This document shows, one piece after another, positions 1-29,483 of a stretch of 29,483 bases of DNA. Made by a program: the position numbers and the translations under genes. Each line of letters starts with the position of its first letter. Within the stretch, counting starts at the first letter, position 1. Below the pieces are notes generated by a model. The model ran no database searches. It was not told the DNA's origin and was given only the letters and a program-made list of their open reading frames with translations. Source of the DNA: a virus. The stretch spans positions 1 through 29,483 of the IMG/VR virus record IMGVR_UViG_3300009151_000273; one strand, given 5' to 3'.

Positions 1-162
1 GATTTCTATGGAAATGCCTTTAGGTTAAATACAGTTGGAGCTTTTAATGCCCCATTTAGGAATCAAATAGAAATTTCTAGAACCAATATTGATCCAGATA
101 CACGAGTTCAAAATTCTTCGAGGACTAATATAGATCCTTCTGTAAGAATTAGAACAGGTTAA
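1..162 (+). CDS. C-terminal end of a probable virion/tail protein (partial)
   Basis: Frame 1 is open from the window edge to a TAA at 160-162, giving the last 53 residues of a protein that begins outside the window. The end contains a short tandem repeat, SRTNIDPDTR followed by SRTNIDPSVR, typical of low-complexity ends of tail, baseplate or adhesin proteins. It reads in the same direction as the late genes at the far end of the window and is followed by a strong terminator, so it is plausibly the last gene of the late operon if the genome is circular or circularly permuted. That placement is inference; no family could be recognised from this fragment. Confidence 0.7.
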   Translation, partial: DFYGNAFRLNTVGAFNAPFRNQIEISRTNIDPDTRVQNSSRTNIDPSVRIRTG

Positions 163-276
163 ATGCTACGTTTGTTTCTCTACGATCGAATTGCTTATGT
201 GGATAGAAACACAGACAAGCTAAAAAAGTCTCAGAGAATCAAGCCAGACGCCAGGAATCGGCAATTCTCACGGTAG
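163..276 (+). CDS. Possible 37-aa small protein after the virion gene
   Basis: An ATG directly follows the TAA of the upstream gene and opens a 37-codon frame ending in TAG. The product is basic (many Arg and Lys, start MLRLFLYDRIAY) with no recognisable domain. Adjacent stop and start would allow translational coupling, but there is no separate Shine-Dalgarno sequence. The stretch 163-300 also carries a small hairpin (GTCCG/CGGAC around 278-298) and could instead be a structured 3' untranslated region. Low confidence as a protein gene. Confidence 0.3.
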   Translation: MLRLFLYDRIAYVDRNTDKLKKSQRIKPDARNRQFSR

Positions 277-323
277 TCAGTCCGCCTAGTAACGGACCAC
301 AATAACAGTTAAATAATAAATAG

Positions 324-359
324 AAATACCCCACTTATAAACAAATAAGTGGGGTATTT
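324..359. terminator. Bidirectional terminator built from the AGTGGGG motif
   Basis: A perfect 15-bp stem (324-338 with 345-359) with a six-base loop. It has a T-run at its right end and an A-run at its left end, so it can work on both strands. It lies between a rightward gene end (162/276) and a leftward gene end (433), where a convergent terminator is expected. Each arm contains one copy of the genome-wide AGTGGGG motif (329-335 and 348-354). Confidence 0.85.
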
Positions 360-432
360 TGTTGTTAGGTGTTTAGAAATTTGTTAGATCATATATTGGT
401 GTACCTTTAATTATAGTTTAATCAATTTTCAT

Positions 433-813
433 TTATGGTAAATTTACCTCTATAGTTATGGTCATTTTTCTAGTTTTACCCACTATCATCTGCAATGGGA
501 TGCTTGAAGTTATTGAACTTATGTTTTCAATATTTCTAATGTTTTCTATGTTGACACTTTTAACATTAGGAATCTCTTGAATTAAACTAGATAAAGTTTT
601 TACCCTAGCTTCTGCGCTATCTATTTCTTGTTGAGTTTTAAGTATTGTGGCTACATAGGAATTTCTTTGAATTTTATATGCCATGTATAAAGTCTTTAAA
701 GCATATTTTGGAAATTCAACATATGGTTTAGTTCCAATAATTGTCTCAAAAAAGTCTTCTATTTGTAGGCGTCCGGTTCTAAGGTTTTCAACTAATTCTT
801 TAATTTGTAGCAT
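433..813 (-). CDS. Unknown 126-aa protein, last gene of the leftward small-gene operon
   Basis: Not recognised. The protein starts MLQIKELVENLR and is largely predicted helical, with a Gln/Glu/Lys-rich middle (residues about 55-80) that could form a short coiled coil. It ends in a beta-like hydrophobic tail (MTITIEVNL). The start overlaps the end of the next upstream gene (800-1162) by 14 bases, so it belongs to the tightly packed leftward operon running from 2867. It is the promoter-distal gene and is followed by the terminator at 324-359. No membrane segment or catalytic motif is visible. Confidence 0.75.
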   Translation of the reverse strand: MLQIKELVENLRTGRLQIEDFFETIIGTKPYVEFPKYALKTLYMAYKIQRNSYVATILKTQQEIDSAEARVKTLSSLIQEIPNVKSVNIENIRNIENISSITSSIPLQMIVGKTRKMTITIEVNLP

Positions 814-1162
814 TTTTAATCTCAGGAAATATGGATAAACTTTTTAGATTTGGCAATGGCACAACCAAAAATATATGGTAATCTACCCCACAAGTCTGTC
901 TAATGTGATCGTTTATAATTCTGTAAGTTTCTGATCGTCGTTTATACTTAACTCTAATCCAAAAATTGTGTTCTTTATTAGAAAATTTAAACTCAGTAGA
1001 AGTCTCTGATACAACTGCAAATTCTACATAAGGAACAGTGTCGTAAAAGTTTAAAACATCTTTATCTATATCAAAAACATCAATATCCTTTGTTAAGATA
1101 CATAGACAAATTCGTTTATTAGTGGGGTAGTTTTCTATATGATCTACTTTTATTTCTATCAA
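800..1162 (-). CDS. Unknown 120-aa protein
   Basis: Not recognised. It starts MIEIKVDHIENY and looks alpha/beta, with an acidic N-terminal half (DIDVFDIDKDVLNFYD) and a basic middle (KYKRRSETYR). It overlaps the upstream gene by four bases (ATGA) and the downstream gene by 14, so translation is probably coupled. The coding region carries one full AGTGGGG motif (1121-1127) and one near copy (about 885-891). Its place in an early leftward operon suggests a host-takeover or accessory role, but this is inference from position only. Confidence 0.75.
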   Translation of the reverse strand: MIEIKVDHIENYPTNKRICLCILTKDIDVFDIDKDVLNFYDTVPYVEFAVVSETSTEFKFSNKEHNFWIRVKYKRRSETYRIINDHIRQTCGVDYHIFLVVPLPNLKSLSIFPEIKNATN

Positions 1163-1599
1163 TTTCTTTTTACCTCGGAGTATTGAACAATAGTATATGA
1201 ATTTATACTCCTATAGTTAGGACTTGGATAGCTAGTATCATATAAATCTTTTCCATCCCAATATATTGGATGGAAAGTTTCAGAATCTACTCCTTCACAT
1301 ATGAAAACATATTCTAATTCTGCCATTATCCCATCTATAGATGCAAAATAATTAGGTACAGTTTTATGTTGAGATGTTTTTAATTCCAGTTTAATTTCAT
1401 ATTGACTACAATATTTTACTAAGTCTTCATTTGTAAAGTAAGAGTATGGTTTTAATCTTGGAAATAAATTACAATGACCATTTCTGTAGTGCCACATAAA
1501 AAAATCATCTAATGTTTTATTTGTAATTATCCTAGCAATAAATGGAATACATAGATGTGATCCTAATGGTTGTGGTATAAATTTTATATTATTTGACAT
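1159..1599 (-). CDS. Unknown 146-aa protein
   Basis: Not recognised. It begins MSNNIKFIPQPLGSHLCIPF and is rich in aromatic residues (Tyr, Phe, Trp), with a central acidic segment (MAELEYVFICEGVDSE). Isolated His and Cys residues do not form a clear metal-binding pattern. It overlaps the downstream gene by four bases and is separated from the upstream gene by one base, so it is co-transcribed with them. No transmembrane segment or catalytic motif could be identified. Confidence 0.75.
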   Translation of the reverse strand: MSNNIKFIPQPLGSHLCIPFIARIITNKTLDDFFMWHYRNGHCNLFPRLKPYSYFTNEDLVKYCSQYEIKLELKTSQHKTVPNYFASIDGIMAELEYVFICEGVDSETFHPIYWDGKDLYDTSYPSPNYRSINSYTIVQYSEVKRN

Positions 1600-1600
1600 A

Positions 1601-1927
1601 TCAGTTTAAGTTTATTTCAACTTTTCCATCCCTAACCACTACTAGATCAATTTGCCTATTTTGAATTCTTTCAATTTCTAAATCTAGTAAATTATTTAAC
1701 AGTGCATTAAGTATGTATCCACAAAAATTTACTTTAGCTACAGAATCCTTATCTTCTATTTGTGATGTTTCTACAAAGGTTTGCAATGCTCTCATAGTAG
1801 TTGAATATGAAAATATTACAATTTGATTAACTGATAAATTCATATTTGTCAAATGAGTTCCTATAGACTCTTCTATTGCTACTTGCACTTGACGTTTTAC
1901 TGTTTCTTGTATTTCTTGTTCACTCAT
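1601..1927 (-). CDS. Unknown 108-aa protein
   Basis: Not recognised. It starts MSEQEIQETVKRQVQVAIEESIG, a probable amphipathic helix with heptad-like spacing, and ends in a short beta-like region (IDLVVVRDGKVEINLN). The size and helical N-terminus would suit a small oligomeric or adaptor protein, but no family is evident. The start codon overlaps the stop of the upstream 51-aa gene in an ATGA arrangement, supporting this start. Confidence 0.75.
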   Translation of the reverse strand: MSEQEIQETVKRQVQVAIEESIGTHLTNMNLSVNQIVIFSYSTTMRALQTFVETSQIEDKDSVAKVNFCGYILNALLNNLLDLEIERIQNRQIDLVVVRDGKVEINLN

Positions 1928-2079
1928 TTACTTCTCACAATAATCTGGTTTGTCATATAGTGGGCGATTACAGTTGATAACCAATAACTTACACACATTG
2001 ATATAATAAATAATGCAATAAGTTTTAACGAATAGATGTCTTTGTCAGAGAATCCTTTTTCTTTTAGATTAATTTTCAT
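1924..2079 (-). CDS. Small (51-aa) single-span membrane protein
   Basis: This short gene fills what would otherwise be a gap in the leftward operon. It encodes 51 residues starting MKINLKEKGFSDKDIYSLK, then a hydrophobic stretch (LIALFIISMCVSYWLSTVIA, residues about 20-39) that should cross the membrane once, and a short tail ending IIVRSK. Its stop overlaps the next start (ATGA at 1924-1927) and its start lies inside the end of the upstream gene, the same packing as its neighbours. A small membrane protein in an early operon could act in exclusion, host takeover or lysis control, but function is not known. Confidence 0.65.
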   Translation of the reverse strand: MKINLKEKGFSDKDIYSLKLIALFIISMCVSYWLSTVIAHYMTNQIIVRSK

Positions 2080-2434
2080 TTTCTGTTATAATCAGATATG
2101 GAGTATAGTTTTCACTAATAAACTTTATTTCTTCTTCTATAAGTTTATCTTTATTTTCTACAAGTGTAAATAGTTCTTTTAAACTATAAGAGGTTACAGG
2201 TGAATTTAAAATTATTCTAGCAAAATCAAAAGCTAGCTCCCTATTTTGATCTGTTGGCTGAACTAAAAAGTTAGTTCCATGTGTTACAAACTCTACCCAT
2301 TTTGAAAGAAAAATTTCATATTCTAGTGGGGAGTTTCGCATCATCTCTTTTAAAATTTTAGAATGATCTATCTTCATGATAATATCAGTCATAATCATAC
2401 GAATTAATGTTCTATCTCTTGGAAGTACACTCAT
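2069..2434 (-). CDS. Unknown 121-aa helical protein
   Basis: Not recognised. It starts MSVLPRDRTLIRMIMTDIIMK and is predicted mostly helical, with several charged amphipathic stretches and no Cys. It overlaps its upstream neighbour by four bases (ATGA at 2431-2434) and its downstream neighbour by 11. One AGTGGGG motif lies inside the gene (2325-2331). Function cannot be assigned. Confidence 0.75.
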   Translation of the reverse strand: MSVLPRDRTLIRMIMTDIIMKIDHSKILKEMMRNSPLEYEIFLSKWVEFVTHGTNFLVQPTDQNRELAFDFARIILNSPVTSYSLKELFTLVENKDKLIEEEIKFISENYTPYLIITENEN

Positions 2435-2673
2435 AAAATAATCCTAACTACGTCTTCTTCAATTAAATCAAATGATAGTGGGGTAATTTGAATTGTAACC
2501 CTGTTTGAAAAGTGATCAATATTAACTACTCGTCCTTCAATTGATTTTTTAACTAAGTTAACAGCATCATTTTTTATCTGATATTCCTCTTGTGGAGTTA
2601 CTGAGCAGACTGTCCCTGCCGTAATTCGATTGTAGTCTAGTATAAATTTAATTTGATCGTTGATCTTACTCAT
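2431..2673 (-). CDS. Unknown 80-aa protein
   Basis: Not recognised. It begins MSKINDQIKFILDYNRITAG. The second half (residues about 43-78) looks like a small beta-barrel or SH3-like segment with alternating hydrophobics (GRVVNIDHFSNRVTIQITPL), but no family is certain. It overlaps the upstream gene by one base and the downstream gene by four. The AGTGGGG motif occurs once within it (2477-2483). Confidence 0.75.
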   Translation of the reverse strand: MSKINDQIKFILDYNRITAGTVCSVTPQEEYQIKNDAVNLVKKSIEGRVVNIDHFSNRVTIQITPLSFDLIEEDVVRIIL

Positions 2674-2867
2674 TAGTTTTTTGTTAATACTCCTTGTTTT
2701 TCCAAAACGTCAAAAAGATTGTTCACAGTAAAATCAGAAATAAATCCTTTTCTACCGTTAATGTTGATAAATGGGATGTTATTCTCAACGGTCAATACAG
2801 CACTATTTTTACCGCTGACTACAATAGGTTGAGATTTAAATGTGCCTAAAATTTCTAGCCCCAGCAT
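2673..2867 (-). CDS. Unknown 64-aa protein, first gene of the leftward operon
   Basis: First gene after the consensus promoter at 2876-2904. The ATG begins only eight bases beyond the -10 hexamer, so the transcript should be leaderless or carry one or two leader bases, and no Shine-Dalgarno site can exist. The product starts MLGLEILGTFKSQPIVVSG and is mainly beta-like with a helical C-terminus (LFDVLEKQGVLT). No family recognised. Confidence 0.7.
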   Translation of the reverse strand: MLGLEILGTFKSQPIVVSGKNSAVLTVENNIPFININGRKGFISDFTVNNLFDVLEKQGVLTKN

Positions 2868-2875
2868 ATGTATAT

Positions 2876-2904
2876 ATTATACCCCACTAAAATAAAATTG
2901 TCAA
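2876..2904 (-). promoter_or_regulatory. Consensus sigma70 promoter with AGTGGGG motif
   Basis: On the minus strand TTGACA (2899-2904) is followed by a 17-base spacer and TATAAT (2876-2881), a perfect sigma70 match. The last seven bases of the spacer are AGTGGGG, directly abutting the -10 box. The ATG of the first gene lies at 2867, near the expected transcription start, so the mRNA is close to leaderless. Confidence 0.9.
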
Positions 2905-2935
2905 TTGCAAGCTATATGTCGTTAAACATGATAAA

Positions 2936-3083
2936 AGATTAATTGTTTTTTGTTTTCTTATATTTTACCAGTCCTTTATCCGTTAGGTTCAAAGGGATTA
3001 GGGTGAGGGTACATACCCCCTTTAGGGGGTGTTTACCTATATCCGCCCTTTACCCGTCCGAACGTGCCAAAAACAATTAATCT
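2936..3083. repeat. Non-coding region bounded by 15-bp inverted repeats
   Basis: AGATTAATTGTTTTT at 2936-2950 is repeated exactly in inverse orientation at 3069-3083. Between them are a hairpin at 3015-3030 and two copies of the 10-mer that forms the array at 18793-19053: CTTTATCCGT at 2974-2983 and CTTTACCCGT at 3048-3057. A TTAGGTTCAAA element near 2984 also matches that array. No open reading frame is apparent. The region lies between two leftward transcription units. It could be an origin or partition element, or a terminator plus regulator region; I cannot decide. Confidence 0.7.
3015..3030. other. Perfect GC-rich hairpin (ACCCCC/GGGGGT)
   Basis: Six-base arms ACCCCC and GGGGGT separated by TTTA give a compact hairpin unusual in this AT-rich genome. 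There is no T-run on either side, so it is a weak terminator candidate. It sits centrally between the 15-bp inverted repeats at 2936 and 3069. Confidence 0.6.
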
Positions 3084-3085
3084 AT

Positions 3086-3283
3086 TTAAAAACGAGTTTC
3101 TATTTGTGTTAAACAATCTAGTGGGTGGTATACTGTATGACTGGATTTTTCATTATATCCTTGGCGTTTAAGTTTAACGCTAAACATCTTTGTACCAACT
3201 TTAAATAATGTACCGTAAAGTTCCCCATTCTCTTTATATACGTCACATCCAATAAATGCTTGACCTTTTGTATGTAATTTCAT
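3086..3283 (-). CDS. Unknown 65-aa protein downstream of the primase-helicase
   Basis: Not recognised. It starts MKLHTKGQAFIGCDVYKENG and has alternating hydrophobic and charged residues suggesting a small beta fold (GTLFKVGTKMFSVKLK). The start overlaps the primase-helicase stop by four bases, so it is the second gene of that leftward operon and is probably translated by coupling. Its position suggests an accessory replication role, but nothing in the sequence confirms it. Confidence 0.7.
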   Translation of the reverse strand: MKLHTKGQAFIGCDVYKENGELYGTLFKVGTKMFSVKLKRQGYNEKSSHTVYHPLDCLTQIETRF

Positions 3284-5211
3284 TTCTTAGTTACCAATTT
3301 AACACATACAGGCTGACCAATAGCAGGTTTTGTTTTTTCCAAAATTTTTGATTTATCTATATATTTAGTCAATGTAGGCTCACTAACTCCAAAGTGTTTT
3401 ACTAAATCCATAAATTTAGTTTGTCCATTTTTCTTAACATATTCTTCCATAGCCTCAGTTATATTTGCTACAATCTTAGGCTCAGAATCTGTAAGTCTTG
3501 TTAGAATACCAGTATCAGGATTAAAAGATATTTTAAATATCTGACCACCGTCATCACTAACAAGTTTATCCTCATCACGAAAATCAAATGTTACCTTTAC
3601 CCCATCATAATCTTTAGATGTATCATTAGCAACAAATAATCCAAAATCAGCTTCTCCACCAGCTCGACTACTACCACGTAATGCTTTCCATTTTTCTGTA
3701 ATATTTCCTTCTTTACCAAAGTGATGAATAACAAGTATACATAGTTTTGGAGAACTATTCAAAATCTCAAACAAAGCATCCCAAATTGGGGCTGTCTCAG
3801 TTGATGAGTCCTCATTTACATTATGTAATCTTTGAAATGGATCTAAGATTAGAACTCCAATATCATTGTCAAGAATAACTTTCTTTATTCTCTTGACATC
3901 TTTAGGATTATCTAACTTATAACCAGCTTTAAAAGACCATTTAGCTTTTTCACGGTTTGGACAGCCGTTAAATACTTTTGTTATACGATCCTGAAATTTC
4001 TTTTTACTACCTTCAGTCTGAACATACATAACATTTGGTAAAGCTTTAGTAGAAGTAAACTCCCCCATTCCAAGAAATTGACTGCCAGTGTCTAGTAATG
4101 ATCTAACAAGATTTAAAGCAATCCATGTTTTCTTAGACTTTTGTGCTCCACCAATAATTCCAATTTGACCAGAATTTAAAAAATGACTAACATATTCAAT
4201 AAGATGGTCGTCGTCTTCTCTTTCTACTAAAAAGTCATCTGTGCTTTGTAAGTCACTAGAAGTGTGACTTGAAGATACAGTAGATAATATCTTATCAATT
4301 AAGACATCCCCACTATCAGCATTTTGAGCAAACCAATCACATATATCTTTTCCTAATTGCCTACGATTCCATTCAAGATTAAGTTGGACAAAAGAACCTT
4401 TGTGATTCTTTTCCCAATTTTTAACCATTTCAGATCCAGCAGAATCTGAGTCTGGAATAATTATAAATAAATCAATATTAGATAAATCTCTTTCCCACTC
4501 TACTTGATAGCTTGTACCGGGAGTTGCAATTATTGGAATATTAATTCCACGTTTCTTAAACTCAAACATAAGTTTAAAGTAATCGCTTTCCCCTTCTACA
4601 GCCACAGCTACCCTGCAATCAATTGGAATATTATCCAATCCAAGTGGGAGATATAATGATTTATCTAATCCTGATTTCTTACCTTCAATATTTCTAAATC
4701 GTAGACCAACTATTTGGTCATTATAAAAGTATGGAATGACAATACAGTCTCCCAAATCTTTTCCGGGTATATCTGACGCTTCCAAAAATCCAACATTATT
4801 ATACTCTAATATTGAAAGATCAAAACCCTTCTCTTTACAGTAGTCAACAGCAAATGTATCTTTTAAAGACACTCGCCTAGACTTCATATACATATCTCTC
4901 CACTCAGGTTTTTCTTGAGCGTAGACAAATTTATTTGAAAAGTTATTTTCTGGGGCAGCTAGTCCATTTGCATTTCTGAAACTATCAACTTCTACCATAG
5001 CTTCTGGCATTGATTTACCAGAAATTAATGATACAAATTTAGTGGCTGAATAAGATATAGAACATGGGAAACAATGAAATACCCCATTTTTTAAATTTAC
5101 ACCAGCACTTTTATTAGTATCTTGATGAAATGGACATTTACAGGATGTAAACCCTTCACTTTTTAAAGACCCAAGTTCTATATATTTCTTATACAAACCA
5201 AGGTAGTCCAT
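3280..5211 (-). CDS. Primase-helicase fusion (CHC2 zinc finger, Toprim, RepA-like ATPase, winged helix)
   Basis: A 643-aa replication protein. Residues 26-50 carry a primase-type zinc finger (C26, H29, C47, C50). A Toprim core follows, with the conserved Glu in VEGESD (about 206-210) and DSD in PDSDSAG (about 253-259), the metal site for primer synthesis. A P-loop ATPase of the RepA/AAA_25 type comes next, with Walker A GGAQKSKKT (354-362) and Walker B LILDP (about 454-458), then HHFGKEG and an Arg-containing sensor region (LRGSSRAGG). The last 50 or so residues resemble a winged helix-turn-helix. It should synthesise primers and unwind DNA at the fork. The ATG lies nine bases beyond the -10 of the divergent promoter, so the mRNA is nearly leaderless. 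The domain calls are firm; the DNA target of the C-terminal domain is unknown. Confidence 0.9.
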   Translation of the reverse strand: MDYLGLYKKYIELGSLKSEGFTSCKCPFHQDTNKSAGVNLKNGVFHCFPCSISYSATKFVSLISGKSMPEAMVEVDSFRNANGLAAPENNFSNKFVYAQEKPEWRDMYMKSRRVSLKDTFAVDYCKEKGFDLSILEYNNVGFLEASDIPGKDLGDCIVIPYFYNDQIVGLRFRNIEGKKSGLDKSLYLPLGLDNIPIDCRVAVAVEGESDYFKLMFEFKKRGINIPIIATPGTSYQVEWERDLSNIDLFIIIPDSDSAGSEMVKNWEKNHKGSFVQLNLEWNRRQLGKDICDWFAQNADSGDVLIDKILSTVSSSHTSSDLQSTDDFLVEREDDDHLIEYVSHFLNSGQIGIIGGAQKSKKTWIALNLVRSLLDTGSQFLGMGEFTSTKALPNVMYVQTEGSKKKFQDRITKVFNGCPNREKAKWSFKAGYKLDNPKDVKRIKKVILDNDIGVLILDPFQRLHNVNEDSSTETAPIWDALFEILNSSPKLCILVIHHFGKEGNITEKWKALRGSSRAGGEADFGLFVANDTSKDYDGVKVTFDFRDEDKLVSDDGGQIFKISFNPDTGILTRLTDSEPKIVANITEAMEEYVKKNGQTKFMDLVKHFGVSEPTLTKYIDKSKILEKTKPAIGQPVCVKLVTKK

Positions 5212-5219
5212 GCACGTTC

Positions 5220-5248
5220 ATTGTACCATAACTCTAAATAAAAGTCAA
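5220..5248 (-). promoter_or_regulatory. Leftward promoter of the primase-helicase operon
   Basis: Minus-strand TTGACT (5243-5248), a 17-base spacer and TACAAT (5220-5225). The spacer ends in ATGG, a weaker form of the GTGGGG seen in other promoters. The primase ATG begins at 5211, eight bases past the -10 box. The -35 box lies inside the left arm of the palindrome at 5240-5270. Confidence 0.8.
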
Positions 5249-5270
5249 TACTTGTGTAATATTGACTTTT
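5240..5270. promoter_or_regulatory. Palindromic operator between divergent promoters
   Basis: Perfect 11-bp arms AAAAGTCAATA (5240-5250) and TATTGACTTTT (5260-5270) with a nine-base centre. Each arm contains the -35 box of one of two divergent promoters, so a dimer bound here would block both. The XRE-type protein encoded at 5299-5511 is the obvious candidate ligand, but binding is inferred. Confidence 0.8.
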
Positions 5271-5290
5271 TTAAATAAATGTGGTATAAT
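5262..5290 (+). promoter_or_regulatory. Rightward promoter of the XRE regulator
   Basis: TTGACT (5262-5267), a 17-base spacer ending in ATGTGG, and TATAAT (5285-5290). The regulator ATG starts at 5299, eight bases beyond the -10 box, so the transcript would be leaderless or nearly so. The -35 box is the right arm of the operator palindrome. Confidence 0.88.
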
Positions 5291-5298
5291 CAAGAAGT

Positions 5299-5511
5299 AT
5301 GACTAATATGGAATTTAAACGAAGAGTTAAAAAATTAACTCAGATACAACTAGCAGAAATACTTGGTGTATCTCAAGCATGTATTTCGTATCTTGAAAAG
5401 GGAGTAATTAAAGTTGGATTAGACGTGATAGACAATGCAAAAAGTCATTTAGGTTTTGAAGGAACAACAGAAGAGTTTTTAAGTGAAATAAATGAGAGTA
5501 ATTCTAAATAA
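5299..5511 (+). CDS. XRE/Cro-like helix-turn-helix regulator
   Basis: A 70-aa protein made almost entirely of an XRE-family DNA-binding domain. The helix-turn-helix is clear in TQIQLAEILGVSQACISYLE (residues about 14-33), with the typical LA-LGVSQ-I-E pattern. There is no C-terminal dimerisation or cleavage domain, so it resembles Cro or a small autorepressor more than a cI-type repressor. It is the first rightward gene after a divergent promoter pair with a palindromic operator covering both -35 boxes, so it probably controls both itself and the primase-helicase operon. The downstream resolvase gene overlaps its end by 20 bases. Confidence 0.85.
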   Translation: MTNMEFKRRVKKLTQIQLAEILGVSQACISYLEKGVIKVGLDVIDNAKSHLGFEGTTEEFLSEINESNSK

Positions 5512-5995
5512 TTTAAAGGATTATAATGATATACTGGCGTATGATCCTGGCGGTACTACGGGTTTCTCGCGTATACGTGTATCTCGCGAGCGTAATAGTA
5601 TGGAAGTCTATGAGATAGGCGAGTTTCATACCACGGCGTTATTACGTAAACATTTATCAGAATTAAATAATGGAAAAACTTTAGTAGTTTATGAGAGCAT
5701 TGTAATAAGCACAAGGGTAGCTACACAACAAACTGTAAAAATACCAATTGAAGTTATCGGAGTTATAAATTTTCTTTGCGACGAATATAAGATAATTAGG
5801 TTTGATCAAAAACCAGCAGAAAGACTTGTATCTGAAACATGGTATCCTAAATTACACAACATACCTAGTCATAGTGGAAGTGCAACAAGACATGGAGTTG
5901 TATTTGCTAGATCAAAAATGATACCGGTTAGTGAGAAATTTCCAAAACTAATATTTGATACTAAAGAATTGAATAGAAACTTTATTAAGTATTGA
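5492..5995 (+). CDS. RuvC-like Holliday junction resolvase
   Basis: A 167-aa RNase H-fold nuclease. The first beta strand has ILAYDPGGTTGF (catalytic Asp at 18), the form seen in phage RuvC-like resolvases, and a second acidic residue follows in LVVYESIV (Glu at 68). The C-terminal acidic residues are less clear. It would cut branched DNA during replication, recombination or before packaging. It overlaps the XRE gene, and its TGA stop (5993-5995) lies inside the -35 box of the next promoter. The 5' part (about 5530-5640) is near 50 percent G+C, far above the rest of the gene, suggesting mosaic origin. Confidence 0.75.
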   Translation: MRVILNNLKDYNDILAYDPGGTTGFSRIRVSRERNSMEVYEIGEFHTTALLRKHLSELNNGKTLVVYESIVISTRVATQQTVKIPIEVIGVINFLCDEYKIIRFDQKPAERLVSETWYPKLHNIPSHSGSATRHGVVFARSKMIPVSEKFPKLIFDTKELNRNFIKY

Positions 5996-6020
5996 CAAAA
6001 CTTAATTAGTGGGGTATACT
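5992..6020 (+). promoter_or_regulatory. Leaderless-type promoter with AGTGGGG motif
   Basis: TTGACA (5992-5997), a 17-base spacer ending in AGTGGGG (6008-6014), and TATACT (6015-6020). The ATG of the nuclease gene follows after exactly six bases (AGGGTT), where transcription should begin. The stretch from the -10 box into the start codon is identical to that at 11820. Confidence 0.9.
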
Positions 6021-6026
6021 AGGGTT

Positions 6027-7019
6027 ATGGCGAAAAGGATAAATTGGTCCCGCGCTACCGAAAAGTCTAAACAAGAATTAATCGTAACAAATAATGAACG
6101 ACCATACGTAAAAAATTTACACATAACAGACATTGCATCATATCTAAGATGCCGACGACAATTCTTTTATGAAAAATATCTACGATTAAAGCCCATTAAC
6201 TGGACTAATCCTGATTATTTTGATATTGGAACTTTAGGCCACAGTGTTTTGGCAAACAAATACACAAATAAAGATTTTGTTTGGCCTGAAGAAACCGAAA
6301 ATTCATTGTTAGTTGAAGCACTAATTAAAGAATACGAGTTGTTTTATAATGATAGCCAATTTGAAGTTCTATCCGTAGAAGATCAAAGAAGTATAGTTAT
6401 TGATGGACAAGAAATATTTTTTACTCTGGATATGTTGTTTACAGATTGGAGTGGTCCACAGCCTATTATTAGGATTATGGATCACAAATTCTACAATTCT
6501 TTACCAGATCCAGAAGCATTACAATTTGATTTTCAAATTACAGCTTATTTATGGTTATGTAGAGAATTAGCAATTCCTGCTAAATCGCTTGTTTTGAATT
6601 GTATTCGTAAAACTCCAAGCAAACATCCAGAAATAACTTCTACAGGAAAAATAAGTGTTTCACAAACAAGTTTAAATTCTACTAACTACCAACTATTTTT
6701 AGAGGTAGTAGATATGATGGGACACTCCCATTCAAAGTATGAAAATGAACTTCAAATTTTAAAAAATCGTGAATCTAAAGTATTTAAAAGATATAAAGAA
6801 TCACGATCTGACGCTGAACTAGATTCATTTGGAGAATTTCTTAGAAAGATTGTAAAAGATATTAGACAAGATGATTTCTACCCAACTAGATCTGCTTCAG
6901 TATTTGACGGATGTATGAAATGTAAGTTTAACGATTTATGTTTGCACCAAGATAGAAAACTAAATATGAAAGCAAAGATTCATAACGATTACAAACAAAA
7001 AGAACCAGATGAACGTTAA
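6027..7019 (+). CDS. PD-(D/E)XK nuclease of the Cas4/RecB type with Fe-S cysteines
   Basis: A 330-aa protein starting MAKRINW. This start is chosen because it lies at the predicted transcription start; an upstream extension in the same frame would include promoter DNA. Nuclease motifs: His71 in LGHSVLANKY, Asp134 in FTLDMLF, D151-H-K153 in IMDHKF and Gln169 in the QITAYLW helix. One Cys near the N-terminus (C42 in YLRCRRQF) and three near the C-terminus (C296, C299, C305 in CMKCKFNDLC) match the split Fe-S cluster of Cas4/AddB exonucleases. It probably resects DNA ends for recombination, alongside the ATPase and DUF669 proteins downstream. The next gene overlaps by 11 bases. Confidence 0.88.
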   Translation: MAKRINWSRATEKSKQELIVTNNERPYVKNLHITDIASYLRCRRQFFYEKYLRLKPINWTNPDYFDIGTLGHSVLANKYTNKDFVWPEETENSLLVEALIKEYELFYNDSQFEVLSVEDQRSIVIDGQEIFFTLDMLFTDWSGPQPIIRIMDHKFYNSLPDPEALQFDFQITAYLWLCRELAIPAKSLVLNCIRKTPSKHPEITSTGKISVSQTSLNSTNYQLFLEVVDMMGHSHSKYENELQILKNRESKVFKRYKESRSDAELDSFGEFLRKIVKDIRQDDFYPTRSASVFDGCMKCKFNDLCLHQDRKLNMKAKIHNDYKQKEPDER

Positions 7020-7758
7020 CTATTTAAAAATGATGATTTATGCCAGTCCTGGAATTGGTAAAACAGTTTTTATTGGGACTGCTACAGATTTACCTAATGT
7101 TGGAAAGATTTTATATCTTGACACAGAAGGTAACACAGATTCTATTGAATCTAAATGTCACTACGTAACTAGCGGTAATGAAATTATAAATCCAGAATCA
7201 AATAAAATTAATGTTGTAAGAATTAAATCTTATGATCAGTTTTTAAAGATTCTTGGCGTTTTAGAAGATGCCTATCAAAAAGGAAATTTTCCTTATAGTG
7301 GGGGTATTGTTGCTGTTGACAGTTATTCAGAATTAGATGAAATGTCTCTGAAACATGCAATGAAAATATCAGGAATTTTACCTACTAAAAGAGGATTTCC
7401 TGATGCCGCAATGATTCCAGAATATGGGATCTCACGCACTGCATTAAAAAATGCAATGTATAAAATGAAAGAATGGGATTGTCATTTAATTGTCACATGT
7501 AAGGCATTTAAAGATGACGATGAAAAAAGCCCAACACATAATCAGATTTTTCCATCTCTATATGGAAAGTTAAAGGAGGATATTCCTGGACTATTAAAAC
7601 AAGTAGGATATTTATCTATCGTCAACAGTAAAAGATGTCTAAGATGTTACCCCACTAATAAAACTTACGGTAAAGACTGTAGTGAAGGTGGAAAACTATC
7701 TAAAGACATTTTTGACCCAACCATGAAAATGGTTTTTGACTTACGTTACGGAAATTAA
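7009..7758 (+). CDS. Sak4-like RecA-fold ATPase for recombination
   Basis: A 249-aa P-loop protein. Walker A is ASPGIGKT (residues 12-19), followed by LYLDTEGN, and Walker B is in GGIVAVDSYSEL (about 98-109). Later residues include a Cys/Lys-rich patch (KRCLRCYP). Small RecA-core ATPases of this kind (Sak4 group) are found in phages next to a DUF669 single-strand-binding protein and an exonuclease, which is the arrangement here. It probably promotes single-strand annealing or strand exchange. Start 7009 lacks a strong ribosome site and overlaps the nuclease gene; coupled translation is likely. Confidence 0.8.
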   Translation: MNVNYLKMMIYASPGIGKTVFIGTATDLPNVGKILYLDTEGNTDSIESKCHYVTSGNEIINPESNKINVVRIKSYDQFLKILGVLEDAYQKGNFPYSGGIVAVDSYSELDEMSLKHAMKISGILPTKRGFPDAAMIPEYGISRTALKNAMYKMKEWDCHLIVTCKAFKDDDEKSPTHNQIFPSLYGKLKEDIPGLLKQVGYLSIVNSKRCLRCYPTNKTYGKDCSEGGKLSKDIFDPTMKMVFDLRYGN

Positions 7759-7773
7759 AGGAAATATAAAAAA

Positions 7774-8295
7774 TTGGCACGAGTTACAGTAAACTTTGAA
7801 GACGTCGTTTTGGAATCAGCACCAGTACCAGCAGATTGGTACAAAGTATTGATTAAGAAAGCAGAAATTAAACAACCACGAGAAGCAGAAAATTCTAAAG
7901 GAGAAAAGAAATTCCCATATCTAAATTGTCAGTTTGAAATTACTTCTGGTGCTTATGCCGGACGTATCATTTATGATATGTTTACACTAAAACCAGGTAA
8001 AGATGCACAAGGACGAACAAATAATCGAATGTTGTATAAACTTTTGACTGTTCTTGGACTTGTAGAATCTGAAGGTGAAGTAGCATTTGATGACTATGAT
8101 TTGCAAGGAAAAGAAATTGATGTAAAGATTCGTATTCAAGAAGGAAAAGACGGACAAGGAGAAGTACAACAACAAAATCGTATTTCAGAAATTGAAGAAC
8201 TAGGATCACAAGATACATCTGGAGTTAATTCTGTTCAAGAAACAGCTGACGTAGATTCTATGTTAGATATGTTCTCTGACGTATCAAAGGGATAA
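7774..8295 (+). CDS. DUF669 single-stranded DNA-binding protein
   Basis: A 173-aa protein that appears to start at TTG 7774, preceded by AAAGGAAA about ten bases upstream. It begins MARVTVNFEDV and has the DUF669 pattern: a beta-rich core with YLNCQFEITSGAYAGRIIYDMF (split here by position about 50-70) and KLLTVLGL, then an acidic C-terminal tail (DVDSMLDMFSD) like those of SSB proteins that recruit partners. It should coat single-stranded DNA and help the Sak4-like ATPase encoded just before. It is followed by an inverted repeat and a tRNA gene. Confidence 0.82.
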   Translation: MARVTVNFEDVVLESAPVPADWYKVLIKKAEIKQPREAENSKGEKKFPYLNCQFEITSGAYAGRIIYDMFTLKPGKDAQGRTNNRMLYKLLTVLGLVESEGEVAFDDYDLQGKEIDVKIRIQEGKDGQGEVQQQNRISEIEELGSQDTSGVNSVQETADVDSMLDMFSDVSKG

Positions 8296-8304
8296 AATAT
8301 CCAT

Positions 8305-8330
8305 AATGGGGTAATGTTATTTACCCCATT
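8305..8330. other. Inverted repeat after the DUF669 gene
   Basis: Perfect 10-bp arms AATGGGGTAA (8305-8314) and TTACCCCATT (8321-8330) with a six-base loop. No T-run follows, so it may be a weak terminator, an RNA processing site ahead of the tRNA, or a protein-binding site. Both arms contain TGGGGTA, the core shared with the dispersed AGTGGGG motif. Confidence 0.7.
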
Positions 8331-8338
8331 AAATGTTT

Positions 8339-8413
8339 GGGCTTGTAGCTCAAAGGTAGAGCTGGCGGCTCATAACTGCTAGGTTTAAGGTTCGAGTCCT
8401 TACTGGCCCACCA
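8339..8413 (+). tRNA. tRNA with CAT anticodon (elongator Met or Ile2), CCA encoded
   Basis: A complete 75-nt cloverleaf: seven-base acceptor stem with one T-T mismatch and one G-T pair, D arm GCTC/GAGC with GG in the loop, anticodon loop CTCATAA (anticodon CAT), a five-base variable region, T arm TAAGG-TTCGAGT-CCTTA, discriminator A and an encoded CCA. The G1-C72 pair excludes a bacterial initiator tRNA. Whether it is Met or lysidine-modified Ile cannot be told from sequence alone; AT-rich phages often carry tRNAs for codons rarer in the host. Confidence 0.92.
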
Positions 8414-8426
8414 AACAATTAAATAA

Positions 8427-8597
8427 GTGGATATAAATACTCTACAATATGTTAGGACTGCCATAGCTAACAGAATAAGAAAGATTAGAGCAGATAAAGA
8501 AGACTTTGAAAAAGACCCAAAAATTTTAGTTTTATATGAACTGTCTGAACATCTGGAGAATACAATAATTGAATCTACCAATAATTCAAGAACCTAA
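8427..8597 (+). CDS. Possible 56-aa small protein before the DNA polymerase
   Basis: A GTG at 8427 opens a 56-codon frame ending in TAA at 8595, overlapping the polymerase start by 29 bases. The product (start VDINTLQYVRTAIANR) looks like a charged amphipathic helical protein. The frame fills the gap between the tRNA and the polymerase and provides a ribosome passing over the polymerase TTG start. There is no good Shine-Dalgarno site and a stop lies directly upstream of the GTG, so the start is uncertain. Confidence 0.45.
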   Translation: MDINTLQYVRTAIANRIRKIRADKEDFEKDPKILVLYELSEHLENTIIESTNNSRT

Positions 8598-10884
8598 ATG
8601 TGGCGGTTGCACCTTAAACACCAGAAATAAAAAGATAATTGGGGGATTGGGTGAAACCAATTCCCCTGATTTATTTATTATAGCTGAAGCTCCTAGTTCT
8701 GAAGAACATTACAATGATACAGCTTTTAGCGGCAGGTTTAATAAAATGTTGCTAAAAGTTATATCAGAGTTAGAAACAAAATTAGATCGTAAGATAAATG
8801 TATATGGAACTTATGCGGCTAGTTGTAGACATTTTTCAGAGAGAGCCCCAACACAACACGAATTAATGTGTTGTAATAATAGACTTGTTTCTGAGATTCA
8901 AGCATATAAACCTAAAGCAATATTGATCCTAGGTTTAAATGCTGCTTCCTTCCTAACTGATGCTAAATCTATTTCATCAGCTAGAAATAAAGTATTCAAA
9001 TTCCAAGACATCCCCACTGTAATAACATATTCACCATCTTTTGTATTTGCTAAAGGTAACAGCACATCATTTCAATCATTTGTAGATGATATAGTGTTAG
9101 CTATTGAAGCACCATTAGAGAAGAAATATGATTGGGGTAAACGAAATTACAAAGTTGTAAACAATGAAAAAGACTGTATCGAATTATTTAAAACTATTGG
9201 TAAGTCAGGTGAGCGAGTTTCTCTCGATATTGAAAACACTTCTGGCTTTAACCCTTATGCTGCTTTTATATTGTATGTGGGTATTAAACATAGCTCTGGA
9301 ACATACATTATTCCAAACAACATTTTCAAAGCTTGTAAGGAACATTTTAACCCAAATACAAATGTAATAGTACACAGGGCCGCACATGAGTATAAGTTCT
9401 TTGCAGTTCATTACGACATTTGGTTAACAAACATAGATGATACATTATCTATGTTCCATCAATGTGATGAGCGTACAAACGTTTATGCAGACAAAGATCT
9501 TAAATCATTAGGCAAACTTTTAGTAGATGCTCCAGATTGGGATGAAAATATTCATAAATACATAAATAGAATGGAGCAAGCTCCAATAATGATGCTGTAT
9601 GAATATCTTGCATATGATGTGGATGTTACATATGCTATTGAGCCTGTAATAAAAGATATGCTCGTTAAAGATAATACTTTGGAAGCGTATGAAAAAGTAA
9701 TTAGGCCATCTATTCCATTCCTAAATAAGATGTCTAATCATGGTATTAGAATTGATCTTGATTATGTGGAGGTAATTGATAGAGAACTTACGGAAGATTT
9801 AAATAATATTAAAGAGCAATTTGGAAAGTTAACAAGTAAAGATATAAACATAGGAAGCCCATTACAATTAGCAACATTACTTTATGATGAAATGGGGTAT
9901 CCGTATGATAGTAAAAAATCCACAAATGAAAAAACACTTGTAGAATTGGCTACTAAGTTTCCAGAAGATACTGAAGTAATTGATTTAATTCTTGCTTATA
10001 GAAGTACATCTAAATTATTATCTACATATGTAAAAGGTATTTATGGCCATGAACATAATGGTAAATGGGTAGATGGCTTATGTAGGCCTGATGGTAGAAT
10101 ACATGCTGAATTTAAATTGGAAGGTACATCTACTGGGCGATTATCAGCTGAATTAGTTCAAACAATTCCTAGTAGAAAAGGACCACTAATTAAGAAAATG
10201 TTTTTACCTGATGATGGTATGGATTTAATTGAGTTAGACTATAAACAACTTGAGTTGCGTATGGGTGCCCATATGAGTGGTGATAAAGTTCTTACTGATT
10301 ATATTAATAGCGGGAACGATATGCACACTGATATGGCTAGACTTATATTTGGAATACATAACATTACTAAAGACCAAAGATTTGTTGCTAAATCTGGAAA
10401 CTTTGGTGTTATGTATCGTATGGATGAAAAAGCTGCCTTTTACAATCTTAAAAAAGAATTTCCAGCTATGACTATGGAATTAGCTAAAAAGATTGTCGAT
10501 ATGCCACGTGATAAATTCAGACAACTATTTTTCTGGTCAACTTCTATGTTGGCTCAGGCTATGGAAGATCACTATACAACTACAATTTTTGGTAGGAAAA
10601 GAAGATTCCCACTAATACATGAGGGTAATTATGATGAAGTATTAAAACAAATGTCTAACGCAGGAATTCAAGGCTCTTCAAGTGATGTAAACTTGTTGGC
10701 CGCATCAAGATGTGATAGAGAGTTACCAATTAATAGCCACCTATTAGTTCATGACTCTTATGTAGCATCAATACCTAAAGGATTTGATCCTAAAGAGATA
10801 GTACAAAGAATGGAAGACGTACCGTTTAAAACTAATGTAAAGTTTGAAGTTGAATATAAAGTTATGGACAAGTGGGGAGGTTAG
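8569..10884 (+). CDS. Family A DNA polymerase with N-terminal uracil-DNA-glycosylase-like domain
   Basis: A 771-aa replicative polymerase starting at TTG 8569, supported by GGAGA nine bases upstream. Residues about 1-180 form a family 4/5 UDG-like domain with four Cys (C11, C14, C86, C101) placed as for a 4Fe-4S cluster, but the usual GEAPG active loop reads AEAPS. A DnaQ-like 3'-5' exonuclease follows (DIE at 220-222; YDVDVTYAIE later). The polymerase has motif A DYKQLELR (about 558), motif B RFVAKSGNFGVMYR (about 604) and motif C HDS (about 728). Arg replaces the usual Gly at the end of motif B. It should copy the phage genome with proofreading; the UDG part may sense uracil or be structural. 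Confidence 0.92.
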   Translation: MNLPIIQEPKCGGCTLNTRNKKIIGGLGETNSPDLFIIAEAPSSEEHYNDTAFSGRFNKMLLKVISELETKLDRKINVYGTYAASCRHFSERAPTQHELMCCNNRLVSEIQAYKPKAILILGLNAASFLTDAKSISSARNKVFKFQDIPTVITYSPSFVFAKGNSTSFQSFVDDIVLAIEAPLEKKYDWGKRNYKVVNNEKDCIELFKTIGKSGERVSLDIENTSGFNPYAAFILYVGIKHSSGTYIIPNNIFKACKEHFNPNTNVIVHRAAHEYKFFAVHYDIWLTNIDDTLSMFHQCDERTNVYADKDLKSLGKLLVDAPDWDENIHKYINRMEQAPIMMLYEYLAYDVDVTYAIEPVIKDMLVKDNTLEAYEKVIRPSIPFLNKMSNHGIRIDLDYVEVIDRELTEDLNNIKEQFGKLTSKDINIGSPLQLATLLYDEMGYPYDSKKSTNEKTLVELATKFPEDTEVIDLILAYRSTSKLLSTYVKGIYGHEHNGKWVDGLCRPDGRIHAEFKLEGTSTGRLSAELVQTIPSRKGPLIKKMFLPDDGMDLIELDYKQLELRMGAHMSGDKVLTDYINSGNDMHTDMARLIFGIHNITKDQRFVAKSGNFGVMYRMDEKAAFYNLKKEFPAMTMELAKKIVDMPRDKFRQLFFWSTSMLAQAMEDHYTTTIFGRKRRFPLIHEGNYDEVLKQMSNAGIQGSSSDVNLLAASRCDRELPINSHLLVHDSYVASIPKGFDPKEIVQRMEDVPFKTNVKFEVEYKVMDKWGG

Positions 10885-10885
10885 T

Positions 10886-11155
10886 ATGATGATTTGGAAT
10901 TTTATAATCTGGTATATACTGATAACTTTGGTATTTGCATTTTTACAAGTACGTAGGATGACAAGCCGTGAGTTTTTAGAATATTTAGACAGAAAAGAAG
11001 AAACAGAAAGAACAACTCAAGAAGATTTAAAATTAAATACCGCTACTAAAGATTTAATATTGAACAGTCCTGTTAGGTTTACTGTATCATTGGTTATTGT
11101 TTCTTTAATATGGCCAGTATTCTTATTCGTTTATTTAAAAGCTAGAATTAGCTAG
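10886..11155 (+). CDS. Small two-span membrane protein (89 aa)
   Basis: I chose the ATG at 10886, one base after the polymerase stop, because GGGGAGG lies five bases upstream; a longer frame would start inside the polymerase gene. The protein has an N-terminal hydrophobic segment (MMIWNFIIWYILITLVFAF), a charged cytoplasmic-type linker rich in Arg and Glu (about residues 24-60), and a second hydrophobic segment (SLVIVSLIWPVFLFVYL). Its role is unknown; the form would suit a small inner-membrane effector. It is not a typical holin by position. Confidence 0.7.
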   Translation: MMIWNFIIWYILITLVFAFLQVRRMTSREFLEYLDRKEETERTTQEDLKLNTATKDLILNSPVRFTVSLVIVSLIWPVFLFVYLKARIS

Positions 11156-11174
11156 GGTCCCCTTTTTCCAATAT
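11155..11174 (+). repeat. GGGTCCCCTTT...CCAATAT element, copy 1
   Basis: GGGTCCCCTTT followed by a few T bases and CCAATAT, overlapping the last base of the membrane-protein stop codon. A near-identical element lies just after the gene ending at 15641 (15645-15664), and a shorter form (GGGTCCCTTTT) occurs at 18548-18558. Function unknown; the position right after stop codons suggests a role at RNA level. Confidence 0.6.
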
Positions 11175-11684
11175 ATGACACCAAGTTTCTATGTCCGCAT
11201 CCTTTGTTCTATAGTTCCCAATGATTTATGTGAGATTTGTTCTTACAGTAAACCACCTCCACATAGTAGTACATTTTATATTCCAGCATGGAATAGATTA
11301 GAGCATTGTTCTTCTTGTGGAAGACCTTGTGATGTTGTAATGCAATATGTAAATCTAGAACCAGATCCAAATGATAGTAATATCGGAGTAGGTTTGAATA
11401 ATTTTAGGGGGCTACCTAAACATAAAAAAGTTCCTAAGAACATGCCATACAGAAATAAGGAAACAATGTTAAAAATAGAACCACCTAAGTTTCCAACGTC
11501 TAATTGGTATGACAATTACTGGATTGATTATTATGAAAACAATACAGATGATTTTAAACAATCTCAACCTGCACCAAATTATGTTGCTAAAAAGCCTAAA
11601 CCAGTAAAACCTAAACAATCTATGAAAAAGGAAAAAGATATATCTATGTTCCAAAGACTCATAAAAGAAAAGAATAACGGCTAA
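11175..11684 (+). CDS. Unknown 169-aa protein with a Cys-rich zinc-binding N-terminus
   Basis: Starts MTPSFYVRILCSIV. The N-terminal 55 residues hold CEIC and CSSCGRPC, spaced as in a zinc ribbon or treble clef. The middle is rich in Asn, Pro and aromatics, and the end is a Lys/Pro-rich basic tail (KKPKPVKPKQSMKKEK). The zinc motif plus basic tail suggests a nucleic-acid-binding protein. The ATG follows the GGGTCCCC element directly and has no clear ribosome-binding site. A terminator follows at 11700. No family recognised. Confidence 0.7.
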   Translation: MTPSFYVRILCSIVPNDLCEICSYSKPPPHSSTFYIPAWNRLEHCSSCGRPCDVVMQYVNLEPDPNDSNIGVGLNNFRGLPKHKKVPKNMPYRNKETMLKIEPPKFPTSNWYDNYWIDYYENNTDDFKQSQPAPNYVAKKPKPVKPKQSMKKEKDISMFQRLIKEKNNG

Positions 11685-11699
11685 TTATTGCCACTTGAC

Positions 11700-11747
11700 A
11701 GAATAGAAGGTATGTGCTACGCGCGCATTCCTTCTATTCTTGTTTTT
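11700..11747 (+). terminator. Rho-independent terminator
   Basis: Perfect 11-bp stem AGAATAGAAGG (11700-11710) with CCTTCTATTCT (11730-11740), a loop that can extend the stem by three pairs, then TGTTTTT. It ends the unit containing the polymerase and precedes the promoter at 11797. Confidence 0.88.
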
Positions 11748-11796
11748 AATGGTCACCACAAAACTTTTAATTATAAAAACAATTAGTTTATAAGAA

Positions 11797-11825
11797 TTGA
11801 CTAAAAATCTATAGTGTGGTATACT
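11797..11825 (+). promoter_or_regulatory. Leaderless-type promoter of the SNF2-like helicase
   Basis: TTGACT (11797-11802), a 17-base spacer ending in AGTGTGG, and TATACT (11820-11825), followed by AGGGTT and the ATG at 11832. The -10 box, start region and first codons (Met-Ala-Lys) match those at 6015-6035, a partial promoter-start duplication. Confidence 0.9.
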
Positions 11826-11831
11826 AGGGTT

Positions 11832-13367
11832 ATGGCGAAAATGACGCTTCAACAAAAGTTTTCTCAGTTGGCCGCTGAAAGAATTAGTTCAACAAATAAA
11901 GTGGTAGAAGATACTAAAACATTTGATTTTAGTAAATTCCCCACTATGTATGAATACCAAAAAGCTGGCGTAAAGTTTCTATCTAATCCTAAGAAGCATC
12001 GTTCAATTTTAGCTGATGGTATGGGATTAGGTAAGACATTGCAAGCTATTGGTGCTTATTACAATCACGATAAATCAGGTAACGCTAAGCTTTTAATTAT
12101 CACTACAAAAAATGCTAAAGCTACCTGGCGCCGAGAATTGTTTAAATGGTTGAAGCGTGATGATACTTGTATTATTGAATCTACAGATGGCATTATGGGT
12201 GCTACACAGAAAATTCTTTTAAATAAAGCACCAATTGTTGTAGTCAACTTTGAAAGTATGGCTAATCTAAAAGATTTAATTATGTCGCAACCGTGGCATT
12301 TTATTGTTGTTGACGAAGCGCACAAATTGCGTAATCGTGATACTAAAATGTTTAAAGCTTGTTTAGAAGTATTTAGACATTTTCAAATGATTCCATTAAA
12401 ACTGTTGACAGGTACACCGTTAATCAATAAGCCACAAGATTTGTTTTCACTATTACAATGTCTTTATCCTTCCTCTTTCACTTCTGAATCTGAATGGATT
12501 GATAATCATTTTTGGGTTAAGACAATGTTTGGTGAGCAATCTTATAAAGAAGTAACTTCTAAGAAAAAAGCAAATGGTGGTACAGGTAAGTTAACTTATA
12601 CACATAAAAATCAAGAAGAGTTTAAAAAGTATATGTCTAAATATATGCTTCGACGAACTCCAGAAGATGTTTTAGATTTACCTGATTTGATGGAAGAAAT
12701 TATTCCTATTGAATTGACCGGTAAGCAACTTAAAATGTATGAAGATATTCGTGATTTGTGGGCTGCTGAATTTGACGGTAAGGAATCTGTATCAATTACT
12801 GTAGTTATTGCACAGATTCAAAGGCTAAAACAAATTTCTTTGTCTTTAGGTTTAATGTGGGGTGAATCTTGCGAAGGTCCAAAAACAGATAGAATTATTG
12901 ATATTCTAGAAGAAAGTGATGACGATGAGAAATTTGTTATTACATCGTCTTATTCTACATATCTTAAACCACTTGCTAAGCTATTAAATGAGCGTGGGAT
13001 TAAAACTGTATGTTTGACCGGTGCTAGTTCTACAGAACAACGTACTAAAATGGAAAATGATTTTCAAGCTGAGAATTCAGATATTAAAGTATTTCTATTC
13101 TCTACCAAAGCAGGTAGTGAATCAATTACTTTAACTGCCGCTAATACTATTATCTTTACGGATAAACCTTGGACTGCGGCTTCGGAAGATCAAGCTGTTG
13201 GACGTATTAAACGTATTGGTCAAAATAAGAAGATGAAGAAAATTGTTTTGGAAGCTGAAAATACAGTTGAACAATACATTCAAGCTATTATTGACCAAAA
13301 GCGTAATATGTTTGAAGAATCTATTCCTGTTTCATTAGTTCGTGCTATGTTGTTTGGCAGTAAATAA
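11832..13367 (+). CDS. SNF2/DEAD-like superfamily 2 helicase
   Basis: A 511-aa helicase with both RecA domains. N-terminal lobe: a YEYQKAGVKFL Q-like motif (about 40-50), Walker A DGMGLGKT (62-69), Walker B DEAH in VVDEAHKLRN (about 158), and motif III-like LTGTP. C-terminal lobe: FSTKAGSESITLTAAN (motif V) and QAVGRIKRIGQ (motif VI with Arg fingers). This is the SNF2/RapA-type arrangement also common in phage early regions; it may translocate on duplex DNA to remove proteins or remodel forks. I set the start at ATG 11832, where transcription should begin. Arg is mostly CGT here while neighbours use AGA, hinting at separate origin or high expression. Confidence 0.9.
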   Translation: MAKMTLQQKFSQLAAERISSTNKVVEDTKTFDFSKFPTMYEYQKAGVKFLSNPKKHRSILADGMGLGKTLQAIGAYYNHDKSGNAKLLIITTKNAKATWRRELFKWLKRDDTCIIESTDGIMGATQKILLNKAPIVVVNFESMANLKDLIMSQPWHFIVVDEAHKLRNRDTKMFKACLEVFRHFQMIPLKLLTGTPLINKPQDLFSLLQCLYPSSFTSESEWIDNHFWVKTMFGEQSYKEVTSKKKANGGTGKLTYTHKNQEEFKKYMSKYMLRRTPEDVLDLPDLMEEIIPIELTGKQLKMYEDIRDLWAAEFDGKESVSITVVIAQIQRLKQISLSLGLMWGESCEGPKTDRIIDILEESDDDEKFVITSSYSTYLKPLAKLLNERGIKTVCLTGASSTEQRTKMENDFQAENSDIKVFLFSTKAGSESITLTAANTIIFTDKPWTAASEDQAVGRIKRIGQNKKMKKIVLEAENTVEQYIQAIIDQKRNMFEESIPVSLVRAMLFGSK

Positions 13368-13652
13368 ATGAGAGTATTTGCTTATTTAAGTCAACCAAGA
13401 AAATTCATAGTAACTTTGGCGGTAATAAATGGCCGCCAGAAACGTTTAGAATTGAGTGGGGAACATGAGTATTTATATGTAAGGGATGAAAAAGTCTTTT
13501 ACAGAAATGATATGAATGATTCCAGGATCAGAGTTTTTGGTTTATCTGCGAGAACATTTACTAAAATCTTTATAGAATTTTGGAACATGCAGGATAAACT
13601 ATCCGCCAAAGGAAAATTAAACGAATACGTTTGGAATAGAGACAACAAATGA
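13368..13652 (+). CDS. Unknown 94-aa protein
   Basis: Not recognised. It starts MRVFAYLSQPRKFIVTLAV immediately after the helicase stop. It is basic, beta-rich in the first half (GEHEYLYVRDEKVFYRND) and helical near the end. Its stop overlaps the next start in an ATGA arrangement. One AGTGGGG motif lies inside (13455-13461). It is co-transcribed with the helicase and could be an accessory of it, but this is inference. Confidence 0.7.
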   Translation: MRVFAYLSQPRKFIVTLAVINGRQKRLELSGEHEYLYVRDEKVFYRNDMNDSRIRVFGLSARTFTKIFIEFWNMQDKLSAKGKLNEYVWNRDNK

Positions 13653-14176
13653 AAACAACAATTAAACAAGCAGAAGAAATCATTTATGGTGATAGAGAGC
13701 AAACTTATGGTCACCCATCATTAAATCTAGCTAAAATTGCTAAGATTTGGGAAACTATTATTGGGGTGCCAATTACTATAGATCAAGTATGTTGGGCTAT
13801 GGTAGGAGTAAAAATGGCTAGAGCATCTAATCCTAATGTAGATAGACATATTGATAATGAAATAGATGCTATTGGTTATCTTGCATTAATTGATAGATGT
13901 CATGAACAATTATCACAACCAGAATTTGATTTTGTTGAAGAACAAAACAGAATTGATATTCAAGTTAAAGAAAGACTGAACAATCAAATTAAAGAAGTTG
14001 TCAGTGGAATATTATATTTTGACGATGGTACACAATATAACGTTTTAAATAAAAGAACTGAACAATTCGACACATATATTGGTCACGGATATGTTTTAAA
14101 AGAAATTTACGATAAAATGGATAAAATTCAATTTGTTTTTAAAGAATATAGTCCAGTTGAAGAAAATGCAAATTAA
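13649..14176 (+). CDS. DUF6378-domain protein
   Basis: A 175-aa protein. The N-terminal half has the pattern of phage DUF6378 proteins: YGDREQTYGHPSLNLAKIA (about 13-31), IWETIIGV, then a helix with VCWAMVGVKMARAS and a DNEIDAIGYLALID signature (about 73-86). The acidic Glu/Asp pairs on helices recall all-alpha nucleotide-hydrolase folds, but the family has no established biochemical function that I can name. The C-terminal 80 residues (QIKEVVSGILYFDDG) look like a separate small domain. The start overlaps the previous stop by four bases. Confidence 0.7.
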   Translation: MKTTIKQAEEIIYGDREQTYGHPSLNLAKIAKIWETIIGVPITIDQVCWAMVGVKMARASNPNVDRHIDNEIDAIGYLALIDRCHEQLSQPEFDFVEEQNRIDIQVKERLNNQIKEVVSGILYFDDGTQYNVLNKRTEQFDTYIGHGYVLKEIYDKMDKIQFVFKEYSPVEENAN

Positions 14177-14714
14177 TATTGATCCAGCACAATTTTCGTC
14201 TTTAATTATAAGTCAAGGACCATGTAAAGCATTAGTTACTTGGTTAACAAATATGTTTCCAGAAAGCTATATATGGATAGAAAAAGGAATCATTGAAGTA
14301 AATGGAGCTTATAATATTAAAATTCCACAGGAATATTTTGATAGAATTAATGATGGTAGTTTATTTGACTGTGGGGAAGAAATATACTTAGAAGTAGAAA
14401 ATGCTCACATTGTGTTTAAACCATACCTTAAGACTGAATGTATTGTCAATGGGAACCTAGTTAAGATTTGTTTCCCAAAGAATGGGAAATACGCTAAGTT
14501 TTATTGTAAACCTAATTATGGAATTGAGCCACCAACTGAAGGAATTAAATTTAGCATAGACATCAAAGACTATACCACCCCAACTATAGATAAATTTAAT
14601 GATGTTGGATTGGCTGAATCAATTATTCCTTTTATTGAGAAATCTATTGCTTTTTACAAAACTATTAGAGAGGATAGAGTAATAAATAAAAATGTAAATA
14701 CTATTGATAATTGA
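14166..14714 (+). CDS. Unknown 182-aa protein
   Basis: Not recognised. I place the start at ATG 14166 (MQINIDPAQF), overlapping the upstream gene by 11 bases, rather than at an earlier in-frame ATG (14133) deeper in that gene. The protein appears mixed alpha/beta, with two Cys in the middle and no clear motif. Its TGA stop (14712-14714) lies inside the -35 box of the promoter at 14711, the same overlap seen at 5992. Confidence 0.7.
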   Translation: MQINIDPAQFSSLIISQGPCKALVTWLTNMFPESYIWIEKGIIEVNGAYNIKIPQEYFDRINDGSLFDCGEEIYLEVENAHIVFKPYLKTECIVNGNLVKICFPKNGKYAKFYCKPNYGIEPPTEGIKFSIDIKDYTTPTIDKFNDVGLAESIIPFIEKSIAFYKTIREDRVINKNVNTIDN

Positions 14715-14739
14715 CAGAAAGATTATAGTGGGGTATAAT
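14711..14739 (+). promoter_or_regulatory. Consensus promoter with AGTGGGG motif
   Basis: TTGACA (14711-14716), a 17-base spacer ending in AGTGGGG (14727-14733), and TATAAT (14734-14739), a perfect sigma70 promoter. A GTG lies six bases beyond the -10 box, but the next real gene starts at 14805. Confidence 0.92.
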
Positions 14740-14804
14740 GAATAAGTGGGCAACAGATTGTGTAGTGGCGCAGTTTTAGTACCCACAATTTAGGGTAAGG
14801 ATAT
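14740..14804 (+). promoter_or_regulatory. Structured 5' leader with two mutually exclusive stems
   Basis: The leader from the transcription start (about 14746) to the ATG at 14805 can form GTGGG(14746-14750)/CCCAC(14782-14786) or ATTGTG(14757-14762)/CACAAT(14784-14789); these share bases, so only one can form. A 15-codon leaderless frame also begins at GTG 14746 and ends at TAG 14793. It could be an attenuator or leader-peptide switch. AAGGA precedes the ATG by three bases. Confidence 0.5.
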
Positions 14805-15260
14805 ATGACAGAATTACAAACAGCAATTACAACTTTTCAATCTTCATGTGAAATTGATTTAAACGAATTAACAAGTCTAGGGATAAATGAACCTGTACCT
14901 GTTACGGTAGATAAACTTCGTTTTGAAGCATCTTTAAGGTTTGGATTAAACTGTAATCATGAGTATCAATTTGATGTTTTTGTAATGGATGCAAATAGGG
15001 ATTGTCAAGTTATTCAATATGATCTAGTATTTACAGATAATCAAAAACTAGACTTGACACAATTAAGTTTGTGGAATGATTTGTTCTGGCCTAAGCAGAA
15101 ATTTATTGATTGGGCTAATAAATTAATTAGTTTGATTGATTCCTCAAATTGGTCAGTAGAACAGACTTGGATTAAAAATGGGAAAAGGATTTGGGAAAAA
15201 ATTACAGATAACGCTATGGAAGTAATTTTTGAAAAGGAGATTGAAAATAATCAAGAATAA
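14805..15260 (+). CDS. Unknown 151-aa protein
   Basis: Not recognised. It starts MTELQTAITTFQSSCEIDLN, with AAGGA just upstream of the ATG. The protein is acidic overall, with a beta-rich middle (YQFDVFVMDANRDCQVIQYDLVF) and several Trp in the C-terminal third (LSLWNDLFWPKQKF, SSNWSVEQTWIKNG). It is the first gene after a strong promoter and a structured leader, so it is probably expressed early. No catalytic motif is visible. Confidence 0.7.
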   Translation: MTELQTAITTFQSSCEIDLNELTSLGINEPVPVTVDKLRFEASLRFGLNCNHEYQFDVFVMDANRDCQVIQYDLVFTDNQKLDLTQLSLWNDLFWPKQKFIDWANKLISLIDSSNWSVEQTWIKNGKRIWEKITDNAMEVIFEKEIENNQE

Positions 15261-15318
15261 CGGTATTTTATCTGGAAAAGCTAAACGAAAACATCCGCAA
15301 GGTAAAAGACGATTATGA
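15241..15318 (+). CDS. Possible 25-aa basic peptide
   Basis: A TTG at 15241 opens a 25-codon frame ending in a TGA that overlaps the next ATG (ATGA at 15315). The product is very basic (MKIINGNG-like start, then KAKRKHPQGKRRL). It bridges the 54-base gap between two genes, but the AAGGAG upstream is only one base from the TTG, too close for normal use. Could be a chance frame. Confidence 0.22.
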   Translation: MKIIKNNGILSGKAKRKHPQGKRRL

Positions 15319-15641
15319 TAGTAGAACAATCAAACGATGGAAGATTAAACATTTCTAGTATCGGCAATATGAATTTATTTGTCTCTATTAATGTTTTATT
15401 CCAGCATAAAACTGAATTCGTATGGATGATAGGTTTCAAACCTGTAAAAGACGAAGTTTGCGTAGTTAAACAAGATTTTAGTTATGATATTCAATCTTGT
15501 TTAGATTATTTAAATGAAATGTCTGAAAGGTTTGAAGATGGTTATTCATATGCTGATATGCAAAGATGTATTGTGAGTATCATTAAATGGAAAAATGAAA
15601 CAAACGAATTTTTAAATCTGCAACATAATTTTCCACAGTAA
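15315..15641 (+). CDS. Unknown 108-aa protein
   Basis: Not recognised. It starts MIVEQSNDGRLNISSIGNMN and looks alpha/beta, with FVWMIGFKPVKDEVCVVKQDF in the middle and a helical end. It is the last gene before a non-coding stretch of about 550 bases. The GGGTCCCC element follows its stop by three bases, and a hairpin lies at 15689-15721. It shares the promoter at 14711 with the gene before it. Confidence 0.68.
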   Translation: MIVEQSNDGRLNISSIGNMNLFVSINVLFQHKTEFVWMIGFKPVKDEVCVVKQDFSYDIQSCLDYLNEMSERFEDGYSYADMQRCIVSIIKWKNETNEFLNLQHNFPQ

Positions 15642-15644
15642 AAT

Positions 15645-15664
15645 GGGTCCCCTTTGCCAATATT
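15645..15664 (+). repeat. GGGTCCCCTTT...CCAATAT element, copy 2
   Basis: Matches the element at 11155-11174 except for one or two bases before CCAATAT. It begins three bases after a stop codon, as at 11155. Function unknown. Confidence 0.6.
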
Positions 15665-15688
15665 TTGAGCTATATTACATTTTAAAAC

Positions 15689-15721
15689 CTTATTAGTTAT
15701 CTAATCAGATTAACTAATAAG
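15689..15721. terminator. Hairpin, possible terminator of the 14805-15641 unit
   Basis: Perfect 11-bp arms CTTATTAGTTA (15689-15699) and TAACTAATAAG (15711-15721) with an 11-base loop. Only three T bases follow, so termination would be weak; a regulator-binding site is also possible. Confidence 0.5.
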
Positions 15722-15742
15722 TTTGGAATTGTAATAGATAAT

Positions 15743-15776
15743 TACCCCACTATTATACTTAGGTATTAGTGGGGTA
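15743..15776. terminator. Inverted repeat of the AGTGGGG motif, terminator-like
   Basis: TACCCCACTA (15743-15752) pairs with TAGTGGGGTA (15767-15776) across a 14-base loop, followed by TATTTGTG. The same construction as the terminators at 324 and 26116 but with a longer loop. Confidence 0.6.
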
Positions 15777-16190
15777 TATTTGTGTATAAATATATGTAAA
15801 TTTAGTGGGGAATAGTAATAGATAATTGTACAGAAACTTAGGTAGGATTTAATTTAGCGTCTATATATTTATCTAAATAATTTTTAAAATAATTATAAAA
15901 TTATGATTTCAGGTTAAAATAATTGTTAAGAATCTGTTAGCGGCTAACGGTTACTTTATGTCAAATGTTAAAATGATGCTGTTGTAATATATCTTCAAAT
16001 GACCTTTTTCGCAACTGCAGCGAATTTGATTTAGAATAGTACATAGGTACCTGTTTACCTGGTGCGCTTTTTACGTTTGGTCCGTCTCACAATTTCAGTA
16101 GACCGCCGAACCTTGAAACCGTCTATATGTATATATCTGTGGTGCTGAGAGGGAATTTTAGAAAAATGCTGAAAAATTCGTGTAGAGGGG

Positions 16191-16218
16191 TTGACACTGC
16201 CCGTTCATGTGGTAGAAT
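16191..16218 (+). promoter_or_regulatory. Promoter of the G+C-richer island
   Basis: TTGACA (16191-16196), a 16-base spacer ending in ATGTGG, and TAGAAT (16213-16218). Unlike the leaderless promoters it is followed by a 33-base leader before the ATG at 16252. Confidence 0.8.
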
Positions 16219-16224
16219 AGGTGT

Positions 16225-16242
16225 ATCGGTCAGAGTACCGAT
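16225..16242. promoter_or_regulatory. Inverted repeat at the transcription start
   Basis: ATCGGT (16225-16230) and ACCGAT (16237-16242) around a six-base centre, at the predicted transcription start. It could be an operator or a short RNA hairpin in the leader. Confidence 0.5.
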
Positions 16243-16251
16243 TAGAAAAAT

Positions 16252-16974
16252 ATGTCCAACGACCATGCTACCGATGTATCACTTGTCGAAGAGCAAGTAG
16301 CTAATCTTACGTTCCAATTGGAACTGTTTAAAATGAGTCTCCGTATCGCTCCGGGAGAGAAGCAGATAAACAAGTCTCTCAAGGAATTAGCGCTAAAAAT
16401 TCCAAAGCGATACCATGAAGTTTTAAAGGTTCTTTTTGACGTTGCAAAACCGGATGGGACTAGTGAGAAAGTTTTAATCCAAGAGATTGTAGGACCGAAA
16501 GCAATCGCATACGGTTTTAAACAGTTTCAAAATAAAGCAGATGCAGTTCACTTCTTCACACAGTGGGCAGATAAGGCCTTAGAAGCCATTCAACTAATCC
16601 CTCGTGATCTTTTAGAAGTCACAAAGGGACGTAATGCAGAGTCTGAAAAGGTTACCTTTAATGGGGAAACTAAATTAATTGCGGAATTCGCAATTGACAT
16701 GGTCGCAGGTTCTAAGCTTGCTGAATATCTTGCAGGGAATATTAAAGTAGACTTTGAAAATGCAGATCAGTTGGCCTCTCTGAATCGTATTCTTTCAGTG
16801 ATTAAAACCGGTACTCACCAAATTATCCCAGATGATGTTCGTTCTAAATATTTTGGTAAGAAGAAACGAGTAAAGGATGCAGTTAACGAACCAGTTAATA
16901 ATGAACCAGTAACTGATGATGATGATGATGAGGATGATGATTATGCATCATCGAATGACGATCTTCTAAGCTAA
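16252..16974 (+). CDS. Unknown 240-aa protein with an acidic C-terminal tail
   Basis: Not recognised. It starts MSNDHATDVSLVEEQVANL. Residues 1-190 look mainly helical and soluble, and the last 35 residues are an acidic tail with a run of Asp (NEPVTDDDDDEDDDYASSND) encoded by repeated GAT. Acidic tails of this kind occur in single-strand-binding proteins and DNA mimics, but the core matches neither by eye. Base composition is clearly higher in G+C than in the flanking replication genes. It has its own promoter at 16191 and a hairpin after it. No strong ribosome-binding site precedes the ATG. Confidence 0.75.
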   Translation: MSNDHATDVSLVEEQVANLTFQLELFKMSLRIAPGEKQINKSLKELALKIPKRYHEVLKVLFDVAKPDGTSEKVLIQEIVGPKAIAYGFKQFQNKADAVHFFTQWADKALEAIQLIPRDLLEVTKGRNAESEKVTFNGETKLIAEFAIDMVAGSKLAEYLAGNIKVDFENADQLASLNRILSVIKTGTHQIIPDDVRSKYFGKKKRVKDAVNEPVNNEPVTDDDDDEDDDYASSNDDLLS

Positions 16975-16987
16975 GATCACGGTAACG

Positions 16988-17023
16988 ATAGGCTACTATT
17001 CCTAAAATGGGATAGTGGCCTAT
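16988..17023. terminator. Hairpin after the 240-aa gene
   Basis: ATAGGCTACTATTCC (16988-17002) pairs with GGGATAGTGGCCTAT (17009-17023) with two G-T pairs and a six-base loop. It is followed by TTCTGGTTT, so termination is likely but partial, allowing some read-through to the gene at 17041. Confidence 0.65.
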
Positions 17024-17040
17024 TCTGGTTTAAGAACAAA

Positions 17041-17331
17041 ATGAAAAATAATCTATCTACTTCTATTCAACAATCAAACGGGTTTTACATCCCCGGTGAG
17101 TCAGCATCTATTCCTATGTCCTTTGACTCTGATGTATCGGCTACTTTCTATGAATTCGTAACTGGACGCACAATCCCAGATGATGAGTTCACTAATTGGG
17201 AATTAGTCCACAGTCTAAAATATGGTGATGATGTACTCATGGAACATCATAAAAAGTCTATCCAAAATGAACCGGTTTCTTTTATCCCAGATACCTTTAT
17301 GAGTCGTTACAATTCCAAAAATGGACCATAG
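17041..17331 (+). CDS. Unknown 96-aa protein
   Basis: Not recognised. It starts MKNNLSTSIQQSNGFYIPGE and is acidic, with SFDSDVSATFYEFVTGRTIPDDEF in the middle and no membrane segment. It follows a hairpin without a visible promoter of its own, so read-through from 16191 is the likely source. Composition matches the island rather than the flanking phage genes. A terminator follows at 17361. Confidence 0.65.
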   Translation: MKNNLSTSIQQSNGFYIPGESASIPMSFDSDVSATFYEFVTGRTIPDDEFTNWELVHSLKYGDDVLMEHHKKSIQNEPVSFIPDTFMSRYNSKNGP

Positions 17332-17360
17332 ATAAACCTGCCCGCTAAATCAGCCTAAAT

Positions 17361-17390
17361 CCTCGCATTTTACCGATGCGGGGATATTTT
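17361..17390 (+). terminator. Rho-independent terminator
   Basis: CCTCGCAT (17361-17368) pairs with ATGCGGGG (17376-17383) with one G-T pair and a seven-base loop, followed by ATATTTT. It ends the rightward pair of genes in the island. Confidence 0.8.
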
Positions 17391-17534
17391 GTGTCTACTC
17401 ATAATCGGAATACCCGTTTCTTGGCGTCTAGAATCGTCTCTGCGGCATTTTTATATGACGGACCATAGAATACACGCAAGTAGGCCAAAAACGCGTAGAA
17501 TCGAATCGTAGGAATTTTTAGGTACCTGACGCAT

Positions 17535-17571
17535 AAAAATATCCCGGAGCATAAGCTTCCGGGATATTTTT
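17535..17571. terminator. Bidirectional terminator between convergent genes
   Basis: Perfect 14-bp arms AAAAATATCCCGGA (17535-17548) and its complement (17558-17571), with GC/GC pairs extending into the loop. It lies just beyond the end of the leftward genes and 150 bases after the rightward terminator. The 144 bases between the two terminators hold no gene that I can see. Confidence 0.88.
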
Positions 17572-17587
17572 GGTATGCAGCGAAACG

Positions 17588-17875
17588 TCAGATTGAAATT
17601 AACGTATTCGTGAGGTATTCACGGTGCCTAGCGTAAACCGTCTTTAATTCCTTAGATACCGTTAAATCAAATCCGTAAAAGTCTAGAATAGTGGAAAGCG
17701 TAATAGCATTACCTTTTCTTACGTCAAGTGAAAACTTAGGATTAAACAGAGTATTAGCTAAGTTTACAATATCGTGAACGTCGTTTACTAATTCATAATC
17801 TCTGTCTAATTCCTCCGTTGAACGGTAAAACTCAAAAATAAGCATACCGATAGCTTTAGACTTTTCTGTAGTCAT
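17588..17875 (-). CDS. Unknown 95-aa protein
   Basis: Not recognised. It starts MTTEKSKAIGMLIFEFYRST and is predicted helical, with an acidic N-terminal half and a basic end. Third and last gene of a leftward trio (18317 to 17588), overlapping the upstream gene by one base. G+C is higher than in the early or late genes. Ends next to the bidirectional terminator at 17535. Confidence 0.65.
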   Translation of the reverse strand: MTTEKSKAIGMLIFEFYRSTEELDRDYELVNDVHDIVNLANTLFNPKFSLDVRKGNAITLSTILDFYGFDLTVSKELKTVYARHREYLTNTLISI

Positions 17876-18090
17876 TATTTACACTTCCCCATATCAACCC
17901 AGAAACCCAATTCATTAGCCAGAGTAGGTGAAACTACGTAAACCGTATGCCCGCAGAGATTCATGCAATATTGAACCTCTGTAGCCGCATATTCTGTTGT
18001 GCAGTATGCCCAGGTTAAATCATAAATATCTTCATGTTTACTCATAACGCGCCATATTCCAAATTCCGCGGATTCTTTTAAATCGTTCAT
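17875..18090 (-). CDS. Unknown 71-aa protein
   Basis: Not recognised. It starts MNDLKESAEFGIWRVMSKHED and contains two Trp and three Cys, with a central TEYAATEVQYCMNLCG-VYVV section that looks like a small alpha/beta fold. It overlaps both neighbours (four bases with the upstream gene, one with the downstream one), so the trio is co-translated. No metal motif is complete. Confidence 0.65.
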   Translation of the reverse strand: MNDLKESAEFGIWRVMSKHEDIYDLTWAYCTTEYAATEVQYCMNLCGHTVYVVSPTLANELGFWVDMGKCK

Positions 18091-18317
18091 CTAAAATATC
18101 CTACTAGGTTATCGGATGAATCGTCGAAAACTTCTACAGTACCGTGGTGTGGATTTATTGATAGGTAAACCGGTACCCTGCAGTTTTTGATCTGCAGATA
18201 TTTACGTCCAGTGAAAGGATCGTAGATAACCGGATAACCTGATCCGCTAATTCCGAATTCCTCAGAAAACTGATTGTTAGTTTCAATTCTCCCAAGTGGC
18301 AAAAAGTTAGTAACCAT
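18087..18317 (-). CDS. Unknown 76-aa protein
   Basis: Not recognised. I place the start at ATG 18317 (MVTNFLPLGRIE) because TAAGGA lies eight bases upstream; a longer in-frame reading to 18437 adds an N-terminus rich in hydrophobic residues and runs into the likely promoter region. The protein is beta-rich, with YPVIYDPFTGRKYLQIKN and SINPHHGTVEVFDDSSDN. First gene of the leftward island trio. Confidence 0.65.
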   Translation of the reverse strand: MVTNFLPLGRIETNNQFSEEFGISGSGYPVIYDPFTGRKYLQIKNCRVPVYLSINPHHGTVEVFDDSSDNLVGYFR

Positions 18318-18425
18318 GTGTGTTTCCTTACTTCTATTGAAGTACATAAGATTAGACGTAGTAGGATACAGAAAAGTTACCGATTTAATTGCTAATTGCA
18401 GCACAAAATTCATAAGTAGATAAAT

Positions 18426-18517
18426 GTATACATACATGTAGACTAATGTATACCATTTTTATCTAATGGTACATAAGTAATCAATTCTTTATCTAATGTA
18501 GATATATGTATGTATAC
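18426..18517. promoter_or_regulatory. Repeat-rich upstream control region of the leftward trio
   Basis: GTATACATAC (18426-18435) and its inverse GTATGTATAC (18508-18517) enclose two direct copies of TTTATCTAATG (18458-18468 and 18488-18498), spaced 30 bases (about three helical turns). This looks like a multi-site operator upstream of the gene starting at 18317. I could not single out a convincing -35/-10 pair for the promoter. Confidence 0.5.
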
Positions 18518-18792
18518 TCTTGCTTGCAAAAGAAATAAAATTGCATTGGGTCCCTTTTAACCCTCAGGTTATTTTGTAGAAAATCTTACTTAGCTATAAA
18601 TTATAACCAACTTATCTATTCTTAAACAATTCAAACTTTTATCTCATGATTTCTTTATCAAAATAATTTATAACTAACTTACTAATTGTTTTTCCTATTA
18701 ATCTTTTTCTCTCTACCATTACTTCGGCCCATTGCTGGGATATATAGTTACACTATATATACCCTTGCATTTATGGGTGCCGGCCAGGTGCG
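18518..18792. other. AT-rich non-coding stretch beside the iteron array
   Basis: No gene seen. 18548-18558 holds the short GGGTCCCTTTT element. About 18560-18715 is very AT-rich with several T-runs, as expected of a DNA-unwinding element. A hairpin with ATATATAG/CTATATAT arms (18740-18747 and 18753-18760) follows. Next to the repeat array at 18793, the arrangement resembles a replication origin, though none of this is proof. Confidence 0.55.
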
Positions 18793-19053
18793 ACGGATAA
18801 AGCTTTATCCGTTCATTTTAGGTTCAAAATACCCCCACTAGACCGGTAACGGATAAAGACGGATAAAGGGTATTTAGGCCTGATTAGCTTTACCCGTTCC
18901 GAATCGTGCCTTTATCCGTTCCAAAATACCCCCATTTTGAACCTAAAACCGGCCAAAATTGAACGGATAAAACGACCGGTAAACCCTTTACCCGTTAACG
19001 GATAAAGCGACGGATAAAGACGGATAAAGGGTATCCGAACCGGCTTTACCCGT
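18793..19053. repeat. Iteron-like array of a 10-bp repeat (12 copies)
   Basis: Consensus ACGGATAAAG (variant ACGGGTAAAG). Forward copies start at 18793, 18849, 18859, 18963 (last base A), 18998, 19010 and 19020; inverse copies start at 18803, 18888, 18910, 18986 and 19044. The first two form a perfect 20-bp palindrome; 18849/18859 and 19010/19020 are head-to-tail. Also present: a 15-bp inverted repeat (TTTTAGGTTCAAAAT at 18816-18830 and its inverse at 18934-18948) and a 13-bp direct repeat CAAAATACCCCCA (18825 and 18922). Candidate replication origin, partition site or activator cluster for the late promoter. Confidence 0.9.
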
Positions 19054-19055
19054 GG

Positions 19056-19061
19056 TATAAT
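19056..19061 (+). promoter_or_regulatory. Late promoter -10 box without a -35
   Basis: TATAAT preceded by GTGG, as in the early promoters, but the -35 position reads ATCCGA instead of TTGAC. The last iteron-like repeat (19044-19053) ends two bases upstream of it. This suits a late promoter that needs an activator bound to the repeats, or the phage sigma-like protein, but that is inference. The first late gene starts 26 bases downstream. Confidence 0.6.
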
Positions 19062-19087
19062 GGCGATAGATAGGGGCGATCGGGCGT

Positions 19088-19651
19088 ATGTCGAATATAC
19101 TATTAGAAAAATCAATTCTTGATTACCTAGAAAATAATCAAGTTGCTATCAAAAGCTACATTAAATATGAGCTAACTAGGTGTGCAAAAACGATGTCTGA
19201 TAATGAAGATTTTGAAGATTTGTATACAGTAGTTTATATAAAACTTTGGAATACATTTAAAATAGAATCTATGATTGGCATAAGCATGATCTCATATTGT
19301 CAAATGACAATTAAAAATGCTGTGCAAGATTTAATTAGAAAAAGAACAGCAAATAAAAGAGATGCAAGGAAAACTATACCTTGGGATCCAGAATTAGACT
19401 TTGCAATACCTGAAGAACCAGAGGATGATGTAAAAATTCTATTTAAAAACAACTTTGGAATGACTGTAGAAGAGTTGTTAATCAAAATAGAAAGGATAGA
19501 TTCCCCACTGACATATGTAGAATACACTGCAATTAAAAAGTTTATTGAAAACGATGGATCTTTGTATAAAAATGGCGGTGAAAATAAAAAATATAATCGT
19601 CCATTCAATAGAGCAATAGCAAAGCTAAAGGAAATGTATAATGTCAGTTAA
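19088..19651 (+). CDS. Sigma-factor-like protein (ECF-type region 2)
   Basis: A 187-aa protein. Residues about 38-85 resemble sigma70 region 2: DNEDFEDLYTVVYIKLWNTF, then SYCQMTIKNAVQDLIRKR, matching the DL-Q-VF--LW and Y---I--N---D--RK pattern. The C-terminal part (PLTYVEYTAIKKFIEN, then NRPFNRAIAKLKEM) could be a diverged region 4 helix-turn-helix. It is the first gene of the late operon, a logical place for a factor redirecting host RNA polymerase to phage late promoters. Alternative: a helical DNA-binding protein tied to packaging. The start ATG has AGGGG about ten bases upstream; its end overlaps the next gene by 11 bases. Confidence 0.65.
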   Translation: MSNILLEKSILDYLENNQVAIKSYIKYELTRCAKTMSDNEDFEDLYTVVYIKLWNTFKIESMIGISMISYCQMTIKNAVQDLIRKRTANKRDARKTIPWDPELDFAIPEEPEDDVKILFKNNFGMTVEELLIKIERIDSPLTYVEYTAIKKFIENDGSLYKNGGENKKYNRPFNRAIAKLKEMYNVS

Positions 19652-20558
19652 AAGTAGGGTTCCTGAAGAATGGACTACAAGTCTAGATGGTAAAAAGATT
19701 TGTGGTGCTCTTAAAAAAGATGGATCAAAAGCTGAATGGGATGAAATGAAATATGATCCTTATTATAATAAACATGGAATTACCCCACTAGAATTAAAAT
19801 TAAACCATCCGGACAAATTTCAAAGAATGATTTGTCATGCTCCACCTACTTCTGATCCTAATTATTCTTTAAGTGGAAGATGCAGAAATCATGGCGCTCA
19901 TGGTGGTCGTCCAATTAAAGATGGGATTGGTAAATATTCTAAACTTAGACAATATACAAGTCCTGGTCGATTAGAAGAAATATTTGACGAAAACAAAGAA
20001 CATAATGATCTAAAAGCTGAATTAGACATTATGACTACCATAATTGATGAAAAACTGCCTGCAGCTTTGTCAGATACAGCTTCTGCTGCCAATGAAGTTT
20101 TACGCGGACATATCCATCAATTAAAATTAGCTTTTTCTTCACTTGACCCAGAAAAAATCAATTCCATTCTAGATAAAATGGAAAAAATGATTGATGATAA
20201 TTTGCAAAGTAAAACTGCTCAAAAAGAAACAGTATCTTTGCTTAAAGAATACTCTGACATGGTAAGAATTAACCATGAAATTAAACAGAAAGCTGAAGCT
20301 CATTTTCCAAAATCAGCGTTGGTAGTTAATACAGTATTAATTGTAAACTTAGTAAAGGAATTTTTAACAGATGCGCAAAAGCAACTCCTCAACCGAAGAT
20401 TGGAAAATGCAATTGAGAATGGGCGTCTCGGAGGCTTTATTCCCGAAGAATATAGAAATGATCCAATTGTCAGACCTTTCAATTCGGGACAAGAACAGGA
20501 AAATAATTCCGTTGTGTTTGAATCAAGCACAGCAATTATACCTAGAGAAGAATCCTAA
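19641..20558 (+). CDS. Putative terminase small subunit
   Basis: A 305-aa protein just before the terminase large subunit. The N-terminal third has a Cys/His motif (MICHAPPT, SGRCRNHGAHGGRPIKDGIGKY, split at about residues 60-98) followed by SPGRLEEIF, a form I associate with small-terminase-like proteins of tailed phages. The rest is helical and coiled-coil-like, suited to a ring oligomer that recognises the packaging site. Position and architecture support the call, but no exact family match can be checked here. Its last 188 bases overlap the large subunit gene in another frame. Confidence 0.55.
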   Translation: MSVKSRVPEEWTTSLDGKKICGALKKDGSKAEWDEMKYDPYYNKHGITPLELKLNHPDKFQRMICHAPPTSDPNYSLSGRCRNHGAHGGRPIKDGIGKYSKLRQYTSPGRLEEIFDENKEHNDLKAELDIMTTIIDEKLPAALSDTASAANEVLRGHIHQLKLAFSSLDPEKINSILDKMEKMIDDNLQSKTAQKETVSLLKEYSDMVRINHEIKQKAEAHFPKSALVVNTVLIVNLVKEFLTDAQKQLLNRRLENAIENGRLGGFIPEEYRNDPIVRPFNSGQEQENNSVVFESSTAIIPREES

Positions 20559-22065
20559 GCTACAGACATTTAGAGGTAACCGTGAAATAATTCTTAAAGC
20601 CCGTCAAATGGGCTTTACAACTTTAATTGCGGCTAAAATGTTTTTAGATACAGTAAATATACCAAATACTGAATCTATAATGGTAGCTCAAGATGAAACT
20701 AACGCTAAAAAACTATTTAATCTTATTAAAAGGTTTAATGAAAATCTTCCACCTGAGTTAAAACGTAAAGTTGGCACTGATTCTGTAACTAAACTTGAAT
20801 TTAGTGAGATTAATTCTGTTTTTACTGTTGGTTGGGCAGGTTCTGCTAAACTAGGTCGTGGCGGCACACTAAATAATGTTCATTTTTCTGAAGCTGCTTT
20901 TTATACTGATGCTGGTCCACTAATCAGTGGTTTGCTAGAATCTGTCCCACTTGATGGAAATGTATTTATGGAAAGCACCGCAAACGGTGTTGGAAATTAT
21001 TTTTGTCAAGAATATAGAGATGCAGAAGAAGGAAATAGTATTTATAAAGCTAGATTTTTCCCTTGGTATATAGATCCAGCATATAATATACCTTTAGATG
21101 ATGAAGAAGAATTTTCCCCCACTGATGAAGAGTTTAAATTAATTGATCTGTATGATTTAACTTTTGGTCAACTTAAATGGCGACGATATAAAGTTTTAGC
21201 TTTAAGAAATACAAGACGAGAAGGAACCAGCGAAGAAGGAGAATTCCCACAAGAGTATCCAATTAATGCTCAAGAGGCTTTTCTTACAACTGGTGTTGGA
21301 TTTTTTAATAATTCGTTTATTGATACTGAGCTTGCTCCTATTGCTGCATCAAGTGAAAAATTAAAAATAGAAGTGCCTAGAAAATATAATTCTATTTGGC
21401 AAGAAAGTAAAAGATCTAACGTGTCTTTAACTATTTATGAACTCCCACAACAAGGTCATAGATATGTTATAACTGCTGACCCATCCGAAGGTTTAAATCA
21501 AGATGGACAATCAGACAGTTGTTCAACAGATATTCTTGACTCTGAAACAATGAATCAAGTAGCTACATTGTATGGAAAATGGGAACCACAAGTATATGCT
21601 GAATTATTAAATGATTTAGGATTGTGGTATAACACTGGTTTGATAGCTGTAGAAAGGAATAATCATGGTCACTCAGTTTTAAATACGTTAATTAATGTAT
21701 TAGAATACCCTCATGTATACTATGGAACTGAATATGATGTCAAAAACAAAAAACAGACTAAAAAACCTGGACATCATACAAATGTAAAATCTAAAATAAT
21801 GGCACTAGATTCTTTAAATGAATTAGCTATGGATGGATCTTTGATAATTAGATCTAACAGAACTCTAACTCAAATGAAAAATTATTCTAGATTGCCTGGT
21901 AATAAATTTGGTGCATCTATAGGACATGATGATGCAGTAATGTCTTTAGCAATTGGATGTTCTGTTTTGAAAGATGCTAGAGCATTAAAAGCTTTTAAAG
22001 AAAATAGAAAAAATACAGCAAGGCCTGTAATGTTCAAATATAAGGGTTCGGTAGCTTTTCAATGA
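20371..22065 (+). CDS. terL: Terminase large subunit
   Basis: A 564-aa packaging motor. ATPase: ILKARQMGFTT with a deviant Walker A (ARQMGFTT, residues 77-84), Walker B region NNVHFSEAAFY and coupling motif MESTANGVGNYF. Nuclease: first Asp in VITADPSEGLNQDGQSD, Glu in LIAVERNNHGHS, and GHDDAV near the end, all in RNase H-type order. It packages DNA into the prohead and cuts the concatemer. The ATG at 20371 has AAAGGAA ten bases upstream and lies deep within the upstream gene; later in-frame ATGs (20407, 20419, 20458) are possible, but the family-like segment ALFPKNI at residue 22 suggests starting before 20434. It overlaps the portal gene by four bases. Confidence 0.93.
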   Translation: MRKSNSSTEDWKMQLRMGVSEALFPKNIEMIQLSDLSIRDKNRKIIPLCLNQAQQLYLEKNPKLQTFRGNREIILKARQMGFTTLIAAKMFLDTVNIPNTESIMVAQDETNAKKLFNLIKRFNENLPPELKRKVGTDSVTKLEFSEINSVFTVGWAGSAKLGRGGTLNNVHFSEAAFYTDAGPLISGLLESVPLDGNVFMESTANGVGNYFCQEYRDAEEGNSIYKARFFPWYIDPAYNIPLDDEEEFSPTDEEFKLIDLYDLTFGQLKWRRYKVLALRNTRREGTSEEGEFPQEYPINAQEAFLTTGVGFFNNSFIDTELAPIAASSEKLKIEVPRKYNSIWQESKRSNVSLTIYELPQQGHRYVITADPSEGLNQDGQSDSCSTDILDSETMNQVATLYGKWEPQVYAELLNDLGLWYNTGLIAVERNNHGHSVLNTLINVLEYPHVYYGTEYDVKNKKQTKKPGHHTNVKSKIMALDSLNELAMDGSLIIRSNRTLTQMKNYSRLPGNKFGASIGHDDAVMSLAIGCSVLKDARALKAFKENRKNTARPVMFKYKGSVAFQ

Positions 22066-23645
22066 GCGATTATATAAATACAAACTTAGTTCCTAAAGGC
22101 TCTACAGAATATGTAAAAAGAGCTTTAATTAGTCAGGCATATTATGATTTGAGTCCTTATCCTCAAGTATCTTTTAGAAACTGGAGTACAGAAAGACTTG
22201 GACCATACCCCACTTGTTTATCTTTGCCAAGGCAAATTATTAAACGACCAGCTAGATGGTTGTTTGGTAAACCACCAGAAATGGAATTTTCTCAAAGTGA
22301 AGATATTGACAAATCTGTAAAAAAGATTTGGAAATATAATAACATGGAAAAGAAATTGCTAAGTCTAGCAATTAATGGTGGAATTGAAGGCGGAGTTGTA
22401 TTAAAATTTTGCTATGATGAGTCTTGGGAAAGACCTGTACGAATTAATATTCTTTCACCAGCAACAGAAGTGAGATTTTTTACTGATCCTCATGATGTAG
22501 ATACTGTTGAAATGGTTCGAATTCAGTATAAATATACTGGACAAGACGGTATTGATTATGTTCATAGAGAGGAATGGACAAAAGATGAGGAAATAAGATA
22601 TAACCCACTAAAAGCGGATGCTTATAACACTCGCGGAATGAGTGTTATTCAACAAGGTCAATTGTATATTAACAATAATGACAAAACTTGGGTAATCTCT
22701 CAAAGACTGGAAAACAAATTTAAAATAATTCCTATTGTTCTTATTAAAAATATAGATACTTTAAGTACGTTTGGGGAAGGAGATATTTTTGAATTGTGGC
22801 CTTCAATTGATAGAATTAATCTTTCTTATCATTTGATGGACAAATCCAATCAACAAGAGATAGATCCTACAATTATATTAATTGATTTGGAACCAAAAGA
22901 TGACGATTCTATGGATCATCCTGGTCCTGGAGCTAAACTTGATTTGAAGTCGTTAGATAATGGGGATGGTTCTACCAAGCAAGGCCGAGCTGAAATATTA
23001 GAAAGTAATAACAAAATTCGTGAGTATATTATGAAATATGCTGATGATATGAAAGCTATGCTTTTTGATACTACTGGTTCAGTGTTTCCACGTCAAGCTG
23101 ACGTAACAAACAAAGGAAGTCTAACTCAATCTGTTTTAATACAGATGTATCAACCATTGTTAGAAGTTTTGGAAGAAAAACGTAAAAATTATGGTGAATT
23201 TGGAATTTCATTGTTTATAAAGACAATGATTATCGGGTTAGCAAATTTTGGTCACAAAGAGTTTGTAAGTATAAAAGGAGCAAATATATGGGATATTGAT
23301 TACAATTTAACCTGGTACACACAGTTTCGTTCATCTGCTGACGAAATGTTTAGTGATTTCGATAGAACTGATCGAGAAGTTAAAGGTGGTTATATTTCTG
23401 CAGAAGTTGGTGTAAAACGAATTTCTCAAATGGAAGAAATACCTTTAAGTGAAAAAGATATTCTTGAACGAGTAAAAGAAGTAGAAAAATCAAAAGAGGA
23501 AACAAAAGAAAATGGACTTACAAAATCTACTGAGCCCGGTGGAAACCAACACGGACAATTCGGAGATAAAGCCGGAGGAAACAAAAACTCCAAATCTTCA
23601 AAACAACAACAAACAGGAAACGGAAAAGTTAAAGATGCCAACTGA
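22062..23645 (+). CDS. Portal protein (SPP1 gp6-like)
   Basis: A 527-aa protein directly after TerL, ATGA overlap. It has the SPP1-type portal layout: N-terminal LPRQIIKRPARWLFGKPPEM (about 55-74), a central beta domain with VVLKFCYDESWERPVRINIL, a stem-like YHLMDKSNQQEIDPTIILI region, and a helical crown region. The end is a Lys/Glu/Asn-rich low-complexity tail with two GGN-type repeats (SSKQQQTGNGK). It forms the dodecameric DNA entry ring at one head vertex and docks TerL. The gene end overlaps the next start. Confidence 0.88.
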   Translation: MSDYINTNLVPKGSTEYVKRALISQAYYDLSPYPQVSFRNWSTERLGPYPTCLSLPRQIIKRPARWLFGKPPEMEFSQSEDIDKSVKKIWKYNNMEKKLLSLAINGGIEGGVVLKFCYDESWERPVRINILSPATEVRFFTDPHDVDTVEMVRIQYKYTGQDGIDYVHREEWTKDEEIRYNPLKADAYNTRGMSVIQQGQLYINNNDKTWVISQRLENKFKIIPIVLIKNIDTLSTFGEGDIFELWPSIDRINLSYHLMDKSNQQEIDPTIILIDLEPKDDDSMDHPGPGAKLDLKSLDNGDGSTKQGRAEILESNNKIREYIMKYADDMKAMLFDTTGSVFPRQADVTNKGSLTQSVLIQMYQPLLEVLEEKRKNYGEFGISLFIKTMIIGLANFGHKEFVSIKGANIWDIDYNLTWYTQFRSSADEMFSDFDRTDREVKGGYISAEVGVKRISQMEEIPLSEKDILERVKEVEKSKEETKENGLTKSTEPGGNQHGQFGDKAGGNKNSKSSKQQQTGNGKVKDAN

Positions 23646-23967
23646 AGAAACAACAGCAAATAGCAAACTAATCTCACTTTCAGAACTTGATATTCAAAAG
23701 TGGGTAAATTCTCAGCTTAAAGATGGAAATGTAGCTGAAATCAATCGTGATGAAGATGATAATATTGTCTGGGATGGTTCAATGACAGCTTTGTCAGTTC
23801 TCGGATACCCTTATATTCTTGTGGATAAAGTTTTAACTGACCCATCTAAGAATGTACGAGAAGTATTTCCAAAATATCAAGAAGTTGGATTGCCTCTTAT
23901 TAATCTTGGATTTTCTCCAGAACATCAAGGATTTTTTGTTGTGCGGAGTGATGTATATGAAATTTAA
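23635..23967 (+). CDS. Unknown 110-aa protein in the head operon
   Basis: Not recognised. I place the start at ATG 23635 (MPTEETTANSKL), overlapping the portal end by 11 bases; a longer frame from 23512 would reach deep into the portal gene. The protein is alpha/beta with SELDIQKWVNSQLKD and VFPKYQEVGLPLINLGFS. Located between portal and scaffold, it may be a head-assembly or protease-like factor, but no catalytic motif is visible. Its end overlaps the scaffold gene by 11 bases. Confidence 0.6.
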   Translation: MPTEETTANSKLISLSELDIQKWVNSQLKDGNVAEINRDEDDNIVWDGSMTALSVLGYPYILVDKVLTDPSKNVREVFPKYQEVGLPLINLGFSPEHQGFFVVRSDVYEI

Positions 23968-24526
23968 TCATAATTATAAGGTTTTAATCTGCGGAGAAGG
24001 AGAGGAAAATTCTACTATTGCACAAATGCGAGCACAAATTGATGCAGCAAATGCTGCAGCTAAAGCAAAAGAAGCAGAACTTGAAACAGCTCGTCAACAA
24101 TTAAAATCAATACAAGCTGCAGAATTGACTGAAGCACAAAAACTTCGAGCTGCCTTAGAAGAAAAAGAAAAAGAAGTTGCTAAACTTACCCCACTTCAAG
24201 AACAGTTGCAAGCTGCTCAAAAGGAAAATGAGACAAATAAAGGTATTTTGTTGTCTCAATATGAAGAATTAATTGCAGCAATTCCTGAAGATAAACGTGC
24301 GGCGATTAGGTCAGCAACTTTTATGGAAGGTAATCCTATTGATTCTTTGAGTCGAGTAAAATCTATTATTTCTGTTACTGATTTTAAACCTCCAGCACAA
24401 GGTCAGATTACTAATCCTGGTGGTGGAGGTGCAACTAAAGAAAGCAAAGAAGAGAATACTCCACCTAATATGAAACAAATTATTAAAACAGGTTGGGGTC
24501 AAATTCTAAAATCAAATAGTGGATAG
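23957..24526 (+). CDS. Head scaffolding protein
   Basis: A 189-aa protein. I choose ATG 23957 (MKFNHNYKVLICG) because GGAG lies eight bases upstream. After the first 20 residues there is a long Ala/Glu/Lys/Gln-rich coiled coil (AQMRAQIDAANAAAKAKEAE through LQEQLQAAQKENE, about 26-95), then a Gly-rich hinge (NPGGGGATKE) and a short basic C-terminal helix (MKQIIKTGWGQIL), the form of capsid scaffolds that bind the coat protein by their C-terminus. It precedes the major capsid gene. Its N-terminus (NYKVLICG) resembles that of the capsid protein (NYDLLICG). Confidence 0.8.
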   Translation: MKFNHNYKVLICGEGEENSTIAQMRAQIDAANAAAKAKEAELETARQQLKSIQAAELTEAQKLRAALEEKEKEVAKLTPLQEQLQAAQKENETNKGILLSQYEELIAAIPEDKRAAIRSATFMEGNPIDSLSRVKSIISVTDFKPPAQGQITNPGGGGATKESKEENTPPNMKQIIKTGWGQILKSNSG

Positions 24527-24541
24527 TTGGTGTAGTTTGCT

Positions 24542-24570
24542 TGGGTTCATCGTATTATATTATGGACCCA
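24542..24570 (+). other. Hairpin upstream of the capsid gene
   Basis: TGGGTTCAT (24542-24550) pairs with ATGGACCCA (24562-24570) with one G-T pair and an 11-base loop. No T-run follows. Located 30 bases upstream of the capsid ATG, it may stabilise or process the capsid mRNA. AGGA lies seven bases before the ATG. Confidence 0.55.
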
Positions 24571-24599
24571 GGCCATTCTTGGAGAGTTAGGAATAAATT

Positions 24600-25649
24600 A
24601 TGAATCGAAACTACGATCTATTAATCTGTGGAGCTGCTGCTGATGCAAATGCAATTACGCTCTCAGAATATGGGGTAATGTCGAATCAACCATTTATCAA
24701 GAAGATTATTTCTTCTTTGCTTATTAATGGAATGGTTCTTGGAGATATCCCACTCGTCACTGATAAAACTATGGTTCAGAACGGTTCTCGTTGGATGGAT
24801 AATCTTCCAACTGTTAACTGGGCTAAACTTAATGAAGGAACTACTGTTACTAAAGGCAAGCCGACTCCTTATTCGGAAAATGCTTGGCTTATGCGAAATG
24901 CAATTGATGCAGACAATAAGATTATTGAAGACCGTAATCAAATTGTTGATCCTCGTGCCGCACAGCTAGATGCATATCTTAAAGCTGTTTCTTATGATTT
25001 TAATGATAAGTTTATCAATAATGATCATTTGAGTGGTGATGAGGATTCATTTATTGGTTTGCGTTATCGTTTGGATAACCCTTCAACTTTTCGTCTTGCA
25101 TCTGAATGTAAAATTGATGCTGGTGGAGTTGATCTAAGTCCTACTGGTATGACTTCTCAAACTGCAAATACTTTTATTGAGTATTTGGATCAATTACTTT
25201 CTTTTCTTGGTCGCGAAGAAGGCGACGGTGTTTTTCTTTATATGAATGACACTTTGAAACGACGTATGGCACGTGCAATTCGTGTACTAGGAACTGGTGC
25301 AGGATTTAATATTGTAACTGATGCTTACGATCGTACAATCTCTAAGTATAAAAATGCTACTGTTGTAAACATTGGTCGTAAAGCTGATCAATCTACTCGT
25401 ATCATTACTAATACTGAAACTTCTACTGGTGCTGCAGGTGCAAGTACATTTACAAGTATTTATGCCACTGTATATGGAGAAGAAGCACTTATGGGTTGGC
25501 AATTTGAATCTATTGATAATAGTTGCAAAGACGTAGGTTTGATTGGAAATGACTCTACAATTTCTCGATTGTCATTTGATTATGCAGTAGGTTTGCTACC
25601 TAACCATAGTCGATGTCTCGGTCGATTGTATGACATTAAGATGAGCTAA
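24600..25649 (+). CDS. Major capsid protein (HK97-like fold)
   Basis: A 349-aa protein in the standard place after the scaffold. N-terminal residues 1-11 (MNRNYDLLICG) resemble the scaffold N-terminus. The body includes GDIPLVTDKTMVQNGSRWMDNL, a spine-helix-like stretch (KAVSYDFNDKFINND), and a central DQLLSFLGREEGDGVFLYMND, then IGRKADQSTRIITNTE near a P-loop-like beta region, consistent with HK97-type coats. It should form the icosahedral shell. Arg is mostly CGT and CGA, unlike neighbours rich in AGA, in keeping with high expression. Exact family match not tested. Confidence 0.85.
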   Translation: MNRNYDLLICGAAADANAITLSEYGVMSNQPFIKKIISSLLINGMVLGDIPLVTDKTMVQNGSRWMDNLPTVNWAKLNEGTTVTKGKPTPYSENAWLMRNAIDADNKIIEDRNQIVDPRAAQLDAYLKAVSYDFNDKFINNDHLSGDEDSFIGLRYRLDNPSTFRLASECKIDAGGVDLSPTGMTSQTANTFIEYLDQLLSFLGREEGDGVFLYMNDTLKRRMARAIRVLGTGAGFNIVTDAYDRTISKYKNATVVNIGRKADQSTRIITNTETSTGAAGASTFTSIYATVYGEEALMGWQFESIDNSCKDVGLIGNDSTISRLSFDYAVGLLPNHSRCLGRLYDIKMS

Positions 25650-25656
25650 TAAAGAA

Positions 25657-26028
25657 ATGGTAGATTATAATTTTACTCTGCAAACTACCGTTACTAAAAC
25701 GGCAACATTTCAAGGTGCTGGTTTTGATCTAAAAACTGGCACTCCACGACAAGGATTTACTGCACGATTTTTGATTACTTCACTAATTTCTGCAGCTACT
25801 GCTGGAACTGTATTTACTTGTAGTATTGAACATAGTGATGATAATACTACTTATAGTACACTTTCAGCGGCTCCTCCAATTACTGGAACTACTACTGCTC
25901 AAAGTTTTGAACCGTTTGTAACGTTTTCAACTCCTAAACGATATATACGTGCAGTAATGACTTTATCTAGTTCAGCTGGAACTCCTAGCGTAACTTATAA
26001 AGTAGAGCCAAAACTAACTTGGCCATAA
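25657..26028 (+). CDS. Capsid decoration / head-stabilising protein (Bbp16-like)
   Basis: A 123-aa beta-rich protein starting seven bases after the capsid stop. It has IEHSDDNTTYSTL followed by PKRYIRAVMTLS and a Ser/Thr/Ala-rich end, resembling Bbp16-type head proteins and other immunoglobulin-like decoration proteins. It would bind the outside of the capsid lattice. A terminator follows at 26116. Confidence 0.65.
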   Translation: MVDYNFTLQTTVTKTATFQGAGFDLKTGTPRQGFTARFLITSLISAATAGTVFTCSIEHSDDNTTYSTLSAAPPITGTTTAQSFEPFVTFSTPKRYIRAVMTLSSSAGTPSVTYKVEPKLTWP

Positions 26029-26115
26029 ATAAAATAGGCCTTGGCTGAATTTGGTAGGTTTGGCCCCTCATATAAATGATCCTAGAGGAAATGTAAAACA
26101 TTTAGGTCTATTTTA

Positions 26116-26147
26116 ATACCCCACTAATTAATAAATTAGTGGGGTAT
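26116..26147. terminator. Terminator built from the AGTGGGG motif
   Basis: Perfect 13-bp arms ATACCCCACTAAT (26116-26128) and ATTAGTGGGGTAT (26135-26147) with a six-base loop, then CTCTATTT. Located after the decoration gene and before the glycosyltransferase, it should reduce expression beyond the capsid genes. Both arms contain the dispersed motif. Confidence 0.8.
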
Positions 26148-26173
26148 CTCTATTTATGAGGGCTGCCATTTAA

Positions 26174-27427
26174 ATGAATATTCATATTAAACCCGAAGAT
26201 ATAAACAATCCAAACTTTGCAAATTTGCACGAATCAAATATAGATAAAGCTATATTAGCTACACCTTTAAATAGTGAGCTATATATGTTGAAAGGTATTT
26301 GTGCAATCCATCGTGGTGATTATAATGAAGCGCTGGATTACGCTTTACAAGGTATAGGCCTTGAACCATACAAAGCAAGTAATTACATAACTTTAGCTAG
26401 TGTTTACTATCTGCTAGAAGATTATGTGGCTGAAGGAGAGTCTTATGAAAAAGGCTACAGCATTTCAAAAACATGTGCTAGTTTAAATTGGAATTACTCC
26501 CATTATCTTTTAAGGACTGGACAATTTAAATTTGGATATGATTTATATAGATGGAGAAAAGTACATCTTAATGGTCATAGAAGGTTTTTGACTCCAGATC
26601 TTGCCAGTACAAAACCTTACAATTATTTTTACAAAGACATAATTAGTACCCGCAAACAAAGTGGAATAATTGTATGGGCTGAGCAGGGATTAGGAGATAT
26701 AGTTATGTCTCTATCATATCTACCTATGTTAGAGAATTTTTATACAGAAGTGATCGTAGAAGTACCAGAACAACTATATAATCTAGTTTACATAAATAAG
26801 AATAAACTAGGTGTAAGTAAGGTTGTTCTAAAAACTTCTGACGGTAGTTTTCCGTTTGATATTGAACACTATGACAATGTATCTTTGATGGATTTACCGT
26901 ACTTCTTTCATAAAGAAATACCTATATTTATGGGTGATAGTTTATATACTCCCACTGATGTAGATAATACTTGGTTGGCATTGTTGAATGAGATTAAGGG
27001 TAAAAAGATTGGTATTAACTGGAGGGGATCTGCTGTACATCCTAATGATAAAAATAGATCTGCAAACATTAATATTTTTGAACCTTTATCTAAAGTAGGT
27101 TCTTTAATATCTTTAGATTTAGAAGAACCACCTAAGACAGATTTTGAAGTTTATAATGCTTGTGGTGGTTTTGTTAGCGCAGAATACACTGCAAGTTTAA
27201 TCTTACAACTAGATTATGTTGTGACAGTAGATAGTTTTATAGCTCATTTAGCTGGTTCTCTAGGTGTTAAAACTTGTCTACTTCTACCTTATCAAAATGA
27301 ATGGAGATGGTTGGACGGTAAAAAACAAACCTGGTACCAATCTGTAGATTTATTCAAACAAGAAATTAAAGGAGATTGGAACATTCCTATTGAGAATGTT
27401 GTAAAATACATAAAAAATGACATATAA
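26174..27427 (+). CDS. TPR-domain glycosyltransferase (GT9-like)
   Basis: A 417-aa protein. Residues about 30-100 form tetratricopeptide-type helices (LKGICAIHRGDYNEALDYAL, SNYITLASVYYLLEDY). The C-terminal half has heptosyltransferase-like features: VWAEQGLGDIVMSLSYLP (167-183), INWRGSAVHPNDKNR (281-295), LDYVVTVDSFIAHLAG (346-361) and WRWL plus TWYQS (377-390). Such TPR-glycosyltransferases transfer sugars to proteins or surface glycans. It is placed inside the structural operon after the decoration gene and a terminator, so it may glycosylate virion proteins or the host surface; target unknown. Its end overlaps the next start by 11 bases. Confidence 0.8.
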   Translation: MNIHIKPEDINNPNFANLHESNIDKAILATPLNSELYMLKGICAIHRGDYNEALDYALQGIGLEPYKASNYITLASVYYLLEDYVAEGESYEKGYSISKTCASLNWNYSHYLLRTGQFKFGYDLYRWRKVHLNGHRRFLTPDLASTKPYNYFYKDIISTRKQSGIIVWAEQGLGDIVMSLSYLPMLENFYTEVIVEVPEQLYNLVYINKNKLGVSKVVLKTSDGSFPFDIEHYDNVSLMDLPYFFHKEIPIFMGDSLYTPTDVDNTWLALLNEIKGKKIGINWRGSAVHPNDKNRSANINIFEPLSKVGSLISLDLEEPPKTDFEVYNACGGFVSAEYTASLILQLDYVVTVDSFIAHLAGSLGVKTCLLLPYQNEWRWLDGKKQTWYQSVDLFKQEIKGDWNIPIENVVKYIKNDI

Positions 27428-27599
27428 TCATCTATTTGATCCCGTAATTGCCGGAATAGTCACAGCAATCACCATAGATCTTCATGCTTGGAGTCAAGAT
27501 CCAACACAGAAATTTGACTTTAAAATTGCTAGTAAACGATGGATTGCTGGCGGTGTGATTGGAGCTGTAGCTTTAATTAAAAATTATCTAGGTATTTAA
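27417..27599 (+). CDS. Small (60-aa) protein with two hydrophobic segments
   Basis: Starts MTYNHLFDPVIAGIVTAITI, with a hydrophobic N-terminal stretch (PVIAGIVTAITIDLHAW) and a second near the end (WIAGGVIGAVALIKNYL), separated by a charged loop (QDPTQKFDFKIASKR). Could be a small membrane or holin-like protein, or a minor head component; the position between the glycosyltransferase and the neck genes does not decide. Confidence 0.6.
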   Translation: MTYNHLFDPVIAGIVTAITIDLHAWSQDPTQKFDFKIASKRWIAGGVIGAVALIKNYLGI

Positions 27600-27600
27600 T

Positions 27601-28275
27601 ATGAAAACAGTATGGCCTGTAGCTCAAGATATAAAAGACATAGCTACTGCTATGGGCTCGGCTCTCCCTTCTAGGATAACTGATACAGTTATAAATCAAT
27701 GTATAGATGGGGCTGTTAGAAATATTATTCAACATACAAAAAGAACTTGGATACCAGTTAACGAAAAAAGGTATTTTGATGGTTCTGGCACAGGTGAGAT
27801 GGAAGTAGATGATTTTATTTCTTTAACAACTGTAAATATCATTGGAATTCAATCTACTGTAACTGCCCCACTAGATAACGTATCTCCTGTTGTTAGGGCT
27901 AATTTTCCAAACACTAGAATTCAAATCTATAAAGGTAGTATTCCTTTTTACAATAATCAATGGATAACTATATTTCCAATTGGTAGAAGTAATATAGAGA
28001 TTGATGCTAGGTGGGGATATGCTGAATCTATACCTGACGATTTATGGTTATGTGCAGCTTATCAAGCAGTTGCAATGGGTTTAAATTTTTCTACTTACAA
28101 TGCAGATGGTTTCTTAATTAAATGGACAGAAGCAGATGTTGCAGAAGTTAGAAATAGGTATGACCCATTCAAACATCTAGGTGGAATGCCTGGTATGTCT
28201 TACAGAGATATTATAAAACTGTATAAAAGACCAAGTAGCTATCTTATTAGAAAACAACAGAGGATAATGGTATGA
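27601..28275 (+). CDS. Head-tail adaptor (neck) protein
   Basis: A 224-aa protein starting two bases after the previous stop. The helical N-terminus (VAQDIKDIATAMGSAL) and later helical section with LWLCAAYQAVAMGL are typical of gp6/gp15-like adaptor proteins that sit below the portal, with a beta insert in the middle (about residues 55-130). Operon position, right before a stopper-like and a terminator-like gene, supports this. It overlaps the next gene by four bases. Confidence 0.6.
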   Translation: MKTVWPVAQDIKDIATAMGSALPSRITDTVINQCIDGAVRNIIQHTKRTWIPVNEKRYFDGSGTGEMEVDDFISLTTVNIIGIQSTVTAPLDNVSPVVRANFPNTRIQIYKGSIPFYNNQWITIFPIGRSNIEIDARWGYAESIPDDLWLCAAYQAVAMGLNFSTYNADGFLIKWTEADVAEVRNRYDPFKHLGGMPGMSYRDIIKLYKRPSSYLIRKQQRIMV

Positions 28276-28670
28276 GTCCACGACAAGTTAAAGCTTATAC
28301 GAATACTTGTGATTTGTATAAGCCAAATACTATCTCTGCTTCTAGGATAGGAAACGATATTTTAACTTTAAATCATAATGCCACTCCTGCTTACAGCAAT
28401 GTAAAATATTTTCATGAATCTAATCCAGAAATTGAAAAAGGTAAATTTTTTGGTCGAATCAACAGAGAAGATACTCCAGCTTTAATAGATAAATGTCACT
28501 TTGCAGACGATCAGGAAGTTGGTAGTAATTGGATTATAGTAAATAAAGATTCTGGTATGGAATACTACCAAAATTCGTTTATATTAGTGGGGGACGCTAT
28601 GCATAAAAGCCATAAGGCTGGTAAGAAAGTGTTCTATGCTAAGCGAATTACTAAAGGTAATACTATATAA
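28272..28670 (+). CDS. Probable head-tail connector or stopper
   Basis: A 132-aa beta-rich protein starting MSPRQVKAYTNTCDLYKPNT, a typical opening of small connector/stopper proteins (an N-terminal strand naming T-C-D-hydrophobic-Y). A Gly/Lys-rich middle (VNKDSGMEYYQNSF) and basic end follow. It would plug the portal channel after packaging. The family assignment rests on size, fold impression and gene order. Confidence 0.55.
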   Translation: MSPRQVKAYTNTCDLYKPNTISASRIGNDILTLNHNATPAYSNVKYFHESNPEIEKGKFFGRINREDTPALIDKCHFADDQEVGSNWIIVNKDSGMEYYQNSFILVGDAMHKSHKAGKKVFYAKRITKGNTI

Positions 28671-29350
28671 TGGCTGATTTATCTGGACCTGTATACGATG
28701 AGGTAAAAGTTAAAATAGCTACTGCCTTGGGGTATTCAGATAATTCTAAAATTATAACTGATTCAAGAAAATTAATCAGATATGATTGGAGAAGTCTTGT
28801 AGCCGCATTTGAAAATACTGGTGCGGGTTTGAATCCTCCATATGTAGTAATCAGACCTCTACCTTCAGAAGAAGCTGATTATGGTATGGCTGTTCATTGC
28901 TTTAAAATTCCTATAGAGATATACTATATTAACTCTGAAAGGAACAAAGCATTAGCATCTATAAGTACCCCATCTTCTTATTTAAATCCTGCAACTGTGT
29001 CTAATACAAATAATATGTTTGTTGGGCAAACATTGTGGTTTTTGACATCACAAACATCTGCAAAGATAACCGCAATTAATAGCCCAACAAGTATATCGTT
29101 GGATAGTAATATGCCTGTATCTACGTCACAACAAGTAATATCGGAAGTTATTCAAGATGTGGGGTACAGGATAGGTCAGATAAGAACAGCATTTAGGCAA
29201 GGAACATCGTTTAATAGTTTTCAAATTGTTGATGACCCAGCTGAGTTTATATCTGATTTAAATCCTGTTAATGATTATTTTGAAGGTAATAACTATCAAA
29301 TGTTTGGATCAAGTTGCTATTTTAAAGCTTTAGTTGGTGAAATTTTGTGA
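28670..29350 (+). CDS. Probable tail terminator / neck protein with an inserted domain
   Basis: A 226-aa protein starting MADLSGPVYDEVKVKIA with one-base overlap (TAATG). The N-terminal and C-terminal parts look like a tail-terminator fold (helix, then VVIRPLPSEE and FKIPIEIYYIN strands). A Ser/Thr/Asn-rich stretch in the middle (about residues 95-150, NTNNMFVGQTLWFL) looks like an inserted beta domain, making it longer than usual terminators (about 130-150 aa). Gene order supports a role where tail meets head. Confidence 0.5.
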   Translation: MADLSGPVYDEVKVKIATALGYSDNSKIITDSRKLIRYDWRSLVAAFENTGAGLNPPYVVIRPLPSEEADYGMAVHCFKIPIEIYYINSERNKALASISTPSSYLNPATVSNTNNMFVGQTLWFLTSQTSAKITAINSPTSISLDSNMPVSTSQQVISEVIQDVGYRIGQIRTAFRQGTSFNSFQIVDDPAEFISDLNPVNDYFEGNNYQMFGSSCYFKALVGEIL

Positions 29351-29483
29351 GTTTTATTGATGAGCAAAAAATACTTAAAGAAATTCAAGATGCAGAAGAT
29401 GCCACTACAAGGTATGCAACTTTATCATTTGTAAAAAGATCTTTAGGTAGGTATTCGTCAGCACAACTTGCTAAAAAAGGACA
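29347..29483 (+). CDS. Start of a further late gene (partial)
   Basis: A GTG at 29347 overlapping the previous TGA by three bases begins a frame open to the window edge (45 codons seen, start VSFIDEQKILKEIQDAED). It is helical and charged; in gene order it could be another neck or tail gene. Its function cannot be judged from the fragment. Confidence 0.6.
   Translation, partial: MSFIDEQKILKEIQDAEDATTRYATLSFVKRSLGRYSSAQLAKKG

What the first reader, a model, noticed from the sequence alone, without database searches (positions are those of the whole stretch)
18793..19053. Iteron-like array of ACGGATAAAG with nested inverted repeats
Twelve copies of one 10-mer within 261 bases, including a perfect 20-bp palindrome, head-to-tail pairs, a 15-bp inverted repeat and a 13-bp direct repeat. 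An AT-rich stretch and hairpin lie on one side, a -10 box without -35 on the other. Could be the replication origin, a partition site, or an activator array for the late operon.
Basis: seen in the sequence. Interest (0 to 1): 0.75.

Follow-up and report, generated by a model that had tools for sequence, protein, structure and literature searches.

The report
Two-site repeat array, likely phage origin
In a family of uncultured freshwater phages, a cluster of a dozen short DNA repeats beside the packaging genes, and a smaller copy beside the phage's DNA-copying enzyme, have changed in step over evolution and are most likely the sites where copying of the phage genome starts or is controlled.

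Summary
The region 18793-19053 has 12 copies of ACGGRTAAA (8 of them exact ACGGATAAAG) in both orientations, against 0.35 expected in the whole window. It carries the same motif, the GAACCTAA element and a CCCCCTAAAGGGGG palindrome.

Both sites recur at the same gene-order positions in two divergent phage lineages (primase-helicase 62% and 48% identical). In the farther lineage the motif has drifted to ACGCATAAAG, seen at both sites. That points to one binding protein acting at both, more likely phage-encoded than host DnaA. The array lies in the largest intergenic gap of two relatives, beside DNA among the least stable in each genome. The primase-helicase ends in a predicted winged-helix DNA-binding domain.

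Best reading (0.55): an iteron-type replication origin with a second initiator site, resembling SPP1 oriL/oriR in layout and P4 alpha in its putative initiator. Main rival (0.25): activator sites for the late operon, whose promoter has an extended -10 and no -35. A packaging site is less likely and a partition site unlikely. Binding and origin activity were not shown, and GC skew is uninformative.

The parts
18793..19053 (.). Main array (site 1): 12 copies of ACGGRTAAA in both orientations at 18793+, 18803-, 18849+, 18859+, 18888-, 18910-, 18963+, 18986-, 18998+, 19010+, 19020+, 19044-
18816..18830 (-). TTTTGAACCTAAAA element, copy 1 (arm of the 15-bp inverted repeat)
   Evidence: kept in the arrays of G005, G006 and G007
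18934..18948 (+). TTTTGAACCTAAAA element, copy 2
18825..18837 (+). CAAAATACCCCCA direct repeat, copy 1
18922..18934 (+). CAAAATACCCCCA direct repeat, copy 2
18737..18763 (.). Hairpin on the distal flank of the array (GGGATATATAGTTACACTATATATACCC); strong hairpins, several with a CCCT..AGGG core, occupy this position in the relatives
   Evidence: for relatives
18438..18736 (.). AT-rich intergenic flank, candidate DNA unwinding element; holds the 2nd and 4th least stable 120-bp stretches of the window
19053..19061 (+). Extended -10 (TGGTATAAT) of the late operon, no -35
19088..19651 (+). First gene of the late operon, weak sigma-70 region 2 similarity
   Evidence: 5e-5, just under the Pfam cut-off
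19641..20558 (+). Probable small terminase subunit (position before the large subunit; Cys/His-rich N-terminus, coiled C-terminus); no family match
   Evidence: inference
20371..22065 (+). Large terminase subunit
2974..3057 (-). Second site (site 2): two motif copies (3048-3057 ACGGGTAAAG, 2974-2983 ACGGATAAAG) flanking the palindrome and GAACCTAA
3016..3029 (.). Palindrome CCCCCTAAAGGGGG of site 2; its core CCCTAAAGGG occurs once in the window, and only at the two sites in each of G005, G006 and G007
2876..2904 (-). Consensus sigma-70 promoter TTGACA-N17-TATAAT downstream of site 2, almost leaderless ATG at 2867
3280..5211 (-). Primase-helicase: CHC2 zinc ribbon, Toprim-like region (Toprim_2 matched only weakly in the relatives), RecA-fold AAA_25 helicase, C-terminal winged helix; candidate initiator
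3283..3462 (-). Winged-helix domain of the primase-helicase (about residues 584-643), candidate array-binding domain
   Evidence: (pLDDT 80-90)

Best explanation
The array is the main element of an iteron-type replication origin of this phage lineage, and the smaller site at 2974-3057 is a second site bound by the same initiator. The initiator is most likely the phage primase-helicase, whose C-terminal winged helix would bind ACGGRTAAA copies, melt the AT-rich flank at 18438-18736, load its own helicase ring and prime. Shown here: the repeats, the second site, conservation of both in three lineages, the same motif change at both sites in the drifted lineage, the unstable flank, and the predicted winged helix. 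Inferred: that the primase-helicase is the binder, that DNA opens at the flank, and that replication starts here. Which site fires first, or whether one arrests forks as proposed for SPP1 oriR, is open.
For: Repeat density far above chance. The motif outside the array is confined almost wholly to site 2. Site 1 and site 2 keep their gene-order positions in three lineages: the window, G005/G006 (primase-helicase 62% identical) and G007/L041 (48%). CCCTAAAGGG occurs only at the two sites in G005, G006 and G007. The drifted G007 motif ACGCATAAA is in its array (20027, 20077) and in its site 2 (39822). The array lies in the largest intergenic gap of G005 and G006. Among the least stable 120-bp stretches of each genome, some flank the array on the same side: ranks 2 and 4 in the window, 2 in G005, 1 and 2 in G006, 3 in G007. 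The primase-helicase ends in a winged-helix fold, pLDDT 80-90, whose best structural matches are winged-helix proteins. No DnaC-type loader or other named origin-binding protein was found among the window proteins scanned. Precedents: SPP1 has two origins of repeats plus AT-rich DUE bound by one protein (PMC6316719; PMC3485210); P4 alpha binds origin repeats with a winged helix and then unwinds and primes (PMC4234260).
Against: No binding, replication or depth data. GC skew follows gene strand; third-position skew shifts between the two sites only in G007, not in the window or G005. Large intergenic regions tend to be AT-rich anyway. Both sites sit upstream of promoters, so regulation alone could explain them. 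Motif and wing changes are too few for a real coevolution test. The hairpin potential is mostly explained by motif copies in two orientations, so it is not independent support.
Confidence: 0.55

Rival explanations
1. The array is an activator-binding region for the late operon (and site 2 for the minus-strand operon). A phage regulator, perhaps the sigma-like protein, the Cro-like HTH protein (5299-5511) or an unknown protein, binds the repeats and switches on transcription.
For: The late promoter has an extended -10 and no -35, while other window promoters have consensus -35/-10, so the late one may need help. Both sites lie upstream of promoters. The first late gene has weak sigma-70 region 2 similarity in all three lineages.
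Against: Distance from the nearest motif to the late -10 is not kept: 2 bp in the window, about 52 in G005 and over 100 in G007. Site 2 sits about 70-90 bp above a full consensus promoter that should need no activator. Ten or more copies are many for an activator. The sigma-like protein is only 32% and 24% identical between lineages, and G008 keeps an array-like region with no sigma-like gene before its terminase genes.
Confidence: 0.25
2. The array is the packaging site (pac or cosB-like) bound by the small terminase subunit.
For: It lies just upstream of the terminase genes in every lineage. SPP1 pac overlaps the promoters and start of the small terminase gene (PMC6316719).
Against: A second copy sits 16 kb away beside the primase-helicase gene and is conserved; packaging needs one site. 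A sigma-like gene separates the array from the terminase genes in three lineages. Contig ends are not shared at the array, although one identical contig does begin inside it.
Confidence: 0.1
3. The array is a centromere-like partition site of a phage-plasmid.
For: Repeat arrays of this kind are used as partition sites (general knowledge).
Against: No ParA, ParB, ParM or integrase match among the window proteins scanned. A second, smaller copy beside the primase-helicase is not expected. The tail region of the genome was not scanned completely.
Confidence: 0.03

Closest known systems
SPP1 oriL/oriR (Bacillus phage SPP1)
   Same: A phage of similar size with two separate sites that share repeats beside AT-rich DNA; in SPP1 both are bound by one initiator (PMC6316719, PMC3485210).
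   Different: SPP1 oriL lies inside its initiator gene 38; here site 2 lies in an intergenic gap downstream of the primase-helicase gene. No gp38, gp39 or DnaB-type gp40 counterpart was found. Repeats here occur in both orientations.
P4 alpha protein with ori and crr (satellite phage P4)
   Same: One protein with Toprim-type primase, helicase and C-terminal winged helix that binds origin repeats (PMC4234260). From memory: P4 also needs a second repeat region, crr.
   Different: The helicase here is a RecA-fold AAA_25 domain; P4 alpha carries an SF3 helicase (from memory). The primase here has a CHC2 zinc ribbon. Repeats are unrelated in sequence as far as known.
RSF1010 oriV with RepA, RepB', RepC
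   Same: Iterons plus AT-rich DNA and a RecA-fold hexameric helicase with a dedicated primase (PMC4234260; partly from memory).
   Different: Three separate proteins with an iteron-binding RepC; none was found here.
Late activators of Gram-positive phages (RinA/ArpU/LtrC type, from memory)
   Same: A small regulator acting near the small terminase gene.
   Different: The sigma-like gene is downstream of the array rather than upstream, shows region 2 rather than region 4 similarity, and a second site exists elsewhere.

Membership tests
Iteron-type replication origin | Cluster of short repeats well above chance in an intergenic region | tested here: met
Iteron-type replication origin | Adjacent AT-rich, easily melted DNA | tested here: met
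   computed stability only, melting not tested
Iteron-type replication origin | Initiator protein binds the repeats | not testable with these tools
   Only a predicted winged helix in the primase-helicase
Iteron-type replication origin | Replication starts there or the region replicates a plasmid | not testable with these tools
   No depth or functional data; skew uninformative
SPP1-type two-origin system | Two separate sites sharing repeats | tested here: met
SPP1-type two-origin system | One origin lies within the initiator gene | tested here: not met
   Site 2 is intergenic, downstream of the primase-helicase and a 65-aa ORF
SPP1-type two-origin system | gp38/gp39/gp40-type initiator, loader and DnaB helicase | tested here: inconclusive
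   No such match among window proteins scanned; the window is not the whole genome
P4 alpha-type initiator | Primase and C-terminal winged helix in one protein | tested here: met
   the winged helix is predicted
P4 alpha-type initiator | SF3 helicase domain | tested here: not met
   The helicase domain matches AAA_25 (PF13481), 2.4e-20
P4 alpha-type initiator | Close structural match to the P4 origin-binding domain | tested here: inconclusive
   Not among the listed matches; many winged-helix proteins score alike
Host DnaA-box origin | TTWTNCACA boxes clustered in the array | tested here: not met
   None in 18793-19053; window count equals chance
pac/cos packaging site | Single site near the small terminase gene where DNA is cut | tested here: inconclusive
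   Position fits, but a conserved second site exists; DNA ends not testable
parS-type partition site | Partition ATPase and binding-protein genes in the genome | tested here: inconclusive
   None among window proteins scanned; remaining genome not fully scanned

The most novel reading that the evidence does not exclude
A single phage protein joining DnaG-type primase, RecA-fold helicase and winged helix is a self-contained initiator that binds two origins on opposite parts of a 45-49 kb circular genome, the array acting as main or late origin and perhaps as fork barrier for the switch to concatemer synthesis. Origin repeats and initiator have drifted together between lineages.
Probability: 0.3. 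Interest if true: 0.65.

Novelty: new variant of a known kind. Interest (0 to 1): 0.5.

Why it matters
If right, this places the replication origin and its likely initiator in an uncultured freshwater phage lineage with no close isolate, and describes an initiator layout (RecA-fold helicase in place of the P4-type helicase) that can be tested with one purified domain and a few oligonucleotides. The two sites showing the same motif change in a drifted lineage also give a way to find origins in phages known only from metagenomes: look for a short motif shared by two intergenic sites, one of them beside the replicative helicase gene.

Tried and rejected
GC skew as origin evidence: it follows gene strand. 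Third-position and four-fold-site skew between the two sites: significant only in G007, not in the window or G005, so inconclusive. Hairpin or RNA structure as a separate signal: folds beat plain shuffles, but randomising motif orientation gives similar energies; site 2 of the window folds no better than shuffles. Rfam: only the tRNA. DnaA boxes: none in the array. Head-to-tail pattern hits L030 and L032 look like chance: no related genes. Wider capsid relatives have other terminases; the primase-helicase profile found nothing in 16 of their records, and the tool warns that an empty answer shows nothing. Host: the capsid scan of bacterial genomes gave no relative; weak protein matches to Gordonia phages are only a hint. 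The full-length primase-helicase model was poor (mean pLDDT 44.8), so only the C-terminal domain is used. P4 origin-binding domain was not among the structure matches listed.

Full report
Observation. The array is real and at the stated coordinates. Twelve copies of ACGGRTAAA lie in 18793-19053, eight of them exact ACGGATAAAG. The palindrome, head-to-tail pairs, 15-bp inverted repeat and 13-bp direct repeat are all present, plus an unreported 25-bp direct repeat. A first-order Markov null gives 0.35 copies per window against 15 observed, and never more than one per 262 bp.

A second site. Of the 13 ACGGRTAAAG copies in the window, 11 are in the array and the other 2 lie together at 2974-3057 on the minus strand. 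That intergenic site also holds CCCCCTAAAGGGGG and TTTGAACCTAA, elements related to those of the array. It lies after the primase-helicase gene (3280-5211) and a 65-aa ORF, and about 70 bp above a perfect TTGACA-N17-TATAAT promoter. The remaining ACGGRTAAA copy, at 13158, is inside the SNF2-type helicase gene.

The phage. The window is a virus record of 29,483 bases with family A DNA polymerase, SNF2-type helicase, Sak4-like annealing protein with a single-strand-binding protein, primase-helicase, terminase, portal and capsid genes. No isolate is close at DNA level. Four contigs carry the identical array, and the large terminase or capsid genes where recovered are 100% identical; I count them as one lineage with the window.

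Relatives. Two further lineages share the replication and late genes. G005 and G006 have a primase-helicase 62% identical to the window's, G007 48%. L041 belongs with G007. G005 has a 42-bp and G007 a 127-bp end overlap, so both can be read as circular maps. In both lineages the array lies in the gap before the sigma-like, terminase and portal genes, and site 2 follows the primase-helicase and a short ORF. G005 has 10 and G006 11 ACGGRTAAA copies in the array. The core palindrome CCCTAAAGGG occurs exactly twice in each of G005, G006 and G007, once at each site. TTTTGAACCTAAAA is kept in all three arrays.

Motif drift. In G007 the motif has changed mainly to ACGCATAAA with variants GCGGATAAA and GCGCATAAA. 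ACGCATAAA is in its array (20027, 20077) and in its site 2 (39822). The same change at two sites about 20 kb apart points to one protein that binds both. Drift between lineages, and the lack of DnaA boxes in the array, fit a phage-encoded binder better than host DnaA; this step is inference. A more distant capsid relative, G008, has an array-like region with another motif (TTTCATAC) and a TTCGAACCTGAAA element before its terminase genes, without a sigma-like gene in between. That last comparison was made by eye.

DNA around the array. In G005 and G006 the array lies in the largest intergenic gap. Duplex-stability scans put some of the least stable 120-bp stretches of each genome right beside the array on the side away from the late operon: ranks 2 and 4 in the window, 2 in G005, 1 and 2 in G006, and 3 in G007. 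This is the layout described for SPP1 oriL and oriR, repeats beside an AT-rich unwinding element with one initiator binding both (PMC6316719; PMC3485210). Intergenic DNA is AT-rich in general, so this support is moderate. The array strand folds better than shuffles, but most of that comes from motif copies in two orientations.

Candidate initiator. The primase-helicase has a CHC2 zinc ribbon and a RecA-fold AAA_25 helicase domain, with Toprim-like matches in the relatives. Its last 60 or so residues are predicted as a winged helix with pLDDT 80-90 and match winged-helix proteins in the PDB (Z about 8, a common fold). Phage P4 alpha binds its origin repeats with a C-terminal winged helix and then unwinds and primes (PMC4234260). 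The helicase type differs (AAA_25 here, SF3 in P4 from memory), so this is not filed as a member of the P4 alpha family.

How it would work. Shown: repeats, two sites, conservation, the shared motif change, unstable flank, predicted winged helix. Inferred: the primase-helicase binds the repeats, opens the flank, loads its helicase domain and primes. Whether the array is the first origin, a late origin, or a fork barrier as proposed for SPP1 oriR is open.

Rivals. The strongest rival is a late-operon activator array: the late promoter is an extended -10 without -35, unlike two early promoters, which have TTGAC(A/T) and TATACT. Against it, the motif-to-promoter distance is not kept (2, about 52 and over 100 bp), and site 2 stands above a full consensus promoter. 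A packaging site fits the position but not the conserved second site. A partition site lacks partner genes in what was scanned. GC skew does not help.

Verdict. Origin with a second site 0.55, activator array 0.25, packaging 0.10, partition 0.03, remainder unknown. Novelty: new variant of a known kind, function not yet shown. Interest 0.5.

Noticed in passing
window 15642-16126: A second large intergenic gap holding the least stable 120-bp stretch of the window (15784); G005 has a similar-sized gap at 1477-2041 before the homologous 213-aa gene. Function unknown.
   Followed up: partly
window 16252-16974 and 17041-17331: Two genes of unknown function kept in all three lineages between the early genes and the array (240-aa protein 45% and 26% identical); no family match. 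A further candidate array binder.
   Followed up: partly
window 5981-6039 and 11787-11844: A 59-bp repeat, 83% identical, holding a sigma-70-type promoter (TTGAC.../TATACT) with the start codon about 7 bases after the -10, at the starts of a PD-(D/E)XK nuclease gene and the SNF2-type helicase gene.
   Followed up: partly
window 8569-10884: Family A DNA polymerase with an N-terminal uracil-DNA-glycosylase-type domain (Pfam UDG, 9e-15) in one protein.
   Followed up: no
window 8339-8413: A tRNA-Met (CAT) gene just before the polymerase gene.
   Followed up: no
L134 about 2110-2560 (G008): Array-like region with motif TTTCATAC/GTATGAAA and a long hairpin before the terminase genes of a GC-rich capsid relative.
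   Followed up: partly
L144 about 8520-8700: Cluster of CGATAAAGCG/CGTTAAAGCG-type repeats in both orientations in a gap of a capsid relative, downstream of the capsid gene; resembles the window motif.
   Followed up: no
L146 1-350: Cluster of GTTCCACG repeats (five copies of CGTGGAAC) in a non-coding end region of another capsid relative.
   Followed up: no
L133 5113-6000 and 3427-4218 (G007): Genes downstream of site 2 in G007 look like a ThyX-type thymidylate synthase and a MazG-like protein, judged from sequence by eye.
   Followed up: no
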